This document shows, in pieces, positions 1 through 64,000 of a stretch of 64,000 bases of DNA (positions within the stretch are counted from its first letter, which is position 1; each line of letters begins with the position of its first letter). Made by a program: the position numbers and the translations under genes. The notes under the pieces were generated by a model. It worked only from the letters and a program-made list of their open reading frames with translations, did no database searches and had not been told where the DNA came from. The stretch lies in NCBI RefSeq assembly GCF_015689175.1, contig NZ_CP065047.1, forward strand, positions 682,001 through 746,000, in the 5' to 3' direction. This stretch comes from Mycobacterium kubicae (lineage in GTDB: Bacteria; Actinomycetota; Actinomycetes; Mycobacteriales; Mycobacteriaceae).

Positions 1-145
1 ATTGCCGGTGCTGCGGCTACAGGCGCTGCTGTGCCGGTCGCGCGGCAACGAAGCCGGGTATCGAGAGTTCGTGCACCGCTTCCGGACCCAGGCGATAGCA
101 GCCGAATTCGAAGGGGCGCGCGCGCAGGCCGAATCGATGGCCTGA
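1..145 (+). CDS. C-terminal end of a probable adenylate-cyclase/LuxR-type AAA regulator (partial)
   Basis: The gene starts before the window. A frame is open from base 2 to a TGA at 143-145 and encodes 47 residues. The segment NEAGYREFVHRFRTQA followed by an FEGARAQAESMA end resembles the conserved tail of large mycobacterial proteins with a cyclase domain, an ATPase domain and TPR-like repeats (pattern NEAxYRDFxxRYRAMA, then GFEGHxxxAEAM). Only the tail is visible, so catalytic domains cannot be assessed. It converges on the DUF3060 gene with about 10 bases between stops. The family call is from recalled similarity and is moderate. Confidence 0.5.
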   Translation, partial: LPVLRLQALLCRSRGNEAGYREFVHRFRTQAIAAEFEGARAQAESMA

Positions 146-155
146 TCGCCCGATA

Positions 156-833
156 TCAGCCCTGCTCGATCGTGTTGGAGCCGCCGGGGTTACTGATTTT
201 CGGCGAGCCGGAGTGGTAGGTGATTTTGTTGTTCATGCCGGCTGCCGTGATGGTGTCGGCGGCGTCGACGGTGATGACGTTGTTCATCCCCGACACGCTG
301 ATCTTGGTGCAGTGACCGCTGATCACAACGGTATTGGACATGCCGGTGATGCTCACGACGCTGTCGTTGCAGGCGAGATTTCTGTTCTCGTTCATGCCCG
401 TGACGGTCAGACTCTCCCCGCGTTTCGCGGTGGTGCTCGGTGCGGCACTGCCCGGCGGGCTGCTGAGCATCGAGGTGCTGTCGCTGGGCGGAGTGACGAC
501 GATGTCGGCGCGGTGCAGTTGCCGCGAGGCGTAGAGGGCGATGGCGCCGACCCCGACCAACACGCCAACGATGAAGAGCGCGGCCAGAATCCAGAACACT
601 CGCGAACCCGAGGACGAGCGCGGCGTCGCCCCGGGAAAGGGGCTGCCGTAGCCGTACGAGGGCGGTGGTGCCAGCTGTCCCGGCGGTGGCGGCACCGGAC
701 CGGGCGGCGGCGGGACAGGCCCCGGTGGGGGTCGGTAGCCGCCCGCACCGCCCAGCTCTGAGGCGTGCGCCGCGTCGGCCAGCGGCTGTTCGAGCTGCCG
801 GATCCGAAGTTCGGGATCATCCTCTGGATTCAT
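156..833 (-). CDS. DUF3060 domain membrane protein (Rv0314c-like)
   Basis: 225 residues starting at ATG 833 (MNPEDDPELR). Upstream in-frame extension is ignored because it runs through the start of the divergent oxidoreductase gene. Layout: short charged N-terminus, a Pro-rich stretch with PPPPGPV repeats (about residues 35-65), one transmembrane helix (VFWILAALFIVGVLVGVGAI), then an exported C-terminal domain with the repeated SITGMSN/SVSGMNN/TAAGMNN motif typical of DUF3060, a beta-solenoid-like fold of unknown function. Length and order next to the GH16 glucanase gene match Rv0314c of M. tuberculosis. Function is unknown; a cell-envelope location is likely. Confidence 0.8.
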   Translation of the reverse strand: MNPEDDPELRIRQLEQPLADAAHASELGGAGGYRPPPGPVPPPPGPVPPPPGQLAPPPSYGYGSPFPGATPRSSSGSRVFWILAALFIVGVLVGVGAIALYASRQLHRADIVVTPPSDSTSMLSSPPGSAAPSTTAKRGESLTVTGMNENRNLACNDSVVSITGMSNTVVISGHCTKISVSGMNNVITVDAADTITAAGMNNKITYHSGSPKISNPGGSNTIEQG

Positions 834-879
834 GAACAGATGCTCCCATACCGGCATCGATGCCGAATAGGCTCGCAGC

Positions 880-1893
880 GTGCCTGAATTGTTGAACCGC
901 CAGATTCTCTTGCGTCGTCGGCCGACCGGACTGGTGGCACCCGATGACACCGAGATGGTCACCGCGCCGGCGCCCGAGCCTGCCGACGGTGAGGCGTTGC
1001 TGCGTACCACCTACGTGGGCATCGACGCCGCCGCCCGCACCTGGCTGGACGACCAGCCCAGCTACCTTCCGCCCGTGGGGCTGGGTGAGGTCATCCGAGC
1101 GGCCGGGATCGGCGAGGTCGTCGCATCCCGGTGTGACGCCTACGCCGTCGGCGACATCGTCACCACACTCACCGGATTCCAGGAGTACGTCTTGATCCGC
1201 GATGACGTCTTCAGCACGCCCATCCCCGGTGAGGACGATCAGCTGGCGATCATGTCGGTGTACGGGCCCACAGGAGCCACCGCCTACTTCGGGATGACCG
1301 ACATCGGTCGGCCGCAGCCCGGTGAGACGGTGGTGGTCTCGGCGGCCGCCGGTGCCACCGGGTCGGTGGCCGGACAGATCGCCAAGATCGCCGGAGCGCG
1401 GGTGGTGGGGATCGCCGGCGGACCACAGAAGTGCCGGGCGGTGGTGGAGGAGTTCGGCTTTGACGCGTGCATCGATTACAAGGCCGGTGACCTGGCGGCC
1501 GCGCTCAAGGAGCACTGCCCCAAGCGGGTCGACGTCTACTTCGACAATGTCGGCGGCCCGATCCTCGACGCGGTATTGGGCCGCCTGGCGCACAAGGCGC
1601 GGGTGGTGTTGTGCGGCGTCATCTCCAGCTACTTGACCGGTGAGCATCCCGGGCCGGCCAACTATGTGAACCTGCTCGCCAAAACGGCTTTGATGCAAGG
1701 CTTTAACGCGCTGGACCAGTGGGGCCGCTTCGATGAGGCGTTCGCCAACCTGCGGCAATGGGAGGCCGAGGGTCGGCTCCGGCACCGGCAAACCATCTTT
1801 GACGGCATCGAATCCTGCGTCGACGCTCTCAACGGGCTGTTCACCGGCGCCAACATCGGCAAGACGCTGGTCAAGATCAGCGAACCCAGCTGA
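880..1893 (+). CDS. NADP-dependent oxidoreductase, MDR / prostaglandin-reductase-like (zinc-free)
   Basis: 337 residues from GTG 880. It looks like the medium-chain reductase branch that reduces activated alkenes or quinones with NADPH (CurA/YncB/PTGR type). Visible marks: MPELLNRQILLRRRPTG N-terminus, a Rossmann nucleotide-binding segment VSAAAGATGSVAGQIAKI (about residue 150) of the AATGxVG class, and YFDNVGGPILDAVL (about 222), which is characteristic of this subgroup. No catalytic or structural zinc cysteine cluster is seen. It is divergent from the DUF3060 gene across 46 bases, so both promoters must sit there. It separates the Rv0314c-like and Rv0315-like genes, which I recall as neighbours in M. 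tuberculosis. The substrate cannot be deduced. Confidence 0.85.
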   Translation: MPELLNRQILLRRRPTGLVAPDDTEMVTAPAPEPADGEALLRTTYVGIDAAARTWLDDQPSYLPPVGLGEVIRAAGIGEVVASRCDAYAVGDIVTTLTGFQEYVLIRDDVFSTPIPGEDDQLAIMSVYGPTGATAYFGMTDIGRPQPGETVVVSAAAGATGSVAGQIAKIAGARVVGIAGGPQKCRAVVEEFGFDACIDYKAGDLAAALKEHCPKRVDVYFDNVGGPILDAVLGRLAHKARVVLCGVISSYLTGEHPGPANYVNLLAKTALMQGFNALDQWGRFDEAFANLRQWEAEGRLRHRQTIFDGIESCVDALNGLFTGANIGKTLVKISEPS

Positions 1894-1908
1894 TATCGTC
1901 TGCTGCTT

Positions 1909-2742
1909 ATGCCGCAGATGGATCGTCGCCGGATGATCATGATCGCCGGATTCGGCGCATTGGCGGCCGCCATGCCCGCTCCCGAAGCGCCGGCTGCACC
2001 GGCGACCGGGGCAGCGGGTGGCTACCTCTGGCATGACGAGTTCGACGGCCCGGCGGGCTCGGCGCCCGACGCGTCGAAGTGGCAGGTGTCGAACTTCCGC
2101 ACCCCGATCCGGAACCCGGTCGGATTCGACCGGCCCGAGTTCTGGGGCCAGTACCGCGACAGCCGCCAGAACGTGTTCGTGGACGGCAAGTCGAACTTGG
2201 TGCTGCGGGCCACCAAGGACGGCAACCAATACTTCGGCGGTTTGGTGCACGGGCTGTGGCGCGGCGGCGTCGGGACCACCTGGGAAGCCCGGATCAAGTT
2301 CAACTGCCTCGCACCTGGCATGTGGCCGGCGTGGTGGCTGTCCAACGATGACCCCGGCCGCAGCGGCGAAGTCGACGTGATCGAGTGGTACGGCAACGGC
2401 ACCTGGCCCTCGGGAACCACCGTGCACGCCAATCCCGACGGCACGGCGTTCGAGACCTGCCCGTTCGGCGTCGACGGCGGATGGCACAACTGGCGCGTTC
2501 GCTGGGACCCGGCCGGCATGTACTTCTGGCTCGACTACGCCGAGGGCATGCAGCCCTATTTCTCGGTACCGGCGACCGGCATCGAGGACCTGAACGAACC
2601 CATCCGGGAGTGGCCGTTCAACGACCCGAGCTACACGATGTTCCCGGTGCTCAATCTGGCGGTCGGTGGTTCGGGGGGCGGTGATCCTGCGGCGGGCAGC
2701 TATCCGCAGGAGATGCTCGTCGACTGGGTGCGCGTCTTCTAG
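1909..2742 (+). CDS. Secreted glycoside hydrolase family 16 beta-1,3-glucanase (Rv0315-like)
   Basis: 277 residues. The N-terminus MPQMDRRRMIMIAGFGALAA has a twin-arginine motif followed by a hydrophobic stretch and Ala-Pro-rich region, so export by Tat is likely. The GH16 catalytic signature E-x-D-x-x-E is present as GEVDVIEWYG (about residue 158), giving nucleophile and acid/base glutamates. WPAWWLS before it and DGGWHNWRVRWDP after it are also typical of laminarinase-type GH16 enzymes, which hydrolyse beta-1,3-glucan. It starts 16 bases after the oxidoreductase stop, so cotranscription is possible. It matches Rv0315 in motif and position. ATG 1918 is an alternative start that keeps the RRR motif. 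Confidence 0.9.
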   Translation: MPQMDRRRMIMIAGFGALAAAMPAPEAPAAPATGAAGGYLWHDEFDGPAGSAPDASKWQVSNFRTPIRNPVGFDRPEFWGQYRDSRQNVFVDGKSNLVLRATKDGNQYFGGLVHGLWRGGVGTTWEARIKFNCLAPGMWPAWWLSNDDPGRSGEVDVIEWYGNGTWPSGTTVHANPDGTAFETCPFGVDGGWHNWRVRWDPAGMYFWLDYAEGMQPYFSVPATGIEDLNEPIREWPFNDPSYTMFPVLNLAVGGSGGGDPAAGSYPQEMLVDWVRVF

Positions 2743-2755
2743 AGTCGAATCAACC

Positions 2756-3241
2756 GTGTCCTCTGACGGCCCTTCGCCCGAACAAATCGATGCTGTCCTG
2801 CGGGCGACGCGGGCCATGGTCGGGATCGCCGCGGCGTCCATCGCCGAGGTCGACGACACCGTCACCGTGCCGCAATTGCGGGTGCTGGTGATGGTCGACA
2901 CCAGGGGCCCGTTGAATCTGGCCGGGGTGGCGGCCGGTTTGGGCGTCAACCCGTCGAACGCCAGCCGCATCTGTGACCGCCTGATCAAGGCGGGCCTGCT
3001 GAACCGTCAGGAAGCCGCCGACGATCGGCGCAACATCACCTTGACGCTCTCCGCGGCGGGACGGCAACTGGTGGACAAGGTGATTGAGCACCGCCGCACC
3101 GCCATCATCCGCGTGCTGGGCGACATGGAGCCCGAGGACCGGGAGGCGCTCAAGACGGCCCTCGACCGGTTCGCCACCGCGGCGGGTGAGCCGATGGCCG
3201 CCGACGCGGCCACCATGATCTGGCCCGGGCAACCGTCATGA
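2756..3241 (+). CDS. MarR family transcriptional regulator
   Basis: 161 residues from GTG 2756 (VSSDGPSPEQ). The frame is open further upstream but that part lies inside the glucanase gene. The winged helix-turn-helix is visible: VPQLRVLVMVDTRGPLNLAGVAAGLGV, recognition helix NPSNASRICDRLIKAGLL, and wing RQEAADDRRNITLTLSAAG, with the DDRR wing motif typical of MarR. Its TGA overlaps the ATG of the muconolactone-isomerase-like gene (ATGA), so the two are translationally coupled. MarR proteins usually respond to small aromatic or phenolic ligands, which fits the neighbour, but the ligand and operator are not shown by the sequence. Confidence 0.85.
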   Translation: MSSDGPSPEQIDAVLRATRAMVGIAAASIAEVDDTVTVPQLRVLVMVDTRGPLNLAGVAAGLGVNPSNASRICDRLIKAGLLNRQEAADDRRNITLTLSAAGRQLVDKVIEHRRTAIIRVLGDMEPEDREALKTALDRFATAAGEPMAADAATMIWPGQPS

Positions 3242-3855
3242 CGGAGTTCCTGGTCGTCATGAGCACCCAGGTACCCGACGGCACGGCAGACGGTGAGGTC
3301 GACGCGGTTCGTGCCCGCGAGGCCGCGCACTCCCGCCAACTCGCGGCCCAGGGGCACCTGCTGCGGCTGTGGCGCCCACCGCTGCAGCCAGGGGAGTGGC
3401 GCACCATCGGGTTGTTCGCCGCAGCCGACGGCACTCAACTCGAGCAGGTGCTCGCGGGGATGCCGCTGCGGATCTGGCGCACCGACGAGGTGACCGCGCT
3501 GGACTCCCATCCCAACGACCCGTCGGGTAGCGGCGTCGCTCGCCGGCCGGGTCGGGGACCGGAATTCTTGATCACCATGACGATCACGGTGCCGCAGGAC
3601 ACCCCGGCCGACGTCGTCGAGGAGACCACCCGGCGAGAGGCGGCCCGCGCCCGGGATCTGGCCGGACGCGGACATCTGGTGCGGCTGTGGGCGTTGCCGC
3701 CGGGACCGGACGGCCGGCGCACCCTGGGTTTGTGGCGCGCTCGTGATCCCGGCGAGCTCATGACGATCCTGGAATCGCTACCGCTTTCGGGCTGGATGAC
3801 CATCGAGACGACAGCGCTGAGCCCGCACCCCAACGACCCGATCCGGCTGGGCTGA
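3238..3855 (+). CDS. Duplicated muconolactone delta-isomerase-like protein (Rv0316-like)
   Basis: 205 residues in two homologous halves of about 90-95 residues. Half one begins EFLVVMSTQVPDGTADGEVD and half two EFLITMTITVPQDTPADVVE. Both contain a REAA-RxLAxxGHLxRLW core and both end near HPNDP. This is the ferredoxin-like fold of muconolactone isomerase (CatC), which acts in the 3-oxoadipate pathway as an oligomer of single domains. Here two domains are fused, as in the annotated possible muconolactone isomerase Rv0316. No other pathway gene (catA, catB, pcaD) lies nearby, so the natural substrate is uncertain. Coupled to the upstream MarR gene. Confidence 0.8.
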   Translation: MTEFLVVMSTQVPDGTADGEVDAVRAREAAHSRQLAAQGHLLRLWRPPLQPGEWRTIGLFAAADGTQLEQVLAGMPLRIWRTDEVTALDSHPNDPSGSGVARRPGRGPEFLITMTITVPQDTPADVVEETTRREAARARDLAGRGHLVRLWALPPGPDGRRTLGLWRARDPGELMTILESLPLSGWMTIETTALSPHPNDPIRLG

Positions 3856-3859
3856 CCGG

Positions 3860-4087
3860 TCAGTTGGTCAGGTACAGGTACCAGAGCCCGTCGTCGTGCT
3901 GTCGACAGTCGAAGTGTGTGTAGGCCCCGTCGTTGTGGGTGATCTCGACGTGCGGGCCGTCGGCCTGACAAGCCGCCAGCGTCGCGTAGTTGCCCTCCAC
4001 TTGGACTTCGTCGGCGTTGGCGACGCCCACCGACATGGTCATCAGACCCCCGCACGCCAGCGCTGCAGCAGCAAAGATTCGTTTCAC
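3860..4087 (-). CDS. Small secreted protein, unknown function
   Basis: 75 residues from GTG 4087 (VKRIFAAAALACGGLMTMSV). A Sec signal peptide is clear: Lys-Arg, a hydrophobic core, then VGVANADE with cleavage likely after NA-D or ANA. The mature part is about 48 residues with two cysteines (ATLAACQADGP and THFDCRQH), probably one disulfide, and aromatic residues near the C-terminus (GLWYLYLTN). It ends head-on against the muconolactone-isomerase-like gene with 4 bases between. Small exported proteins of this style are common in mycobacteria; I do not recognise the family. Confidence 0.7.
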   Translation of the reverse strand: MKRIFAAAALACGGLMTMSVGVANADEVQVEGNYATLAACQADGPHVEITHNDGAYTHFDCRQHDDGLWYLYLTN

Positions 4088-4178
4088 CTGGACCCCTTTC
4101 GTATGGGCGTCGAATTGCCCATGTCGGCACCGGTGAAACCCCTGCCGCGTCCACATCTATCGAACCTATGATCGAACG

Positions 4179-4484
4179 ATGGGCGAGCTCGCCGCTATCG
4201 GATACAACGGGCAACCGGTCCGCGGCCCGTTTCGCGTGGTCCGCCCGCCGATCGCGGTGCTGGTCGACCTGACGGTGCTCTTCCCGCGCGAGCCACACCG
4301 CACCGGCCGGTATCAACCCAACGGTCTGCAGTTGCACAAGGTGGTCGAGGGCCGGCTGAGTTGCTGGGGCATCTGCGAGCAGGGCGATTGGTGGGGGTTG
4401 GTGACCTACCCGGTGCAGTTCGGCTCCCAGCGCAAAACCGTCACCCACTGGGTTCCGGCCTGGACGCTGCGCCGAAAACGCTAG
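4179..4484 (+). CDS. Conserved hypothetical protein, 101 residues
   Basis: Starts at ATG 4179 (MGELAAIGYNGQPV) and ends RRKR. No signal peptide or transmembrane segment. The protein is Trp-rich near the C-terminus (WGICEQGDWWGLVTYPV and HWVPAWTLRRK), which suggests a small compact beta fold. It is divergent from the small secreted protein gene and ends about 40 bases before the PAP2/kinase gene on the same strand, so it may be its operon partner. I do not recognise the family. Confidence 0.65.
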   Translation: MGELAAIGYNGQPVRGPFRVVRPPIAVLVDLTVLFPREPHRTGRYQPNGLQLHKVVEGRLSCWGICEQGDWWGLVTYPVQFGSQRKTVTHWVPAWTLRRKR

Positions 4485-4525
4485 TTGCGGTCACCGCGAT
4501 GGGCGCGGCCCTTAGGGTGGTGCGG

Positions 4526-6016
4526 GTGAATCGTCGGCCCTGGCAGCGTGCACGCAGCATCAAACAGATCACCCGAGGCCTTGGTGCCCTGGACCGCGAG
4601 CTCTTCGAGGCGATCGCCGAGACGCCTACCCCGCTGCTCGACCGGGTGATGCCGCCGCTGACCCGCGCGGCCGATCATTCCAAGCTGTGGTTCGCCCTGG
4701 CCGGTCTGTTGTTTGCCTCACGAAACAACTCCGCGCAGCGCGGGGCCGTCCGCGGCGTCGCCACCCTCGGGGTTACCAGTCTGTTCGCCAATCAGATCGC
4801 CAAACGCGTCCGCCCGCGGGCGCGGCCGCTCTATGACTCGGTGCCCCTGATCAGGCAGGTGCGCCGGCGGCCGACGTCCAATTCGTTCCCCTCCGGGCAC
4901 TCCGCCAGCGCGGCGGCGTTCGCCGTCGGCGTAGGGCTGGAGAACCCGCCCCTGGGCTTCGGCCTGGCCTTGCTGGCGGGTTTGGTCGGCCTGTCGCGGG
5001 TGGCCGTGGGGGCGCACTACCCCGGCGATGTGCTGGCCGGATTCGGCCTCGGCGCGGGCATCGCGGTGTTGGGCGGCCGCCTGGTGCCGCCGGTCGTGGA
5101 GACTCAGCTGCCCAAGACCGAGCCGCTGTGGATCGATACGCCGGAACGGCCCGACGGCTCGGGAGTCGTGCTGGTGGTCAACCCGGCCTCGGGCAGCGGC
5201 ACCGGGGCGCGGGTCGCCGACGAGGTGCGGGCCGCGTTACCCAAGGCCGAGATCATCGAGTTGGGGGATGACGACGAGCCGTTGGACGTGCTGCGTAGCG
5301 CCGCCGAACGTGCCGAGGTGCTCGGCGTGGCGGGCGGTGACGGCACCGTGTCGACGGGGGCCGCCGTCGCGGTCAACGCGGGTCTGCCGTTAGCGGTTTT
5401 TCCCGCAGGCACCTTCAACCATTTCGCCAAGGACATCGGGTGCGACACGGTGGCCAAGACCGTCGAGGCGATTCGGCGGGGCACGGTGTCGTGCGTAGAC
5501 CTGGTGTGTCTCAACGAAACTCGCATGGTGGTCAATACGGCCAGCATCGGGGCGTATCCGCTGTTCGTGCAGAAGCGCGAAAAACTCGAAAAGCGTATCG
5601 GCAAACCCTTGGCAGGGCTGTACGCCATGCTGCAGACGCTGCGCCACGACCAGCCGGTGCGGATCACCTACGACAACAAGACGTTGCAGACGTCGCTGTT
5701 CTTCATTGGCAATTCGCTCTATCTGCCAACGGGTTTCGCGCCGTCCCGGCGTACCCGGATGGACGACGGCCTGATCGACGTGCGCATCCTCGAGACCGGA
5801 CGCCGACTGGCGCGCACCAGGATCCTGGTTGCCCTGATGTTCGGCCGCCTCGAGCGCAGCCCGCTCTATCACGAGATGCAGGTGCCGCAGTTCAGCTTCA
5901 AGGTCCTCGACGCGCCGACGGTGATCGCCCGCGATGGTGAGGTCAGCGAGGAATACGACCATGCCACCTTCGCGGCGCAGTACCGGGCGCTGTCGGTGTT
6001 CCGGCCGCGGTCCTGA
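4526..6016 (+). CDS. PAP2 phosphatase fused to diacylglycerol/sphingosine-kinase-like domain
   Basis: 496 residues from GTG 4526, chosen because AGGGTGG lies just upstream; ATG 4499 would add 9 residues. The N-terminal half is a PAP2 membrane phosphatase with KRVRPRARPLYD, NSFPSGHSASAAAF and SRVAVGAHYPGD, the three conserved PAP2 blocks holding the catalytic His and Asp, plus hydrophobic helices. The C-terminal half is a DAGK_cat/LCB5 lipid kinase: VVLVVNPASGSGTG, GGDGTVSTGAA and FPAGTFNHFAKDIG. The fusion joins opposing activities, dephosphorylating a polyprenyl or phosphatidyl phosphate and phosphorylating a lipid alcohol. A role in envelope lipid recycling is inferred. It converges on xylB. 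Confidence 0.85.
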   Translation: MNRRPWQRARSIKQITRGLGALDRELFEAIAETPTPLLDRVMPPLTRAADHSKLWFALAGLLFASRNNSAQRGAVRGVATLGVTSLFANQIAKRVRPRARPLYDSVPLIRQVRRRPTSNSFPSGHSASAAAFAVGVGLENPPLGFGLALLAGLVGLSRVAVGAHYPGDVLAGFGLGAGIAVLGGRLVPPVVETQLPKTEPLWIDTPERPDGSGVVLVVNPASGSGTGARVADEVRAALPKAEIIELGDDDEPLDVLRSAAERAEVLGVAGGDGTVSTGAAVAVNAGLPLAVFPAGTFNHFAKDIGCDTVAKTVEAIRRGTVSCVDLVCLNETRMVVNTASIGAYPLFVQKREKLEKRIGKPLAGLYAMLQTLRHDQPVRITYDNKTLQTSLFFIGNSLYLPTGFAPSRRTRMDDGLIDVRILETGRRLARTRILVALMFGRLERSPLYHEMQVPQFSFKVLDAPTVIARDGEVSEEYDHATFAAQYRALSVFRPRS

Positions 6017-6020
6017 AATA

Positions 6021-7412
6021 TCAAGTGCCTTCGGTCAAGTCGCGCACCTGCGCATAGCGTTCCCAGACCGCCGGCACCGGGTCGGCGCAGTATTGCTCGG
6101 TCGGCGGGGGCTGCCAGCGCGGCGGTTGCGGCGATCCGGCCAGCGCCCACGCGGCTTGGCGTGCCGCGCCCAGCGCGACGTATTCGGCCGGGCGGGGCAC
6201 CAGCACCGGCATCCCCAAGATGGCGGGCGCTATGCGGCGCAACGCTTGGGATCTGGCGCCGCCGCCCACCAGCATGATCCGGCGCACCACGACTCCGTGG
6301 CGGGTGAGCTGGGCCAGGCCGTCGGCCAGCGCGCACAGGAGCCCTTCCACCGCGGCGCGCGCCAGGTTGGCCGGCGTGGCGTTGGCGATCCGTAGCCCGT
6401 GTAGCGCGCCAGAGGCGTTGGGGCGGTTGGGGGTTCGCTCACCTTCCAGGTACGGCACCAGTACCAGGCCCTGGCTGCCCGGGGCTGCCGAGAGTGCGAG
6501 CCTCGACAGTTCCTCGTGGTCGACCCGCAGCATGGTGGCGGCGGCATCTAGCACGCGGGCGGCGTTGAGCGTGCAAACCAGCGGCAGGTAGCGTCCGGTG
6601 CCGTCGGCGAATCCGGCGACGTATCCGGCTTCGTCGCGAATGGGGTCGGCGACGACGGCGGCCACCACCCCCGAGGTGCCGATGGACACGATCACATCGC
6701 CCTCTGCCGCACCCAACCCCAGCGCCGCGGCGGCGTTGTCGCCGAGTCCCGCCCCGAACGTCGCCATGTCCGCAGTGATTTTCTCCGACGGGCCAGTCAC
6801 TTTCGGCACTTGCGGGCGGCGACCCCGCATGCCCAGCTCGAGCAGATCCAGGCGGTAGGCACCGGTCGCGGCGTCGAAGTAGCCGGTGCCGCTGGCGTCG
6901 CTGCGGTCGGTGGTCAGCGTCGCGACGTCGCCCTCACCACGCAGCCGCCACGTCAGCCAGTCGTGCGGTAGGCAGACGGCCGCCGTGTGGTCGGCATGCC
7001 GTGGCTCGTGGTCGGCGAGCCAACGCAACTTGGCCACCGTGACGGCGGCCAGTGGCACCACACCCACGGCCTGGGCCCACGCCCGGCTTCCGCCGAGTTC
7101 GTCGACCAGAGCGCGGGCCGCGTCGGCCGATCGCACGTCGTTCCACAGCAGCGCGGGCCGAATCACCCGACCGGTCTCGTCAAGGCACACCATGCCGTGC
7201 TGCTGTGCGCCGACGGCCACGGCGGCGACGTCGTCGAACCCGCCCGCCGCAGCGATCGCGCTGCGCGCGGCGGATTCCCATGCGGCAGGATCGATTTCGG
7301 TGCCGTCGGGGTGAGGGGCGCGGCCTTGGCGCACCACCGCACCGGTTTCGGCGTCGCACACCATTACCTTGCAGGACTGGGTGGAGGAGTCGACGCCGGC
7401 GACCAGCGTCAC
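6021..7412 (-). CDS. xylB: Xylulokinase (FGGY family carbohydrate kinase)
   Basis: 463 residues from GTG 7412, which overlaps the stop of the polyol dehydrogenase gene by 4 bases (GTGA). FGGY kinases phosphorylate sugars; this one has the xylulokinase pattern: [15 protein letters not shown] phosphate loop at the N-terminus, VGAQQHGMV substrate motif (about residue 72), [24 protein letters not shown], and the C-terminal ATP-binding [18 protein letters not shown]. The expected reaction is D-xylulose to D-xylulose 5-phosphate, feeding the pentose phosphate pathway. Coupled translation with the dehydrogenase suggests a two-step polyol (D-arabinitol or similar) catabolic route. Confidence 0.9.
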
Positions 7413-8809
7413 GTCTTGTCCGCGAGCAATGCCCGCAGCGTCGCGCGGGCACCGTCGCGGTGCAGGGAGTGCAGCGCCCACAGATAGGGCTCGACGAAGC
7501 GCGGGTGGTCGACCAGGTCTCCGAAGATGGACCGGTTCGCCAGGAAAGCGGTCGGGTTGTCACGCTGTGCCCGCGCGAGCGGAATCAGTGCATCGGCCTG
7601 CTCGTCGACCACGTCTATCGGTTGGCCGTCCTCGTCGATGCCCTCGGCGTAGCGGGCCCAGCTGGCCACGATGGCTGCGGACAGCCGCACCGGTCCGCCG
7701 GATCGGAGGTTGTCGTGAACCACCGGCAGTATCCACCTGACGATGCGGTTGGAGGAGTCGGCGCACAGTCTGACGACGGTGTCGCGGAGATGGGGGTTGG
7801 TGAAGCGGCCTAGCAGGCCGTCCCGGAATTCGGTCAAACCCGGTACCGGCGTCAGGGTCACCATGGCCTCGGAATCCATGTAGCGGGAGATGAGCTCGAG
7901 GATGGCCGGATCCTGGGCGGCCTCGTGCACCAAGCGGTAGCCAGCCAGGTAGGCGAAGTAACACAGGCCCTGGTGGCTGCCGTTGAGCAGTCGTAGCTTC
8001 ATCCGCTCGTAGGGCGAGACGTCGTCGACCAGCCGGACGCCCGCCTCTTCCAGGGGCGGACGGCCGTCGGCGAAGTCGTCTTCCAGAGCCCACATGGCGA
8101 ACGGTTCTGTGACCACCGGCCAGGCGTCGTCGATGCCGTATTCCTGAGCCAGTTGCTCGATCATCTGCGGCGTGGTGATGGGGGTGATCCGGTCGACCAT
8201 CGAGCTGGGAAATTTGACGTGGTCGGCGATCCATTGCGCCGCTTGGGTATTGACCTGTCGCGCATACGAGGTGAAGGCGGCCCGCGCCACCTGCCCGTTT
8301 TCGACGATGTTGTCACACGACATGATGGTGGGGGCCGGGAGGTTTCGCTGACGGCGCCGGTTCATTGCTTCGGTCACCAACGGGAACACGGCACTGAACG
8401 GTGACTGGTAGCCGCCCTCGGTGATGGTGAGCGAGATGATCCGGGTGCTCGCCGCGGCCAGCAGTTCGATCACCGCCTCGGGTTCATCGGGCGCATAGCG
8501 GAAGTCGACGATGGAGCCGATGACGCGTGCTTCGTTGCTGCCGTCGGGGTGCTTGCTGATCAGCGTGTAGAGGTGGTCTTGACGACGCAGCACATCTTGC
8601 ATTCGCTTGTTCTCCGGCAGCACGCCGACGCCGCAGATTCCCCAGTCCAGCGCCAAGCCCTTGTTCATCAGGTCGTCGAGGTAGCACGCCTGATGCGAGC
8701 GGTGAAAGCTGCCGAAGCCGAAATGAACCACGCCAACCGTGATTCGGCTGCGGTCATAGCGCGGAACCGGAATCGACAAAGCGCCGAGGTTCTGCGCGCT
8801 GAGCCTCAC
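7409..8809 (-). CDS. Mannitol/arabinitol-type polyol 2-dehydrogenase
   Basis: 466 residues from GTG 8809, with AGGAGG 8 bases upstream. It is a long-chain, zinc-independent polyol dehydrogenase. The Rossmann start is [22 protein letters not shown] in two conserved blocks (GFGSFHRSH, then YLDDL), and the catalytic Lys-Asn-His set is in [11 protein letters not shown] (about residue 290). Family members oxidise D-mannitol to fructose or D-arabinitol to D-xylulose with NAD. Because the next gene is xylulokinase, D-arabinitol is the more economical guess, but mannitol is possible. No transporter lies adjacent. About 120 bases of non-coding DNA upstream hold the probable promoter. Confidence 0.9.
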
Positions 8810-8933
8810 CGACGTACCTCCTACGAATGCCTTGCGTGCGGATATCGCAATCTTTACAACAAAAGGTTTGGCGAAAGATAACTTAGGGAACAGCCTGCGT
8901 ACTTAAGTGGCGCAGCTAATGAAAGGACACGTT

Positions 8934-9241
8934 GTGAAACTAACTCTGCAAATCGTCGCGCCTGCTCTTGCCGCTCTCGCTGCGGGCGCCGTCCTGGCCG
9001 CGCCCGCCGCATCAGCGGATCCCAACGGTTTCCTCGACGAACTGCGCACCAACAACGCCCAACCGCCCAATATGACTCCTGGCCAGGTCATCAATGCCGG
9101 ATACCAGACATGCGGCGACATCCGGGCGGCACCTCCATCCTCGACGAGATGAGCAAGGTCGAGCAGCGGTACCACTTCAGCCAGGGTACGTTGTTCGTCA
9201 GTGCCGCGACGACGAATCTGTGCCCGGACGCTCCCCACTGA
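8934..9241 (+). pseudogene. DUF732-like secreted protein with one-base frameshift
   Basis: Start GTG 8934 after AAAGGA; signal peptide VKLTLQIVAPALAALAAG then AAPAASADPNGF. The first frame reads to GYQTCGDIR (codon ending 9125) and then hits a stop at 9150-9152. Shifting by one base at 9125 restores GGTSILDEMSKVEQRYH, then FVSAATTNLCPDAPH to TGA 9239-9241. The two cysteines typical of the family (TCGD and NLCPD) fall on either side of the shift, so both parts clearly belong to one gene. The span is 308 bases, one short of a whole number of codons, and the site is a G run (CCGGGCGG). It is either a real decayed gene or a single-base sequencing error. Confidence 0.7.
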
Positions 9242-9247
9242 GCCCGG

Positions 9248-10327
9248 TCAGGGGTTGCGGACGCAGTCGTAGGTGAGGTTGATGTCGGGGCCCAGGTCGA
9301 CGACTTCGAACTGGTCGACCCCGATGTTGCTGAACGAGCCCGCACTGATGCCCAGGTTCGACCACTTGGCGGTGCTGGTGCGGTCGTCGGCGAAGGTCAG
9401 TGGAATCTCACCGCCGTCGGCAAGGAGCATGCCGTAGGTCTTGAGCGCTTTGATGATCACTTTCTCTGACGCGGAGAATTTGGACTCGTCGAAGTCGGCC
9501 TTCAGCCGGAACCGCGCCCCGTACGGCGGCGCATTCGGGTCGGTGCTCTGCGGGCCCCCGGCGTGTGTCGCCGGACGCACGTAGACGCCCTCCTTCATGT
9601 GGCTGTTGGGCAGGATGAAGCGCAGCGGGTGGTTCACCGCACCGGCCGCAACCTCGTCCGCGGTCGGCAGCATCGCAGCGATCGGGAACCCGGCGGCGTC
9701 GGCGCTGGTGCACTGATCGCCGCGCAGCGTCGCCGGATACTGCTTTTCCAGGTCCCACACGAAAAAGCCCACGGCGGCAATAGAATCGCCCTTCTTCGTG
9801 CCCTGATAGATCTCGTAGAGCTTGTGCTCGTCGCGCTCGACGACGAGCAGGTGGCAGTCGCCCTGGCCCTCGGTGTTGCCGGACGGGTCGCAGGTCAGAT
9901 CTGACGACCCCTCGATGTAGGCGTTGGCCGGCACCGGCATGCGGGCCGGCACCCGGTCACAGTCCGGGCCGCCGAAGCAGTATTCCTCGGCGCCGACGAC
10001 TTGCATGCGCGGTGTGTGGCTGTCGGCGTAGAAGACCGGAATCGAAAAGTCGATCTGGAAGGTGTTGTTGTTGCCCCAGCCGCCCAGGTTGCCGAGTTCC
10101 TGGGTAATCGCGCTGCTGCGTTGGGCTACCGGCGATCCGCTGACGTTGCCGCTGAAGGGCTCGGTGACTTCGAACAACGCCCCGGGCGCCGCACCGGTCG
10201 GGCCGGCGCTCGGTTTTGCGCTGGTGGTTGAGCCCTGCTTGCTGGTGGCGCCGCTGTGACAGCTGGTGCACACCATCGCCGCGGCGCAGAGCGCGACGAA
10301 AACTTTGCTGATACCGCTGCTTGGCAT
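9248..10327 (-). CDS. Secreted lipoprotein of unknown function
   Basis: 359 residues from ATG 10327. The N-terminus MPSSGISKVFVALCAAAMV is a signal peptide ending in the lipobox CTSC, so lipidation at that Cys and anchoring to the membrane are expected. A Ser/Thr/Ala linker follows. The mature domain contains several cysteines in pairs (EEYCFGGPDCDRVP, DLTCDPSG, GDCHLLVVE) and ends INLTYDCVRNP; it has the look of an extracellular beta-rich binding protein. It converges on the DUF732 gene. No close family comes to mind and no substrate can be inferred. Confidence 0.75.
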   Translation of the reverse strand: MPSSGISKVFVALCAAAMVCTSCHSGATSKQGSTTSAKPSAGPTGAAPGALFEVTEPFSGNVSGSPVAQRSSAITQELGNLGGWGNNNTFQIDFSIPVFYADSHTPRMQVVGAEEYCFGGPDCDRVPARMPVPANAYIEGSSDLTCDPSGNTEGQGDCHLLVVERDEHKLYEIYQGTKKGDSIAAVGFFVWDLEKQYPATLRGDQCTSADAAGFPIAAMLPTADEVAAGAVNHPLRFILPNSHMKEGVYVRPATHAGGPQSTDPNAPPYGARFRLKADFDESKFSASEKVIIKALKTYGMLLADGGEIPLTFADDRTSTAKWSNLGISAGSFSNIGVDQFEVVDLGPDINLTYDCVRNP

Positions 10328-10389
10328 GCGCGCAGATTAGCTGGCATGCCCGCTTCGCTACGTGAATTGGGCGGATTCATATTTTGCGG

Positions 10390-11277
10390 CTACGCCGGCC
10401 CCATCGACACCAACGTGAACGTTCGGACCCGTCCCGGGGTCGAGGCGCGACACATGGACAGCAGCGGATCGGACATCTGCTCGGCGAGGACGACTTCGGT
10501 GTGCTGCTGCGGGCCGGCGAGTATCACCCGAATGGTGTGGTCGTCGTGACGGACGTCGAGCGGCGACAGGGCCGCGATGTGGTCCTCGCCGGTGGCCTTG
10601 CGAACGAAATACTGCGCGGCTTGAACCGCGTGGGGAAGCGAGGTGCGGCCCCGCAGGAACTCGTTGTGCAACCGCCCGTCCAGGTAGAGCCGCACCAACT
10701 CGGCCGAGTCGGCGGTGTCGACCCGTCCATAACACAACCCTTCGGGCAGGATGAGCATCGTGGCTGCGAATCGGTCGCCACCCAAATGCGAACATTCCCA
10801 AGTCAATTCGGGATACTGCTGGGCAATCGCCTTGGTGGCGCTGCGGCCCCGCACGGCGCAGCACTGATCGTGCTTGCCGTGGGCGCAGACCACGACGAGC
10901 GGCCCGTCGTAGGGTTGGCCGTCGGATCCGTCCAGCGCGACTTCCAGGAGGTCGGTGGGGGCGGCTACCTCACCGGCGAACATCGCCTCGGTGCCTTCCC
11001 GCGCGTCGGCGATGAACCAGCGCCACCGCGGCACGGCGGGGCGCCGGCCGGGGCGGCGGATGGCGGCGATCCGAAAGCCGGCCGCTTCCACCCGACGGCA
11101 GATCGCGCGGCCGAGTCCGGGTTCGATCACCGCGGGGGATTGCAGGAACGCCGAAGGTCCCCAGCCGCCGGACAATTCGACGAGCATCCACCGGGCGCCC
11201 GCCGACGCCGTGCCGTACATCGGATCGTTGCGCGCCAAAGATTGGTCACTGCAGGGGATGCGCTTGCCCGCCGTCAT
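10390..11277 (-). CDS. Suc/Fer-like (sucrase/ferredoxin-like) thioredoxin-fold protein
   Basis: 295 residues from ATG 11277, whose first base pairs overlap the TGA of the cupin gene (ATGA). Longer upstream reading is inside the cupin gene. The C-terminal part has VVVCAHGKHDQCCAVRGRSA and WECSHLGGDRFAATM, the Cys/His pattern of the Suc_Fer-like family, a thioredoxin-like fold related to [2Fe-2S] ferredoxins (as in Apd1). IPCSDQSLARNDPMYGTA at the N-terminus is also typical. The likely role is electron transfer or metal/redox handling. Its tight coupling to an Fe(II) oxygenase-type gene suggests it serves that enzyme; this is inference. Confidence 0.8.
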   Translation of the reverse strand: MTAGKRIPCSDQSLARNDPMYGTASAGARWMLVELSGGWGPSAFLQSPAVIEPGLGRAICRRVEAAGFRIAAIRRPGRRPAVPRWRWFIADAREGTEAMFAGEVAAPTDLLEVALDGSDGQPYDGPLVVVCAHGKHDQCCAVRGRSATKAIAQQYPELTWECSHLGGDRFAATMLILPEGLCYGRVDTADSAELVRLYLDGRLHNEFLRGRTSLPHAVQAAQYFVRKATGEDHIAALSPLDVRHDDHTIRVILAGPQQHTEVVLAEQMSDPLLSMCRASTPGRVRTFTLVSMGPA

Positions 11278-12506
11278 CGAAGCTCGGTCGGATCGCCGTG
11301 GCGCACCGGGACGATGACGGCTTCCCGCAGCAGCCGCCGGATCAACACCGTCGCGTCGGCGCGGTCCAGGCCGGGCAGCGAATCGGCGTCGGCGACCACG
11401 CCGCGATGCAGCGCATTGACTGCGGCCGCGCACAGCACCGGGAAGGTGATGGTGCGGTCGGGCAGGCGCAAGACGAGCTTGCCGTCCAGCTCGTCAAGCG
11501 TTGCGATCAGCCCGTGGCGCCACGTCACTTTCGTGGCGGCGGCCTGTTCGGAGGCCGCGAACGCGGCCAGCGGGCGCACCGATACGGGCCGGGTCCGGTC
11601 GGCGTGCCGGCGCGACAACCGGCCGGCCGCGGTGTCACCGACTTCCGCGGCGCGGTAGCGCAGGGTGTCGACCACCTCGGCGGCGATCTTGGTGGTCAGC
11701 GATGCCATCTCGTCATGGTCGGCGGGGTCGATGCCCATCGGCAATGACTTCCGGAACTCCGGCATGGTGGCCAGTACATCAGCGATGGTCCGGACGACGT
11801 CCACAGCGGTCAGGGCGGACACGCCGACGGTGAGGTGGATCGAGATGTTCTCCAGCGCCTCGGCGGCGTGCACCCAACCGCGCGGCAGGTACAGCGCGTC
11901 GCCGGGGGACAAGACGGTGTCGACCACGGGCTGCTGGTCGCGGACGCGCCGGGAGATCGCGTCGCGGTGATCGGTCCACGGCTGGGACGGCAGCGGGTCG
12001 ACGTGCACCGGTTCGTGCACAATCCAGCGTTTGGTGCCGGCCACCTGCAACACGAACACGTCGTGGACGTCGTAGTGCGGATCGAAGCCGCGGTTGTCGG
12101 GCGGGGTGATGTAGGCGTTGGCCTGGGTGGGATGGCCCAGATCGTCGACCATGGCCCGGACGAAGTCGATGAGCGGCGGCCACAGGCGATGCAAACCCTG
12201 CAAGACGATGGTCGCGCCGGCGGCGAACTGCCCGAGAACCTTGGCCGAATCCACCTGGTCAGGCATCTCGGCACCGAAACCCGCGGGGCCCAGGAAGCAG
12301 TCCTTCGCCAGCAATTCACCGTGCCGGGCCATGCGGATGAACGGCGCACGCACCCCTCGTTCGGCGATCAGCTCGTCGACCGCTGCGGGCGACAGCAAGT
12401 CGTCGAAGTCGCGCGGCAGATCATCGGCGCGGCTGAGCAGTGGCCTACGCCCCCAATACCGGGTCGCGAACGACCCGGTATCGGTGGCGATACAACGGCT
12501 CAGCAT
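11274..12506 (-). CDS. JmjC/RoxA-type cupin, probable Fe(II)/2-oxoglutarate protein hydroxylase
   Basis: 410 residues from ATG 12506, 10 bases after the stop of the repeat-peptide gene. The open frame extends upstream but there it is only the out-of-phase reading of that peptide's repeats. Iron ligands are visible as HYDVHD (HxD, about residue 205-210) and a distal His in PRGWVHAAE (about 270); GTKRWIVHEP offers the Lys expected to hold 2-oxoglutarate. The N-terminal FATRYWGRRPLLSR fits the FxxxYWxKxPL start of Cupin_4/RoxA-MINA-NO66 proteins, and the C-terminal 100 residues look like their winged-helix domain. Relatives hydroxylate ribosomal protein side chains; here the neighbouring peptide is the likely substrate. 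Confidence 0.8.
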   Translation of the reverse strand: MLSRCIATDTGSFATRYWGRRPLLSRADDLPRDFDDLLSPAAVDELIAERGVRAPFIRMARHGELLAKDCFLGPAGFGAEMPDQVDSAKVLGQFAAGATIVLQGLHRLWPPLIDFVRAMVDDLGHPTQANAYITPPDNRGFDPHYDVHDVFVLQVAGTKRWIVHEPVHVDPLPSQPWTDHRDAISRRVRDQQPVVDTVLSPGDALYLPRGWVHAAEALENISIHLTVGVSALTAVDVVRTIADVLATMPEFRKSLPMGIDPADHDEMASLTTKIAAEVVDTLRYRAAEVGDTAAGRLSRRHADRTRPVSVRPLAAFAASEQAAATKVTWRHGLIATLDELDGKLVLRLPDRTITFPVLCAAAVNALHRGVVADADSLPGLDRADATVLIRRLLREAVIVPVRHGDPTELR

Positions 12507-12516
12507 CGCAGCGAGG

Positions 12517-12765
12517 TCAGGCCGTCCCGTCGGCTCCGCCGTCGTGGCCCTCGGGGTTCGAGCCGCCGTCGGCGGTTCCCTCGCCGCCCGCGGTGCCGTC
12601 GGCTCCGCCGTCGTGGCCCTCGGGGTTCGAGCCGCCGTCGGCGGTTCCTTCACCGCCCGCGGTGCCGTCGGCTCCGCCGTCGTGGCCTTCAGGGTTGGAG
12701 CCGCCGTCGGCGGTTCCTTCGCCGCCTGCGCCGCTGGTGGTGATGTCGTCGTCATCGAGTGCCAT
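12517..12765 (-). CDS. Small repetitive peptide, candidate precursor of a modified (RiPP-like) peptide
   Basis: 82 residues from ATG 12765, preceded by AAGGAGAGG at ideal spacing. Layout: acidic leader-like start MALDDDDITTSGA, then three identical 23-residue repeats. Each repeat reads GGEGTADGG, SNPEGHDGG, ADGTA. Composition is Gly, Asp, Ala, Glu, Thr, one His and one Asn per repeat, with no Lys, Arg, Cys or aromatic residue. Such a chain will not fold as a globular enzyme; it is either a metal-binding peptide or a substrate. The stop is 10 bases before the cupin gene, and about 160 bases of non-coding DNA lie upstream, so this is the first gene of a three-gene unit. I do not know a characterised homologue. 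Confidence 0.75.
   Translation of the reverse strand: MALDDDDITTSGAGGEGTADGGSNPEGHDGGADGTAGGEGTADGGSNPEGHDGGADGTAGGEGTADGGSNPEGHDGGADGTA
12520..12726 (-). repeat. Three 69-bp in-frame tandem repeats in the peptide gene
   Basis: Three consecutive 69-base units encode the same 23 residues. Units one and two (in plus-strand order) are almost identical in DNA; the third differs at a few silent positions, for example CCTTCAGGG against CCCTCGGGG. Conservation of protein with silent DNA change indicates selection on the repeat peptide rather than very recent slippage alone. Confidence 0.85.
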
Positions 12766-12924
12766 GGTGAGCCTCTCCTTGTCGATTTGCCTTGCGTCGT
12801 CGGCAGGACGTCGGGCTGGTGGGTGACCTGCGTCGGCGGCACACGCTGGACAGCGCGCGCCATGACGTTTTCCCCGCCACATGTGCAGATCAAACCGGAC
12901 GGCAGCGGGCAGATTAGCGCGTCC

Positions 12925-14061
12925 TCACATCTTGCGCAGTCCGCGCAGGATCTTCATGAAGGGCAAGGCGGTGGACAGGCCGCGGCGGAGTTTGGGCTGG
13001 ATGGGGCTCGCGTTGAGCAGCACCGGGTACCGGACACCGTGATCGCGGTAGGCGGCGAGCTGATCGAGGATCTCGTCAGCCGTTCCGGTGAGCAGGCCTT
13101 GCCGCAGCAACGACAGCGGCGCCGCGGCGACGTAGGAGAGCACCGTCTCCTCGTCGAGTAACTGGGGCAGGATGTCCTGAAAGCCGGTGAAGCCTGCTCC
13201 CATCGGATGGCGCGCACCGTGGTTGGCCCACTCCGAGTCCGGCAGCAGAAGCGAATATGCCCGCACGGGAACGGAATCTAAGGCTTCGTCGACCTCGGCC
13301 GCGCTGCGCCCGGTGACGACGAATTGGGCGTTCGCCGCGATGATGGAGTGTGGGTCGCGATCGGCATCGTCGGCAGCGGTCCGCACCTGGTGCAACCCTG
13401 CTGCGTACCGTTCCGGGCTGAAGACCGACACCGGGAACCACGCATCGCCGTAGCGACCGGTCGCGCGCAGCATCCGCGGTCCATGCGAAGCGATCCAGAT
13501 CTGCGGCCAGGTGCCCTTCACCGGTGGCAGGCTGAAGATCGCGCTGCGCAGCGGGAAGTATTCCGAATCTCGGTTGACCAGTTGCCCTTTGGAGTTCCAC
13601 AGGGCGCGGATGGTGGCCAGCGCCTCTTCGAACCTTGCCACCGGCTTGGACCAGTCCACGCCGTACGGCTCGTTGCCTTCGCGCTCACCGGTCCCGATTC
13701 CGAGGACCGCCCGGCCACGGGTCATCTGGTGCAGCGTCGCCGCGGCCTGCGCCGTCACGGCGGGATTGCGGCGTGCGCTGTCGGTGACCCCGACGCCCAA
13801 GCGGGTCCGGCCGAATCGGTGCCGGCCTGCGAGCGACCCCAGCGTCGTCCACGGTTCGAGGAACGCGTCGGCATCGGGCACCAACCGGGCTATCCCGCTG
13901 TACTTCGGTGTCATCACGGCGCGGGGCAAAAAGCCGTTGAGGTGATCGGACAACCAGTATGAATCGGCGCCGGTCACCGCGGCCGTACGGTAACCCATTT
14001 CGGCCGCCAGCATCGGCGCGAACCGGCTGTGCAAAGGTGCTTCGACGACACCGAATTTCAC
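12925..14061 (-). CDS. LLM-class F420-dependent oxidoreductase
   Basis: 378 residues from ATG 14061. The TIM-barrel luciferase-like fold is indicated by MKFGVVEAPLHSRF, SYWLSDHLN near residue 40, LGVGVTDSARRNPAVTAQAAATLH, and RAVLGIGTGEREGNEPYG followed by RFEEALATIRALW. PQIWIASHGPRMLRATGRYGDAW completes the coenzyme-binding pattern. Mycobacterial members use F420 to reduce or oxidise lipids, alcohols or xenobiotics; the N-terminal style recalls phthiodiolone ketoreductase (Rv2951c) relatives. The substrate is not deducible. It lies upstream of the repeat-peptide cassette on the same strand, but the 160-base gap argues for separate transcription. Confidence 0.88.
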   Translation of the reverse strand: MKFGVVEAPLHSRFAPMLAAEMGYRTAAVTGADSYWLSDHLNGFLPRAVMTPKYSGIARLVPDADAFLEPWTTLGSLAGRHRFGRTRLGVGVTDSARRNPAVTAQAAATLHQMTRGRAVLGIGTGEREGNEPYGVDWSKPVARFEEALATIRALWNSKGQLVNRDSEYFPLRSAIFSLPPVKGTWPQIWIASHGPRMLRATGRYGDAWFPVSVFSPERYAAGLHQVRTAADDADRDPHSIIAANAQFVVTGRSAAEVDEALDSVPVRAYSLLLPDSEWANHGARHPMGAGFTGFQDILPQLLDEETVLSYVAAAPLSLLRQGLLTGTADEILDQLAAYRDHGVRYPVLLNASPIQPKLRRGLSTALPFMKILRGLRKM

Positions 14062-14219
14062 TGCATGCCCCCGGTTGATGTGGCCAGACGTACCAGCGGT
14101 TGGCCATTAACGCTAGGCAGGGCAACGCAAATCGGACTAGCCGTCGCGCGCGGCCGTGTGGCCACACCGTGCAAACTCGCCGACGAGGCCGTCAGAGCGC
14201 TGGCGCCAACGGGGACGTG

Positions 14220-14981
14220 CTACTCGTCGTCGAGATAAGCGTCGGCCCACGCGCCGATGATCCGTCCGGCGCGATGAGCCTGGCCGCGGGCGGTGAGCAG
14301 ATGATCGGAGCCTTCGAGCGACACGAAGCTGCGCGGATGACGAGCTAGGCGAAAGATCTCGCTCGCGTTTTCGATGCCGACCGTGTTGTCGGTGGGCGAG
14401 TGCAAGATCAGCAGCGGCAATTTCAAGTCGGTGATCTTGTCGGCCAGATCCGCCGCGCGGACGTCCTCGACGAACTCCCGCTTCAAAGTCAGCGTGCGCC
14501 CGCCGACCATCCACTCCGCGCTGCCCTCGGTCAAGCAACGGTCGACTACCGCGTCGTAGTGCTTTTCGACGTGGCCGACGTCGATGGGGGCGGCCACCGT
14601 GACGACCGACCGCACACCGGGGCACTGGCGGGCCGCGGCGAGCACGGCCGCACCGCCCCACGAGTGCCCGACCAAGATGTCGGCCGGGGTGCCGCGGTCG
14701 GCCATGAACTGGCATGCCTTGACGATGTCGTTGACCTTGACGGTGAACGACCCGTCACCCCAATCTCCTTCGGAACCACTGAGCCCCAGCGCGTCAAAGC
14801 GCAGCATGCCGATCCCGTCCGCGGCGAGTTGCTTGCAGATCCGCGCCGCGGCCGGCGAGTCCTTGCCCAGGGTGAACCCGTGCGCGAACACACCCCAACC
14901 GCGCGCGTCGGTTTCCGGCACGTCGATGACACCGGCCAGGTTCGGGCCCGTTGAACTTTGGAAGGTGACTCGTTCGACCAC
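14220..14981 (-). CDS. Alpha/beta hydrolase
   Basis: 253 residues from GTG 14981 (VVERVTFQSSTGPNL). Serine hydrolase marks: oxyanion region GVFAHGFTLGKDS (about residue 30), nucleophile elbow VGHSWGGAAV (Ser about 100), acid LILHSPTDNTVG and catalytic His in LEGSDHLLTARG. It resembles the hydrolase half of the alpha/beta hydrolase-OsmC fusion family, here without the OsmC part. Cytosolic, substrate unknown. It is divergent from the VanY-like peptidase gene over 56 bases. The translation start is uncertain because no clear ribosome binding site is visible. Confidence 0.85.
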   Translation of the reverse strand: MVERVTFQSSTGPNLAGVIDVPETDARGWGVFAHGFTLGKDSPAAARICKQLAADGIGMLRFDALGLSGSEGDWGDGSFTVKVNDIVKACQFMADRGTPADILVGHSWGGAAVLAAARQCPGVRSVVTVAAPIDVGHVEKHYDAVVDRCLTEGSAEWMVGGRTLTLKREFVEDVRAADLADKITDLKLPLLILHSPTDNTVGIENASEIFRLARHPRSFVSLEGSDHLLTARGQAHRAGRIIGAWADAYLDDE

Positions 14982-15037
14982 GCAGGAGATGTACCACGCT
15001 GGTCTCCGATTCGCGAGATGACTTAGGGTGGCCCGAC

Positions 15038-15625
15038 GTGAAGACAGGGACAACGACGTGGGTCTCGCGGTTGGCGGGGGCGCTCGTCGCGGCCGCTGCG
15101 CTGTCGATGGGTCTAGCAGCGGCGCTTGCTCCGACCGATGCGCCGATCAGGCTCACCGACCACTCCATCCCCTTGGATCCGGCCTCCGACCCGGGCGACG
15201 GATCATTGCCCGACGGGCGCCCGCTGACCCCTTACGACGTCCAGAACCCGGCGATCGGGCGCCTTGATCCGGCGTTGCTGAGCGCCATTCAGAGCGCCGC
15301 CACCGCGGCACGCAACGACGGCATCACCATGACCATCACCTCGGGCTGGCGCTCGCCGGCATTTCAGCAGCAGCTGCTCGACGAGGCCGTGCAGACCTAC
15401 GGCAGCGTCGCCGCGGCGCGCCAATATGTGCAGACGCCCGCGGCGTCCAAACACGTCGTCGGTCAGGCGGTCGACGTCGGCGGTGCGGGCGCCGACCAGT
15501 GGCTGATGACCAACGGGCTGCGTTTCGGGCTGTGCCGGATCTACGCCAACGAAGTGTGGCACTTCGAGCTGGCCGCCGATGCGGCCGGGAACTGCCCGCC
15601 GCTGCTGCCCAACGCGGCCGGTTAG
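15038..15625 (+). CDS. Exported D-alanyl-D-alanine carboxypeptidase (M15B, VanY-like)
   Basis: 195 residues from GTG 15038. The N-terminus VKTGTTTWVSRLAGALVAAA is a signal peptide or signal anchor. The M15 zinc peptidase motifs are complete: SGWRSPAFQQQLLDEA, then SKHVVGQAVDVGG (zinc ligands His and Asp) and VWHFELAADA (catalytic/zinc WHFE). The enzyme would trim the terminal D-Ala of peptidoglycan stem peptides in the periplasm. Length matches compact family members. It converges on the cutinase gene, with 7 bases between stops. Confidence 0.88.
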   Translation: MKTGTTTWVSRLAGALVAAAALSMGLAAALAPTDAPIRLTDHSIPLDPASDPGDGSLPDGRPLTPYDVQNPAIGRLDPALLSAIQSAATAARNDGITMTITSGWRSPAFQQQLLDEAVQTYGSVAAARQYVQTPAASKHVVGQAVDVGGAGADQWLMTNGLRFGLCRIYANEVWHFELAADAAGNCPPLLPNAAG

Positions 15626-15632
15626 CCGGCGG

Positions 15633-16220
15633 TCAGAGCTTGCCGGCGACGAAGCTGGCCGCCTGATCCACCAATCCCGAGTCGATGTACGACGGCTGCA
15701 GATGCGACGGCCAATTCGTGCCGTTTCGACAAATGGGGTCACCCTGCGCGCACTGGTCGATCGTCTTACCGGCGAAGGCGGGCGGGATCGCCCGAGTGCC
15801 ATTGCCGAACAGGGCGACCGCTGCGATGTGCTGATCCACACCCGGCGGGAAACCGGTCCACAGCGCGCCGTCGACCACCTCGGCACCCAGCGAATAGCCG
15901 CCCACGACTTCGCGCGTGTTGGGGCAATTCTTCGCCATGGACTGGACATGCGCGTTCAAATCACCGGCGCCACTACCGATACTGATGTTGGCGGGATAGT
16001 TGACCCCGTAGACGCCAACCGACATGCGGGTCTTGCCGCGCAGCGAATTGACCAGCGCGTCGCCCACCGCACCGACGCCGGGTGGTTCTTCCCTGCCGCG
16101 GGCGAAGACGACTTCAGCGTCTGGGCATGCCGCCGACGCGACGGGGGCCACCGCCAACACCGCCGCCACTTGCGGGGCGAGAATCGCAAGAATGAGGACG
16201 CAACGCGCAACGAGCCTCAT
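15633..16220 (-). CDS. Secreted cutinase family esterase
   Basis: 195 residues from ATG 16220. A signal peptide (MRLVARCVLILAILAPQVAA to VAPVASAACPD) precedes the mature domain starting ACPDAEVVFARGREEPPGVG, the classic mycobacterial cutinase/Culp start. The nucleophile elbow is GGYSLGAEVVDG where most relatives have GYSQG; catalytic Asp is in CAQGDPICRNG and His in SHLQPSYIDSG. Cysteines (ACPD, NCPN, QCAQ, ICR) fit the two conserved disulfides. These enzymes hydrolyse esters, phospholipids or polysorbates outside the cell. Start and domain are clear; substrate is not. Confidence 0.92.
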   Translation of the reverse strand: MRLVARCVLILAILAPQVAAVLAVAPVASAACPDAEVVFARGREEPPGVGAVGDALVNSLRGKTRMSVGVYGVNYPANISIGSGAGDLNAHVQSMAKNCPNTREVVGGYSLGAEVVDGALWTGFPPGVDQHIAAVALFGNGTRAIPPAFAGKTIDQCAQGDPICRNGTNWPSHLQPSYIDSGLVDQAASFVAGKL

Positions 16221-16281
16221 GAGGCGATATTACTGATTTGCTGGCGGTGCGTCGGCCGAGAGCTTGACGCCCATATGGACT

Positions 16282-16854
16282 TCATTGATGCATGTGGACG
16301 CGCTCACCGTGTACGCCGAAGATGGCAATGGCCTCGACCGGGCCGTCCACGGTCCCGAACCAGTGCGGCTGCCACGTCGAGAACTCGACGGCCTCGCCCG
16401 GCTGGATCACGAAGTCCTTGTCGCCCAACAGAAGCCGCAGCTGCCCGGACAGGACGTACATCCACTCCTGCCCCTCGTGGACCCGCAGTTCGGCCGGTGG
16501 CTTGCGGCGACGGGCGCTCACCTTGATCTTGTAGGCGTGCAGCCCACTGGCCGGTCCCTGGCGCGTCAGGGGCCAGAAGGTGATGCCGTCGCGGGTGAAC
16601 GCATTCGACTGCACGCGGGGATCGGGTGATTCCGGCGCGCGCATCAGCTCGTCGGTGCTCACCGAGAGCGCCTCGGCCAGTCGCGGCAGGTGGTCGAGCG
16701 CCAGGCGTCGCTTACCCGACTCCAGCCGGGACAGCGTGGACACGTCGATCTTCGCTCGTGACGCGACGTCTTCCAGCGTCATGCCGCGCTCGGTGCGCAG
16801 TTCGCGCAAACGACGCCGCACGCGGGCGTCGACGGAGTCGGGCTTTGCCTCCAT
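16282..16854 (-). CDS. XRE-family transcriptional regulator with C-terminal cupin domain
   Basis: 190 residues from ATG 16854; an in-frame GTG lies 18 bases upstream. An N-terminal helix-turn-helix of the lambda-repressor type is seen in LRTERGMTLEDVASRAKI, VSTLSRLESGKRRLA. The C-terminal cupin has HEGQEWMYVLSGQLRLLLGD, DFVIQPGEAVEFSTWQPHWF, probably a small-ligand sensor. This architecture (SutR/PuuR type) controls nearby metabolic genes. It is divergent from the flavoprotein-methyltransferase pair with only 47 bases between starts, so regulation of those genes is likely. Confidence 0.88.
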   Translation of the reverse strand: MEAKPDSVDARVRRRLRELRTERGMTLEDVASRAKIDVSTLSRLESGKRRLALDHLPRLAEALSVSTDELMRAPESPDPRVQSNAFTRDGITFWPLTRQGPASGLHAYKIKVSARRRKPPAELRVHEGQEWMYVLSGQLRLLLGDKDFVIQPGEAVEFSTWQPHWFGTVDGPVEAIAIFGVHGERVHMHQ

Positions 16855-16901
16855 AGCAAAATAGCTTGGCACTTTCGCCGCGGGCGGGCAACCTCGCTGT
16901 C

Positions 16902-17861
16902 ATGAACACAACGTGGGACTGCACAGTCATAGGTGGCGGGGCCGCGGGCCTCAGCGCCGCACTGGTGCTCGGGCGGGCCAGGCGCCGCACCCTGCTCGTC
17001 GACGCGGGTAGACAAAGCAATCTGCCCGCACCCGGCATAGGCGGACTGCTCGGTCATGACGGCCGCCCGCCCGCGGAGCTTTACGCGGCGGGTCGCCAAG
17101 AGCTCACCAAGTATCCGACGGTCGAAGTGCGCAACAGCGAAATCACGACGGCGAAGCGGGGATTCGAGGTCGCCCTGGCCGACGGCACCGTGGAGCACAC
17201 GCGGACGGTGTTGCTGGCCACCGGCATGGAGTACCGCTACCCGAACATCACGGGGCTCGACGCGCTGTGGGGCAGGTCGGCCTTCCACTGCCCGTTCTGC
17301 CACGGCTGGGAGGTACGTAATCAACCGCTCGCCGTCCTGGCCGACGGGAAGCGCGCCGTGCACTCTGCGCTGCTGCTGCGGGCCTGGAGCGACGACATCA
17401 TGGTGCTGTCCAACGGATCACCCGTGAGCGAACCGGAACGGCAGCAGCTCAGTGCCGCCGGGATCGACGCGGACACCAGAACGATTGCCGAATTGTCCTC
17501 TCGCGATGGTGGGTTGGACGAAGTGGTATTCGACGATGGCTTCCGATTGCCGCGCCGCGGTGTGCTGGTCGCGGCGACGTTGCACCAGCGTTCGACGCTA
17601 CCGGCCCAACTGGGCCTCGCGATGGCGCCGCCCGGGCCCGTCGTGGCCGACGCCGTCGCGATCGACGCCATGCACCGGACCTCGGTGCCGGGCGTGTTCG
17701 CCGCCGGCGACGTCAGCACCCAGATGCCGCAGGTGGCGGGCGCCGTCGCGGCGGGCTCGCTGGCGGCGTCCGCTGTGGTGCAAACCCTGCAGGCCGAAAA
17801 CGTCGGCCTGGCAGTTCCCGACTGGCCCGAGATCAAGGAGAACGCGGATGCACACGCCTGA
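16902..17861 (+). CDS. FAD-dependent pyridine nucleotide-disulfide oxidoreductase (thioredoxin-reductase-like)
   Basis: 319 residues from ATG 16902 (MNTTWDCTVIGGGAAGLSAA). FAD-binding GGGAAGLSAALVLGRARR at the N-terminus, redox-active pair in FHCPFCHGWEV (C-x-x-C, about residue 130), and C-terminal FAD motif VPGVFAAGDVSTQMPQ. The size and CPxC pair match low-molecular-weight thioredoxin reductases, but the adjacent methyltransferase and the family's spread (bacillithiol or dithiolopyrrolone-type oxidases) leave the partner open. The stop overlaps the start of the methyltransferase by 14 bases, so the two form an operon. Confidence 0.85.
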   Translation: MNTTWDCTVIGGGAAGLSAALVLGRARRRTLLVDAGRQSNLPAPGIGGLLGHDGRPPAELYAAGRQELTKYPTVEVRNSEITTAKRGFEVALADGTVEHTRTVLLATGMEYRYPNITGLDALWGRSAFHCPFCHGWEVRNQPLAVLADGKRAVHSALLLRAWSDDIMVLSNGSPVSEPERQQLSAAGIDADTRTIAELSSRDGGLDEVVFDDGFRLPRRGVLVAATLHQRSTLPAQLGLAMAPPGPVVADAVAIDAMHRTSVPGVFAAGDVSTQMPQVAGAVAAGSLAASAVVQTLQAENVGLAVPDWPEIKENADAHA

Positions 17862-18492
17862 ACCCGGTGAGGCGGCGCCGGACTTCTGGGACCGCCTGTA
17901 CCGCAGAAGTGACCGGATTTGGAGCGGCAACGTCAACGCCCGACTCGCCGAGGTGGCGGTCGACCTCCCGCCGGGCCGGGCCCTCGATCTGGGCTGCGGG
18001 GAGGGTGGCGACGCCATGTGGCTCGCCGAGCGGGGTTGGCAGGTGGTGGCCACCGATATCTCCCCGGTGGCCATCGAGCGCGCCCGCGAGGACGCCCGGG
18101 CCCGCGGCCTCGCCGAGCGGATCGAATTCGTCCGCACCGATCTGGCCGACGGCGTGCCCGCCGGTCCGTTCGATCTGGTGTCTGCGCACTACTTTCACGT
18201 GCCGGAACCCTTGGCGCTCAACCGCAGCGCCGTGCTCCGCGCGGCCGCGGAGGCGTTGCGCCCGGGAGGTCACCTGCTGATCGTTGACCACGGATCGGCA
18301 CCGTCGTGGTCGGAGCACCACGATTACCCATTCCCCGGCGCCGACGAGGTACTCGACTCGCTCGACCTCGATGTGGCCCAGTGGCAACGGGTTCGGGTCG
18401 AGGCCGTCGATCGCGACGTCGCAGGGCCGGACGGTCAGAAGGCCAGCGTCAAGGACAACGTCATGTTGTTGCGGCGGAGGTCGGATAGCTGA
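17848..18492 (+). CDS. Class I SAM-dependent methyltransferase
   Basis: 214 residues from ATG 17848, overlapping the preceding gene. SAM-binding motif ALDLGCGEGGDAMWLAERG (motif I) followed by VVATDISPVAIERAREDA (motif II acidic Asp), RIEFVRTDLAD, and FDLVSAHYFHVPE. The start NFWDRLYR-like DFWDRLYRRSDRIWSG is typical of the TehB/thiopurine-methyltransferase-like group that detoxifies chalcogen or thiol compounds. Together with the CxxC flavoprotein it suggests a redox or xenobiotic detoxification unit controlled by the XRE-cupin regulator. The substrate is an inference only. Confidence 0.85.
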   Translation: MHTPEPGEAAPDFWDRLYRRSDRIWSGNVNARLAEVAVDLPPGRALDLGCGEGGDAMWLAERGWQVVATDISPVAIERAREDARARGLAERIEFVRTDLADGVPAGPFDLVSAHYFHVPEPLALNRSAVLRAAAEALRPGGHLLIVDHGSAPSWSEHHDYPFPGADEVLDSLDLDVAQWQRVRVEAVDRDVAGPDGQKASVKDNVMLLRRRSDS

Positions 18493-18520
18493 GAAAGGCG
18501 GGTAGGTCGTGCCGCTCGAT

Positions 18521-18549
18521 GTGGAGCCGATGACGGGAATCGGACCCGC
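18521..18549 (-). repeat. Partial copy of the tRNA-Gly 3' end (attachment-site-like direct repeat)
   Basis: 29 bases match 20039-20067, the T arm and acceptor 3' strand of the tRNA-Gly gene, with one mismatch (A to G in the T loop), in the same orientation. Weaker resemblance continues into the anticodon arm to about 18564. No 5' half of a tRNA follows, so this is not a functional tRNA. It is the pattern left when an element integrates at a tRNA 3' end. Confidence 0.7.
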
Positions 18550-18634
18550 CCATCCAGTTTGGGAGTTTTTTCGCTATGCGAACGAGTGAGCGATCGCCGG
18601 TGTGCCACCTAGCAACTCCGAAACCTTTTCGCGA

Positions 18635-18845
18635 CTAGAGGATCAGTGCCGCGATTTGGCGTTCAGCGGCGGCATGCCCGGTTTGTTCGTCTCCGAGCCT
18701 GATGAGGGTCAGGCCCGAGGAGATTGCCCCAGATAGTTCGGAGCAAAAACTTGGTAAACACGAGCCGTTCCCGCTCCTTATCCGATGCGGTCGCCGGGTG
18801 CTGAATTGCTTGCAGTTCTCCACTGGCTGTGGGACGCGACGGACG
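18635..18845 (-). pseudogene. TetR regulator C-terminal remnant, frameshifted
   Basis: On the minus strand one frame reads SDKERERLVFTKFLL, then a one-base shift in a T run (near 18750) continues as SELSGAISSGLTLIRLGDE, QTGHAAAERQIAALIL and TAG at 18637-18635. Joined, this resembles the C-terminal ligand-domain end of mycobacterial TetR-family regulators (pattern SExxGAxxAGxxLxRLGDExxAHxxAERQIAAL). No N-terminal helix-turn-helix is found upstream. It lies just before, and divergent from, the SDR gene, the usual place for its regulator. Recognition is by eye and therefore moderate. Confidence 0.5.
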
Positions 18846-18927
18846 TGGATCTCTACATGCGTGACCAAATCTCTGTTCCATTGTATGTTCGAATCGCGCG
18901 ACGAACAGCCACTTGTGGGGAGGATTG

Positions 18928-19884
18928 ATGATCGACTTCACTGACCAGGCAATAGTGGTAACCGGCGCCGGACGTGGTTTGGGTCGGTTGTATGCGCTGG
19001 ACCTCGCAAAGCGGGGTGCGTCGGTCGTGGTGAACGATCTCGGGGGCAGCATGGGCGGCGAGGGCGCCGATCCAACGGTGGCCGATGAGGTCGTTGGTGA
19101 GATCACTCAGGGGGGCGGCAAGGCGGTGGCCTCGCACGACTCTGTCGAAAGCCCTGAGGGCGGTGAGGCGATTGTCCAGGCTGCGATCAAGCACTTCGGA
19201 CGGTTGGACGCGGTGGTGAGTAACGCCGGGATCTTCAACAGCATCGCCTTTGAGGAGATGACCCCGGACCAGTGGCGGCAGATGCTCAAGGTGCATCTCG
19301 ACGGCGGGTTTCACCTGAGCCAGCCAGCGTTCAAAATCATGAAGAATCAGGGCTACGGGAGGTTCGTGTTCATTTCGTCATCGGGCGGAATGTTCGGACA
19401 GCATCTTGAGGCGCACTATGGTGCCGCGAAGGCGGGCCTGGTTGGGTTGAGCAACGTCATTGCCCTTGAAGGGGCCGAGCACGGCATCCTCTCCAACACC
19501 GTGTTGCCCTTCGGCTTTTCGCGCATGGTCACCGAGACGGTAGACGCGAAGACACTGGAAGAAACCGGGCTGAAGGACTTGATAGCGCCGGAAAAGGTCG
19601 TGCCGATGGTTACCTATCTGGCTAGTCGGGCCTGTGAAGTCACCCACCAGAATTACTCCGCCTTGGCGGGCCGATACGGACGGGTGTTTATCGGTCTCGG
19701 CGACGGCTGGCTGGCCGAGAGGGACGTCACCGCCACTGCCGACGACATCGCCGAACACTTTGCTCAGGTTTCAGACACCGAGTCGTACTCGATCCCCGAC
19801 AACATCTACGAGGAACTCTTCTCGGTTATGGGTCGACTCGGCATTGACAAGGGGGGTGCGGGCGCGTCTGCGGATTCGAGTTAG
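18928..19884 (+). CDS. Short-chain dehydrogenase/reductase (hydroxyacyl-CoA dehydrogenase-like)
   Basis: 318 residues from ATG 18928, with GGGGAGG 6 bases upstream. NAD-binding VTGAGRGLGRLYALDL (TGxxxGxG), VVVNDLGGSMGGEG, VVSNAGIF (NAG), catalytic Ser in FISSSGG and Tyr-x-x-x-Lys in HYGAAKAGL. The VVNDLGG segment and the C-terminal extension of about 60 residues are typical of the SDR branch related to the dehydrogenase part of peroxisomal multifunctional enzyme type 2, acting on 3-hydroxyacyl-CoA or steroids. It is the only intact gene between the two tRNA-Gly copies, and its codon third positions look less GC-biased than neighbours, consistent with transfer. Confidence 0.85.
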   Translation: MIDFTDQAIVVTGAGRGLGRLYALDLAKRGASVVVNDLGGSMGGEGADPTVADEVVGEITQGGGKAVASHDSVESPEGGEAIVQAAIKHFGRLDAVVSNAGIFNSIAFEEMTPDQWRQMLKVHLDGGFHLSQPAFKIMKNQGYGRFVFISSSGGMFGQHLEAHYGAAKAGLVGLSNVIALEGAEHGILSNTVLPFGFSRMVTETVDAKTLEETGLKDLIAPEKVVPMVTYLASRACEVTHQNYSALAGRYGRVFIGLGDGWLAERDVTATADDIAEHFAQVSDTESYSIPDNIYEELFSVMGRLGIDKGGAGASADSS

Positions 19885-20038
19885 CCCAGGCGTAACGGCC
19901 CCCTTCGGTCTTCCGGAACACAGACGAATGAAGGTTGCGAACGACGGCAACAGCAATCGCTTCTCATCCTGCGTGCAGCACCGTCACGGGACCACCGCCG
20001 CGGCGGCAGCGTGCGGTTCCACGGCCGCTCTGGCAGGA

Positions 20039-20067
20039 GTGGAGCCGATGACGGGAATCGAACCCGC
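20039..20067 (-). repeat. Right copy of the tRNA-Gly 3'-end direct repeat
   Basis: The 3' part of the intact tRNA-Gly gene, matching 18521-18549 at 28 of 29 positions in direct orientation. It would be the original attachment site if an element integrated here. Confidence 0.6.
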
Positions 20068-20113
20068 GTATTCAGCTTGGGAAGCTGATGTTCTGCCATT
20101 GAACTACATCGGC
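20040..20113 (-). tRNA. tRNA-Gly (anticodon CCC)
   Basis: 74 nt on the minus strand with an encoded CCA. The acceptor stem GCCGATG pairs with CATCGGC; D arm GTTC-AATGGCA-GAAC; anticodon arm TCAGC-TTCCCAA-GCTGA gives anticodon CCC for GGG glycine codons; T arm GCGGG-TTCGATT-CCCGT. Discriminator base is T. All four stems are complete, so it should be functional. It lies immediately upstream of the Rv0320-like gene in the opposite orientation. Confidence 0.95.
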
Positions 20114-20278
20114 GCGTTCGCCTCAGAAGGCTAGCACCCAGCCGCTGGCCGCGCCCACAGCCCCGCGGTCGCTGCCAGGCCTCCTTTGCTGGCAGGTGTC
20201 GGATTAGACGCACTAAGAATCATAAGAAATGCATAGTTATTCTTTTGTTATCTGAAGCCACCTCGTAAGGTGCCATTC

Positions 20279-20944
20279 GTGGGTCGGCACGAATTGGTGA
20301 GGCAGCGACGAAAGTCGTCGGCCGTGCTGGCCGCCCTCATCGCCCCTGCCGCTGTGTTCTTCGTCGCCGGAGCAGATGTGAACCCGCTGGCCGCGCGCGA
20401 GAAACCGAAACCCGTCGTCGAGGATATAAACCCTTGTTGCGTCGAGTTGGTCGCCGCGTCCCCAGCACCCATGTCGGAACTGGCCGGTACCGGTGACGGG
20501 CCAAGTTTTGCTGCGGGACAAATGCCCGCCGCATCGAGATATCGGGTGGACACGCGATCCCGCTTCCTGCCCGCCGGAGTCGCGCCCGAGCAGGGCCTGC
20601 AGATCCGCACCATCCTCACCGCACGCAGCATCAGCGCAGAGTTCCCCGAGATCCATGAGATCGGCGGCGTGCGACCCGACCCCCTCGGTTGGCACCCCCG
20701 GGGACTGGCGCTCGATGTGATGATCCCCAACCCGGACACCGCCGACGGGATCGCCTTGGGCAACAAGATCGTGGCCTTCGTGATGGAAAACGCGACCCGG
20801 TTCGGGATACAAGACGCCATCTGGCGCGGCGTCTACTACACGCCCGGCGGCGCACAATCCACCGGCGCCGGGCACTACGACCACGTCCACGTCACCACCA
20901 CCGGAGGCGGATACCCGACCGGCGACGAGATCTACGTTCGCTGA
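20279..20944 (+). CDS. Conserved exported protein (Rv0320-like)
   Basis: 221 residues from GTG 20279, chosen because AAGG ends 8 bases upstream; GTG 20270 would add three residues. N-terminus VGRHELVRQRRKSSAV, AALIAPAAVFFVAGA is a signal peptide or anchor with a basic start. After a linker, the C-terminal domain of about 120 residues includes EIHEIGGVRPDPLGWHPRG, LALDVMIPN and GHYDHVHVTT. This His/Asp arrangement (HPRGLALDVM ... YDHVHV) resembles a peptidase M15/hedgehog-like zinc fold found in cell-wall enzymes. Neighbour dcd follows as in M. tuberculosis. Confidence 0.8.
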   Translation: MGRHELVRQRRKSSAVLAALIAPAAVFFVAGADVNPLAAREKPKPVVEDINPCCVELVAASPAPMSELAGTGDGPSFAAGQMPAASRYRVDTRSRFLPAGVAPEQGLQIRTILTARSISAEFPEIHEIGGVRPDPLGWHPRGLALDVMIPNPDTADGIALGNKIVAFVMENATRFGIQDAIWRGVYYTPGGAQSTGAGHYDHVHVTTTGGGYPTGDEIYVR

Positions 20945-20976
20945 GCTGAACGGACCGCGGCAGATACGCTCTTCGG

Positions 20977-21549
20977 GTGCTGCTCTCCGATCGTGATCTC
21001 AGGGCCGAAATCGCCGCGGGGCGGGTGGGCATCCACCCGTTCGACGACAGCCTGGTTCAGCCGTCCAGCATCGATGTCCGACTGGACTCCCTGTTCCGAG
21101 TGTTTAACAACACCCGCTACACGCACATCGACCCGGCCAAGCAGCAAGATGAGTTGACGACCCTGGTCGAACCCAAAGAGGGCGATCCCTTCGTCCTGCA
21201 TCCGGGGGAGTTCGTACTCGGGTCCACCTTGGAGCAGTTCACCCTGCCCGAAGACCTCGCGGGGCGCCTGGAAGGCAAGTCCTCGCTCGGCCGGCTGGGG
21301 CTGCTCACCCACTCGACCGCAGGCTTCATCGACCCGGGCTTCAGCGGGCACATCACGCTCGAGTTGTCGAACGTCGCCAACCTGCCAATTACGTTGTGGC
21401 CAGGGATGAAAATCGGTCAGTTATGTATTCTCCGACTAACTAGCCCTTCGGAGCACCCATACGGCAGTTCCCGAGTAGGGTCGAAATACCAGGGTCAGCG
21501 AGGCCCCACGCCGTCGCGGTCGTACCAGAACTTCATAAGGTCCACCTAG
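20977..21549 (+). CDS. dcd: dCTP deaminase (dUMP-forming)
   Basis: 190 residues from GTG 20977. It converts dCTP towards dUMP, supplying thymidylate synthesis and limiting dUTP; mycobacterial Dcd is a bifunctional DCD-DUT enzyme. Visible family marks: [70 protein letters not shown] and [13 protein letters not shown] at the C-terminus. The catalytic Glu is in GHITLELSN. Length equals that of M. tuberculosis Dcd (190). It sits 32 bases after the Rv0320-like gene. Confidence 0.97.
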
Positions 21550-21645
21550 CTGCTGCACAGCTCTATCGGCGACCATAGATAGTTGGCGATCGCGCGCCGT
21601 GTTCCCTCCGCCAGACCCTGGCACACAAGACCTTTGGGAGGGGTT

Positions 21646-23385
21646 GTGGACGTCGTACTCGGGGTTTCGATGGCGCCGTCAGCCGTTCGTATGGCGCTCG
21701 TTGAAGGCGAAGACGGCGACGGCGTGATCGTCGACGAAGACAGTTTCCGTATCGGCCGCGACTCGGCCACCACCTGCGCACCGGATCAGGTCGTTTCAGC
21801 CATCCTGGGCACCCAAGAGGGCGCGGCCGACGCCGGCTTGCACCTGTCCGCGATCGGCGTGAGTTGGACCGATCAGGTCCAGGCGGCCGCGCTGCGTGAT
21901 GCGTTGGCCGCGTACAAGGTTGAGAACGTCATGCTGGTTTCGGCGTTCATGGCCGCGGCCGCGCTCGGACAGTCGGTCGGTTGTGCCGTCGGGCACCAGA
22001 AGACCGCGGTGTTGTTCATCGAGCCGGAGACCGCGACGTTGGCCGTGGTGGATACCGCTGACGGGTCCTTGTGCGAATTGCGCCGGCAGGCCTTGGCCGA
22101 CGACGACGAGACGGCGGTAGCCGAACTGGTCGATCTGGTCGCCGCCGCTGAGACGTTGGACACCCATCCCGACGGGCTCTATGTCGTCGGTTCGGGCGTC
22201 GACGTCCCCCTCATCAAGCCGGCGCTCGAGGCAGCGACGTCGCTGACGGTTAGCGCGCCGGAAGAGCCCGAGATGGCGCTGGCGCGCGGTGCGGCGCTGG
22301 CCTCGGGCAACTCGCCACTGTTTGCGGCGTCCACGACAGCCCTGGCCTACGCCCAGGATCCAGCGGTTGCCGACGACCCCATGGAATTCGGCTACGACGA
22401 AGAGCCGGGCGACATCGACGCCGCGGACGAGCCTGCCGCACGCCGGCCCATGTTCCTGGTCGGCAGCGTGCTGGCGGTCGTCGCCATCGCCGCGGTGGTG
22501 GCGATGGAGATCGCGCTGGCGATTGGGATCCGCCCGACGGTCGCGTTGCAACCCACACCGAGCCAAAACCACTTTGTCGCGCCGACCCAACAACCGCCCG
22601 CGCCGGTCGAGGTGGCCGCACCGGCGCAGCGCAAGATCGATGTGCCCAAGCCGGCAGCGGCGCCCCGGGCGGTGATTCCGCAGGCGCCGGCTCCGTTGCC
22701 CGAGGCCCCGGCCCTGCCGGCGCCCGTGGCTCCGGTCGCCCCGGTTGCGCCCGAGCCGGTCGCGGTCCCGCCGGTGGTGCCGATTGTGGTGCCGCCCGTG
22801 CAGATTCCGGGTCCGAACTCGCTGTTCCGTCCGCCGGCGCCGCAGGCCCCGGTTCGGGTACCGCAACTGGAACCGCAAGCTCCGCAGCTGCCTGCCTCGC
22901 CGCCGCGCATCGTGCCGCAGGTTCCGCAGGCGCCGGTGCAGCAGGCTCCGCCGGTGCGCGGGCCCTCACCCACGCCCGGTAACGGTCCCGGTGGGGGCGG
23001 ACCCTTCGGCGGCGGTGGGCGCGGTGGTCCGTTCGGTGGCGGCGGCCCGGGTGGGCCCGGCGGTCACGGCGGTCCGTTCGATGGTGGCGGCCCCGGCGGT
23101 CCTGGTGGTCCCGGGGGTCACGGCGGTCCGTTCGGCGGCGGAGGCCTCGGCGGTCCTGGCGGGCCCTTCGGCGGTGGTCCGTTCGGTGGCGGTGGCCACG
23201 GCGGCGGTGGTGGCCCCTTCGGTGGTGGGCCGTTCGGCGGGGGCGGTGGCCCCGGTGGCGGCGGCGGACCGTTCGGCGGCGGTGGCCACGGCGGCGGTGG
23301 TGGTCCGTTTGGCGGCGGTGGTGGCTTCGGTGGCGGAGGCCACGGCGGCTTCGGCGGCGGTCATGGTGGCGGGGGCCGTAAATAG
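21646..23385 (+). CDS. DUF7159-like membrane protein with Pro-rich and Gly-rich tail (copy 1)
   Basis: 579 residues from GTG 21646, directly after GGGAGGGG. N-terminal domain of about 270 residues starts VDVVLGVSMAPSAVRMALVE and contains VVGSGVDVPLIKPALEA and EMALARGAALAS, a pattern reminiscent of actin/Hsp70-type ATPase-fold proteins in mycobacteria. One transmembrane helix (FLVGSVLAVVAIAAVVAME, about residue 275) is followed by a Pro/Ala-rich region and then about 135 residues of GGGPFGGG-type repeats. The tail is probably outside the membrane. It is 59% or so similar by eye to the next gene and both lie between dcd and udgA, which I recall as neighbours in M. tuberculosis. Function unknown. 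Confidence 0.8.
   Translation: MDVVLGVSMAPSAVRMALVEGEDGDGVIVDEDSFRIGRDSATTCAPDQVVSAILGTQEGAADAGLHLSAIGVSWTDQVQAAALRDALAAYKVENVMLVSAFMAAAALGQSVGCAVGHQKTAVLFIEPETATLAVVDTADGSLCELRRQALADDDETAVAELVDLVAAAETLDTHPDGLYVVGSGVDVPLIKPALEAATSLTVSAPEEPEMALARGAALASGNSPLFAASTTALAYAQDPAVADDPMEFGYDEEPGDIDAADEPAARRPMFLVGSVLAVVAIAAVVAMEIALAIGIRPTVALQPTPSQNHFVAPTQQPPAPVEVAAPAQRKIDVPKPAAAPRAVIPQAPAPLPEAPALPAPVAPVAPVAPEPVAVPPVVPIVVPPVQIPGPNSLFRPPAPQAPVRVPQLEPQAPQLPASPPRIVPQVPQAPVQQAPPVRGPSPTPGNGPGGGGPFGGGGRGGPFGGGGPGGPGGHGGPFDGGGPGGPGGPGGHGGPFGGGGLGGPGGPFGGGPFGGGGHGGGGGPFGGGPFGGGGGPGGGGGPFGGGGHGGGGGPFGGGGGFGGGGHGGFGGGHGGGGRK
22981..23382 (+). repeat. Gly-rich coding repeats (GGGPFGGGGHGG type), copy 1
   Basis: The last 134 codons of the first DUF7159-like gene consist of short, irregular units of GGPFGGGG and GHGGGG, encoded almost only by GGC/GGT/CCG/TTC. 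A shorter version (24823-25023) ends the second copy. Slippage-prone DNA; length is likely to vary between strains and to be hard to assemble. Confidence 0.8.
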
Positions 23386-23466
23386 TTAAACGGACTAATT
23401 GACCACGCGGGTACCGTGGTATCAGCAGGGGTTGGGGAACCCACGCAAGAGACTCATGGGGGAGCT

Positions 23467-25026
23467 GTGGACACCGTACTCGGTGTGTCGATGGCGCCAA
23501 CGGCAGTCCGAATGGTGCTGGTCGAAGGTGAAAACGGGGATGGCCCTACCGTCGACGAAGACAACATTGCGGTCGAAACTGACCAGGAACTGACCGCGCC
23601 CAGCGCGGCCGAGCAGGTCGTTTCGGCCATCCTGGGCACGCGCGAGGGCGCGGCTGAGGGCGGTTACCAGCTGGCATCGACCGGTGTCACGTGGACCGAT
23701 CCGATCAGTCCCGCTGTGCTGCGTGACGCGCTGGCCGCCCGCAAGGTCGAGAACGTCATGCTGGTTTCGGCGTTCCTCGCCGCGGCCGCCCTCGCCCAAT
23801 CTGTCGGCAGTTCGACCAACTATGCGCAGACGGCGTTGCTGTTCGTCGAGCCGGACACCGCCACATTGGCGGTGGTAGATAGTGCTGACGGGTCGGTCAA
23901 AGACATTCATCGCACCGCGTTGCCCGAAGACGACGACGCGGCGGTGGCTCAGCTGGCCGAGATGGTCTCGAGTGCTGAGGCGCTGGAAACGCGCCCGGAC
24001 GCGGTGTTCGTCGTGGGCTCTGGGGTGGACATTCCCCTGATCAAGCCCGCGCTGGAGGCCGCGACCACCCTTCCGCTCGCCGTGCCCGAAGAGCCCGAGA
24101 CGGCGCTCGCTCGCGGCGCCGCACTGGCGTCGGCCAACACACCGCTCTTCGTGTCGTCGACGGCGGCGCTGGCCTGGGCGCAGGACCCAGGCACCGGCGC
24201 CTACGACCCGTCGATGCTGGACGCGGCTTATTTTGATGACGTCTCCGACCGCGTGGACACGGGCAGCAGCGTCTTGGCCTACAGCGCGGTCCCCAGCGAA
24301 CTGACCGGTCAGTTCGAAGCGCCCGACGAGCGCAAGTCCTTCGGGCTGGTCGGCAGCGTGCTGCTGTCGATCTTCGTCATCGGGGTGGCCTCACTGGTTG
24401 TCGCGCTGGCCGTGAGCATCCGGACCACTTCGGCGACGAAGCCTGACCCCGGCTCCAACTTGGTCGCTCCGGCGGCGCCGGCGCCTGCCCCCGAACAGGC
24501 ACCAGCCCCAGCGCCGCAGGCCCCGGCGCCGGCCCCCGAGGCGGTGCCGCCAGCTCCCGCTCCGGCGCCTCAAGCTCCTGCACAGGTGCCCGAGGCGCCC
24601 GCCCCGGCACCGCAAGCTCCCGTCGAGGTGCCGCAGGCCCCGGCTCCGGTTCCGGTTCCCGTCGAGGTGCCCCAGGCTCCGGCCCCTCAATTTCCGGTGC
24701 CGGCCGCTCCGGCTCCGGTGCCGGCCGCTCCGGCCCCAGTGCCGGCGGCGCCCGTGCCGGTCCCTGTACCGATTGTGTTGCCCCCGATCCTCGGTCCGCA
24801 GCTACCGGGTCTGCCCGGCGGTGGTAACGACGGCATACCGGGCAGGTTTCCCGGTGGCGGCGGCGGCCCCGGCAAGGGCGGTGGCGGTGGCGATGGCCCC
24901 GGCAAGGGTGGCGGCGGTCCCGGCAAGGGCGGCGGTGGCGGCCCCTTCGGCGGCGGTCCCTTCGGCGGCGGGGGTCACGGCGGGGGCGGCTTTGGTGGCG
25001 GTGGCCACGGCGGCGGTCGCCGTTAG
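23467..25026 (+). CDS. DUF7159-like membrane protein with Pro-rich and Gly-rich tail (copy 2)
   Basis: 519 residues from GTG 23467 after GGGGGAG. It is a tandem paralogue of the previous gene: VDTVLGVSMAPTAVRMVLVE, KVENVMLVSAFLAAAALAQS, VVGSGVDIPLIKPALEA and ETALARGAALAS occur at the same positions. A transmembrane helix (LVGSVLLSIFVIGVASLVV) is at about residue 290, then a repetitive PAPAPQAPA region and a shorter Gly-rich end (PFGGGPFGGGGHGGGG). The tails differ more than the heads, as expected for repetitive DNA. Probably cell-envelope proteins; no activity can be assigned. Confidence 0.8.
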   Translation: MDTVLGVSMAPTAVRMVLVEGENGDGPTVDEDNIAVETDQELTAPSAAEQVVSAILGTREGAAEGGYQLASTGVTWTDPISPAVLRDALAARKVENVMLVSAFLAAAALAQSVGSSTNYAQTALLFVEPDTATLAVVDSADGSVKDIHRTALPEDDDAAVAQLAEMVSSAEALETRPDAVFVVGSGVDIPLIKPALEAATTLPLAVPEEPETALARGAALASANTPLFVSSTAALAWAQDPGTGAYDPSMLDAAYFDDVSDRVDTGSSVLAYSAVPSELTGQFEAPDERKSFGLVGSVLLSIFVIGVASLVVALAVSIRTTSATKPDPGSNLVAPAAPAPAPEQAPAPAPQAPAPAPEAVPPAPAPAPQAPAQVPEAPAPAPQAPVEVPQAPAPVPVPVEVPQAPAPQFPVPAAPAPVPAAPAPVPAAPVPVPVPIVLPPILGPQLPGLPGGGNDGIPGRFPGGGGGPGKGGGGGDGPGKGGGGPGKGGGGGPFGGGPFGGGGHGGGGFGGGGHGGGRR

Positions 25027-25117
25027 GTTGACAGCATCTGATCCCGCCGGATAGCTGTCATCTGCCGTTCAGCGTCGCGATGCAGTTAGCTCATCGCGGC
25101 GACCTACACACGGTGGT

Positions 25118-26440
25118 ATGAGGTGCACCGTCTTCGGCACGGGTTATCTGGGTGCCACCCACGCGGTCGGCATGGCCGAGTTGGGACATGAGGTCGTCGG
25201 AGTCGACATCGATCCCGGCAAGGTCGCCAAGCTGGCCGGCGGCGACATCCCGTTCTACGAGCCCGGCTTGCGAAAGTTGTTGACCGACAACCTCGCTGCC
25301 GGGCGGCTTCAGTTCACCACCGACTACGACCTGGCCGCCGACTTCGCCGACGTGCATTTTCTCGGTGTCGGCACGCCGCAGAAGCGCGGTGAGTATGGCG
25401 CCGACCTGCGGCACGTGCACGCCGTCGTCGATGCGCTGGTGCCCCGTTTGACCAGGTCGTCAATCCTGGTTGGCAAATCGACGGTGCCGGTGGGCACCGC
25501 GGCAGAGTTGGCGCACCGCGCCGCCGCCCTGGCGCCGACGGGAATCGACGTCGAGGTCTCGTGGAATCCTGAGTTCCTGCGCGAGGGTTACGCCGTGCAC
25601 GACACCCTACATCCGGACCGCATTGTCCTTGGCGTGCAAGATGATTCAACCCGCGCCGAGGCGGCGGTCCGCGAGTTGTATGCGCCACTGCTGGACGCCG
25701 GTGTGCCGTTTCTGGTGACCGACCTGCAGACCGCCGAGCTGGTCAAGGTATCGGCCAACGCCTTTCTGGCGACCAAGATTTCGTTCATCAACGCAATATC
25801 GGAAGTGTGCGAGGCCGCCGGTGCCGACGTCAGCTTGTTGGCCGATGCGCTGGGCTACGACCCCCGTATCGGACGCCAATGTCTCAACGCCGGTTTGGGA
25901 TTCGGTGGCGGCTGCCTGCCGAAGGATATCCGCGCCTTCATGGCCCGCGCCGGTGAGCTGGGCGCGGACCAGGCGCTGACCTTCTTACGTGAAGTCGACA
26001 GCATCAACATGCGCCGGCGTACCCGGATGGTCGAATTGGCTACCGCCGCATGTGGTGGCGCGCTGCTGGGCGCCAACATCGCGGTCCTGGGCGCGGCGTT
26101 CAAGCCCGAATCCGACGATGTGCGTGATTCCCCCGCGCTGAACGTGGCGGGCCAACTGCAACTCAACGGCGCAGCGGTCAACGTGTACGACCCCAAAGCA
26201 CTGGAAAACGCCAAGCGGCTGTTCCCGACGCTCAACTACGCGGTTTCGGTGGCCGAAGCCTGCGAGCGCGCCGACGCCGTTCTGGTGCTTACCGAATGGC
26301 GCGAATTCGTCGACCTGGACCCCAACGATCTGGCCGATCGCGTACGCGCCCGCGTCATCGTCGACGGCCGCAACTGCCTGGATGTCTTGCGCTGGCAGCA
26401 GGCCGGTTGGCGGGTGTTCCGCCTCGGGTCGCGCCGCTAA
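25118..26440 (+). CDS. udgA: UDP-glucose 6-dehydrogenase
   Basis: 440 residues from ATG 25118. It oxidises UDP-glucose to UDP-glucuronate with NAD. Rossmann start MRCTVFGTGYLGATHAVGMAEL, Asp-rich VVGVDIDPGKVAKL, SILVGKSTVPVGTAAELA, EFLREGYAVHD (catalytic Glu region), KVSANAFLATKISFIN and the catalytic cysteine in GFGGGCLPKDI. NAD/UDP-glucose dehydrogenase C-terminal domain is seen in VLGAAFKPESDDVRDSPAL. Position after dcd corresponds to Rv0322 (udgA). The product may feed capsule or glycolipid sugars. Confidence 0.95.
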   Translation: MRCTVFGTGYLGATHAVGMAELGHEVVGVDIDPGKVAKLAGGDIPFYEPGLRKLLTDNLAAGRLQFTTDYDLAADFADVHFLGVGTPQKRGEYGADLRHVHAVVDALVPRLTRSSILVGKSTVPVGTAAELAHRAAALAPTGIDVEVSWNPEFLREGYAVHDTLHPDRIVLGVQDDSTRAEAAVRELYAPLLDAGVPFLVTDLQTAELVKVSANAFLATKISFINAISEVCEAAGADVSLLADALGYDPRIGRQCLNAGLGFGGGCLPKDIRAFMARAGELGADQALTFLREVDSINMRRRTRMVELATAACGGALLGANIAVLGAAFKPESDDVRDSPALNVAGQLQLNGAAVNVYDPKALENAKRLFPTLNYAVSVAEACERADAVLVLTEWREFVDLDPNDLADRVRARVIVDGRNCLDVLRWQQAGWRVFRLGSRR

Positions 26441-26453
26441 CGCGATACACGAC

Positions 26454-26744
26454 TCAGTCGTCGATGTGCATCGGGGGATCGGCCAGAGCGGGATCCCCTG
26501 GGCTTTGGTCAGGACCCAGCACATCGCAGTGCTTCTCGGGCGCCAGGAAAGAACTGGCGCCACGGGGAATCAACTGGGCAACTGCGACGCAACGTTGCCA
26601 GGTGCCGTCCGGCTGGACGGGACCATCACACTTGCTGATGTAGGGTCCGCCGTACTGGCAGCCGGCGCTGGCCGACGGCGCCGAGCCGATCAGCCCTGCG
26701 GCCACCAGCAGGGCCGCCACCGCTGCGACGATGCAGCGCTTCAT
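26454..26744 (-). CDS. Small secreted cysteine-containing protein (CDGP-motif)
   Basis: 96 residues from ATG 26744. Signal peptide MKRCIVAAVAALLVAAGLIG with SAPSASAG as cleavage region. The mature 65 residues contain four cysteines (GCQYGG, SKCDGP, WQRCVAV, KHCDVLG), likely two disulfides, and the CDGPVQPDGTWQRC block that I have seen repeated in small exported actinobacterial proteins. Divergent from the mycothiol-dependent-enzyme-like gene, with about 170 bases between. Function unknown. Confidence 0.75.
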   Translation of the reverse strand: MKRCIVAAVAALLVAAGLIGSAPSASAGCQYGGPYISKCDGPVQPDGTWQRCVAVAQLIPRGASSFLAPEKHCDVLGPDQSPGDPALADPPMHIDD

Positions 26745-26914
26745 GGTTGTCTCCCGTCACATCGCCGTCTTTGCCGGGCGCCTGCGGTGGCAAACGCCGT
26801 CGACGGCCCAGCCGGCCACCAACGACGCTACCGCTTGTATCGCCGGATTTTGCTGCCTTCGGTATCGATCGAATCCAACTGTGCACCCCTGCGCCGTCGA
26901 GTAGCCTGACCGGC

Positions 26915-27670
26915 GTGGATTACGCGTCCGCCTTCGTCGCGGAGAACCGCGCTTTCGCAGCACTGCTCAGCAACGCCGACCGGTCCAAGCCGGTGCCGAG
27001 CTGCCCCGGGTGGAGCCTCGAGCAGCTGATGCGCCACGTCGGCCGAGGGGACAGGTGGGCGGCCCAGATCGTCCGCGACCGACTCAGCGAACCGCTCGAT
27101 CCGCGCAGTGTCGAAGGAGGCAAGCCGCCACCGAACCCAGACGACGCCGGCTCATGGTTGAGCGGCGGCGCGCAGCGGTTGCTCGACGCGGTCGAACAGA
27201 CCGGCGTGGAAACACCGGTGTGGACCTTCCTGGGCACCCGACCCGCCAACTGGTGGATCCGCCGCAGGCTGCACGAGACCGCGGTGCATCGAGCTGACGC
27301 CGCGCTCGCGTTGGGAAGCGACTTCGCCCTCGACGCGGACGTGGCCGCCGACGCAATCACCGAATGGCTTGAGCGCGTAGCGGTTCAGGCCGGAAGAGAT
27401 GGTGCTGCGTTGCCGTTGGAGAGCGGCCAAACCATCCACTTCCACGCGACCGATGCCGACTTGAGCGAGCCCGGTGAGTGGACCGTCGGCGTCGAGGACG
27501 CGAAGATCACGTGGTCACACGAGCACGGCAAAGGCACCGTGGCGTTGCGCGGCGGCGCGACCGACTTACTGCTAGCGATGCTGCGCCGAGTGCCGCTCGC
27601 TGACACCGGTATTGAGCTGTTCGGTGACGACGCCGTATGGCAAAAATGGCTGGACCACACCCCTCTCTAA
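26915..27670 (+). CDS. Maleylpyruvate isomerase-family (mycothiol-dependent, DinB-like) protein, Rv0332-like
   Basis: 251 residues from GTG 26915 (VDYASAFVAENRAFAALL). The N-terminal DinB-like four-helix bundle has SCPGWSLEQLMRHVGRGDRW, with the His expected to bind a metal, and the IRRRLHETAVHRADAALALG block whose HExxxHRxD pattern is the second metal site. These are the hallmarks of the TIGR03083 family, whose characterised members use mycothiol as cofactor. A smaller C-terminal domain follows. It matches Rv0332 by size and by being followed by the Rv0333-like gene and rmlA. Substrate unknown. Confidence 0.85.
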   Translation: MDYASAFVAENRAFAALLSNADRSKPVPSCPGWSLEQLMRHVGRGDRWAAQIVRDRLSEPLDPRSVEGGKPPPNPDDAGSWLSGGAQRLLDAVEQTGVETPVWTFLGTRPANWWIRRRLHETAVHRADAALALGSDFALDADVAADAITEWLERVAVQAGRDGAALPLESGQTIHFHATDADLSEPGEWTVGVEDAKITWSHEHGKGTVALRGGATDLLLAMLRRVPLADTGIELFGDDAVWQKWLDHTPL

Positions 27671-27681
27671 ACTGGCTGACC

Positions 27682-28035
27682 ATGACCACTTCCGAGATCG
27701 CCACCGTTCTGGCCTGGCACGACGCCCTGAATTCGAATGACATAGCGACGTTGGTGGGCTTGTCCAGTGACGACATCGAGATCGGCGACGCGCACGGAGC
27801 CGCACAAGGCCATGAGGCGCTGCGCAGTTGGGCGCAATCGCGGAAGGTGACCGCAGAACTGGGCAGGATGTACGTGCACGACGGCGTCGTCGTCGCCGAA
27901 CAAAAAGTCGGCGATCAGCAGGCGGCCGTCGCGTTTCGAGTGGTTCATGACCATGTCACCTCGGTGTTCGGCCACGCCGATCTCGCGTCCGCCCTGGCAG
28001 CCACCGATCTCACCGAGGCCGACCTTATCGATTGA
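27682..28035 (+). CDS. NTF2/SnoaL-like small protein (Rv0333-like)
   Basis: 117 residues from ATG 27682, 11 bases after the previous stop. VLAWHDALNSNDIATLVGLSSDDIEIGD, given here as two blocks (VLAWHDALNSND and LVGLSSDDIEIGD), fits the cone-shaped alpha+beta NTF2-like fold, with HGAAQGHEALRSWA and VAFRVVHDHVTSVFGHADL completing it. No catalytic pair can be named with confidence. It lies between the Rv0332-like gene and rmlA, as Rv0333 does in M. tuberculosis, and the three are likely cotranscribed. Confidence 0.75.
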   Translation: MTTSEIATVLAWHDALNSNDIATLVGLSSDDIEIGDAHGAAQGHEALRSWAQSRKVTAELGRMYVHDGVVVAEQKVGDQQAAVAFRVVHDHVTSVFGHADLASALAATDLTEADLID

Positions 28036-28055
28036 GGCGTTAGGAGCCTAGCTAT

Positions 28056-28922
28056 ATGCGCGGGATTATCTTGGCCGGTGGTTCGGGCACTCGTCTGCAC
28101 CCGATCACCATGGGCATCAGCAAGCAACTGCTGCCGGTGTACGACAAGCCGATGGTCTACTACCCGTTGTCGACGCTGATGATGGCCGGCATCCAAGACA
28201 TCCTCGTCATCACCACCCCGCATGACGCCGCAGGCTTTCAGCGACTCCTCGGCGACGGAACGCAATTCGGCATCGCCTTGACCTATGCCACCCAAGATCA
28301 ACCCGAAGGTCTGGCGCAGGCGTTCATTCTCGGCGAACAGCACATCGGCAACGAGCCCGTCGCTTTGGTATTGGGCGACAACATCTTCTACGGCCCCCGT
28401 CTGGGAACCAGCTTGGATCGCTTCCAAACCATCAGCGGCGGAGCCATATTCGCCTACTGGGTGGCCAACCCGTCGGCCTACGGTGTGGTCGAGTTCGGCG
28501 CCGACGGGATGGCGCTGTCGCTCGAGGAGAAGCCCGAGACACCCAAGTCTCAGTACGCGGTGCCGGGCCTGTATTTCTACGACAACGACGTGATCGAGAT
28601 CGCGAAGGGCCTCAAGAAATCGGCCCGCGGCGAGTACGAGATCACCGAGGTCAACCAGATCTATCTGAACCGGGGCCGGCTTTCGGTGGAGGTCATGGCC
28701 CGCGGCACCGCATGGCTGGACACCGGCACCTTCGATTCGCTGCTTGACGCGTGCGATTTCGTCCGGACACTGGAACGGCGGCAGGGCCTGAAAATCAGTG
28801 TCCCCGAGGAAGTCGCGTGGCGTCGAGGGTGGATCGGTGATGAGGACCTGGTGCAGCGGGCCCGTGGCCTGGTCAAGTCGGGGTACGGGGATTACCTGCT
28901 GAACCTGTTGGAGCGCGGGTGA
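28056..28922 (+). CDS. rmlA: Glucose-1-phosphate thymidylyltransferase
   Basis: 288 residues from ATG 28056. It makes dTDP-glucose, the first step to dTDP-rhamnose, needed for the linker between mycobacterial arabinogalactan and peptidoglycan and therefore essential. The nucleotidyltransferase signature [18 protein letters not shown] is complete, followed by [26 protein letters not shown] (metal Asp), [16 protein letters not shown] and [15 protein letters not shown]. Length equals the usual RmlA. It converges on aspC with 6 bases between stops. Confidence 0.97.
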
Positions 28923-28928
28923 ATTCAG

Positions 28929-30218
28929 TTACTGCCGGTAACTGACCAGGAAGTTGCCCAGCCGCTCAATCGCGGCAGCCAGGTCCCGCGACCACGGCAA
29001 CGTGACCAGGCGCAGGTGATCCGGTGCCGGCCAATTGAACCCGGTGCCTTGGGTGACCAGGATCTTCTCCGACAGCAGCAGGTCCAGAACCAGTTGCTCG
29101 TCGTCGGTGATGTCGTAGACCTCGGGATCCAGGCGCGGGAAGGCGTACAACGCGCCCTTCGGCTTGACGCAGGACACCCCGGGTATCTCGTTGAGCTTCT
29201 GCCAGGCGATGTCGCGCTGTTCGAGCAACCGTCCGCCGGGAAGGACCAGGTCATCGATGCTCTGGTGACCGCCCAGGGCCACCTGAATTGCATGCTGCGC
29301 GGGAACATTCGGGCACAGCCGCATATTGGCGAGCAGGCTGATGCCTTCGATGAAGCTGCTCGCGTGGTCTTTGGGCCCGGTTATCGCCAGCCACCCGGAC
29401 CGGTAGCCGGCCACGCGATAAGCCTTGGACAGCCCATTGAACGTCAGACACAACATGTCTGGCGCTAGTGTGGCCACGCTGATGTGCTTGGCGTCGTCGT
29501 AGAGGATCTTGTCGTAGATCTCGTCGGCGAGCAGGAGGAGCTGATGCTTGCGGGCCAGATCGACCATCTCGGTGAGGATTTCGCGACTGTATACCGCGCC
29601 GGTCGGGTTGTTGGGATTGATCACCACCAGCGCCTTGGTGCGGTCGGTGATCTTCGACTCGATGTCGGCGATGTCGGGCTGCCAGTCTTGAGTCTCGTCG
29701 CACAGGTAGTGCACGGGTGTGCCGCCCGCCAGTGACGTCGACGCCGTCCACAACGGATAGTCCGGCGAGGGAATCAACACCTGATCGCCGTTGTCCAGCA
29801 GGGCCTGCAGCGTCATCGTGATCAACTCGGAGACACCGTTGCCGAGGTACACGTCGTCGACGTCGAACCGCGGGAAGCCCTCGACGAGCTCGTAGCGAGT
29901 GACCACCGCGCGTCGGGCCGGCAGGATCCCTTGTGAATCGGAGTAGCCCTGGGCGTAGGGGAGCGCCTGAATCATGTCGCGCATGATCACGTCAGGCGCC
30001 TCGAAGCCGAACGGTGCCGGGTTGCCGATGTTGAGCTTGAGGATGCGGTGCCCTTCGGCCTCCAGACGCGCGGCGTGCTGATGCACCGGGCCCCGAATCT
30101 CGTACAGGACGTCCTGCAGTTTGGACGACTGCGCGAAGGCACGCTGCCGGTGATGACTGGCAGCGTGCCAGGGCGCCTGGTGAGTAGTCACGTCCACTAT
30201 GGTGCCACCGCTGTCCAC
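28929..30218 (-). CDS. aspC: PLP-dependent aspartate/alanine aminotransferase (Rv0337c-like)
   Basis: 429 residues from GTG 30218. A fold-type I aminotransferase: LNIGNPAPFGFEAPD, GNGVSELITMTLQALL, PSPDYPLWTAST, VVINPNNPTGAVYSREI, ADEIYDKILYDD, and the PLP-binding lysine in FNGLSKAYRVAGYRSGW (about residue 267). Transaminates pyruvate/alanine or oxaloacetate/aspartate with 2-oxoglutarate. Length and sequence style correspond to M. tuberculosis AspC (Rv0337c, 429 aa). It precedes the Fe-S protein gene on the same chromosome arm but is separated by about 30 bases from its end. Confidence 0.95.
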   Translation of the reverse strand: MDSGGTIVDVTTHQAPWHAASHHRQRAFAQSSKLQDVLYEIRGPVHQHAARLEAEGHRILKLNIGNPAPFGFEAPDVIMRDMIQALPYAQGYSDSQGILPARRAVVTRYELVEGFPRFDVDDVYLGNGVSELITMTLQALLDNGDQVLIPSPDYPLWTASTSLAGGTPVHYLCDETQDWQPDIADIESKITDRTKALVVINPNNPTGAVYSREILTEMVDLARKHQLLLLADEIYDKILYDDAKHISVATLAPDMLCLTFNGLSKAYRVAGYRSGWLAITGPKDHASSFIEGISLLANMRLCPNVPAQHAIQVALGGHQSIDDLVLPGGRLLEQRDIAWQKLNEIPGVSCVKPKGALYAFPRLDPEVYDITDDEQLVLDLLLSEKILVTQGTGFNWPAPDHLRLVTLPWSRDLAAAIERLGNFLVSYRQ

Positions 30219-30248
30219 TGAAATTTGCTGACGGATGTCAATTCGTGA

Positions 30249-30918
30249 TCAGCGCTTGCCCGGCGGGCGGGCACCGCGCGCGATGCCGAGTCCCTTAACC
30301 GGCGCGGCGGGCGGCTTGGGGTCACCGTTGGTTTCGGTGGATGATTCCGGCTCCGGCTTTGCTTCCGGCTTTTCCTCCGCCTCTGCTTCGGGCTTCGGCT
30401 CGGCCGCTGCGGCCGGTTCGGCCGGTGCGGCTGCCTCCGCCTTGGCCGGGCTCTTCTTGGCCCCCGGACGCTTGGCGCCGGCGGCGATGCCCAAACCCTT
30501 CACCGGCGCGGCCGGCTTGGCCGGAGCCTCAGGCTCGGCTTGTGCCGCAGGTGCCTCGTCGGTGTCAGCCGCCTCCGTAGCCGCTGGTGCCGCGGCCTTC
30601 GGCGCTGCCTTCTTGGCGCCGGGCCGCTTGGCGCCGGCGGCAAGACCGAGTCCCTTGGCGGGTGCGGCCGGGGCTTTGGCCTCCGTGGCGGCTTCGGCTT
30701 TCGGTGCCGCCTCGGGCTCGGCGGCTGTCGCCGCTGCCTTCTTGGCACCGGGTCGCTTGGCGCCGCCGGCGATACCGAGTCCCTTGGCGGGCGCGGCCGG
30801 GGCCTTGGCCTCCGGTGCCGACTCGGCTGCGGCGGTTGCCGGAGCTGCCTTCTTGGCACCGGGTCGCTTGGCGCCGCCGGCGATTCCCAGTCCCTTGGCG
30901 GGCGCGGCCGGTTTCGCA
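30249..30918 (-). repeat. Five KGLGIAxGAKRPGAKK repeats in the C-terminal tail
   Basis: The tail of the Fe-S protein contains five copies of a basic motif of about 17 residues (KGLGIAGGAKRPGAKK, twice; KGLGLAAGAKRPGAKK; KGLGIAAGAKRPGAKK; KGLGIARGARPPGKR) separated by Ala/Glu/Pro-rich acidic linkers of 20-40 residues. Basic and acidic blocks therefore alternate. The rest of the protein is not repetitive. Confidence 0.9.
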
Positions 30919-33278
30919 GGAGCCGAGGCCGCCGGCGCTTCGGGTTCCTCGGCGGGTGTCTCTTCCGGTGCCTCGGCGGGAGCGGTCGCCACGGCCGCTT
31001 TGGGCTCGGCCTTGGCGGCGCGCTCCTCGGCTTGCTTTGCAGCAGTGCCCTTTTCGGGCAGTTTCACCGAGTCGCGGTCGAGAGAGCCGAGCAGCACCTG
31101 CGCAACGTCGAGCACCTCGACGCCGCTGCGGCCGGCTTCTTCCTGCCGGTCGTTGACACCGTCGGTGACCATGACACGGCAGAACGGGCAGCCGGTGGCG
31201 ATCGTGGCGGCGTTGGTGGCCAGAGCTTCGTCGACGCGCTCGTGGTTGATGCGCTTACCGATGTGCTCTTCCATCCACATCCGAGCACCGCCCGCGCCGC
31301 AGCAGAAGCTGCGCTCGGCATGCCGCGGCATCTCGGTCAAGGTAGCTCCCGCAGCACCGATCAACTCACGCGGCGCCTCGTACACCTTGTTGTGCCGGCC
31401 CAGGTAACACGGGTCGTGATACGTAATGTCTTGCGAGACAGGCGAAACGGGGACCAGCTTGTTGTCGCGGATCAGCCGGTTGAGCAGCTGGGTGTGGTGC
31501 AACACGCTGTAGTTGGTGCCCAACTGCTTGTATTCGCGGCCCAGGGTGTTGAAGCAGTGCGGGCAGGTGGTGACGATCTTGCGGTCGACCGTCTCCACGC
31601 CCTCGAACAGCTCGTCGAGGGTTTCGACGGCTTGCTGCGCCAACTGCTGAAACAAAAATTCGTTGCCTGAACGGCGCGCGGAGTCACCGTTGCAGGTTTC
31701 CCCGGTGCCCAGGACCAGGTACTTGACCCCGGCGATGGACAACAGTTCGGCGACGGCCTTGGTGGTCTTCTTCGCCTTGTCGTCGTAAGCCCCGGCGCAG
31801 CCCACCCAGAACAGGTACTCAAAGCCGTCGAAGCTCTCGACGTCCTGACCGTAGACGGGAACGTCGAAGTCGACCTCGTCGATCCAGTTGGTGCGGTCAG
31901 AAGCGTTCTGTCCCCACGGATTGCCTTTGTTCTCCAGGTTCTTGAACAGAACCGACAGTTCGGAGGGGAACTCCGACTCCATCATCACTTGGTAGCGGCG
32001 CATGTCGACGATGTGGTCGACGTGCTCGATGTCCACCGGGCACTGCTCGACGCAGGCGCCGCAGGTCACGCAGGACCACAGCACGTCGGGGTCGATGACG
32101 CCGCCCTGTTCTAAGGTGCCGACCAGCGGACGGGTCGCCTGCTCAGGACCAGAGCCCAGGACCCGGCCGAAGCCGGACTCGGGAACGTGGTGTTCCTCGT
32201 AGTGTTCGTCGCGCTGAACCTTCTCGCCTAGACCACCCTCCGGAGTGTTCTCGAGGGGAGAAGGTTTTTCGCCGAGGATGTAGGGCGCCTTGGCCATCCA
32301 GTGGTCGCGCAGGTCCATGATGACGAGCTTGGGGGACAGCGGCTTGCCGGTGTTCCAGGCCGGGCACTGCGACTGGCAGCGGCCACATTCGGTACAGGTG
32401 GCGAAGTCGAGCATGGCCTTCCAGCTGAAGTCCTCGATCTTGCCGCGGCCGAATTCGGCGTCGTCGGGCGGGTTTTCGAAGTCGATCGGCTTGCCGTCGG
32501 CTTGGATCGGCAACAGCGGTCCAAGAGCGTCCGGCAGCCGCTTGAACACGACATTGATTGGCGCCGAGAAGATGTGCAGGTGCTTGGAGTGCAGCACGAT
32601 GACCAGGAACGCCAGCATGACGCCGATGTGCAGCAGCAGCGCTGCGGTTTCGATGATCTCGTTGGCCGGCTGGCCGAGCGGACGAAGGATGGCGCCGAAC
32701 AAGTGGGAAAGGAACGCCGGCTTGCCATAGGGCAGGGTGCCGTTATTGACCGCCGATCCGCGGACCAGCACGTAGGTCCAGATGACGTTGAAGATCATGA
32801 ACAGGATCAGCCAGGCGCCACCGGTGTGGGAGCCGTAGAACCGTGAGGCGCGGCCGATCTCACGCGGGCCGCGCCGCAGCCGAATGATGGCGAAGGTGGA
32901 GATGCCCAGGAACACGGCCGTGGCGAAGAAGTCCTGCAGGAACCCCAGCGCATCCCAGCGGCCGATGATCGGGATGTGGAAGTTCTGCTGGAAGAGGAAC
33001 CCGTAGGCCTCGATGTAGACCGTCAGCAGGATGAAGAAGCCCCACATCGTGAAGAAGTGCGCCAGGCCGGGAATCGACCACTTCAACAGGCGACGCTGTC
33101 CGAAGACCTCTGCGATCTCCGCCCACAGGCGCTTGCCGGGGTCGTTGGTGTGCCCGGGCGCGGGCTGTCCGGATGTGACCAATTTGAACAGCCACAGGAC
33201 CCGCCGCGCAGCTAATCCGAGCACGACGAGCGTCATGCCCATGCCCACTATCAGTCTGATGAGCATCTGCGTGGTCAC
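30249..33278 (-). CDS. Heterodisulfide-reductase-like iron-sulfur membrane oxidoreductase (Rv0338c-like)
   Basis: 1009 residues from GTG 33278, with GGAGAG upstream. N-terminal 250 residues have several transmembrane helices (for example MWGFFILLTVYIEAYGF and GVMLAFLVIVLHSKHLHIF with haem-type histidines). Then two 4Fe-4S clusters, CTECGRCQSQCPAW and CVTCGACVEQCPVD, and two CCG domains: FWVGCAGAYDD with GTGETCNGDSARR, and TTCPHCFNTLG, YHDPCYLGRH, RSFCCGAGGARMW. The pattern is that of GlpC/HdrD-type proteins passing electrons to or from a quinone pool. Its M. tuberculosis relative is essential and shorter; here a repetitive Ala/Lys/Pro tail of about 230 residues extends it. Confidence 0.9.
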   Translation of the reverse strand: MTTQMLIRLIVGMGMTLVVLGLAARRVLWLFKLVTSGQPAPGHTNDPGKRLWAEIAEVFGQRRLLKWSIPGLAHFFTMWGFFILLTVYIEAYGFLFQQNFHIPIIGRWDALGFLQDFFATAVFLGISTFAIIRLRRGPREIGRASRFYGSHTGGAWLILFMIFNVIWTYVLVRGSAVNNGTLPYGKPAFLSHLFGAILRPLGQPANEIIETAALLLHIGVMLAFLVIVLHSKHLHIFSAPINVVFKRLPDALGPLLPIQADGKPIDFENPPDDAEFGRGKIEDFSWKAMLDFATCTECGRCQSQCPAWNTGKPLSPKLVIMDLRDHWMAKAPYILGEKPSPLENTPEGGLGEKVQRDEHYEEHHVPESGFGRVLGSGPEQATRPLVGTLEQGGVIDPDVLWSCVTCGACVEQCPVDIEHVDHIVDMRRYQVMMESEFPSELSVLFKNLENKGNPWGQNASDRTNWIDEVDFDVPVYGQDVESFDGFEYLFWVGCAGAYDDKAKKTTKAVAELLSIAGVKYLVLGTGETCNGDSARRSGNEFLFQQLAQQAVETLDELFEGVETVDRKIVTTCPHCFNTLGREYKQLGTNYSVLHHTQLLNRLIRDNKLVPVSPVSQDITYHDPCYLGRHNKVYEAPRELIGAAGATLTEMPRHAERSFCCGAGGARMWMEEHIGKRINHERVDEALATNAATIATGCPFCRVMVTDGVNDRQEEAGRSGVEVLDVAQVLLGSLDRDSVKLPEKGTAAKQAEERAAKAEPKAAVATAPAEAPEETPAEEPEAPAASAPAKPAAPAKGLGIAGGAKRPGAKKAAPATAAAESAPEAKAPAAPAKGLGIAGGAKRPGAKKAAATAAEPEAAPKAEAATEAKAPAAPAKGLGLAAGAKRPGAKKAAPKAAAPAATEAADTDEAPAAQAEPEAPAKPAAPVKGLGIAAGAKRPGAKKSPAKAEAAAPAEPAAAAEPKPEAEAEEKPEAKPEPESSTETNGDPKPPAAPVKGLGIARGARPPGKR

Positions 33279-33414
33279 CGAAGGTCTCTCCAATGCATTG
33301 TTACGCTGGCCGGCTTTGTTGCCTGCTCAGCCAGCCCATAGTGACATCTATTCGGCTCTGACCGCGAGAAAGGCTGTCCTAACTCGCCCGTAGTAGGTGC
33401 CTTTAACCTGCGGC

Positions 33415-35853
33415 TCAAGCTTGTTGGGCCAGCATCGCGCGCAGCATCGACAACATCTCCGAGCGGGAGCCGGCACCCAGCCGACGACGGATCCGGGCAA
33501 CGTGGTGTTCGACCGTTTTCGCGGAGATAAACAACTGGCCGCCGATGTCGCGGTAGGGCAACCCCAATAATAGAAGCTCGGCAACTTCGCGTTCCCGGTC
33601 CGACAGCGGCGAACCCGCCGGAGGCTCCGCTGGCGGGCGTATCCTGCCTGTCGTCGGCTCGACAGAGTCGATTAAGGGTGCCTCAGAGGATGTTTCGCCG
33701 GCCCCGGTACCGAGTTTGAGGTCGCGGGCCAGTTGCAGCATCGCCCCCGACACCCGGGCGTCCGGGGTCTGCAGGGCGGCCTGGCCGGCTAGGCGGGTGG
33801 CGTCGGAGGTGAGCCCGACCCGCGACAACGACCGCGCAGCGACGGTGACTTCGTCGACGTTGACCTGGTCGGCCAGGACGCGGAGCCAGGTTCGGCCGGC
33901 CCCGGACAACACTTGAGCAAGCTCGCTGTGGGTGGCCGCGCTGCTGAGGGCTTGGCCGTGCGGAGCCACCGATTCCGGTGAGCTGCTGAGGATTCCGGCA
34001 TGAACCCCCGACCAGTGCAGTGAGATTGACCACAACGGCGGGTTACCGAGCGAATTCAGCAGCATGAACGCCTGATCCAGCGCGTGGCGCAGTTGTTCGA
34101 CTTGACGCATTCGGGCGGCTGCCACCCACAGCTCGCCCAACGGCAGCAACGCGAACAGATCGATGGAGTACTCGGCGAGCACCTCCATGGCCGCCAGCCA
34201 ATGCTTTTGCAGGGCACCGGCATCCCCGTTGCGCCGCGCGATCGCGGTCTGCATCGCCGCCGCCCACAGGGCGTCGCGCCGGTGCAATTCCGTCCCGGAA
34301 CCGGCCGCGGCGACGTCGGCGGCCGCCAACGTGAGCTGGCCTTCCTGCATCTTGATCCAGCCGGAGAGGAGCAGGTGCCGCCGCTCGAACAGCGCGTTCT
34401 GGCTGGTGCGCAAGGCGCGGCCGATCACACTGCGGGCCCGAACTGGATCACCGCCGTGCAGTGCGGCCAAGGTCACCAACGCTGGCGGGCTGTCCGGCGT
34501 GATCTGGGTCAGGGAGTGTTCGGTGGCGAGGGCTTGCCCGAGTTTGGCCATGGCCGCTTGATACGGCTGATCCATGGTCATGAGCAGCCCGTCGGCAAGA
34601 CTGCGCGACGCCCGCGCCGCAGTCGTCGGCGGACCGGTGTCCTGAAGGCTTAATGCGGCGCGCGCTGCGGCGAGGTCACCGGTCGCGGCAAGCGCGACCG
34701 CGGCGGCCGCACTGATCACCGCGTCCGGGTGCGGGCCGAGCCAGCCGAACAGTTCGGCGGCTTGACCGGCATTGCCGTCGTGTGCGGCCACGCTGGCGGC
34801 GATGCGCACGCCGGCGGCCCGCTCGGTCGAGTCGGGGGAGGTGAGTAGCTCGTCGGCCAGTGCGGCCGCGCCCCCACAATCTCCGGTGCGCGCGAGCGTA
34901 TCGGCAAGTTGGGCGGTCACGCCTTCGGCGCCGGCCTGGACGGCGGCCCGATACAAGCGTGCAGACTGAATCGGGTCACCTTCGGTCGCGGCGGCTTGCC
35001 GGGCCAGGATGGCGGCCAACCGGTCGTCACGTAGGCCGTGTTCGGCCAGCCGAAGCGCGAAATCGGCGGACACACCTGCGGTCTCGAGTTGGGAACGCAG
35101 CAAGGACGTTTCGGTCTGGTGATGGTGTGCGTTGCCGACCAGGAGCGCGACGGCGTCGTGAACCAAAGCCAGAAAAGCTGCGGGATGCGAAGGTTCGACA
35201 ACCCCGGTGGCGCGCGCCCGGTCGACCAGCTCGCGCGCCTCGGTTGTCGAAAGCTGTTGCGCGCCAGCAACATCGGAGCTGCCCAGTCCAACTGTGAGCG
35301 ACAGGATGAGCAGGGTGTCCAAGTCGGATTCGTCGAATCGGCGTAACCGCTCCATCAACGCGAATTTGGCTGCCTGTTCGGGGGATTGGCCACTGCGGGA
35401 TACCGCGGCAACCAGGAACGGCAGCCCGGCGGTGCAAGCGAGCAGATGCTCGTCGACCGGCACCGCCCCCAGCGCAACGTGCGGTCGCTCCTGTTCGAAG
35501 GCGGTCATCAGAGTGCGCAGCGCCGGTCGTTGTTCGCGGGCTTGGGTCGCGGCGACGACGGTGGTGCGAGGATTGGCGACACGGTCGGTCAGGCGTTGCA
35601 GGTCGGTGTCGCTCAGTAGGTGGAGGTCGTCGACGACGAGCGCGGCGTCGCTCGGATCACCGTCTTGTGGCGCGCCTGCCAGCACGGTCAGCCCGCCCTC
35701 ACGAAGCGCGTTCCGCGCGGCGCTGAGAATCGTCGTCTTGCCGGTTCCGATACCGCCGCTGACCAACGCTTTGACCGGAACCGTCGCGGCATTGGCGAGG
35801 TCGCGCAGTGCCGCGTGCGCGGGGGCCGGCAGGTCGAAAAGTGCGTCGGTCAC
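33415..35853 (-). CDS. iniR: IniR, LuxR-type AAA transcriptional regulator of iniBAC (Rv0339c-like)
   Basis: 812 residues from GTG 35853. N-terminal NTP-binding domain with Walker A VSGGIGTGKTTILSAARNAL and a Walker-B-like AALVVDDLHLLSD; a long helical, Ala-rich middle; and a C-terminal LuxR/GerE helix-turn-helix (LSDREREVAELLLLGLPYRD, then FISAKTVEHHVARIRRRLG). This is the STAND/MalT-like architecture, about the size of M. tuberculosis Rv0339c, reported as IniR, the activator of the isoniazid-inducible iniBAC genes. It is divergent from the Rv0340-like gene, and candidate binding repeats lie in the 202-base gap. Confidence 0.9.
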   Translation of the reverse strand: MTDALFDLPAPAHAALRDLANAATVPVKALVSGGIGTGKTTILSAARNALREGGLTVLAGAPQDGDPSDAALVVDDLHLLSDTDLQRLTDRVANPRTTVVAATQAREQRPALRTLMTAFEQERPHVALGAVPVDEHLLACTAGLPFLVAAVSRSGQSPEQAAKFALMERLRRFDESDLDTLLILSLTVGLGSSDVAGAQQLSTTEARELVDRARATGVVEPSHPAAFLALVHDAVALLVGNAHHHQTETSLLRSQLETAGVSADFALRLAEHGLRDDRLAAILARQAAATEGDPIQSARLYRAAVQAGAEGVTAQLADTLARTGDCGGAAALADELLTSPDSTERAAGVRIAASVAAHDGNAGQAAELFGWLGPHPDAVISAAAAVALAATGDLAAARAALSLQDTGPPTTAARASRSLADGLLMTMDQPYQAAMAKLGQALATEHSLTQITPDSPPALVTLAALHGGDPVRARSVIGRALRTSQNALFERRHLLLSGWIKMQEGQLTLAAADVAAAGSGTELHRRDALWAAAMQTAIARRNGDAGALQKHWLAAMEVLAEYSIDLFALLPLGELWVAAARMRQVEQLRHALDQAFMLLNSLGNPPLWSISLHWSGVHAGILSSSPESVAPHGQALSSAATHSELAQVLSGAGRTWLRVLADQVNVDEVTVAARSLSRVGLTSDATRLAGQAALQTPDARVSGAMLQLARDLKLGTGAGETSSEAPLIDSVEPTTGRIRPPAEPPAGSPLSDREREVAELLLLGLPYRDIGGQLFISAKTVEHHVARIRRRLGAGSRSEMLSMLRAMLAQQA

Positions 35854-35907
35854 CGTGCCGTCGCACCCGATATGCCGGCCAAGTGTTTCACGTCGATCCC
35901 CGCAATT

Positions 35908-35930
35908 CCCCTAATATGCCATCCCCTAAT
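35908..35930 (+). promoter_or_regulatory. Direct repeat CCCCTAAT-N7-CCCCTAAT, candidate IniR site (iniR/Rv0340 intergenic)
   Basis: Two identical octamers start at 35908 and 35923, a 15-base period, in the divergent gap between iniR and the Rv0340-like gene. The same core and the same period occur upstream of iniB (36708 and 36723). A site bound by IniR is the simplest reading, which would mean autoregulation plus control of Rv0340. This is inference from shared pattern only. Confidence 0.5.
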
Positions 35931-36055
35931 ACCGTTTTAGGCCAGTCGGGTTGCGCACCGATCACAGCCGTCACCCTGAACCGATAACATCGTGGCATTG
36001 GTCGGGCCGTCGTTGTGAACATCTGCGGCGCAGGATTGGTGCGGTAAGGAGGCGC

Positions 36056-36598
36056 ATGGTGGCAAACTCGCTACTCGACTTTGTCATCTCCCTCGTCCGT
36101 GATCCCGAGGCCGCCGCCCGATACGCCGCCGACCCGGTGAAGACCATCGCCGACGCTCACCTTACGGATGTGACCAGCGTCGACGTCAACAACTTGATTC
36201 CCATGGTGTCGGACTCATTGTCGATGGCCAACCCGGCAGGAGCCGTTGGTGCAGGCCCGGTTGCCGATCACAGCAACGTGTGGGCGAGTGGTGCGGCGAC
36301 GGCTGCGTTGGATGCGTTCACGCCGCACCAGCCCGCGGCCGTCGTGGCCCAGCATGAACCGTGGAGTGGTGTGATCCACCAGCCCGTCACGCACCAGCCG
36401 ATCGAGGCGCCCGCGCAGCCGCCGGCCGTCGGAGTGGAGCCACATGAACCGTCGGTGCTGCTCAGCGGTACCGAGCTGCCCGACGCGGCGCTGCATCATG
36501 GTGGTTTCCCGGCTGAGGACCCCGGTATCTGGCACGACCCCGTCATTCATCCGGACGCCCCGGGCCCCGATCACCACGGCTTCGGCATCCACGGGTAA
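36056..36598 (+). CDS. IniB N-terminal-domain protein (Rv0340-like)
   Basis: 180 residues from ATG 36056, after a strong AAGGAGG. The first 60 residues (SLLDFVISLVRDPEAAARYA and KTIADAHLTDVTSVDVNNLI) align with the start of IniB (SLVDYILSLFRSEEAARSFV). The rest is Pro/His/Val-rich and low-complexity (HQPAAVVAQHEPWSGV, PVTHQPIEAP), ending DHHGFGIHG, unlike the Gly repeats of IniB. Located directly upstream of iniB as Rv0340 is in M. tuberculosis. Function unknown; probably part of the same response to cell-wall stress. Confidence 0.85.
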   Translation: MVANSLLDFVISLVRDPEAAARYAADPVKTIADAHLTDVTSVDVNNLIPMVSDSLSMANPAGAVGAGPVADHSNVWASGAATAALDAFTPHQPAAVVAQHEPWSGVIHQPVTHQPIEAPAQPPAVGVEPHEPSVLLSGTELPDAALHHGGFPAEDPGIWHDPVIHPDAPGPDHHGFGIHG

Positions 36599-36698
36599 TT
36601 ACTCACTGCCCGCTTTGTGGCGTTGGTCAGCGCTGTGAGCTGCCTAAATGGGCTTTTTTGGCGCGCGAACGGGGCGCGGACAGGGGCCACCCCGAGTT

Positions 36699-36730
36699 CC
36701 CCCTAATCCCCTAAGACACTGACCCCTACC
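36699..36730 (+). promoter_or_regulatory. CCCCTAAT / CCCCTAAG / CCCCTACC direct repeats upstream of iniB, candidate IniR site
   Basis: Three related octamers start at 36700, 36708 and 36723, about 120-150 bases before the iniB start. The last two are 15 bases apart, exactly the period of the pair in the iniR/Rv0340 gap, giving CCCCTAA-N8-CCCCTA. The iniB promoter is known to be induced by cell-wall inhibitors; these repeats are good candidates for the activator site. No experiment is implied. Confidence 0.5.
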
Positions 36731-36851
36731 ACCCCGGTTGGCGGGCTTGCGGCTAAGGGATCTCACCCCGATTCGGCGGTAGGTCGCAATCCATAGCGTG
36801 TATGGCAGAGCGCCGCCCGTGCGGCGGCCCACTTCGATGAAGGGAAAGAAG

Positions 36852-39800
36852 ATGACCTCGCTGGTCGACTACATCCTGAGCCTGTTCCGTAGTGAAGAGG
36901 CGGCGCGGTCCTTCGTCGCCGCACCTGGGCAAGCCATGACGAATGCCGGGTTGATCAACGTGTCACCCGACGAGTTCTCCTCGGTGGCGGCCAGTGCAGT
37001 GCCGGGGCTGGCTCTTGATCCGGCTAACCCGATCGGTGGCCTGCAACAGGCAGTGGCTGATCAGTACGGCTTCGCGCCGACCCCGGACTACGGTGTGGTT
37101 TCCGATCCGGGCTACGGGTACGCCGACCCCGGTTATGCGTACGACCCCGGCTATGGCGGCGGTCTGGGATACGGCCCAGCGTTGGTTGCCCAAGAGGCCG
37201 GCGCGGTGATCGACGATGCGGGCGCTGTGGTGGGTGATGCCGGGCTGGTCGCCACCGATGTGGGGGCCGGGCTGGCTAACGCGGTCGTGACAGATGTCGG
37301 CGCTGGGCTTGCGACTGGCTTGGGTCTCGGGTTGCAGACGGCGGTCGCGCCCGGCTTCGGCTTCGCCGAGCCAACCGGCGGCTTCGGCGCTCCGATCGGT
37401 TTTGCGGGGCCGATCGGTTTCGGGGGGCTAGGCGGCTTCGATGTCCCGACGGGCTTCGGTGCCCCGGCCGGGTTCGGCTTCGGTGCGCCTGTCGGGTTTG
37501 GTGCGCCGGTCGGCTTCGGTGCACAGACCGGGCTGGGTTTCGGCGCCGGCTTTGAAGCCGGAATCGGCGCTCAGATTGGGGCGGGTCTCGGTCTTGGCGT
37601 CGGAGCTCAGACGGGTCTGGGCGCCGGGCTGGGCTTCGGCTTAGGAGGACAGGCAGCCGTCGGTGGTCCAATCGGTGCCGGACTTGGCTTGGGCATCGGC
37701 GCCGGTGCTGGCGCCGGGCTTGGCGGCGGCATCGGTGGTCAGGCGGGGATCGGCGGGGGCTTTGGCGTCGGCGGCCAGGTCGGTGTTGGCGGCGGCTTCG
37801 GCCTCGGCGCTGGCGTCGGGGGTCAAGCAGGAATCGGCGGCGCGATTGGTGGCCAAGCTGGTGTCGGCGGGGGCTTCGGGCTCGGTGGTCAGGCGGGCAT
37901 TGGTGGCGGCTTCGGCGCCGGTGCTGGTGTGGGCGGTGAGGCCGGTATCGGCGGCGCGATCGGTGGCCAGGCCGGTATCAGTGGCGCCGTTGGTGGCCAG
38001 GCGGGCATTGGTGGTGCCGTGGGTGCCGGTGCGGGCTTGGGTGGTCAGGCCGGGATCGGCGGTGCCGTTGGTGGCCAGGCCGGTGTCGGCGGTGGCTTAG
38101 GCGCCGGTGCTGGTGCTGGTGTTGGTGTTGGTGGCGCGATTGGTGGTCAGGCCGGTATCGGCGGCGCCATTGGTGGCCAGGCTGGGATCGGTGGCGCCGT
38201 TGGTGGCCAGGTCGGTGGTGGCTTCGGTGCTGGTGCTGGTGCTGGTGCTGGTGTTGGTGGCGCGATTGGTGGTCAGGCCGGTATCGGCGGCGCCATTGGT
38301 GGCCAGGCGGGCATTGGTGGTGCAGTCGGTGGTCAGGCCGGTGTTGGTGGTGCCGTAGGTGCCGGTGCGGGCTTGGGTGGTCAGGCCGGGATCGGTGGTG
38401 CCATTGGTGGCCAGGCCGGTGTCGGTGGTGGCTTCGGCGCCGGTGCTGGTGCTGGTGTTGGTGGCGCGATTGGTGGCCAGGCTGGGATCGGTGGCGCCGT
38501 TGGTGGCCAGGCGGGCATTGGTGGTGCAGTGGGCGGTCAGGCCGGTGTTGGTGGTGCCGTAGGTGCCGGTGCGGGCTTGGGTGGCCAGGCGGGTCTCGGT
38601 GGTGGCTTCGGCGCAGGTGCTGGTGTTGGCGGCCAGGCTGGGATCGGTGGCGCGATTGGTGGTCAGGCCGGTGTTGGCGGCGCGATTGGTGGTCAGGCTG
38701 GGATTGGCGGTGCCGTTGGTGGCCAGGCCGGTGTCGGTGGTGGCTTTGGCGGCGCGATTGGTGGTCAGGCTGGGATTGGCGGCGCGATTGGTGGGCAGGC
38801 CGGGATCGGCGGTGCCGTTGGTGGCCAGGCTGGTCTCGGTGGTGGCTTCGGCGCGGGTGCTGGTGTTGGCGGCCAGGCTGGGATTGGCGGCGCGATTGGT
38901 GGTCAGGCGGGCATCGGTGGTGCCGTTGGTGGCCAGGCTGGTCTCGGTGGTGGCTTCGGCGCCGGTGCTGGCTTGGGTGGCCAGGCCGGTGTCGGTGGTG
39001 CCGTTGGCGCGGGCGCGGGCTTGGGTGGTCAGGCGGGCATCGGCGGTGCTGTCGGTGGCCAGGCCGGTCTCGGTGGTGGCTTCGGTGCTGGCGCCGGCCT
39101 GGGCGGCCAAGCCGGTATCGGTGGCGCTGTCGGCGGTCAGGCAGGTGCTGGCGCAGCGCTTGGTGGCCAGGCTGGTGTTGGCGGTGGCTTCGGCGCCGGT
39201 GCGGGCCTTGGCGGCCAAGCCGGTGTCGGTGGCGGCTTCGGTGCCGGTGCGGGCCTTGGCGGCCAGGCTGCAGTCGGTGCCGGTGCAGGTGCTGGCCTCG
39301 GCGCCGGCGCTGGTCTTGCAGGCCAGGCGGGCTTGGCAGGTCAGGCCGGTCTCGCCGGTCAGGCGGGCTTAGCGGGTCAGGCGGGTCTCGCCAGCCAGGC
39401 CGGTTTCGCCAGTCAGGCGAATCTTGCCGCTGGCGGGGGACTGGCCGGTGCCGGAAACGTCGGTGGTCTGGCCGGCGGCAACGCAGTGTTGGCCAGTGGC
39501 GCCAGCGGCCAAGCCGGCTTGATCGCCAGCGAAGGGGCCGCGCTCAACGGCGCTGCAACACCGCACGTCTCGGGCCCGCTGGGTGGCGTCGGAGTGGGCG
39601 GTCAAGCCGGTGCAGCCGGTGGCGCCGGCCTGGGAATCGGCGGCAACGCACGCGGTGACGCTCTGGCGGGCCAGAGCAACCCCATGGGCGCCCACCCGAG
39701 CCCGCAGCCAGCCGCCGCGGCCGGAGCCGGCGCTGGAGTAGGCGCACAAACGGCGCCCGCTGGCGTCGCGGCCACCGGAGCCGGGGGCGGACACGTTGCG

Positions 39801-40394
39801 GGTGGACCTGCGGGCAGCACTGCCGGAGCCGGAGCACACGGCGGCATCATCGGCGAAGAAGGTGCCACGCTCGGCGGTGGCGGTGGGGTCAACCCCGGCG
39901 CCGGTGGCAACCCGGGTGGCGGTGCCAATCCCGGCGGCGGCCTCCATCCTGGGGGCGGCTACAACGGTGGCGGAGGCGCGAACGGCGGCGTCACGCCCGG
40001 CGACCACGGCCCGACCGTCCCAACTAGCCACGGCCCTGTCGTCCAGGGCGGCGCAGGTACCGGCGGGCCGGTCACGGCGCCCTCGGGTAGCGGACCCGTC
40101 ATCCAGACGCCGGGCGGGGCGGCCGGGCAGGGCGGCGCAGCGGGCCACGGCGGCGCGAACCCGCCGGTGATTCACGCGCCGGAGCCGCAAACGCAGACGC
40201 CGGTCGAGCACACGCCGGCCCCGACGCAGCACGCGCCGATCACGCCGACGCAGCACGCCCCGGTCGAACCGCAGCCGGTCTTTCACCAGCCGCCGAGCCC
40301 ATCAGTGTTCGGGCATGAGCCGCCTGCGCCCGACACGCCGCCGGTGCACACCGACCCCTCGGCGCACGGCCCGGTGGGCCACCCAGGGTTCTGA
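36852..40394 (+). CDS. iniB: IniB, isoniazid-inducible Gly/Ala-rich repeat protein, very long form
   Basis: 1180 residues from ATG 36852, preceded by GAAGGGAAAGAAG. N-terminal IniB_N domain of about 70 residues (MTSLVDYILSLFRSEEAARS), then a Gly/Phe-rich part (residues about 190-290), a huge block of ten-residue repeats of the type GGQAGIGGAV (about 300-860), a Gly/Asn-rich section and a Pro/His-rich C-terminus (TPTQHAPITPTQHAP). IniB of M. tuberculosis is 479 residues, so this one is more than twice as long, and the added length is the repeats. It probably has a structural or surface role. First gene of iniBAC. Confidence 0.92.
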   Translation: MTSLVDYILSLFRSEEAARSFVAAPGQAMTNAGLINVSPDEFSSVAASAVPGLALDPANPIGGLQQAVADQYGFAPTPDYGVVSDPGYGYADPGYAYDPGYGGGLGYGPALVAQEAGAVIDDAGAVVGDAGLVATDVGAGLANAVVTDVGAGLATGLGLGLQTAVAPGFGFAEPTGGFGAPIGFAGPIGFGGLGGFDVPTGFGAPAGFGFGAPVGFGAPVGFGAQTGLGFGAGFEAGIGAQIGAGLGLGVGAQTGLGAGLGFGLGGQAAVGGPIGAGLGLGIGAGAGAGLGGGIGGQAGIGGGFGVGGQVGVGGGFGLGAGVGGQAGIGGAIGGQAGVGGGFGLGGQAGIGGGFGAGAGVGGEAGIGGAIGGQAGISGAVGGQAGIGGAVGAGAGLGGQAGIGGAVGGQAGVGGGLGAGAGAGVGVGGAIGGQAGIGGAIGGQAGIGGAVGGQVGGGFGAGAGAGAGVGGAIGGQAGIGGAIGGQAGIGGAVGGQAGVGGAVGAGAGLGGQAGIGGAIGGQAGVGGGFGAGAGAGVGGAIGGQAGIGGAVGGQAGIGGAVGGQAGVGGAVGAGAGLGGQAGLGGGFGAGAGVGGQAGIGGAIGGQAGVGGAIGGQAGIGGAVGGQAGVGGGFGGAIGGQAGIGGAIGGQAGIGGAVGGQAGLGGGFGAGAGVGGQAGIGGAIGGQAGIGGAVGGQAGLGGGFGAGAGLGGQAGVGGAVGAGAGLGGQAGIGGAVGGQAGLGGGFGAGAGLGGQAGIGGAVGGQAGAGAALGGQAGVGGGFGAGAGLGGQAGVGGGFGAGAGLGGQAAVGAGAGAGLGAGAGLAGQAGLAGQAGLAGQAGLAGQAGLASQAGFASQANLAAGGGLAGAGNVGGLAGGNAVLASGASGQAGLIASEGAALNGAATPHVSGPLGGVGVGGQAGAAGGAGLGIGGNARGDALAGQSNPMGAHPSPQPAAAAGAGAGVGAQTAPAGVAATGAGGGHVAGGPAGSTAGAGAHGGIIGEEGATLGGGGGVNPGAGGNPGGGANPGGGLHPGGGYNGGGGANGGVTPGDHGPTVPTSHGPVVQGGAGTGGPVTAPSGSGPVIQTPGGAAGQGGAAGHGGANPPVIHAPEPQTQTPVEHTPAPTQHAPITPTQHAPVEPQPVFHQPPSPSVFGHEPPAPDTPPVHTDPSAHGPVGHPGF
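37732..39420 (+). repeat. Ten-residue (30-bp) GGQAGIGGAV repeats in iniB
   Basis: About 1.7 kb consists of a 30-base unit encoding GGQAG(I/V)GGA(I/V), interrupted by GGGFGAGAG(V/L) variants. DNA copies differ by silent changes (GGTGGCCAG against GGCGGTCAG) in mosaic fashion, which points to slippage plus unequal exchange. Towards the end the unit degrades to AGQAGLAGQAGLA. Assembly may be unreliable here. Confidence 0.9.
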
Positions 40395-40496
40395 TTCGCC
40401 GACCTGACGAAGCTGGCGGGGACCTTCGTGGTCCCCGCCGATTCGTCCGCTTACCGTGATCTGGAAAGCAAGCGATCGAGAAAGTGGGGCAGCGCG

Positions 40497-42338
40497 GTGA
40501 CTCAACCGGATGACCCGCGTCGGGTCGGTGTGATCGTCGAGTTGATCGACCACACCGTGGCGATCGCCAAGCTGCACGACCGAAGCGATCTGGTCCAGCG
40601 CCTGACGCGGGCGCGGGCCCGCATCACCGACCCGCAGATCCGGGTCGTGATCGCCGGTCAGCTCAAGCAGGGCAAGAGTCAGCTGCTCAATTCGCTGCTC
40701 AATCTGCCTGTCGCGCGCGTGGGCGATGACGAGGCGACGGTGGTCATCACCGTCGTCAGCTACAGCCCCGAACCGTCGGCCCGGCTCGTCGTGGCCGCGG
40801 GACCCCACGGCGAGACAGCAACCGTCAACATTCCGCTCGACGAGATCAACACCGACCTGCGCAGGGCGCCCCAGGCGGGCGGCCGCGAAGTGTTGCGTGT
40901 CGAGATCGGCGCGCCCAGCCCGCTGCTGCAAGGCGGATTGGCGTTCATCGACACCCCGGGAGTGGGCGGGCACGGCCAGCCACACCTGTCCTCGACGCTG
41001 GGTTTATTGCCGGACGCCGACGCGCTGCTGATGGTCAGCGACACCAGCCAGGAGTTCACCGAACCCGAGATGTGGTTCATCCGGAAGGCGTACGAGGTCT
41101 GCCCGGTCGGCGTCGTCGTCGCGACCAAGACCGACCTCTATCCGCGCTGGCGCGAGATCGTCAACACCAACGCCGCGCACCTGCAACGCGCCGGAGTTCC
41201 GTTGCCTATCATTCCCGTCTCATCACTGCTGCGCAGCCACGCCGTCACGCTCAACGACAAGGAACTCAACGACGAGTCCAACTATCCGGCGGTGGTGCAA
41301 TTCCTCAGCGACAAGGTGCTCTCCCGCCAGAACGACCGTGTCCGCGATGACGTCCTCCACGAAATACGTTCGGCGGCAGAACAATTGACGATTTCGACGG
41401 GCTCGGAGCTGTCGGTGGTCAACGACCCGACGATGCGCGAACGTCTCACCGAGGACCTGGAACGACGCAAACGCGAAGCCCAAGACGCGGTGCAGCAGAC
41501 CGCGTTGTGGCAGCAGGTGCTCAACGACGGATTCACCGACCTCAGCACCGATGTCGACCATGATTTGCGGGTGCGCTTCCGCGCCATCACCGACGATCTG
41601 GAACGTCAGATCGATGCGTGCGACCCGACTCGGCATTGGGCCGAAATCGGCGCCGACGCCGAAGACGCCGTCGCCAAAGCCGTCGGCGACAACTTCGTCT
41701 GGGCCTACCAGCGCGCCGAGGCCTTGGCTGACGAGGTGGCCCGGTCGTTCGTCGACGCCGGACTGGACTCGGTGATGTCCCCCGAGCTGACCGCTCGGCT
41801 GATGGCTGGCGACTTCGGCCGGCTCAAGGCGCTGGCGCGGCTGGAATCCAAGCCGCTCGGCAAGGGGCAGAAGGTGGTTTCCGGATTGCGGGGCTCCTAC
41901 GGCGGCGTGGTGATGATCGGCATGTTGTCCTCGGTGGCCGGCTTGGGCCTCTTCAATCCCGTGTCGGTGGGTGCGGGCTTGATACTGGGCCGGATGGCTT
42001 ACAAGGAGGACAAAGAAAACCGGCTGTTACGGGCCCGCGGTGAAGCGAAGGCCAACGTGCGGCGCTTCATCGACGAGGTGTCCTTCGTGGTAGGCAAGGA
42101 ATCGCGGGACCGACTCAAGACCATCCAGCGCACGCTGCGCGACCACTACCGCGACATCGCCAACGAGGTCACCCGCTCGCTCAACGAGTCGCTGCAATCG
42201 CTGATCACCTCCGCCCACATGGAAGACCTCGAACGCGACAACCGGGTGCGCGAACTCGAGCGACAGTTGGACATCCTGAACCAGGTCACCGACAACGTCG
42301 ACAAGCTGATGCCGCCGGTGACCGTGGGACGAGGGTGA
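40497..42338 (+). CDS. iniA: IniA, dynamin-like GTPase
   Basis: 613 residues from GTG 40497. GTP-binding motifs are all visible: G1 VVIAGQLKQGKSQLLNSL (G-x4-GKS), G3 AFIDTPGVGGHG (DxPG), G4 VVVATKTDLYPRW (TKxD). Long helical regions and a hydrophobic stretch (GGVVMIGMLSSVAGLGLFNP, about residue 480) that could act as membrane paddle follow; the C-terminus is coiled (LEDLERDNRVRELERQLDIL shortened here). IniA of mycobacteria is a bacterial dynamin-like protein that remodels membranes and helps tolerance to isoniazid and ethambutol. 102 bases after iniB; its stop overlaps iniC. Confidence 0.95.
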   Translation: MTQPDDPRRVGVIVELIDHTVAIAKLHDRSDLVQRLTRARARITDPQIRVVIAGQLKQGKSQLLNSLLNLPVARVGDDEATVVITVVSYSPEPSARLVVAAGPHGETATVNIPLDEINTDLRRAPQAGGREVLRVEIGAPSPLLQGGLAFIDTPGVGGHGQPHLSSTLGLLPDADALLMVSDTSQEFTEPEMWFIRKAYEVCPVGVVVATKTDLYPRWREIVNTNAAHLQRAGVPLPIIPVSSLLRSHAVTLNDKELNDESNYPAVVQFLSDKVLSRQNDRVRDDVLHEIRSAAEQLTISTGSELSVVNDPTMRERLTEDLERRKREAQDAVQQTALWQQVLNDGFTDLSTDVDHDLRVRFRAITDDLERQIDACDPTRHWAEIGADAEDAVAKAVGDNFVWAYQRAEALADEVARSFVDAGLDSVMSPELTARLMAGDFGRLKALARLESKPLGKGQKVVSGLRGSYGGVVMIGMLSSVAGLGLFNPVSVGAGLILGRMAYKEDKENRLLRARGEAKANVRRFIDEVSFVVGKESRDRLKTIQRTLRDHYRDIANEVTRSLNESLQSLITSAHMEDLERDNRVRELERQLDILNQVTDNVDKLMPPVTVGRG

Positions 42339-43816
42339 GCACAAGCGATCGGGTCCGCGCGATCCTGGGCGGAACCATCCGGGCTTATCGCGGCGAACCG
42401 GCCTACCGTCAGCGCGCCGACGTCTTCTACCAACTGGACCGCATCGGTGCGCGGCTCAACGAGCCGATCCGCATCGCACTGGCCGGCACGCTCAAGGCAG
42501 GCAAGTCGACGCTGCTCAACGCGCTGGTCGGAGACGACATAGCGCCCACCGACGCGACCGAGGCCACCCGCATCGTGACGTGGTTTCGGCACGGACCCGC
42601 GCCCCGGGTCACCGCCAACCACCGCGGCGGGCGGCGCACCAACGTGCCGATCATTCATCGCGACGGGCTCAGCTTCGATTTGAGCCGGCTCAACCCCGCC
42701 GAGGTGGTCGACTTGGATGTCGAGTGGCCCGCCGAGGAGCTGACGCAGACGACCATCATCGACACCCCGGGCACCTCGTCGCTGACGCGCGACGCCTCCG
42801 CGCGCACCCTGCAGTTGTTGGTTCCTCCCGACGGGGTGCCGCGGGTGGACGCGGTGGTGTTCCTGCTGCGCACCCTCAACGCCGCCGACGTCGCCCTGCT
42901 CAAGCAGATCGGTGGATTGGTGGGCGGATCGGCCGGCGCGCTGGGCATCGTGGGCGTCGCCTCCCGAGCGGACGAGATCGGCGCCGGCCGCATCGACGCG
43001 ATGATGTCGGCTCAGGAGGTCGCCAAGCGGTTCACCGCCGAGATGAACCAGACCGGCATCTGCCAGGCGGTGGTGCCGGTGTCCGGGCTGCTTGCCCTGA
43101 CCGCCCGCACGCTGCGCCAAAGTGAGTTCAACGCACTGCAGCAGCTCGCCCGGGCCGATGCCGCCGAGCTGAACAAGGCGCTGCTCAGCGTGGACCGATT
43201 CGTCCGGCCGGACAGCCCGCTGCCGGTGGACGCGGGCACACGCGCCCAACTGCTCGAACGTTTCGGGATGTTCGGTATCCGGATCTCGCTGGCGGTGCTG
43301 GCCGCCGGTGTGAGCGACTCGGCCGGGCTGGCCGCAGAACTGCTGGAGCGCAGCGGGCTGGTGGCGCTGCGCGACGTCATCGACCAGCAGTTCGCCCAGC
43401 GTGCCGACATGCTCAAGGCGCACACCGCCCTACTGTCGTTACGACGATTCGTCGAGGCCCACCCGGTGCTCGCGACGCCCTACGTGATCGCCGACATCGA
43501 CCCGCTGCTCAACGACACCCACGCCTTCGAAGAATTGCGGCTGCTGAGCGTATTACCCTCTCGCCAAACAACATTGAACGACGACGAAATGGCTTCCCTG
43601 CGGCGCATCCTCGGCGGCTCGGGCACTCCACCGGCCGCCCGGCTGGGGCTGACCTCCGAGGACCCCAACGAGGGGCCGCGCGCCGCTTTCGCCGCGGCGC
43701 AACGCTGGCGACGCCGTGCCGAGCATCCACTCAATGACCCGTTCACCACCAGGGCCTGCCGCGCTGCCGTGCGCAGCGCCGAGGCGATGGTCGCGGAGTA
43801 CGCGGCGCGTCGCTAG
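42335..43816 (+). CDS. iniC: IniC, dynamin-like GTPase partner of IniA
   Basis: 493 residues from GTG 42335, overlapping the iniA stop by 4 bases (GTGA). G1 LAGTLKAGKSTLLNALVG, threonine of G2 in DATEATRIVTW, G3 IIDTPGTSSLTRD and G4 GVASRADEIG (SRAD). Size agrees with IniC of M. tuberculosis (493). It shares fold with IniA but lacks its central hydrophobic part, as reported for a soluble partner. Coupled translation suggests stoichiometric production with IniA. It converges on the Hsp70-like gene with one base between stops. Confidence 0.95.
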   Translation: MSTSDRVRAILGGTIRAYRGEPAYRQRADVFYQLDRIGARLNEPIRIALAGTLKAGKSTLLNALVGDDIAPTDATEATRIVTWFRHGPAPRVTANHRGGRRTNVPIIHRDGLSFDLSRLNPAEVVDLDVEWPAEELTQTTIIDTPGTSSLTRDASARTLQLLVPPDGVPRVDAVVFLLRTLNAADVALLKQIGGLVGGSAGALGIVGVASRADEIGAGRIDAMMSAQEVAKRFTAEMNQTGICQAVVPVSGLLALTARTLRQSEFNALQQLARADAAELNKALLSVDRFVRPDSPLPVDAGTRAQLLERFGMFGIRISLAVLAAGVSDSAGLAAELLERSGLVALRDVIDQQFAQRADMLKAHTALLSLRRFVEAHPVLATPYVIADIDPLLNDTHAFEELRLLSVLPSRQTTLNDDEMASLRRILGGSGTPPAARLGLTSEDPNEGPRAAFAAAQRWRRRAEHPLNDPFTTRACRAAVRSAEAMVAEYAARR

Positions 43817-43817
43817 G

Positions 43818-45593
43818 TTACGGGCGCCGCGGCGGGAAGAACGGTGGTCGTTCCCGGGTGGTGGTCGGGGCAGCCGTCGTGGTGGCCTGGGTGGTCGTCG
43901 GCGGCGCAGTGGTGGTCGGCTGCGTTGTCGTGGTGGTCGGCGGCTGCGTCGTCGTGGTCGTCGGCTCGGTTGTCGTCGTCGGCGGTTCAGTGGTCGTGGT
44001 GCTCGCAGGCGGCGGTTCGGTGGTGGTCGCGGGCGGCGGCGGGGTCACCACCGTCACGGTCGGGCTGTTGTTCGGGCCGATCACCGTGGTGGTTACGGGC
44101 TCGGGTGGCGGTTGGGGTGCGGTGGTATTGACCGGCTTGTTGCTCTCCGGGCGCAAGGTGAGCGCCAGGATGATGGCGACCAGTATGGCCACGCCCGCCC
44201 CGGCGACGCCCAACACCAGAGCCCAGCGCTTGTACCACGGCAGCGGTCCCGGCTCGGCGGGGTAGCGATCGTCGTCGGGTGCGGCGGGGGCCGGCGGGTA
44301 ATCGTCGACCGACGCGACCGGGGCATAGTCGGCGGGTCCGGTGTACGGGACCGGTTCGGCGCCCGTGCCCGGGTCTTCCGACCAAGCCAGCGCGCCGAGG
44401 TTTCCGGTGCCCGGGACGTCGGCGCCAGGGGCGACGGCCGCGGTGGTGGCGTCGTTGGCAAACGCCGTGGGCGCGGCCTCGGTCGCCGGCCCGGCGGTTC
44501 CGACGAACGAGGTGGGGACGTCGACGGCGGGGCCGATGCCGGTGGCAAGCCCGGCCGCCAGGGCGCCGGCGGTCAGGGCGGTGGCGCCGACGGCGGCGCT
44601 GAAGAGGGGCTGGGGTGTGGTGAACACGGGTGCTTGCAGCCGCTCGGAGAGGCGGGTGGTGATGAGCGGAATGCTGGCACCGCCACCGACGGTTGCGATC
44701 GCGGCCAGGCCGCCCGGCGGGATCCCGTTGCGGTGCAGCACATCTGCGACCGCAGCGGCGAACCGGTCCAGCGGCCCGGAGATCAGTTGCTCGAACTCGG
44801 CACGGGACAAGCGGGCATCGGCGATGCCCGGAGCGGCTCCGGCCACCGGCAGGCTGGCCACCGTGGCCACCGACAGCTGTTCTTTGGCGCGTCGACAACC
44901 TGCGAGCAGGCGGGTGACCGGCGCCATGCCCGTTTCGGCGCCGGCCGCGGCGGTGGCGTCGGCGCCGGAGGTCGTCACCAGGTGGTGGTTGAGGATCAGC
45001 TGGTCGATCTCGTCGCCGGAGAACTCGCGGTACCGAACGGTGGGGCCGAGCTGGCGAAAGGTCGACCCGGCGTTGGCCAACGTGATGCTGGTGCCGCTGG
45101 CCCCGAAGTCACAGAGTGCCACCACGCCCGATGTCGGGAAGCCGGGTCGAGCGGCCAGCGTGTTGAGCGCAGCCTGAGCATCGGAGAGCAACTCCGGCGC
45201 CACACCGTTGGGCGACAGGGAAGGCCTGGTGGCCAACGCGGCGCGCAGCGCGGCCGTCTGTGCCTCCGACCAATATGCGGGCACCGCGATGGTGACGGGC
45301 GCGCCGTAGCCGACGCCGCGGCCCATGGAGTCCAGGGCTTCCACCGTCAGCGCTGAGCCGAGGTACTTGGTGCCGTCGGCCGCCACCAGGGGCGCCTGGT
45401 CACCGACGCGCTCGACGAATCCGCGCAAGACCAGACCCGGTTCGGTCAAGTTCGGGTTCTCTTCTGGCAAACCGACTTCGGGTGCTCGGTGGCCGAACAA
45501 GGTCAGCACCGATGAGCGGGTTACCGGGGTGGCTCCGGCGCGAGTCGCGACCAGGTTGGCCACCCCGATCGACAACCCGAGCGACTCGCTCAT
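43818..45593 (-). CDS. Hsp70-like ATPase-domain membrane protein with Thr-rich extracellular tail
   Basis: 591 residues from ATG 45593. The first 350 residues have an Hsp70/actin nucleotide-binding look: MSESLGLSIGVANLVATRAG, PVTIAVPAYWSEAQTAAL, VVALCDFGASGTSITL (phosphate 2) and IATVGGGASIPLITTRLSE (adenosine motif). No Hsp70 substrate-binding domain follows; instead an Ala/Pro linker, one transmembrane helix (WALVLGVAGAGVAILVAIIL, about residue 478) and about 90 residues of TTTTEPPTTTT repeats. The ATPase-like part would be cytosolic and the tail outside. Possible role in envelope stress sensing; unproven. Confidence 0.85.
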   Translation of the reverse strand: MSESLGLSIGVANLVATRAGATPVTRSSVLTLFGHRAPEVGLPEENPNLTEPGLVLRGFVERVGDQAPLVAADGTKYLGSALTVEALDSMGRGVGYGAPVTIAVPAYWSEAQTAALRAALATRPSLSPNGVAPELLSDAQAALNTLAARPGFPTSGVVALCDFGASGTSITLANAGSTFRQLGPTVRYREFSGDEIDQLILNHHLVTTSGADATAAAGAETGMAPVTRLLAGCRRAKEQLSVATVASLPVAGAAPGIADARLSRAEFEQLISGPLDRFAAAVADVLHRNGIPPGGLAAIATVGGGASIPLITTRLSERLQAPVFTTPQPLFSAAVGATALTAGALAAGLATGIGPAVDVPTSFVGTAGPATEAAPTAFANDATTAAVAPGADVPGTGNLGALAWSEDPGTGAEPVPYTGPADYAPVASVDDYPPAPAAPDDDRYPAEPGPLPWYKRWALVLGVAGAGVAILVAIILALTLRPESNKPVNTTAPQPPPEPVTTTVIGPNNSPTVTVVTPPPPATTTEPPPASTTTTEPPTTTTEPTTTTTQPPTTTTTQPTTTAPPTTTQATTTAAPTTTRERPPFFPPRRP

Positions 45594-45683
45594 ACCCACA
45601 CCCCTGTATCCGTCGTTTTGCTGGCGGTCGGCCGTTCCCCACCATAGCGGCCCAGATTCAGCAGAACCTTGGTCGTCCCGGGC

Positions 45684-46112
45684 TCACCGCCCCGGCGGCA
45701 GATTGATGACCGTCGGGATCAGCGGCAGCGTGATCTGCGACGGGAGCCGAGGCAAGGCGCCCTCGCCGCGGGAGTTGGTGGTGGTCGGCGTCGTCGTGGT
45801 CGGCGTCGTGGTGGTGGTCGTGGTCGTCGTGGTGGTCGTCGTCGAGGTGGTGGTGGACGAGGTCGTGGTTGGGGTGGTGGTCGTCGAGGCAGTGGTCGTG
45901 GGTGTCGCGGTCGTGGTCGTAGGCGTGGGAGCGGGGCCCTGGGAGAGCAGGATGATGCCGTAGATGATCAGCCCGATCAGGACCGCGATGAGTAGCCCCC
46001 AGCCGACCAGAGCAAGCGGTTTGCGCCAGCCCGGCGTCGGCTCGGGTTCTTGTTCGTACTGGCCGTAGACGGGCCCGTTGGCGCCGGCGTCCGGCGCGTC
46101 GTACCTTGCCAC
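45684..46112 (-). CDS. Small single-pass membrane protein with Thr-rich tail (paralogue 1)
   Basis: 142 residues from GTG 46112. Cytosolic start VARYDAPDAGANGPVYGQYE, then WRKPLALVGWGLLIAVLIGL (transmembrane, about residue 30-55), a tract of about 55 Thr-dominated residues, and SQITLPLIPTVINLPPGR at the end. The same order and the ending ITLP...LPP are shared with the next upstream gene. It sits between that gene and the Hsp70-like gene on the same strand. Thr-rich tails are usual sites for O-mannosylation in mycobacteria. Function unknown. Confidence 0.7.
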   Translation of the reverse strand: MARYDAPDAGANGPVYGQYEQEPEPTPGWRKPLALVGWGLLIAVLIGLIIYGIILLSQGPAPTPTTTTATPTTTASTTTTPTTTSSTTTSTTTTTTTTTTTTTPTTTTPTTTNSRGEGALPRLPSQITLPLIPTVINLPPGR

Positions 46113-46187
46113 GGCCGCCGATGCTAGCCGCTGCGCAGAGTCGGACGCCCCCGCCACACAGCGCTGTTGCCGATCGGTGACCTGCTG

Positions 46188-46877
46188 TTAAGGAAGGTTT
46201 GGCGGAAGCGTAATCGGCGACGGCACACCTGGAATCGTGATCACCGACGGCGGCGGCGGCAGGTGGCGGTGCGACGGCGGTGACGACGGGGGTTGCTGCC
46301 GCGGCGGCTGGCCACGGGGCGAGGTGGCCGGTGGCGCTTGCGGAGCTTCCGTGGTGCTCGGGGGAGCTTCGGAGGTCGTCTCGGGAGTCGTCGCGGTGGT
46401 GGTGGTCACCTGCGGTTCGGTGGTGGTGGTGGTCGTCCTCGACGTGGTGCTCGGGGCCGGGGTGGTGCCCTGGTCGCTGCCGAGCAGTTGCAGGATGCCG
46501 TAGACGATGAGGGCCAGCAGGATCAGGACCAGCAATGCCCAGCCGATGAGGGCCGCCGGCTTGCGGTACCACGGGCGGGCATCGGTGTCCGGTTCCAGCG
46601 GGTCGATTTGACCCGGATCGATGGGTGGCGGCCCCTCAACCGTCTCCTGATACGACGGCGGCGTCGATTCCACCGTGCCCTGCTCAGACGGGGGCGGCGG
46701 CGGTCCCTGCGGTCCGTACGGGCCTTGCGGGCCGGGCGCCCACGGGCTGTTCGGCGGCGGCCCCTGCGGCGGCGGGCCTTGCGGCGGCGGCCCCTGCGGC
46801 CGGTTCCCGCCCATGCCTAGGGGCCCGTACTGCGTCTGCTGCTCATGGAAGTCATCCGGAGGGCCGTAGCGTTCCAC
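46188..46877 (-). CDS. Single-pass membrane protein with Pro-rich head and Thr/Pro-rich tail (paralogue 2)
   Basis: 229 residues from GTG 46877. Head VERYGPPDDFHEQQTQYGP then PPPQGPPPQGPPP repeats; transmembrane RKPAALIGWALLVLILLALI (about residue 107-130), then TTSRTTTTTTEPQ and a Pro-rich end with PSPITLPPNLP. The WYRKPAALIGWALL segment matches WRKPLALVGWGLL of the neighbour, so the two arose by duplication. Probably an envelope protein; partners unknown. Confidence 0.7.
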   Translation of the reverse strand: MERYGPPDDFHEQQTQYGPLGMGGNRPQGPPPQGPPPQGPPPNSPWAPGPQGPYGPQGPPPPPSEQGTVESTPPSYQETVEGPPPIDPGQIDPLEPDTDARPWYRKPAALIGWALLVLILLALIVYGILQLLGSDQGTTPAPSTTSRTTTTTTEPQVTTTTATTPETTSEAPPSTTEAPQAPPATSPRGQPPRQQPPSSPPSHRHLPPPPSVITIPGVPSPITLPPNLP

Positions 46878-46955
46878 GGCACCGATGGTACTGACGCGCG
46901 GCGGCTACCCGGCGAGCGCTTCGACGACGCGCCTGCACCCCGTGGCGCGCGACGA

Positions 46956-48383
46956 TCAGCGATCACGCGCGAAGTCGATCGGCCGGAACTTCCCGGCCGC
47001 GAGCTTGCCTTCGATCTCCTCCAAGCTTCTGCCGGTGAGTTCGGGCAATCGGAAGAACACGAATAGCCAAGCCCCGACGTTGAACATGGCATACAGCCAC
47101 ATGGTCGGCCCCACCCCGATGCCACTGATCAAGGTCAGCAGCGTCGAGGTGATGACCACGTTGGTCGCCCACATCACCGCCGTCTGTGCGGCAGTGCCGG
47201 CCGGTCGCACGGCCAGCGGGAAGATCTCGGAGCCGGTAACCCATCCGGCCAGCTGTAACCCGCCGGCGTTGAAGAGCATGAACACGATGAGGCAGGCGAC
47301 GATGAACGGGACGGAGTCACGGCCGCTGTTGCCGGTGACGAACAGCAGTCCCAACACAAACAGGCTCACCGCTGCACCCGGAATCATGATCAGGACGAGC
47401 CGACGGCGTCCCACCTTGTCCACGACGCTGAGCCCGACGAGCTGGGCGAGCAGGTAGCTCAGTCCCAGACCGACGGAGACGTCCAGCGCGACTGAAGTGG
47501 GAAAGCCGTTGTCGGTCAGGATGGTTGGCGAGTAATAGACGATCATCTCGATGCCGCTGAGCTGGGTGAAGATCGCGTATCCGCAGCCGAGTATCAGTGC
47601 TGGACGCACCCACCTCTCCCGCAGGCCGGGCCAACCCTGAGTGCCCGCCGTCTCTTCGGCTTGGGCCGACTCGGTCATCTCTTGCAGTTCCGCCTTGATG
47701 TCGTACCCGGGCGGGCGCACCCGCTGCAGCACGTCCAACGCGTCGTCGACGTTGCCGCGCTTGACCAGCCACCTCGGGCTCTCCGGCAACCGCAGGAGCA
47801 AGCCCAGCATGAGCGCGGCGGGGACGGCGGCGATGCCGATGGACCACCGCCAGGGGATCGACTGGGACGCCCCGATGAGGGTCGCGATCAAGATGCCGAC
47901 CCCGATGGCGATCTGGAAGCAGAGCACCAGGCGGCCTCGATAGTTCTTGGGGGCCAATTCGGCGACGTAGGTGGGTGCGGTGAGGGTTCCGCCGACTGCG
48001 AAGCCCAAAACCAGCCGCCCCAGTGACAGGAGGACGGGGTTGGGTGACAGCGCGCACCACAGCGCGCCGACGACGAAGACGGCCGCGAGGATCACCAGGG
48101 TGGGTTTGCGGCCGCGCTTATGGGCGAGGTGGCTCGACACCAGGGCGCCGATCACTGCACCCACCAGGATGCTGGCCGCTATCAACTGCTTCCAGCTTTC
48201 GGCGATACCGAAGTCTTTGGTCATTTGCAGCAGGGCACCGGAGATGATTCCGGTGTCGTAGCCGTAGAGCGCACCCGAGATCGCCGGCACGAGCGCGACG
48301 AAGACGACCGCCCCCGTCAGCTGTCTGGGCGCAGCACGGCGGTGCTCGACGGCGCCGCCGGCACCCTTGTCCGCTGCAGCCAT
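46956..48383 (-). CDS. MFS sugar porter (sugar:proton symporter type)
   Basis: 475 residues from ATG 48383. Twelve transmembrane helices are expected. Sugar porter signatures: GALYGYDTGIISGALLQMTKD in helix 1 (GYDxGxxxGA), HLAHKRGRKPTLV (RxGRR/K loop between helices 2 and 3), PESPRWLVKRGNVDDAL after helix 6, and DKVGRRRLVLIMIPG (loop 8-9). PESPRWL and GRR/GRK sites are diagnostic for the XylE/GalP/GLUT family. Substrate unknown; the arabinitol/xylulose genes are too far away to be linked with confidence. Confidence 0.93.
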   Translation of the reverse strand: MAAADKGAGGAVEHRRAAPRQLTGAVVFVALVPAISGALYGYDTGIISGALLQMTKDFGIAESWKQLIAASILVGAVIGALVSSHLAHKRGRKPTLVILAAVFVVGALWCALSPNPVLLSLGRLVLGFAVGGTLTAPTYVAELAPKNYRGRLVLCFQIAIGVGILIATLIGASQSIPWRWSIGIAAVPAALMLGLLLRLPESPRWLVKRGNVDDALDVLQRVRPPGYDIKAELQEMTESAQAEETAGTQGWPGLRERWVRPALILGCGYAIFTQLSGIEMIVYYSPTILTDNGFPTSVALDVSVGLGLSYLLAQLVGLSVVDKVGRRRLVLIMIPGAAVSLFVLGLLFVTGNSGRDSVPFIVACLIVFMLFNAGGLQLAGWVTGSEIFPLAVRPAGTAAQTAVMWATNVVITSTLLTLISGIGVGPTMWLYAMFNVGAWLFVFFRLPELTGRSLEEIEGKLAAGKFRPIDFARDR

Positions 48384-48488
48384 GCCCTGCGCCCCCAGTC
48401 AGAGTGACCGTCAGCGCCGTGCACGGTCGACAAGCTCACCGTATTCGGCCGATGCGTCGAGACCAAGGGAAAGGGCTGAGCTCGCCGC

Positions 48489-49070
48489 TCAGAACGTGCT
48501 CACCTTGTCGACACTGACGAACATGCCGTGGCCCGTGCCGTTGTTCTGGAACCGGGTGCCGTCCTTGGTGGCGACGATGGTCCAGCCCTGCGCGTCGTAG
48601 GTCTTGTAGTCGATGGTGACGGTCGGGATGGCGCCGAGGTTTCCCAGAATCCACTGCACGTTGCCGGTGGAGGTGATGTGCACACCGTTGGCGTGCTCGC
48701 CGTCCTGCATCGGTGAGTGGGTGAACGGCGCCTCGCAGCCGACGCTGTCCTTGTTGATCTGGCAGCGCGTCAGCCCGGATTTGGTCTCGATGAACACCCA
48801 ACCGCTTTCGTCGGGTTTGAGCGGGATGGCGCCGGCGGGCGCGGTCGGCGTCGTGGGGGGCGCGGACGACGGCGCGGGGGTGCTCGGCGGTGTCGTCGGC
48901 GTCGTCGGGGGAATGGTGCCGGGTCGAGGTGTCGGGAACGACGGTTCGGTGGGCCCGGCCCCCGGCGCGGCGACCGGCCTGCCGGTGATGGTGGTGCTGC
49001 ACCCGGCGACCAGTGCCGTCGCGGCCAGCAGGGCCGCGACGCCATGCCGTGCCTTCAGCGATAACCGCAC
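48489..49070 (-). CDS. lpqJ: Lipoprotein LpqJ (Rv0344c-like)
   Basis: 193 residues from GTG 49070; TTG 49076 would be adjacent to the GGGGGAG ribosome binding site, so GTG with 6-base spacing is preferred. Signal peptide MRLSLKARHGVAALLAATAL with lipobox LVAGC, then a Pro/Thr-rich linker (PPTTPTTPPSTPAP), and a C-terminal domain with two cysteines (RCQINKDSVGCEAPF) of DUF-type common to mycobacterial lipoproteins. It is about the length of LpqJ (186) and occupies the place between iniC and ansP2 as in M. tuberculosis. Function unknown. Confidence 0.85.
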   Translation of the reverse strand: MRLSLKARHGVAALLAATALVAGCSTTITGRPVAAPGAGPTEPSFPTPRPGTIPPTTPTTPPSTPAPSSAPPTTPTAPAGAIPLKPDESGWVFIETKSGLTRCQINKDSVGCEAPFTHSPMQDGEHANGVHITSTGNVQWILGNLGAIPTVTIDYKTYDAQGWTIVATKDGTRFQNNGTGHGMFVSVDKVSTF

Positions 49071-49176
49071 GCGCAACTCCCCCGGAGAAATCCGAATGTC
49101 AAGCTGTCAGATTACGCAGCGGAACATGCAAGTTACTGCGGCGACGCGGTTTTGGAACCGCGCTGATGACAAAGCG

Positions 49177-49677
49177 TTACCGCGACGCCGGGGACTCGAC
49201 CTTGGCCGACATCGACTCGGCGGCACGATGCGCCGCGGCGACAATTCCCTGGTATCCGGTGCATCGGCAGAAGTTGCCGGACAAGCCTTCTCGGATCTGC
49301 TCGTCGGTCGGGTTGGGGATGTCGCGCAGCAGTGCGGTCAGGGACATGACGAACCCGGGAGTGCAGAAGCCGCACTGCAATCCGTGACATTCCCGCAGTG
49401 CGGACTGCACGGGCGACAGTTGGCCATCGGGTGAGGCGATGCCCTCAACCGTCGTCACCTCCAGCCCGTCGGCCTGCACCGCGAACAACAGACACGCCCG
49501 CACCGCGGCGCCGTCGAGCAGCACGGTGCAGGCGCCGCAGGCCCCGTGCTCACAGCCCAGATGCGTGCCGGTGAGCCCGCACTTCTCCCGGAGGAAATCG
49601 GCCAACGTCATCCGGGCTTCGACGCTGGCTGACGTCGGAGTCCCGTTGACCGACAAGCGAATCGATTGCTCATGCAT
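49177..49677 (-). CDS. Molybdenum hydroxylase [2Fe-2S] subunit (CoxS-type)
   Basis: 166 residues from ATG 49677, overlapping the end of the FAD subunit gene by 8 bases. Plant-type [2Fe-2S] cluster GCEHGACGACTVLLDG and the second, C-terminal cluster QCGFCTPGF...GNFCRCTGYQ are both complete. It shuttles electrons from the molybdenum centre to FAD. Last gene of the L-M-S operon. Confidence 0.93.
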   Translation of the reverse strand: MHEQSIRLSVNGTPTSASVEARMTLADFLREKCGLTGTHLGCEHGACGACTVLLDGAAVRACLLFAVQADGLEVTTVEGIASPDGQLSPVQSALRECHGLQCGFCTPGFVMSLTALLRDIPNPTDEQIREGLSGNFCRCTGYQGIVAAAHRAAESMSAKVESPASR

Positions 49678-50557
49678 GGACTGCCCCCACCATTGCCTCG
49701 TTCACGGCTTCCGTCCAGGCGCGGGCCGTCATGGTGGCTCCTATCCGCGCGCGGTAGGACGCCGACCCTTGCAGATTCGTCGGGATGTCGTCGAGTCCGC
49801 TCATGGCGGCCTGGCCGACGTCCTCGGCCACCACTTCGCTGACCGGCTGACCGATCACCGCTTGCTCGGCCACCGTGGCCCGTTTGGGCGTAGCTCCCAG
49901 GCCCAACAACCCGATCGCGCACCGGCTGACTCGGTCTTGGTCGTCGAGCGTAACCGCGACGACCGCGCCGGCAATTGCGTAATCGCCGTGCCTGCGGGCG
50001 AATTCGTGCACCGCGAAGCCGGATCTGCCGGACCATTGCGGGAATCGCACCCCGGTCAGTACCTCATCGGGGTCCATGGTGGTTTCCCACAGTCCGGCGA
50101 AGAAGTCCGACGCGGCGATCTCGCGCCGGCCGCGCGGCGACAACACTTCCATGGTCGCGTCCAGGGTCAGGGCCACTGTCGGGTATTCCCCCGCGGCGTC
50201 AGCGTGGGCGATCGACCCACCCAGCGTGCCCCGGTTGCGGATCTGGAAGTGCCCGATGTAGGGGGTCACCTCCGTCAGAAGCGGAACCATCTGGCGCACT
50301 TGGGGTTCCGCGCCGACGGTGGCTTCGGTCGTTCCGGCGCCGATCCACAGTTGGTCACCGCGCTGCTCGATGCCCTGCAGCCCGTCCAGCCGTGAGATGT
50401 CGATCAGGTGGTCGAAGAAGGCCAGGCGCATCGACAGCATCGGCACCAGGCTCTGCCCACCGGCCAACAACTTGGCGTCGTCGCCGAATTCCGCGAGCAG
50501 GCCTACGGCGTCCTCGATGGTGTCGGGGCGGTGGTATGCGAATGTCGCCGGTTTCAT
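49670..50557 (-). CDS. Molybdenum hydroxylase FAD-binding subunit (CoxM-type)
   Basis: 295 residues from ATG 50557, overlapping the large-subunit stop (ATGA). FAD motifs AGGQSLVPMLSMR (about residue 32) and RNRGTLGGSIAHADAAGEY (about 108) are diagnostic for the CODH/xanthine dehydrogenase medium subunit. The CO dehydrogenase C-terminal domain follows. It accepts electrons from the small subunit. Cotranscribed with its neighbours. Confidence 0.93.
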   Translation of the reverse strand: MKPATFAYHRPDTIEDAVGLLAEFGDDAKLLAGGQSLVPMLSMRLAFFDHLIDISRLDGLQGIEQRGDQLWIGAGTTEATVGAEPQVRQMVPLLTEVTPYIGHFQIRNRGTLGGSIAHADAAGEYPTVALTLDATMEVLSPRGRREIAASDFFAGLWETTMDPDEVLTGVRFPQWSGRSGFAVHEFARRHGDYAIAGAVVAVTLDDQDRVSRCAIGLLGLGATPKRATVAEQAVIGQPVSEVVAEDVGQAAMSGLDDIPTNLQGSASYRARIGATMTARAWTEAVNEAMVGAVHA

Positions 50558-52893
50558 CGGTGCCCCTCGGGAATTAACGCGGCGATGGAGGCTGGGCTCG
50601 CCGGCAACCGGGTGATGGTGACGCCCAGCGGCGCCAGCGCATCGTTGATCGCGTTGATGACGGCCGGCACCGAACCGATGGCGCCGCCTTCGCCGACGCC
50701 TTTGTAACCGCCGGGCCCGGGACCGGGTATCTCGACGTGGCCGTATTCGATCAGTGGCACCTCGGTGGCCGTCGGCAGCAGATAGTCGACGAAGGTGGTG
50801 GCCAGCGGGTTGCCGTCGTCGTCGTAGACCATGTCTTCCATCAGCGCGCCGCCGATGCCCTGCACGGTGCCGCCGGCGATCTGTCCTTCGACGATCGCCG
50901 GATTGATCATCGGCCCCACGTCCTCGCTGACGATGTAGCGCAGCAGCGTCACCTTGCCGGTCTGCGGGTCGACTTCGCAGGTGCAGGCGTGAGTTGCATT
51001 AGCCCACAAGATCGGGGCGGTGGCGACGTAACGCGCGGTCGCTTCCAGCACCGGCGAGACGCCCGGCGGCAGCTGTTGGGGTTCGTAGTACGCGGTGTAG
51101 GCCAGCTCACCGAAAGTGACTCTCTTCGACGGGTCACCACGCACAGCCGCTGTGGACTGGGCCAGTTCGACGTCGGATTCGGCTACCTGCAGCCGGTGCG
51201 CGGCCATCGCCACAATTCGTTGCCGCAGTATGCCGCCCGCCTCGTTGACGGCACCTGCGGTCATGGGTCCGCTGCGACTGCCTTGGGTTCCGGCCCCGTA
51301 CGGGGTAACCGCGGTGTCGCCTTGAATGGTGGCCACATCGCCGATGTCGGCGCCCAGCGCATCGGCGGTCAACTGAACGACGGTGGTCTCCAAGCTGTTT
51401 CCGCTGGAGCCGCCGTTGACGTAGACGTTGATCTTGCCGGTGGGCTCCATCCGGATGGTGGCGCCCTCGGTGGCGAGGTGTCCGGTCGCAGCCCCCGTCG
51501 GCTCGATGTAGGCCGAGAACCCAAGGCCCAGGTAGCGGCCTTGAGCCAGCGCTTCTCGCTGCTCTTTGCGGAACCCTTCGTGGTCAAGGATTTTCACCGC
51601 TTGCTCGAAGGTGTCCATCGGCGCGACGTGGTCGTAAGGCATGCCGTTGGGGTTGAAGTAGGGCATCTCGTCTCGGCGCAGCAGGTTGCGCCGCCGCAAC
51701 TCGACCGGGTCGAGGTTCATCTTGCGGGCGGCGATGTCGAGCAGCACCTCGCGGGCGAGCGTTTCGTATTGCCACGGGCCGCGATAGGCCGCCAGGCCGC
51801 TGGTGTTGGAGAAGACGGTCTTGTAGTTGAAGCTGGCCTTGGGCACTCGGTAGGGGCCGGGGAAGAACATCCCGATGGCGGCGCTGGTCAACACCGGATA
51901 GGGCGTGGGATAGGCGCCGATGTCTTGGGCGTAGTCGATGTCCACCGCCTGCAGGTGCCCGTCTTCGTCGAACGCCATGCGGCCGGTGCCGTTGACGTGC
52001 CTGGCCTGGCCGGCCGACATCAAATTCTCGCGCCGGTCCTCGATCCATTTCAGCGCGCCGGGAACTTTGCGGGCGGCCAGCATGATGCACATGTCTTCGC
52101 GCATCGGCACCACCTTCTGGCCGAAACCGCCGCCGGTGTCGCGCATGATGACCCGAACCCGTTGTGCGGCAATGCCTAACAGGCGCGCACAGAACGCTCG
52201 CAGTTCGTGCGGTGTCTGAGTCGACGCCCACAGGGTGAGCTCTTCGGTCGCGGCTGACCATTCGACCACCAGTCCGCGGGTCTCGATCGGCACCGGGGCG
52301 TAAATCTGTTGATAGACGGTTTCTTTCACCACACACGGCGAATTAGCGAAGATGTCTTCGTCCGGCGGCGCGCCGGCCATACCGCCCGCGACGTTGTGGG
52401 GGTAGGTGTCGTGCACCAGGACGTCGGAGTCCTGGGCCGCGGTGAAGTCGGTGATCGCCGGCAGCGGGTCATAGTCGACGTCGATCAGCTCCAGCGCGTC
52501 CTCGGCGAGGTAGCGGTTCTCGGCCACCACCAGCGCCACCGGATCCCCCACGAACTTCGCCTCGCCTTCGGCCAACGGCGGCCGGGGAGTGTCGGGCATG
52601 TCCTTGCCCGCCACCGCGTGCCAGGCTTCCTTGACGTCGGCGTTCAGATCGGCCGCGGTGAACACGGCATGGACGCCGGGCAGCTCCAACGCCGCCGAGG
52701 CGTCGATGCTGTTGATCCGGGCGCGGGCGAACGGGCTGCGCACGAAGCAGGCGTGCAGCATGCCCGGCCGGGAGACGTCGTCGACGAAGCCGCCGCGTCC
52801 GGTCAACAGCCGCCCGTCTTCCACCCGCTGCACCCGGGTGCCGGCATAGCGAGGCGCCGGGGTACTGGGGGCCTCGGGTACGTCCTGCGTCAT
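50554..52893 (-). CDS. Molybdenum hydroxylase large (Mo-pterin) subunit, xanthine dehydrogenase/CoxL family
   Basis: 779 residues from ATG 52893; GTG 52914 is an alternative. Family blocks: RVEDGRLLTGRGGFVDDV, HACFVRSPFARARI, GDPVALVVAENRYLAEDA, RDTGGGFGQKVVPMRED, VYVNGGSSGNSLETTV and the C-terminal GGYKGVGEGGAIGSVPAVINA with the catalytic Glu (GEGG). The active-site loop reads LAAYRGPWQYE. Form I CO dehydrogenases have AYRCSFR with a Cys that binds copper; that Cys is absent, so CO oxidation is unlikely and another aldehyde or heterocycle substrate is expected. First gene of the operon, divergent from a MobA/MocA-like gene. Confidence 0.9.
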   Translation of the reverse strand: MTQDVPEAPSTPAPRYAGTRVQRVEDGRLLTGRGGFVDDVSRPGMLHACFVRSPFARARINSIDASAALELPGVHAVFTAADLNADVKEAWHAVAGKDMPDTPRPPLAEGEAKFVGDPVALVVAENRYLAEDALELIDVDYDPLPAITDFTAAQDSDVLVHDTYPHNVAGGMAGAPPDEDIFANSPCVVKETVYQQIYAPVPIETRGLVVEWSAATEELTLWASTQTPHELRAFCARLLGIAAQRVRVIMRDTGGGFGQKVVPMREDMCIMLAARKVPGALKWIEDRRENLMSAGQARHVNGTGRMAFDEDGHLQAVDIDYAQDIGAYPTPYPVLTSAAIGMFFPGPYRVPKASFNYKTVFSNTSGLAAYRGPWQYETLAREVLLDIAARKMNLDPVELRRRNLLRRDEMPYFNPNGMPYDHVAPMDTFEQAVKILDHEGFRKEQREALAQGRYLGLGFSAYIEPTGAATGHLATEGATIRMEPTGKINVYVNGGSSGNSLETTVVQLTADALGADIGDVATIQGDTAVTPYGAGTQGSRSGPMTAGAVNEAGGILRQRIVAMAAHRLQVAESDVELAQSTAAVRGDPSKRVTFGELAYTAYYEPQQLPPGVSPVLEATARYVATAPILWANATHACTCEVDPQTGKVTLLRYIVSEDVGPMINPAIVEGQIAGGTVQGIGGALMEDMVYDDDGNPLATTFVDYLLPTATEVPLIEYGHVEIPGPGPGGYKGVGEGGAIGSVPAVINAINDALAPLGVTITRLPASPASIAALIPEGHR

Positions 52894-52945
52894 GGTGCTC
52901 CATCCGGTTGTCACCCAATGAGAAGCTGAATGTCATCATAGGAGA

Positions 52946-53497
52946 GTGGCGTTATCGCAGTCGATAGCCGTGGGAGTGTTGCTTGCCGCGGGCGCCGGGC
53001 GACGGTACGGCAAGCCGAAAGTGCTGGTGGAGGGCTGGCTGGAAACGGCCGTCGATGCGCTGCAGGACGGCGGCTGTGCCGACGTGGTGCTGGTCTTGGG
53101 TGCTGCGCAGGTGCCGGCGCCGCCAGGAGTCACCGCGGTCACCGCGTCGGACTGGCAGCAGGGCCTGAGCGCCTCGGTGCGGGCCGGTCTGGCTGCGGCC
53201 GAGCGGCTGGACGCCGACTACGCGGTGCTGCATGTGGTCGACACGCCCGACGTCGGCCCCGCCGTCGTGGCGCGGGTGCTCGAACGGGCACTGTCATCCG
53301 GCAGCGGGCTGGCGCGCGCCTACTTCGGGGACCGGCCCGGTCACCCGGTGGTGATCGCGCGCCGGCACTGGCCGCAGGTGGCCGCACGGGTCTCCGGCGA
53401 CGAGGGCGCCGGGGCGTATCTGCGCAGCCGGGGCGACGTCGAGGTGGTCGACTGCAGCGACCTGGCCGTTGGGCACGACATCGACGAGCGCGCTTGA
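52946..53497 (+). CDS. Molybdenum cofactor nucleotidyltransferase (MobA/MocA-like)
   Basis: 183 residues from GTG 52946. NTP-transferase start VGVLLAAGAGRRYGKPKVLV (LLAAGxGxRxGxxK), LHVVDTPDVGP (metal-binding Asp) and GHPVVIARRHWP are conserved in the MocA/MobA/CoxI-like group that adds CMP or GMP to molybdopterin. It is divergent from the molybdenum hydroxylase operon over about 50 bases, so it probably prepares the MCD cofactor for that enzyme. The same gene partnership (Rv0371c with the Rv0373c-0375c genes) exists in M. tuberculosis. Confidence 0.85.
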   Translation: MALSQSIAVGVLLAAGAGRRYGKPKVLVEGWLETAVDALQDGGCADVVLVLGAAQVPAPPGVTAVTASDWQQGLSASVRAGLAAAERLDADYAVLHVVDTPDVGPAVVARVLERALSSGSGLARAYFGDRPGHPVVIARRHWPQVAARVSGDEGAGAYLRSRGDVEVVDCSDLAVGHDIDERA

Positions 53498-53502
53498 GGC
53501 GC

Positions 53503-54936
53503 TCAAAGCTCCGGCGTCGGCTCCTCGGCTTCGCTGACCGCGCGCACGCGGTCCCGGATCAAATACCAGCCGCCGATCAAGCTCGGGACGGCGATGGCCA
53601 GCGCGGCCAGCATCCAGCGGCCGTATAACTCGTCGAAGAACATCAGCGCCAGCACGGCCACCAGAAAGGCCAACGTCACGTAGCCGGTGTAGGGCGACAG
53701 CGGCATGCGGAAGCTCGGCCGCTCCAGTTCACCCCTCTTGGTCATCCGGTGGAACCGGATCTGGCAGGCGACGATCGTCGCCCAGGCGGCGATCACCCCG
53801 GTCGCGGCGATGTGCAGCACGATCTCGAAGGCCTGGCTGGGTGTGACGGCATTGAGCACGATGCCGAACAGCCCGATCCCGGCGGTCAGCATGATGCCGC
53901 CGAACGGCACGCCGTTCTTGGACATCGCCGCCGTGAACCGAGGGCCGCTGCCGCTCATCGCCATCGACCGCATGATCCGCCCGGTCGAATACAGGCCCGC
54001 GTTCAGGCTGGACAGGGCCGCGGTGAGCACCACGAGGTTCATCAGGCTGCCGCCGCCGGCGAAGCCGATCTTGGAGAAGAAGGTGACGAACGGGCTGACG
54101 TGGTCCTGGTAGGCGGTGTAGGGCAACAGCAGCGCCAGCAGGACGGTGGACCCGATGTAGAAGACGGCGATGCGGAACACCACGGAGTTGATGGCGCGCG
54201 GCATAATCCGCTCCGGATCGGCCGTCTCCCCGGCCGCGATGCCTACCAGTTCGATGGCGGCGTAGGCGAAGACCACACCGGAGGTGACCAGGACCAGCGG
54301 CAGCACCCCGGTCGGCAGGAATCCACCGTGGTGGGTCCACAGCGATATCCCGGTCTGCTGGCCGTCGACCTTGATGCGCCCGGCCAAAAAGACGGTGCCG
54401 ACGATCAGGAACGTGACCAGCGCCAGCACCTTGACCAAGGCGGCCCAGAATTCCAGCTCACCGAACAGCTTGACCGAGATGAGGTTCATGGACAGCACCA
54501 CCACGAGCGCGGCGAGTGCCAGGGTCCACTGCGGGATGACGTGGAACGCCTGCCAGTAATGGCAGTAGTGCGCGATCGCGGTGGTGTCCACGATGCCGGT
54601 CATCGCCCAGTTCACGAAGTACATCCAGCCCGCCGCGTAAGCCACCTTCTCGCCGAAGAATTCGCGGGCGTAGGACACGAACGACCCGGACGAGGGCCGG
54701 TGCAGCACCAGTTCGCCGAGCGCGCGCAGGATCAGGAAGACGAAGATGCCGCAGATCCCGAAGACCACGAACAAACCCGGCCCCGCCGAGGCCAGTCGAC
54801 CGCCGGCGCCCAGGAACAACCCGGTTCCGATGGCCCCGCCCAGGGCGATCATCTGCAGTTGCCGGTTCTTCAGCGATTTGTGGTAGCCCGTGTCTTCGCG
54901 GGTCAACGCGTTTGCCGACGGTGCCATCGGGTTCAC
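53503..54936 (-). CDS. ansP2: Amino acid permease (APC family, AnsP2-like asparagine permease)
   Basis: 477 residues from GTG 54936, with GGGTGGGA upstream; ATG 54927 is the alternative. The AAT/APC signature is clear: [18 protein letters not shown] and [20 protein letters not shown] in helix 1, then [31 protein letters not shown] and [18 protein letters not shown]. Twelve helices are expected. Proton-driven uptake of amino acids, asparagine by analogy with Rv0346c (ansP2), which has the same neighbours (lpqJ on one side, dnaK operon on the other). Substrate is by homology. Confidence 0.9.
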
Positions 54937-54991
54937 GTTATCCCACCCAGCGTTCGCGGCGTCAGGCGTTAACACAGGGGGAACAATCCGC

Positions 54992-55942
54992 TCAAAGCTT
55001 CAGCAGTCGTTCGGCGTTTCGGTAGCTGATGCTGGCGCGGTCGTCCTGGCTCAGCGGCAGGTTGTCGAAGAAGTCCCGCGCCGCGCACATGTTGCCGAAC
55101 GGATAGTCGGTGGAGAACGTCACGCGCTCGATGCCCACTTGCGCCACCAGATTCGCGTAGGTGGCTTCGTCGTTGAAGTTGGCGAACGTGTAGTGCAGGT
55201 TCTCCCGCAGATAGGTGCTGACCGGGTGGTTGAGCCCGGTCAAGTCGGGCTTCAGCGTGTCGTCGAAGCGCGGCAGCATGAACGAGATCGCCTCGCTCAT
55301 GTGCCCGATGACGAACTGCAGTGACGGGTGTCGATCGAAGACCCCACCGAGGATCAGGCGCAGCACATGGGTGCCGGTGTTGATGTGCCAGCCCCATCCG
55401 ACGGTGGCAAGAGCGAAGCTCACCCGGTCGGAGAAGCCGGCGTAGCAGGACTCGATAACCGCGGGGGGCGGGATGGTCGGGTGCAGGTAGATCGGGACGT
55501 TCAGGGCGGCCGCCCGGTCCAGGATCGGCTCGAACGTGGGGTCGTCGAGGTAGACGCCCTGGCAATGGCCGTTGATCACCGCGCCGACAAACCCGTGTTG
55601 GCGGACCGTCCGTTCCAGTTCGTCAGCCGCGGCCTCGGGAGCGCTGATCGGCAGGGCCGCGAAGCCGGCCAGCCGGTCGGGATAGAGGCTGATCGCGTCG
55701 GCGAGTTCGTCGTTGCAGTCGCGCGCCATCAGGCAGGCCGCGGGTCCGTCCATTTGTTCCACACCGGGTGCGGCCAGCGACAGCACGGAGACGTCGATGC
55801 CGGCGTCGTCCATGGCAGCGATGCGCGTCTCGCCGAGATCGCACAGCGGTTCGGCGATGCCGGGCCGGTTTTGCAGCCAGCCGCCTGGCCCGTTGAGGAA
55901 TCTCGAGGTGGCGTAGTGCTCTTCGAGGGCGATGGTTCGCAT
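54992..55942 (-). CDS. Amidohydrolase-superfamily metal enzyme (ACMSD / resorcylate decarboxylase-like)
   Basis: 316 residues from ATG 55942, with GGGAGGCG upstream. Metal ligands are visible: [10 protein letters not shown] (E-x-H near the N-terminus), [31 protein letters not shown] and FSTDYPFGN (catalytic Asp). That set fits the amidohydrolase 2 group with nonoxidative decarboxylases of hydroxybenzoates such as gamma-resorcylate decarboxylase, as well as hydrolases. Divergent from a LysR regulator, the standard layout for aromatic catabolism genes. The exact reaction cannot be told from sequence. Confidence 0.85.
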
Positions 55943-56031
55943 CAGGACGCCTCCCGCTCTGCCGGCGTAACGCCCCGACGCTACGCGGGCGCCGCTCATC
56001 ACGGCTAATGAAAGCTTGTGATCATCGGCAG

Positions 56032-56042
56032 CACCATTGGTG
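56032..56042. promoter_or_regulatory. Small palindrome CACCATTGGTG in the LysR/amidohydrolase gap
   Basis: CACCA and TGGTG are perfect inverted arms around a single T, 9 bases before the LysR start and within the 108-base divergent gap. LysR sites are usually interrupted palindromes in such gaps. Short, so it may be chance. Confidence 0.3.
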
Positions 56043-56050
56043 ATACTGAC

Positions 56051-56962
56051 ATGGTGCAATTGCGCCACCTCGAGTACTTCTTGGCGGTCGCCGACCACCG
56101 CAGTTTCACCGCCGCGGCCCAGAAGCTGCACGTCGTCCAGTCCGGCGTCTCGGCGACCATACGGGCGCTGGAGCGTGAACTCGGCGCCGACTTGTTCATC
56201 CGCGGTCCGGCGGGAACGGAGTTGACCGTCGCGGGACAGGAACTGCTGCCGCATGCCCGCGCCACCCTCGACGCTGTGCGGGCCGCCAAAGACGCCGTCC
56301 ACGCCACCCGCGGCGCCGTCCGCGGCACGGTGACCGTCGGCACGCTCACGTCGATCGATGTCATCGACATGCCGGAGCTGCTGGCCGAACTCTACGACCG
56401 GCATCCGGGGATACAGGTCCACCTGCGCTCGACCACGGCCGGTTCGGCCGGGTTGGCCAGGGAACTGCGCGACGGCGACCTCGATATCGCCTTCATCGCC
56501 TTCACCGGCACGCCACCGGCCGACCTGCACGCCCGACTGATCGCCACGGCGCAGCTGCTGCTTGTGGTTCCTGCCGAACACCGGCTGGCCGCGAAGACCG
56601 ACGTGACGCTGGCTGATCTGGCCGGCATGTCGTTCGTGGACGGCCCACCGGGCTACGGCAACCGGGCCCTGGTGGACAACGCGTTCACCGCGGCCGGCGT
56701 GACACGCACCGTCGCCTTGGAAGTCGCCGACATCGGCACGGCCGCGACCTATATCCGCAAAGGCCTGGGCATCGGGTTTCTCACCGAATTCATGCTCGAC
56801 GGCATCGACGCCTCCGGTCTGGCCAGGCTGCGGATCACCGATTGCGACCTGCGCTGGCGGTTGTATGTCGCGACGTCGTCGACCCGGCGCCCCAGCGCGG
56901 CCGCGCGCGCCCTGCTGGCGCTGATCGAGGATGCGGCGCCGAGTGAGGTCACTGCGCGGTGA
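56051..56962 (+). CDS. LysR family transcriptional regulator
   Basis: 303 residues from ATG 56051 (MVQLRHLEYFLAVADHRSF). GTG 56018 would add 11 residues. The LysR helix-turn-helix runs from QLRHLEYFLAVADHRS through TAAAQKLHVVQSGVSATIRA to LERELGADLFIRG. The remaining 200 residues form the periplasmic-binding-protein-like effector domain (VTVGTLTSIDVIDMPELLA and DIAFIAFTG). Divergent from the amidohydrolase gene, so it likely controls it in response to an aromatic or substrate-like effector. Its 3' end overlaps the crotonase gene on the other strand by 14 bases. Confidence 0.88.
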   Translation: MVQLRHLEYFLAVADHRSFTAAAQKLHVVQSGVSATIRALERELGADLFIRGPAGTELTVAGQELLPHARATLDAVRAAKDAVHATRGAVRGTVTVGTLTSIDVIDMPELLAELYDRHPGIQVHLRSTTAGSAGLARELRDGDLDIAFIAFTGTPPADLHARLIATAQLLLVVPAEHRLAAKTDVTLADLAGMSFVDGPPGYGNRALVDNAFTAAGVTRTVALEVADIGTAATYIRKGLGIGFLTEFMLDGIDASGLARLRITDCDLRWRLYVATSSTRRPSAAARALLALIEDAAPSEVTAR

Positions 56963-57605
56963 GCGTTCGGACCGCCGGGCCGAACATGGTGTGTTTGATG
57001 GCGCCCAGCGTGCCGGGGTTCTTGTTACCCAGCGGGCGGAGCACTTCCACCGCCGCCGCGGTCACTTCACCCTCTGCCGCCGTCGCGTCGACGATTCCGG
57101 CGCTCGCGGCGTCGCTGCCGCCGAACCGACGGCCGGTGGTCATCGAGGCAACGGCCGCCTGCGGGGTCAGTTTGGCCTGGATCAGTGCGGCCATCCCGTC
57201 GGTGAATGGGATGTTGATGTCCACCTCGGGGAAGCAGAAGAAGCCGCGGTCGGCGCGCATCACCCGGTAATCGTGAGCGATCGCCAACATGGCGCCGGCG
57301 CCGAATGCGTGACCGACGACGGCCGCGGCCGTCGGCATGGGCAGGGTGAGCATCCGCGCCAGCAGGCGGTGCACCCGGCCGACGTACCACTGGGTCTGAT
57401 CACCGTGGGCGATCAGCCAGTCCAGGTCCAGCCCGTTGGTGTAGAACTTGCCGGCCGCCGTGGTGACCAGACCGTGTGCGCCGCTGGCTTCCACCTCGTC
57501 GAGGTGGGCGTTGATGTCGTCGAGAAACTCGGGGGAGAAGCGGTTTTCGTCGTCGCCGAGATCGATGACGGCGATCTTCTCGTCGTAGCTGAGGCTGATG
57601 GTCAT
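56949..57605 (-). CDS. Enoyl-CoA hydratase/isomerase (crotonase) family protein
   Basis: 218 residues from ATG 57605, with GGAAGGAA upstream. Crotonase fold: DDENRFSPEFLDDINAHLDE (residues about 19-38), the oxyanion-hole segment AAGKFYTNGLDLDWL, AAVVGHAFGAGAMLAIAHDY and FCFPEVDINIPFTDG. It lacks the second Glu pair usual in true hydratases, so it may be an isomerase (delta3,delta2-enoyl-CoA isomerase type) or act on another thioester. It overlaps the stop of the TetR gene, so both are one unit. Confidence 0.85.
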   Translation of the reverse strand: MTISLSYDEKIAVIDLGDDENRFSPEFLDDINAHLDEVEASGAHGLVTTAAGKFYTNGLDLDWLIAHGDQTQWYVGRVHRLLARMLTLPMPTAAAVVGHAFGAGAMLAIAHDYRVMRADRGFFCFPEVDINIPFTDGMAALIQAKLTPQAAVASMTTGRRFGGSDAASAGIVDATAAEGEVTAAAVEVLRPLGNKNPGTLGAIKHTMFGPAVRTLTAQ

Positions 57606-58237
57606 GGTGTGTTCCTTCCGGCTTGGCGGGTAGGTGGTTCGATTTCCAATACCGCTCGCACGGCAGCGCGCAGCTGCGCGCGTGCCGTATCGCTGTGCAG
57701 GCGGTCGCGGCGCAGCAGGATGGCCGTGGGTAGATCGACGATGCACAGCGTGATCGCGTCCACGGCCGCCGCATCTTTGCGGTCCCAGACGGCTTGGGCC
57801 AGCCGGATCATCAGCTTGATCAGCTCGGACTCGAGATCGGTTATCCGATCAGACGTTTCCTCGGGTAGCTGCGGGTCGAGCAGTTCGGCTCGCGGGATCG
57901 TCAGCAGCAGCCGGCACGAATCGGGATACTGCTCGGCGAACGCCGCCGGTGCGTCGGCAGCGGCAGCCACGGCCAGCGCCCCGGCATGCCGGCCGTGGGT
58001 GGCGAGGGCCTGATCCACCAAGCCTGATTGCGCGTCGAGGAACCGGCGTCCCGCCCGCAGCCAGGCCTGCGCCACGAGGACCGCCCGGGAACCGAAGCTG
58101 TGATAGAGCGCGCCGTTGGACATGCCGACGCTCGCGCTGATCGCACGGATGGTCACCGCCGCCGGTCCCGACGCGACGGCCAGCGACTCGGCGGCGTCGA
58201 GGACCCGATCCAGGTCGTGGACGCGTGGGCGCGGCAT
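57602..58237 (-). CDS. TetR family transcriptional regulator
   Basis: 211 residues from ATG 58237 (MPRPRVHDLDRVLDAAESLA). Helix-turn-helix VTIRAISASVGMSNGALYHS FGSRAVL (written in two parts) is typical TetR. The larger C-terminal part is Ala/Arg-rich and helical, for ligand binding and dimerisation. Its stop overlaps the crotonase start by 3 bases. A perfect 11-base-arm palindrome sits 10 bases upstream and is probably its own operator, suggesting repression of the regulator-crotonase unit until an acyl-CoA-like ligand appears. Confidence 0.9.
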   Translation of the reverse strand: MPRPRVHDLDRVLDAAESLAVASGPAAVTIRAISASVGMSNGALYHSFGSRAVLVAQAWLRAGRRFLDAQSGLVDQALATHGRHAGALAVAAAADAPAAFAEQYPDSCRLLLTIPRAELLDPQLPEETSDRITDLESELIKLMIRLAQAVWDRKDAAAVDAITLCIVDLPTAILLRRDRLHSDTARAQLRAAVRAVLEIEPPTRQAGRNTP

Positions 58238-58246
58238 GCACCGCAC

Positions 58247-58272
58247 AATAACAGAGCATTCGCTCTGTTATT
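58247..58272. promoter_or_regulatory. 26-base palindrome, likely TetR operator
   Basis: AATAACAGAGC and GCTCTGTTATT are perfect inverted arms around ATTC. The site lies 10 bases upstream of the TetR start codon and overlaps the last codons of the DUF1275 gene. It is strikingly AT-rich for this genome. No T tract follows on either side, so a terminator is less likely than an operator. Confidence 0.65.
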
Positions 58273-58957
58273 CGGCGAGTTCCGTCTGGGTGCGCAGCCT
58301 GCGGCTGCGGGCGACGCTGATGGCGGCCAACGTCAGGCAGATCGATGCGGGAATGAGCAGGCCGTAGCCGCCGAACCGGGCACCGACCGCCAGGCCGGCG
58401 ACGGCGCCGGTGAGGAAGAGCAACAGCGTCGCGGTGAGAATGGCGGCCTTCCACTTGTCTATGCCGTGCTTGCGGCTGCGGCCGAGCATCAGTCCGAGGT
58501 CGGTGACGGTGCCGGTGAAGTGGGTTGTCCGCACCGGCATCCCGCGGAAGCTGGACGTGAGCCCGTTCTGCAGGCCGAGGGCCGAGGCGGCCAGCAACGC
58601 CTGCACCGCGGTCTCCTCGATCCCGGCGCCCAGGATCAGCGCCTTGACGTCGGACTCTTCGACGCCCGCCGCGGCAAGCACCAGCAGCGTCGCCTCGATG
58701 ACTAGCACGGTGGCGTGGCGCATACCGAGGGAGGCCCGTTCGGACGCCAGGACCACGCCGGCGATGGCCGCGCCGACCAGGAAGCCGGCCAAGATGGCGA
58801 TCAGGACGTGGCTCTCATATCGCCACGGGTGGGCCGTGTCCATGCCGAGCTGGGTGGTCACGCCGGTGAGGTTGCCGACCGGAACCGCGAGGATGAGCAG
58901 GGCCATGGAGTTGACCCAGCCTGCCGAAAACGCCAGGGATGCACTGTAGGCCAGCAT
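58268..58957 (-). CDS. DUF1275 (YoaK-type) membrane protein
   Basis: 229 residues from ATG 58957, with GGGAGGG 7 bases upstream; the frame continues upstream to GTG 59020. Hydrophobic throughout, with about six helices, for example MLAYSASLAFSAGWVNSMAL, LIAILAGFLVGAAIAGVVLA and AAILTATLLLFLTGAVAGLA. The blocks TGVTTQLGMDT, ALGLQNGLTSSFRGMPVRTTHFTGTV (two parts) and GRSRKHGID are typical of DUF1275. The family's function is unclear. It is upstream of the TetR gene on the same strand but probably separately controlled. Confidence 0.85.
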   Translation of the reverse strand: MLAYSASLAFSAGWVNSMALLILAVPVGNLTGVTTQLGMDTAHPWRYESHVLIAILAGFLVGAAIAGVVLASERASLGMRHATVLVIEATLLVLAAAGVEESDVKALILGAGIEETAVQALLAASALGLQNGLTSSFRGMPVRTTHFTGTVTDLGLMLGRSRKHGIDKWKAAILTATLLLFLTGAVAGLAVGARFGGYGLLIPASICLTLAAISVARSRRLRTQTELAE

Positions 58958-59152
58958 GCGGCCCTCCCGAGAAAGGCCGCTGCTACGCGTTCGAGTCAAC
59001 CCCGGCAGTGCGATCCCCACGTCCTGAATTTTGGGCTACGTCGCCGGTGCGGCGCTCGGCCGGCCGGCAGTTTCTGAACAATCTCATAAACATTCCCGGA
59101 CGCAGCCACCCGGGAACAAGTTGCATCCGGCAGCCGTTAGGATAGTCAGCAA

Positions 59153-59173
59153 GTTGAGTGAACCTGGCTCAAC
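59153..59173 (+). promoter_or_regulatory. HAIR element 1 (HspR binding site)
   Basis: GTTGAGT-N7-GCTCAAC, a 21-base inverted repeat with the 7-7-7 spacing of the HspR-associated inverted repeat consensus CTTGAGT-N7-ACTCAAG. HspR, encoded at the end of the operon, binds such sites and represses dnaK in the absence of heat stress. Confidence 0.8.
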
Positions 59174-59207
59174 ATCGTATTGACAGGACGGCTCCGCCAG
59201 GGGCAGT

Positions 59208-59228
59208 CTTGAGCCGGGTTCACTCAGC
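59208..59228 (+). promoter_or_regulatory. HAIR element 2 (HspR binding site)
   Basis: CTTGAGC-N7-ACTCAGC keeps 7-7-7 spacing and matches the HAIR consensus at 6 of 7 positions in the left arm and 6 of 7 in the right arm. It is 55 bases (five helical turns) from the first element and 38 bases before the dnaK start, close to the expected promoter. Confidence 0.75.
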
Positions 59229-59265
59229 ATAGTGCAAGAAGAAGCTACAATCAGGAGGATTCACT

Positions 59266-61125
59266 ATGGCTCGTGCGGTCGGAATCGACCTCGGGACCAC
59301 TAACTCAGTCGTCGCGGTTCTAGAAGGTGGCGATCCGGTCGTCGTCGCTAACTCCGAGGGCTCCCGGACTACACCGTCGGTCGTCGCATTCGCCCGCAAT
59401 GGCGAGGTGCTGGTCGGCCAGCCTGCCAAGAACCAGGCGGTGACCAACGTCGACCGGACCATTCGCTCGGTCAAGCGCCACATGGGTGGCGACTGGTCCA
59501 TCGAGATCGACGGCAAGAAATACACGGCGCCGGAGATCAGCGCCCGCATCCTGCAGAAGTTGAAGCGGGACGCCGAAGCGTACCTGGGCGAGGACATCAC
59601 CGACGCGGTGATCACCGTGCCCGCCTACTTCAACGACGCCCAACGCCAGGCCACCAAGGACGCCGGTCAGATCGCCGGCCTCAACGTGCTGCGCATCGTC
59701 AACGAACCCACCGCAGCCGCACTGGCTTACGGCCTGGACAAGGGCGAGAAGGAACAGACCATCCTGGTCTTCGACCTCGGTGGCGGCACGTTCGACGTCT
59801 CGTTGCTGGAGATCGGCGAGGGTGTGGTCGAGGTTCGCGCCACCAGTGGTGACAACCACCTCGGTGGTGACGACTGGGACCAGCGCGTCGTCGACTGGCT
59901 GGTCGACAAGTTCAAGGGCACCAGCGGCATCGACCTGACCAAGGACAAGATGGCCATGCAGCGGCTGCGGGAAGCGGCCGAGAAGGCCAAGATCGAGCTG
60001 TCCAGCTCGCAGTCCACGTCGATCAACCTGCCCTACATCACCGTCGACGCGGACAAGAACCCGCTGTTCCTCGACGAGCAGCTGAGCCGGGCGGAGTTCC
60101 AGCGCATCACGCAGGACCTGCTGGACCGCACCCGCAAGCCGTTCCAGTCGGTGATCGCCGACGCCGGTATCTCGGTGTCCGACATCGACCACGTGGTGCT
60201 GGTGGGTGGTTCCACCCGGATGCCCGCGGTCTCCGAGCTGGTCAAGGAGATGACCGGCGGCAAGGAGCCCAACAAGGGCGTCAACCCGGACGAGGTCGTC
60301 GCCGTCGGCGCGGCGCTGCAGGCCGGTGTGCTCAAGGGTGAGGTGAAAGACGTTCTGCTGCTTGACGTTACGCCGCTGAGCTTGGGTATCGAGACCAAGG
60401 GTGGCGTGATGACCAAGCTGATCGAGCGCAACACCACCATCCCGACCAAGCGGTCGGAGACCTTCACCACCGCCGACGACAACCAGCCGTCGGTGCAGAT
60501 CCAGGTCTATCAGGGTGAGCGCGAGATCGCCTCGCACAACAAGCTGCTCGGCTCGTTCGAGCTGACCGGTATCCCGCCGGCGCCGCGCGGTATCCCGCAG
60601 ATCGAGGTGACCTTCGACATCGACGCCAACGGCATCGTGCACGTCACCGCCAAGGACAAGGGCACCGGCAAGGAGAACACCATCCGGATCCAGGAAGGCT
60701 CTGGCCTGTCCAAGGAAGAGATCGACCGGATGATCAAGGACGCCGAAGCGCACGCCGAGGAAGACCGCAAGCGCCGCGAGGAGGCTGACGTCCGCAACCA
60801 GGCCGAGACGCTGGTCTACCAGACGGAGAAGTTCGTCTCCGAACAGCGCAGCGCCGAAGGCGGCTCGAAGGTGCCCGAGGACACGCTGAACAAGGTCGAT
60901 GCCGCGGTGGCCGACGCCAAGGCGGCGTTGGGTGGCACCGACATCACCGCGATCAAGTCGGCGATGGAGCGGCTCGGCCAGGAATCGCAGGCACTCGGCC
61001 AGGCGATCTACGAGGCGACCCAGGCAGCGGGCGGCGAATCCGGCGGCGCGCCCGGCGGCGCGCAGCCCGGCGCTGACGATGTCGTGGACGCGGAGGTCGT
61101 CGACGACGACCGGGAGGCCAAGTGA
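59266..61125 (+). CDS. dnaK: Chaperone DnaK (Hsp70)
   Basis: 619 residues from ATG 59266, with AGGAGG 7 bases upstream. The main Hsp70 foldase: ATP-driven binding and release of unfolded proteins with GrpE and DnaJ. Signatures [36 protein letters not shown] and [17 protein letters not shown] (the three Hsp70 motifs) are complete, and the substrate-binding domain starts after [19 protein letters not shown]. The C-terminus ends in an Asp/Glu-rich tail ([16 protein letters not shown]). First gene of dnaK-grpE-dnaJ-hspR. Confidence 0.99.
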
Positions 61126-61772
61126 CCGAAGGTAATCAGGAACACGTAACGGTCACCGACAAACGGCGCATCGATCCCGAGACCGGTGAGGTCCGGCACG
61201 TCTCTCCCGGCAGTTCGCCGGGAGAGGCGGCGCCGGCCGCCCAGCCGGCCGACAAATCGGCCGACAAATCGGACAAGGTCGCCGAGTTGACCGCGGATCT
61301 GCAGCGGGTGACGGCGGACTTCGCCAACTACCGCAAGCGGGCGTTGCGTGACCAGCAGGCGGCGGCCGACCGGGCCAAGGCCAGCGTCATCTCCCAACTG
61401 CTCGGTGTGCTCGACGATCTGGACCGGGCGCGCAAGCACGGCGACCTGGAGTCCGGCCCGCTGAAGTCGGTGGCCGACAAGCTGGCGAACGCATTGACCG
61501 GGCTTGGCCTGGAGGCGTTCGGCGTGGAGGGCGAAGACTTCGATCCGGCCCTGCACGAAGCCGTGCAGCACGAGGGCGACGGCGGCGAAGGTTCCAGGGC
61601 CGTCATCGGCACCGTCATGCGGCAGGGATACCGGCTCGGCGAGAACGTGCTCCGGCACGCTCTGGTCGGCGTCGTCGACACGGTCGAAGGTGCCGGTTCA
61701 TCGCAAACAGCGTCCGGCCCTGCCGAATCCGACACGCAAACCGACGATAACGCCGGCACCTCCGGTGACTAG
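61122..61772 (+). CDS. grpE: Nucleotide exchange factor GrpE
   Basis: 216 residues from GTG 61122, overlapping the dnaK stop. GrpE releases ADP from DnaK. Layout: acidic, disordered N-terminus of about 50 residues ([15 protein letters not shown]), long coiled region [20 protein letters not shown], and a C-terminal beta domain with [20 protein letters not shown] and [21 protein letters not shown] pieces (PxxHEA and GYxxxxxVLRxAxV motifs). The C-terminus is a Ser/Thr/Asp tail. Located as in M. tuberculosis. Confidence 0.97.
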
Positions 61773-61813
61773 ACCACACAATCAACAAGAGAGGTGAGAG
61801 GGGGTGACGCGAC

Positions 61814-62983
61814 ATGGCCCAGCGTGAATGGGTCGAGAAAGACTTCTATAAGGAGCTGGGCGTCTCCTCTGACGCCGATGCCAAAGAGATCAAGACCGCA
61901 TACCGCAAGCTGGCTTCCGATCTGCACCCGGACAAGAACCCTGCCGGAGCGGAACGGTTCAAAGCGGTCTCCGAGGCCTACAGCGTCTTGTCCGACGAGG
62001 CCAAGCGCAAGGAGTACGACGAGACCCGCCGGCTGTTCGCGGGCGGGGGCCTTGGCGGACGCCGCTTCAACACCGGTGGTTTCGGTGGCTTCGGCGGGGG
62101 CGGTGACGGCGCCGAGTTCAACCTGAACGACCTGTTCGACGCGGCCGGCCGCAGCGGGGGCGCCAACATCGGCGACCTGTTCGGCGGGCTGTTCGGACGA
62201 GGCGGCAGCACCCGGCCCAGCCGTCCCCGGCGCGGCAACGACCTGGAGACCGAGACGGAGCTGGATTTCGTCGAAGCCGCCAAGGGCGTGGCCATGCCAC
62301 TGCGGCTGACCAGCCCGGCGCCGTGCACCAACTGCCATGGCAGCGGCGCGCGTCCGGGCACCAGCCCCAAGGTGTGCCCCACTTGTAACGGGGCCGGGGT
62401 GATCAACCGCAACCAGGGCGCGTTCGGCTTCTCCGAACCGTGCACCGATTGCCGGGGCAGCGGCTCGATCATCGAGCACCCGTGTGACGAGTGCAAGGGG
62501 ACCGGCGTGACCACCCGGACTCGCACGATCAACGTGCGGATACCTCCCGGCGTCGAGGACGGGCAGCGGATCCGGCTGGCCGGACAAGGCGAGGCGGGGT
62601 TGCGCGGTGCTCCGTCGGGTGACCTGTACGTGACCGTGCATGTGCGGCCGGACAAGATCTTCGGCCGTGACGGTGACGACCTCACCGTCACCGTGCCGGT
62701 CAGCTTCACCGAATTAGCCTTGGGCTCAACGCTTTCGGTGCCAACGCTGGACGGCACCGTGGGTGTGCGGGTGCCGAAAGGCACCGCCGACGGCCGCATC
62801 CTGCGGGTGCGCGGTCGTGGGGTGCCCAAGCGCAGCGGCGGCGCCGGTGACTTGCTCGTCACCGTCAAGGTCGCCGTACCACCGAATCTGGAAGGCGCCG
62901 CCCAAGAGGCGCTGGAAGCCTATGCGGCGGCCGAGCGGTCCAGCGGGTTCAACCCGCGGGCCGGATGGGCAGGTAACCGCTGA
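61814..62983 (+). CDS. dnaJ: Chaperone DnaJ (DnaJ1)
   Basis: 389 residues from ATG 61814. DnaJ stimulates the ATPase of DnaK and delivers substrates. J domain with the HPD motif in [17 protein letters not shown], Gly/Phe-rich linker ([17 protein letters not shown]), and four CxxCxGxG zinc motifs: [24 protein letters not shown] and CDECKGTG. The C-terminal substrate-binding part follows. 41 bases after grpE; the stop overlaps the hspR start (TGATG). Confidence 0.98.
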
Positions 62984-63372
62984 TGGCCAAGAAGTCCGAA
63001 CGCGAATCGCGCACGTTTCTGATTTCCGTGGCCGCCGAGCTGGCCGGGATGCATGCGCAGACGCTGCGCACCTACGACCGGCTCGGCCTGGTCACCCCGC
63101 AACGCACGTCCGGTGGCGGACGCCGCTACTCCCAGCACGACGTCGATCTGCTGCGCGAGGTGCAGCGGCTGTCGCAGGACGAGGGCGTCAACCTGGCCGG
63201 CATCAAGCGCATCATCGAGCTGACCAACCAGGTCGAGGCGCTGCAGTCCCGGCTGCAGGAGATGGCCGACGAGATAGCCGCATTGCGGGCCAACCAGCGC
63301 CGCGAGGTGGCAGTGATGCCCAAGAGCACCGCTTTGGTGGTCTGGAAGCCGCGGACCGGCGAGCGGCGCTGA
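62983..63372 (+). CDS. hspR: Heat-shock repressor HspR (MerR family)
   Basis: 129 residues from ATG 62983, overlapping the dnaJ stop by one base. MerR-type helix-turn-helix FLISVAAELAGMHAQTLRTY with the wing DRLGLVTPQRTSGGGRRYS, then a coiled region (EGVNLAGIKRIIELTNQVEA). HspR represses its own operon by binding HAIR sites with DnaK as co-repressor. Two such sites are present upstream of dnaK, so the feedback loop is complete here. Confidence 0.97.
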   Translation: MAKKSERESRTFLISVAAELAGMHAQTLRTYDRLGLVTPQRTSGGGRRYSQHDVDLLREVQRLSQDEGVNLAGIKRIIELTNQVEALQSRLQEMADEIAALRANQRREVAVMPKSTALVVWKPRTGERR

Positions 63373-63378
63373 GCCGCC

Positions 63379-64000
63379 CTACACGCGGATAGAGAACACC
63401 GCGACGGCCGGCTCACCCGGACGCGCGGACTCATAGCCGCCACGCCGCAACGCGTCGGTGGGCGCGGTCATCGGCTCGAAACAGATCAGGTCTTCCCCGG
63501 GCGGCGCGAAGATCTGCGTGGCGGCGTAACCGCGCTCGAACTGAACTTCCAGACGACGGCCACCGCCCGACACCGCGAACACCGCACCGTCGGGCACCTG
63601 GTCGAAGGCGTCGTCAAAGCTCTTGTCGCCCAACGGTTCCGACCCTGGCTGGTGCGGGGTGGTCTGGCCGGTGGGCAGGCCCCGGTCGTCGAGGGCCAGG
63701 TGGCGCAGGGCCGGTGTCTCGATGAGCCACTCGGTGCGCGGGACGCCGGGCAACTGCAGATACGGGTGATAGCCGAAGCACAGCGGCACCGCCCGGTCAC
63801 CGGTAGGGGTGACCGTGGTGCGCACCGTCAGCGTCCGCTCGGCCAGTCGCACGGTCATCGCCAGCACATGCGGATACGGGAAGCTGGCGAGCAACTGCGC
63901 GTCGGCGCCGAAGTCGAGTTCGGCGGTCAGTTCCTGGTCCGATTGGGCGGTCAGCCGCCAATGCGGATAGGCGGCCAGCACGCCGTGGATGGGCAGCCCG
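63379..64000 (-). CDS. Aldose 1-epimerase-like protein (partial, runs off the window)
   Basis: The stop is at 63379 and the frame stays open to the end of the window (reading GLPIHGVLAAYPHWRL at its visible start), so the 5' end is missing. Aldose epimerase pattern: the visible PLCFGYHPYLQLPG contains the conserved catalytic-type HPY segment (GxHPY), and GEDLICFEPMTAPTDALR the catalytic Glu. Such enzymes interconvert sugar anomers, often hexose phosphates. It converges on hspR with 6 bases between stops. Full identity needs the missing part. Confidence 0.8.
   Translation of the reverse strand, partial: GLPIHGVLAAYPHWRLTAQSDQELTAELDFGADAQLLASFPYPHVLAMTVRLAERTLTVRTTVTPTGDRAVPLCFGYHPYLQLPGVPRTEWLIETPALRHLALDDRGLPTGQTTPHQPGSEPLGDKSFDDAFDQVPDGAVFAVSGGGRRLEVQFERGYAATQIFAPPGEDLICFEPMTAPTDALRRGGYESARPGEPAVAVFSIRV

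What the first reader, a model, noticed from the sequence alone, without database searches (positions are those of the whole stretch)
10390..12765. Three-gene cassette: repetitive acidic peptide, JmjC-type cupin, Suc/Fer-like protein (candidate hydroxylated RiPP system)
On the minus strand an 82-residue peptide with three identical 23-residue repeats is followed 10 bases later by a RoxA/MINA-type cupin (HYD and distal VHA iron ligands, GTKRW), whose stop overlaps the next gene (ATGA), a thioredoxin-fold Suc/Fer-like protein. The peptide has one Asn, one His and several Asp per repeat and cannot fold as an enzyme, so a substrate-enzyme-redox partner unit is the simplest reading. Known relatives of the cupin hydroxylate ribosomal proteins; a dedicated peptide substrate would be unusual. 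The system may already have a name I do not recall.
Basis: partly seen in the sequence, partly recalled or inferred. Interest (0 to 1): 0.85.

Follow-up and report, generated by a model that had tools for sequence, protein, structure and literature searches.

The report
Repeat peptide paired with JmjC oxygenase
A small aspartate-rich repeat peptide is encoded directly in front of an iron-dependent, protein-hydroxylating type of enzyme in many bacteria of the phylum Actinomycetota, and the two have evolved together, which suggests that this enzyme, often labelled a ribosome modifier, really acts on its own peptide.

Summary
The 82-aa peptide (three identical 23-aa repeats), the JmjC_2 cupin 10 bases later and the ATGA-overlapping Suc/Fer-like gene are all there. 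The peptide gene is under strong protein-level purifying selection (median dN 0.054, dS 0.664). None of 15 more distant JmjC cupins has it. 20 of 20 loci fetched from other classes carry an Asp-containing repeat peptide there. Repeat type (DGGAD or DADGTD) changes once on the cupin tree. Asp, Gly and Ala occur in all 155 distinct peptides, while 14 lack both Asn and His, so Asp is the likely target. Best reading: a minimal RiPP-like system in which a NO66-type oxygenase beta-hydroxylates Asp in a dedicated peptide. Suc/Fer is frequent but dispensable (168 of 183 loci). Chemistry and purpose are unproven. JmjC hydroxylases of RiPPs have precedent; this family was not found described.

The parts
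12775..12780 (-). Shine-Dalgarno-like AAGGAG, 9 nt before the peptide start
   Evidence: read; an SD-like tetramer in the 18 nt before the chosen start in 146 of 155 distinct peptide genes
12517..12765 (-). Aspartate-repeat peptide, 82 aa; proposed substrate (precursor)
   Evidence: purifying selection; homologues
12727..12765 (-). N-terminal non-repeat part MALDDDDITTSGA with acidic motif [DEN][DEN][DENS][IVMLT]; proposed leader/recognition sequence
   Evidence: motif in the first 20 aa of 132 of 155 distinct peptides; in other classes read in 15 of 20, and with one deviating letter in the other 5
12520..12726 (-). Three 69-nt / 23-aa repeats (12726-12658, 12657-12589, 12588-12520), 3 Asp each; proposed core
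   Evidence: all 9 repeat Asp invariant in 31 of 31
11274..12506 (-). JmjC_2 (PF08007) 2-oxoglutarate/Fe(II) oxygenase with NO66-like domain order; proposed peptide hydroxylase
12069..12077 (-). Iron ligands His144 and Asp146 (H-Y-D)
   Evidence: invariant in 27 of 27 aligned cupins
11868..11870 (-). Distal iron ligand His213
   Evidence: invariant in 27 of 27
11307..11528 (-). C-terminal region of the cupin (residues 327-400: four strands, then two helices and a strand), in the place of the winged helix of NO66; candidate leader-binding domain
   Evidence: secondary structure of the model; role inferred
10390..11277 (-). Suc/Fer-like (PF06999) protein with thioredoxin-like [2Fe-2S] ferredoxin domain at residues about 125-211; accessory
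10774..10887 (-). Putative cluster-ligand region: Cys131, His136, Cys139/Cys140, His164, Asp168
   Evidence: invariant in 24 of 24 and 14 of 14; 9 standalone homologues differ

Best explanation
The locus is a minimal ribosomally encoded, post-translationally modified peptide (RiPP-like) system. Shown: the peptide gene is conserved as protein; it is linked to one clade of JmjC_2 oxygenases in several classes of Actinomycetota; the cupin keeps a complete HxD...H iron site and NO66-like domain order; repeat type and cupin have co-diversified. Inferred: the acidic N-terminal motif (DDDITT / DEDIETV type) is recognised by the cupin's C-terminal domain, the flexible repeats are threaded through the oxygenase domain, and the enzyme adds oxygen (+16 Da each), most likely at the beta-carbon of Asp, giving a multi-(3-hydroxyaspartyl) peptide. 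The thioredoxin-like ferredoxin, where present, probably acts on the product or on iron bound to it rather than driving catalysis. Estimated probabilities: peptide is the cupin's substrate 0.9; Asp is the modified residue 0.7; ferredoxin acts downstream 0.4.
For: Adjacency in 156 of 164 distinct clade loci by script, the other 8 explained; 0 of 15 more distant JmjC cupins, 12 of which were put in the tree and fall beyond a 100/100 branch; 20 of 20 fetched loci in other classes have an Asp-containing repeat peptide. Median dN 0.054, dS 0.664; out-of-frame control 0.219, 0.043. Repeat type changes once on a tree of 63 cupins, support 99, shuffled mean 21. Asp in 155 of 155 distinct peptides; Asn absent in 36, His in 21, both in 14. 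Iron ligands and Lys159 invariant in 27 of 27. NO66, MINA53 and YcfD are the closest solved relatives. No third conserved neighbour: the commonest flanking family is in 7 of 85 loci. JmjC or related cupin-like hydroxylases of RiPPs exist: BipG and PbsQ (passages of PMC12707348 and PMC12257519).
Against: No direct evidence of modification. Gly and Ala are also in 155 of 155 and Ser and Thr in 154 of 155 each, so Asp is chosen partly on chemical grounds. 23 of 155 distinct peptides lack the N-terminal motif as scripted, a few of them because the script chose a late start. Two cupins without such a peptide (L204, L211) fall on the cassette side of the tree, on long branches, and the label 'repeat peptide' needs 4 changes there. 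No protease, exporter or immunity gene is conserved next door, unlike classical RiPPs. The comparison cupins keep the same iron site. No IdeR-type iron box is enriched upstream.
Confidence: 0.66

Rival explanations
1. The cupin is an ordinary ribosomal oxygenase (as public names say) and the peptide is an unrelated acidic protein that happens to be co-transcribed.
For: Closest solved structures are NO66, MINA53 and YcfD; public names include 'ribosomal protein L16 Arg81 hydroxylase' and 'NO66'.
Against: Linkage and co-diversification of peptide and cupin; separate from the mycobacterial JmjC cupins without peptide; 21 of 37 genomes of the same genus lack this cupin (G000-G036, some incomplete), which is odd for a ribosome modifier.
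Confidence: 0.08
2. The peptide is modified not at Asp but at another shared residue (backbone Gly, Ala, Ser/Thr, or His/Asn in the species that have them), or the oxygenase cross-links, decarboxylates or cleaves the chain.
For: Gly and Ala are in all 155 peptides; the repeat's His and Asn are invariant in 31 of 31 close homologues; NO66/MINA53 hydroxylate His (passage of PMC6006756); the biphenomycin JmjC enzyme BipG acts on Orn (passage).
Against: 14 of 155 peptides have neither His nor Asn, and most other-class peptides are Asp-Ala/Gly/Thr repeats.
Confidence: 0.22
3. The peptide is a metal-binding or structural acidic polymer that works unmodified, with the cupin acting on something else in the same process.
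For: Median net charge -18 and low complexity.
Against: The N-terminal motif is kept although it differs from the repeats, and repeat type tracks the oxygenase tree.
Confidence: 0.07
4. The small ORF is a regulatory upstream ORF (attenuator or coupling peptide) controlling cupin translation.
For: Short gap to the cupin (median: stop ends 13 bases before its start).
Against: dN/dS of about 0.08, lengths from 58 aa to over 100, gaps from -115 to +1, conserved internal repeats; no Rfam match in 9000-14200.
Confidence: 0.03

Closest known systems
Ribosomal oxygenases NO66/RIOX1, MINA53/RIOX2, YcfD/RoxA (JmjC_2, PF08007)
   Same: Same domain order and HxD...H iron site; best solved matches.
   Different: Own clade, adjacent repeat-peptide gene, usually a Suc/Fer gene; no ribosomal substrate shown.
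Biphenomycin-type RiPP clusters (JmjC hydroxylases BipG/BpmG, cupin-like PbsQ)
   Same: A JmjC or cupin-like oxygenase tied to hydroxylation of a ribosomal peptide (passages of PMC12707348 and PMC12257519).
   Different: Those clusters add MNIO, radical SAM, arginase-like and peptidase genes and modify a short motif; here one oxygenase and long Asp repeats.
Corallotide and related graspetides (repeat motifs plus 2OG oxygenase; SmaO making beta-hydroxyaspartate)
   Same: Long precursor with five repeated motifs hydroxylated by an oxygenase; Asp beta-hydroxylation precedent (passages of PMC13097080).
   Different: Graspetides need an ATP-grasp ligase; none among the two genes flanking the window cassette.
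JmjC-RRE fusions in RiPP-like contexts (Bregman et al. 2025)
   Same: They report RRE-like folds fused to PF08007 in fish and algae and say that the closest bacterial JmjC homologues (~30% identity) lie in RiPP-like contexts (section 6 of PMC12710340 read).
   Different: No repeat-peptide/Suc-Fer cassette is described in the section read.
Thioredoxin-like [2Fe-2S] ferredoxins Apd1/Aim32 (Suc/Fer-like)
   Same: Suc/Fer-like family; domain fold like the Aquifex thioredoxin-like ferredoxin.
   Different: The second His of the HX3H motif is an invariant Asp168, with an extra invariant His136.

Membership tests
RiPP (general) | Genetically encoded, translated precursor peptide | tested here: met
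   ORF, SD, median dN 0.054 / dS 0.664 over 30 comparisons; translation itself not observed
RiPP (general) | Distinct N-terminal recognition region plus variable core | tested here: inconclusive
   acidic motif in the first 20 aa of 132 of 155; in other classes 15 of 20, the other 5 with one deviating letter; binding not tested
RiPP (general) | Dedicated modifying enzyme encoded beside the precursor | tested here: met
   156 of 164 distinct loci by script plus 8 explained; 0 of 15 in the comparison group; that it modifies the peptide is not shown
RiPP (general) | Leader protease or exporter in the cluster | tested here: not met
   commonest flanking family in 7 of 85 loci, ORFs of 110 aa or more within the few kb held; many accepted RiPPs use distant proteases, so not decisive
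RiPP (general) | Modified peptide product | not testable with these tools
   needs mass spectrometry
JmjC_2 2OG/Fe(II) oxygenase, NO66/MINA/YcfD architecture | PF08007 match, HxD...H ligands, C-terminal winged helix | tested here: met
Ribosomal oxygenase (by function) | Hydroxylates a ribosomal protein | not testable with these tools
   no assay
RiPP recognition element (RRE) | Three strands then three helices, binds the leader | tested here: inconclusive
   C-terminal part of the model has four strands, then two helices; domain not folded or searched alone
Bis-histidinyl thioredoxin-like ferredoxin (Apd1/Aim32) | CX8C-Xn-HX3H ligand motif (passages of PMC8482512) | tested here: not met
   CX8C present, but HX3D in 24 of 24 and 14 of 14; 4 of 9 standalone homologues are also HX3D
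Suc_Fer-like (PF06999) | Pfam match above cut-off and thioredoxin-like ferredoxin fold | tested here: met
Graspetide | ATP-grasp ligase beside the precursor | tested here: not met
   the two genes flanking the window cassette have no such Pfam match; other loci not scanned gene by gene

The most novel reading that the evidence does not exclude
A phylum-wide, non-exported, aspartate-hydroxylated repeat polymer: an old offshoot of the ribosomal-oxygenase family makes multi-(3-hydroxyaspartyl) peptides inside the cell that bind iron or calcium, and the companion ferredoxin with its altered (HX3D plus extra His) cluster site reduces or reads out the bound metal. It would be a class of ribosomal metal-handling peptide without leader processing or export.
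Probability: 0.2. Interest if true: 0.9.

Novelty: new variant of a known kind. Interest (0 to 1): 0.77.

Why it matters
Databases label many of these enzymes 'ribosomal protein L16 Arg81 hydroxylase' or 'NO66' (names seen among the best 120 of 6122 and of 2958 homologues). If the peptide is the real substrate, many records are misnamed and a widespread protein-hydroxylation system in Actinomycetota has been overlooked. It would also support the idea that the eukaryotic ribosomal oxygenases NO66 and MINA53 are kin to bacterial peptide-tailoring enzymes, and would give a simple model, two or three genes, for substrate recognition by JmjC_2 enzymes with a C-terminal winged helix.

Tried and rejected
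Chance repeat: rejected by selection and linkage. Phage or plasmid cargo: P0002 by tblastn gave 109 plasmid records, all under 60% identity, and one weak phage record. Defence system: no PADLOC match. PHROGs match the cupin only through families of unknown function. Structured RNA: no Rfam match; RNA fold z-score -2.16, not surprising for a GC-rich repeat. Promoter scan: 0 found, uninformative. Iron-box control: best matches to an IdeR consensus (recalled) no better than shuffles, 9.52 against 9.63; mild evidence against simple iron regulation. Foldseek gave no significant match for the Suc/Fer model; the ferredoxin fold came from the second-look aligner. The RRE nature of the cupin C-terminus was not settled. 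Conserved neighbours: none beyond 7 of 85 loci (ORFs of 110 aa or more; some small families there are antisense artefacts).

Literature: ten searches ran; no listing described this cassette. Two works that could anticipate it are not held: Iyer et al. 2010 (NAR, gkq265; from memory its abstract mentions dioxygenases modifying glycine-rich collagen-like proteins in bacteria) and Xia et al. 2025 (jacs.5c07332, seen only in a reference list). Novelty is therefore provisional.

Counting notes: the 164 distinct loci come; one search kept the best 80 of 173 confirmed loci; 7 of the 78 genomes (the weakest hits) were not fetched; of 27 matching genomes from other classes, 20 were fetched. The comparison group was L131-L144 and L147 (13 from the same genus, 2 from the same order, whose genomes also carry the cassette); a sixteenth region fetched for it (L148) gave no cupin match and was dropped. 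One search gives 155 distinct peptides from 183 loci; it includes L197, whose start was placed far too early and whose acidic tail is not a clear repeat, and L208, whose start was placed late; it does not include the 20 loci. Earlier peptide counts with poorer starts are superseded. One search uses only the distinct 82-aa genes and compares each with the window, so pairs are not independent. The rows of the trees were chosen by hand; the repeat-type script was written after the tree had been seen, and the six 'other' rows were left out.
Full report
WHAT IS THERE. The three genes lie as described, on the minus strand of an unnamed mycobacterium whose cupin is 98% identical to one named Mycobacterium kubicae. 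The peptide (12765-12517) has 13 non-repeat residues and three identical 23-residue repeats. The cupin (12506-11274) follows after 10 bases; the Suc/Fer-like gene (11277-10390) overlaps its stop as ATGA. Pfam gives JmjC_2 (98.8 bits) and Suc_Fer-like (63.5 bits) and nothing for the peptide; NCBIfam has no match for any of the three. A longer ORF (121 aa) is open in the peptide frame, but the SD and the homologue L002, whose ORF opens at the same ATG, support 82 aa.

IS THE PEPTIDE REAL. Thirty-one distinct 82-aa genes, the window's included, give 30 comparisons with 139, 90 and 893 differences at codon positions 1, 2 and 3; median dN 0.054, dS 0.664; the +1 frame gives 0.219 and 0.043. All nine repeat Asp, and the repeats' Asn and His, are invariant in the 31. 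So the gene is kept as a protein in these relatives. Every comparison uses one reference, so the pairs are not independent.

Among 119 relatives, 65 have some match to the cupin. I read the 50 best-scoring loci: every one has the peptide just upstream, two of them interrupted (L004 by ambiguous bases and a frame change, L020 by a frame change in the last repeat). Of 80 named loci (the best 80 of 173: Mycobacterium, Mycolicibacterium, Gordonia, Williamsia, Antrihabitans, Dietzia), 79 passed a composition script and the 80th (L098) has both ends of the peptide around a run of N. In a class-wide sample 78 of 393 genomes match at E <= 1e-30; 7 of the 78 were not fetched. Pooled, the main clade (cupin 230 bits or more) has 184 loci, 164 distinct; 156 distinct have a scripted peptide, and the other eight are interrupted (L004/L118, L098, L020/L102, L053) or short/divergent acidic peptides seen by eye (L145, L198, L200, L201). 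One of the 156 (L197) is, like L198, acidic without a clear repeat. In the next band 8 of 10 have it, L203 and L204 not. The comparison group, 15 more distant JmjC cupins (28-40% identity; 13 from the same genus, 2 from the same order), has 0 of 15, and none has a Suc/Fer match. In a phylum sample 41 of 296 genomes match at E <= 1e-20; 27 of these are from other classes, and I fetched 20: all 20 have an Asp-containing repeat peptide upstream, 18 of the DADGTD/TDTD kind and two (L232, L238) with other repeats. The background rate of such ORFs away from the cupin is 17 of 5749.

CO-DIVERSIFICATION. A tree of 83 cupins puts 12 of the peptide-less mycobacterial cupins beyond a 100/100 branch; two other peptide-less cupins (L204, L211) fall on the cassette side, on long branches. 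Among 63 hand-picked cupins with repeat peptides, 34 have DGGAD-type and 29 DADGTD-type repeats; this character changes once on the tree (support 99), against about 21 in shuffles. The typing script was written after the first tree had been seen.

WHICH RESIDUE. Over 155 distinct peptides, Asp, Gly and Ala are in all; Ser and Thr in 154 each; His is missing from 21, Asn from 36, both from 14. Of the 20 peptides from other classes, 14 have neither in their last 60 residues. Asp is the constant residue with a known beta-hydroxylation precedent (FIH-type JmjC enzymes, recalled; SmaO, passage of PMC13097080). This step is inference.

THE N-TERMINAL MOTIF. An acidic motif of the DDDITT kind is in the first 20 residues of 132 of 155. 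In the 20 loci of other classes I read it, as DEDIETV and the like, in 15, and with one deviating letter in the other 5. Two other JmjC cupins outside the clade have small peptides with a similar motif: S. clavuligerus plasmid L213 (48 aa...EPDEIEVI..., Asp-Pro-rich tail) and L203 (45 aa...MDEIQVET..., Cys-containing tail). A cyanobacterial plasmid relative lies in a locus with a LanM gene. This fits a wider set of JmjC enzymes that tailor peptides.

NEIGHBOURHOOD. No other gene family (110 aa or more) is shared by more than 7 of 85 loci: no conserved protease, exporter or regulator. Either maturation uses distant genes or the product stays in the cell. No iron box was enriched upstream, which gives no support to a simple iron-regulated siderophore.

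VERDICT. The chemistry (Asp beta-hydroxylation) is likely, the purpose unknown; metal handling is the boldest reading. As JmjC hydroxylation of ribosomal peptides is known, I call it a new variant of a known kind. Ten literature searches listed no description, but two possibly relevant papers could not be read.

Noticed in passing
L213 (Streptomyces clavuligerus plasmid) 4769-6164 and flanks: JmjC cupin preceded by a 48-aa Asp-Pro-rich peptide with a DEIEVI motif, followed by S9 peptidase and ABC transporter genes: looks like a fuller RiPP cluster of the same enzyme family.
   Followed up: partly
L203, peptide ending about 219 bases before the cupin match: A 45-aa Cys-containing peptide (MDEIQVET motif, strong SD) precedes a JmjC cupin outside the repeat clade.
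   Followed up: no
L214 (Pseudanabaena galeata plasmid) 1-11149: JmjC cupin in a locus with a LanM synthetase and an NHLP secretion gene.
   Followed up: no
L141 (G077:C409): Two JmjC matches lie on this contig, with an 84-aa lanthipeptide-like small ORF upstream of the first.
   Followed up: no
L197 and L198: Cupins inside the repeat clade whose peptide is acidic but not a clear repeat, ending in ...GPTxEPGA, without a Suc/Fer match: a possible derived variant.
   Followed up: partly
L232 and L238: Divergent repeats (with TYGPRDA; PTEDDENLDAPGEHSQDTGDE) beside the cupin, and no Suc/Fer match in either.
   Followed up: no
window 10327-9248 (-): A 359-aa protein with a lipoprotein-like N-terminus just downstream of the cassette has no Pfam or NCBIfam match.
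   Followed up: no
L142, L143, L144 upstream of the distant cupins: Two similar 126-134 aa ORFs in tandem precede these JmjC cupins in three genomes; not identified.
   Followed up: no
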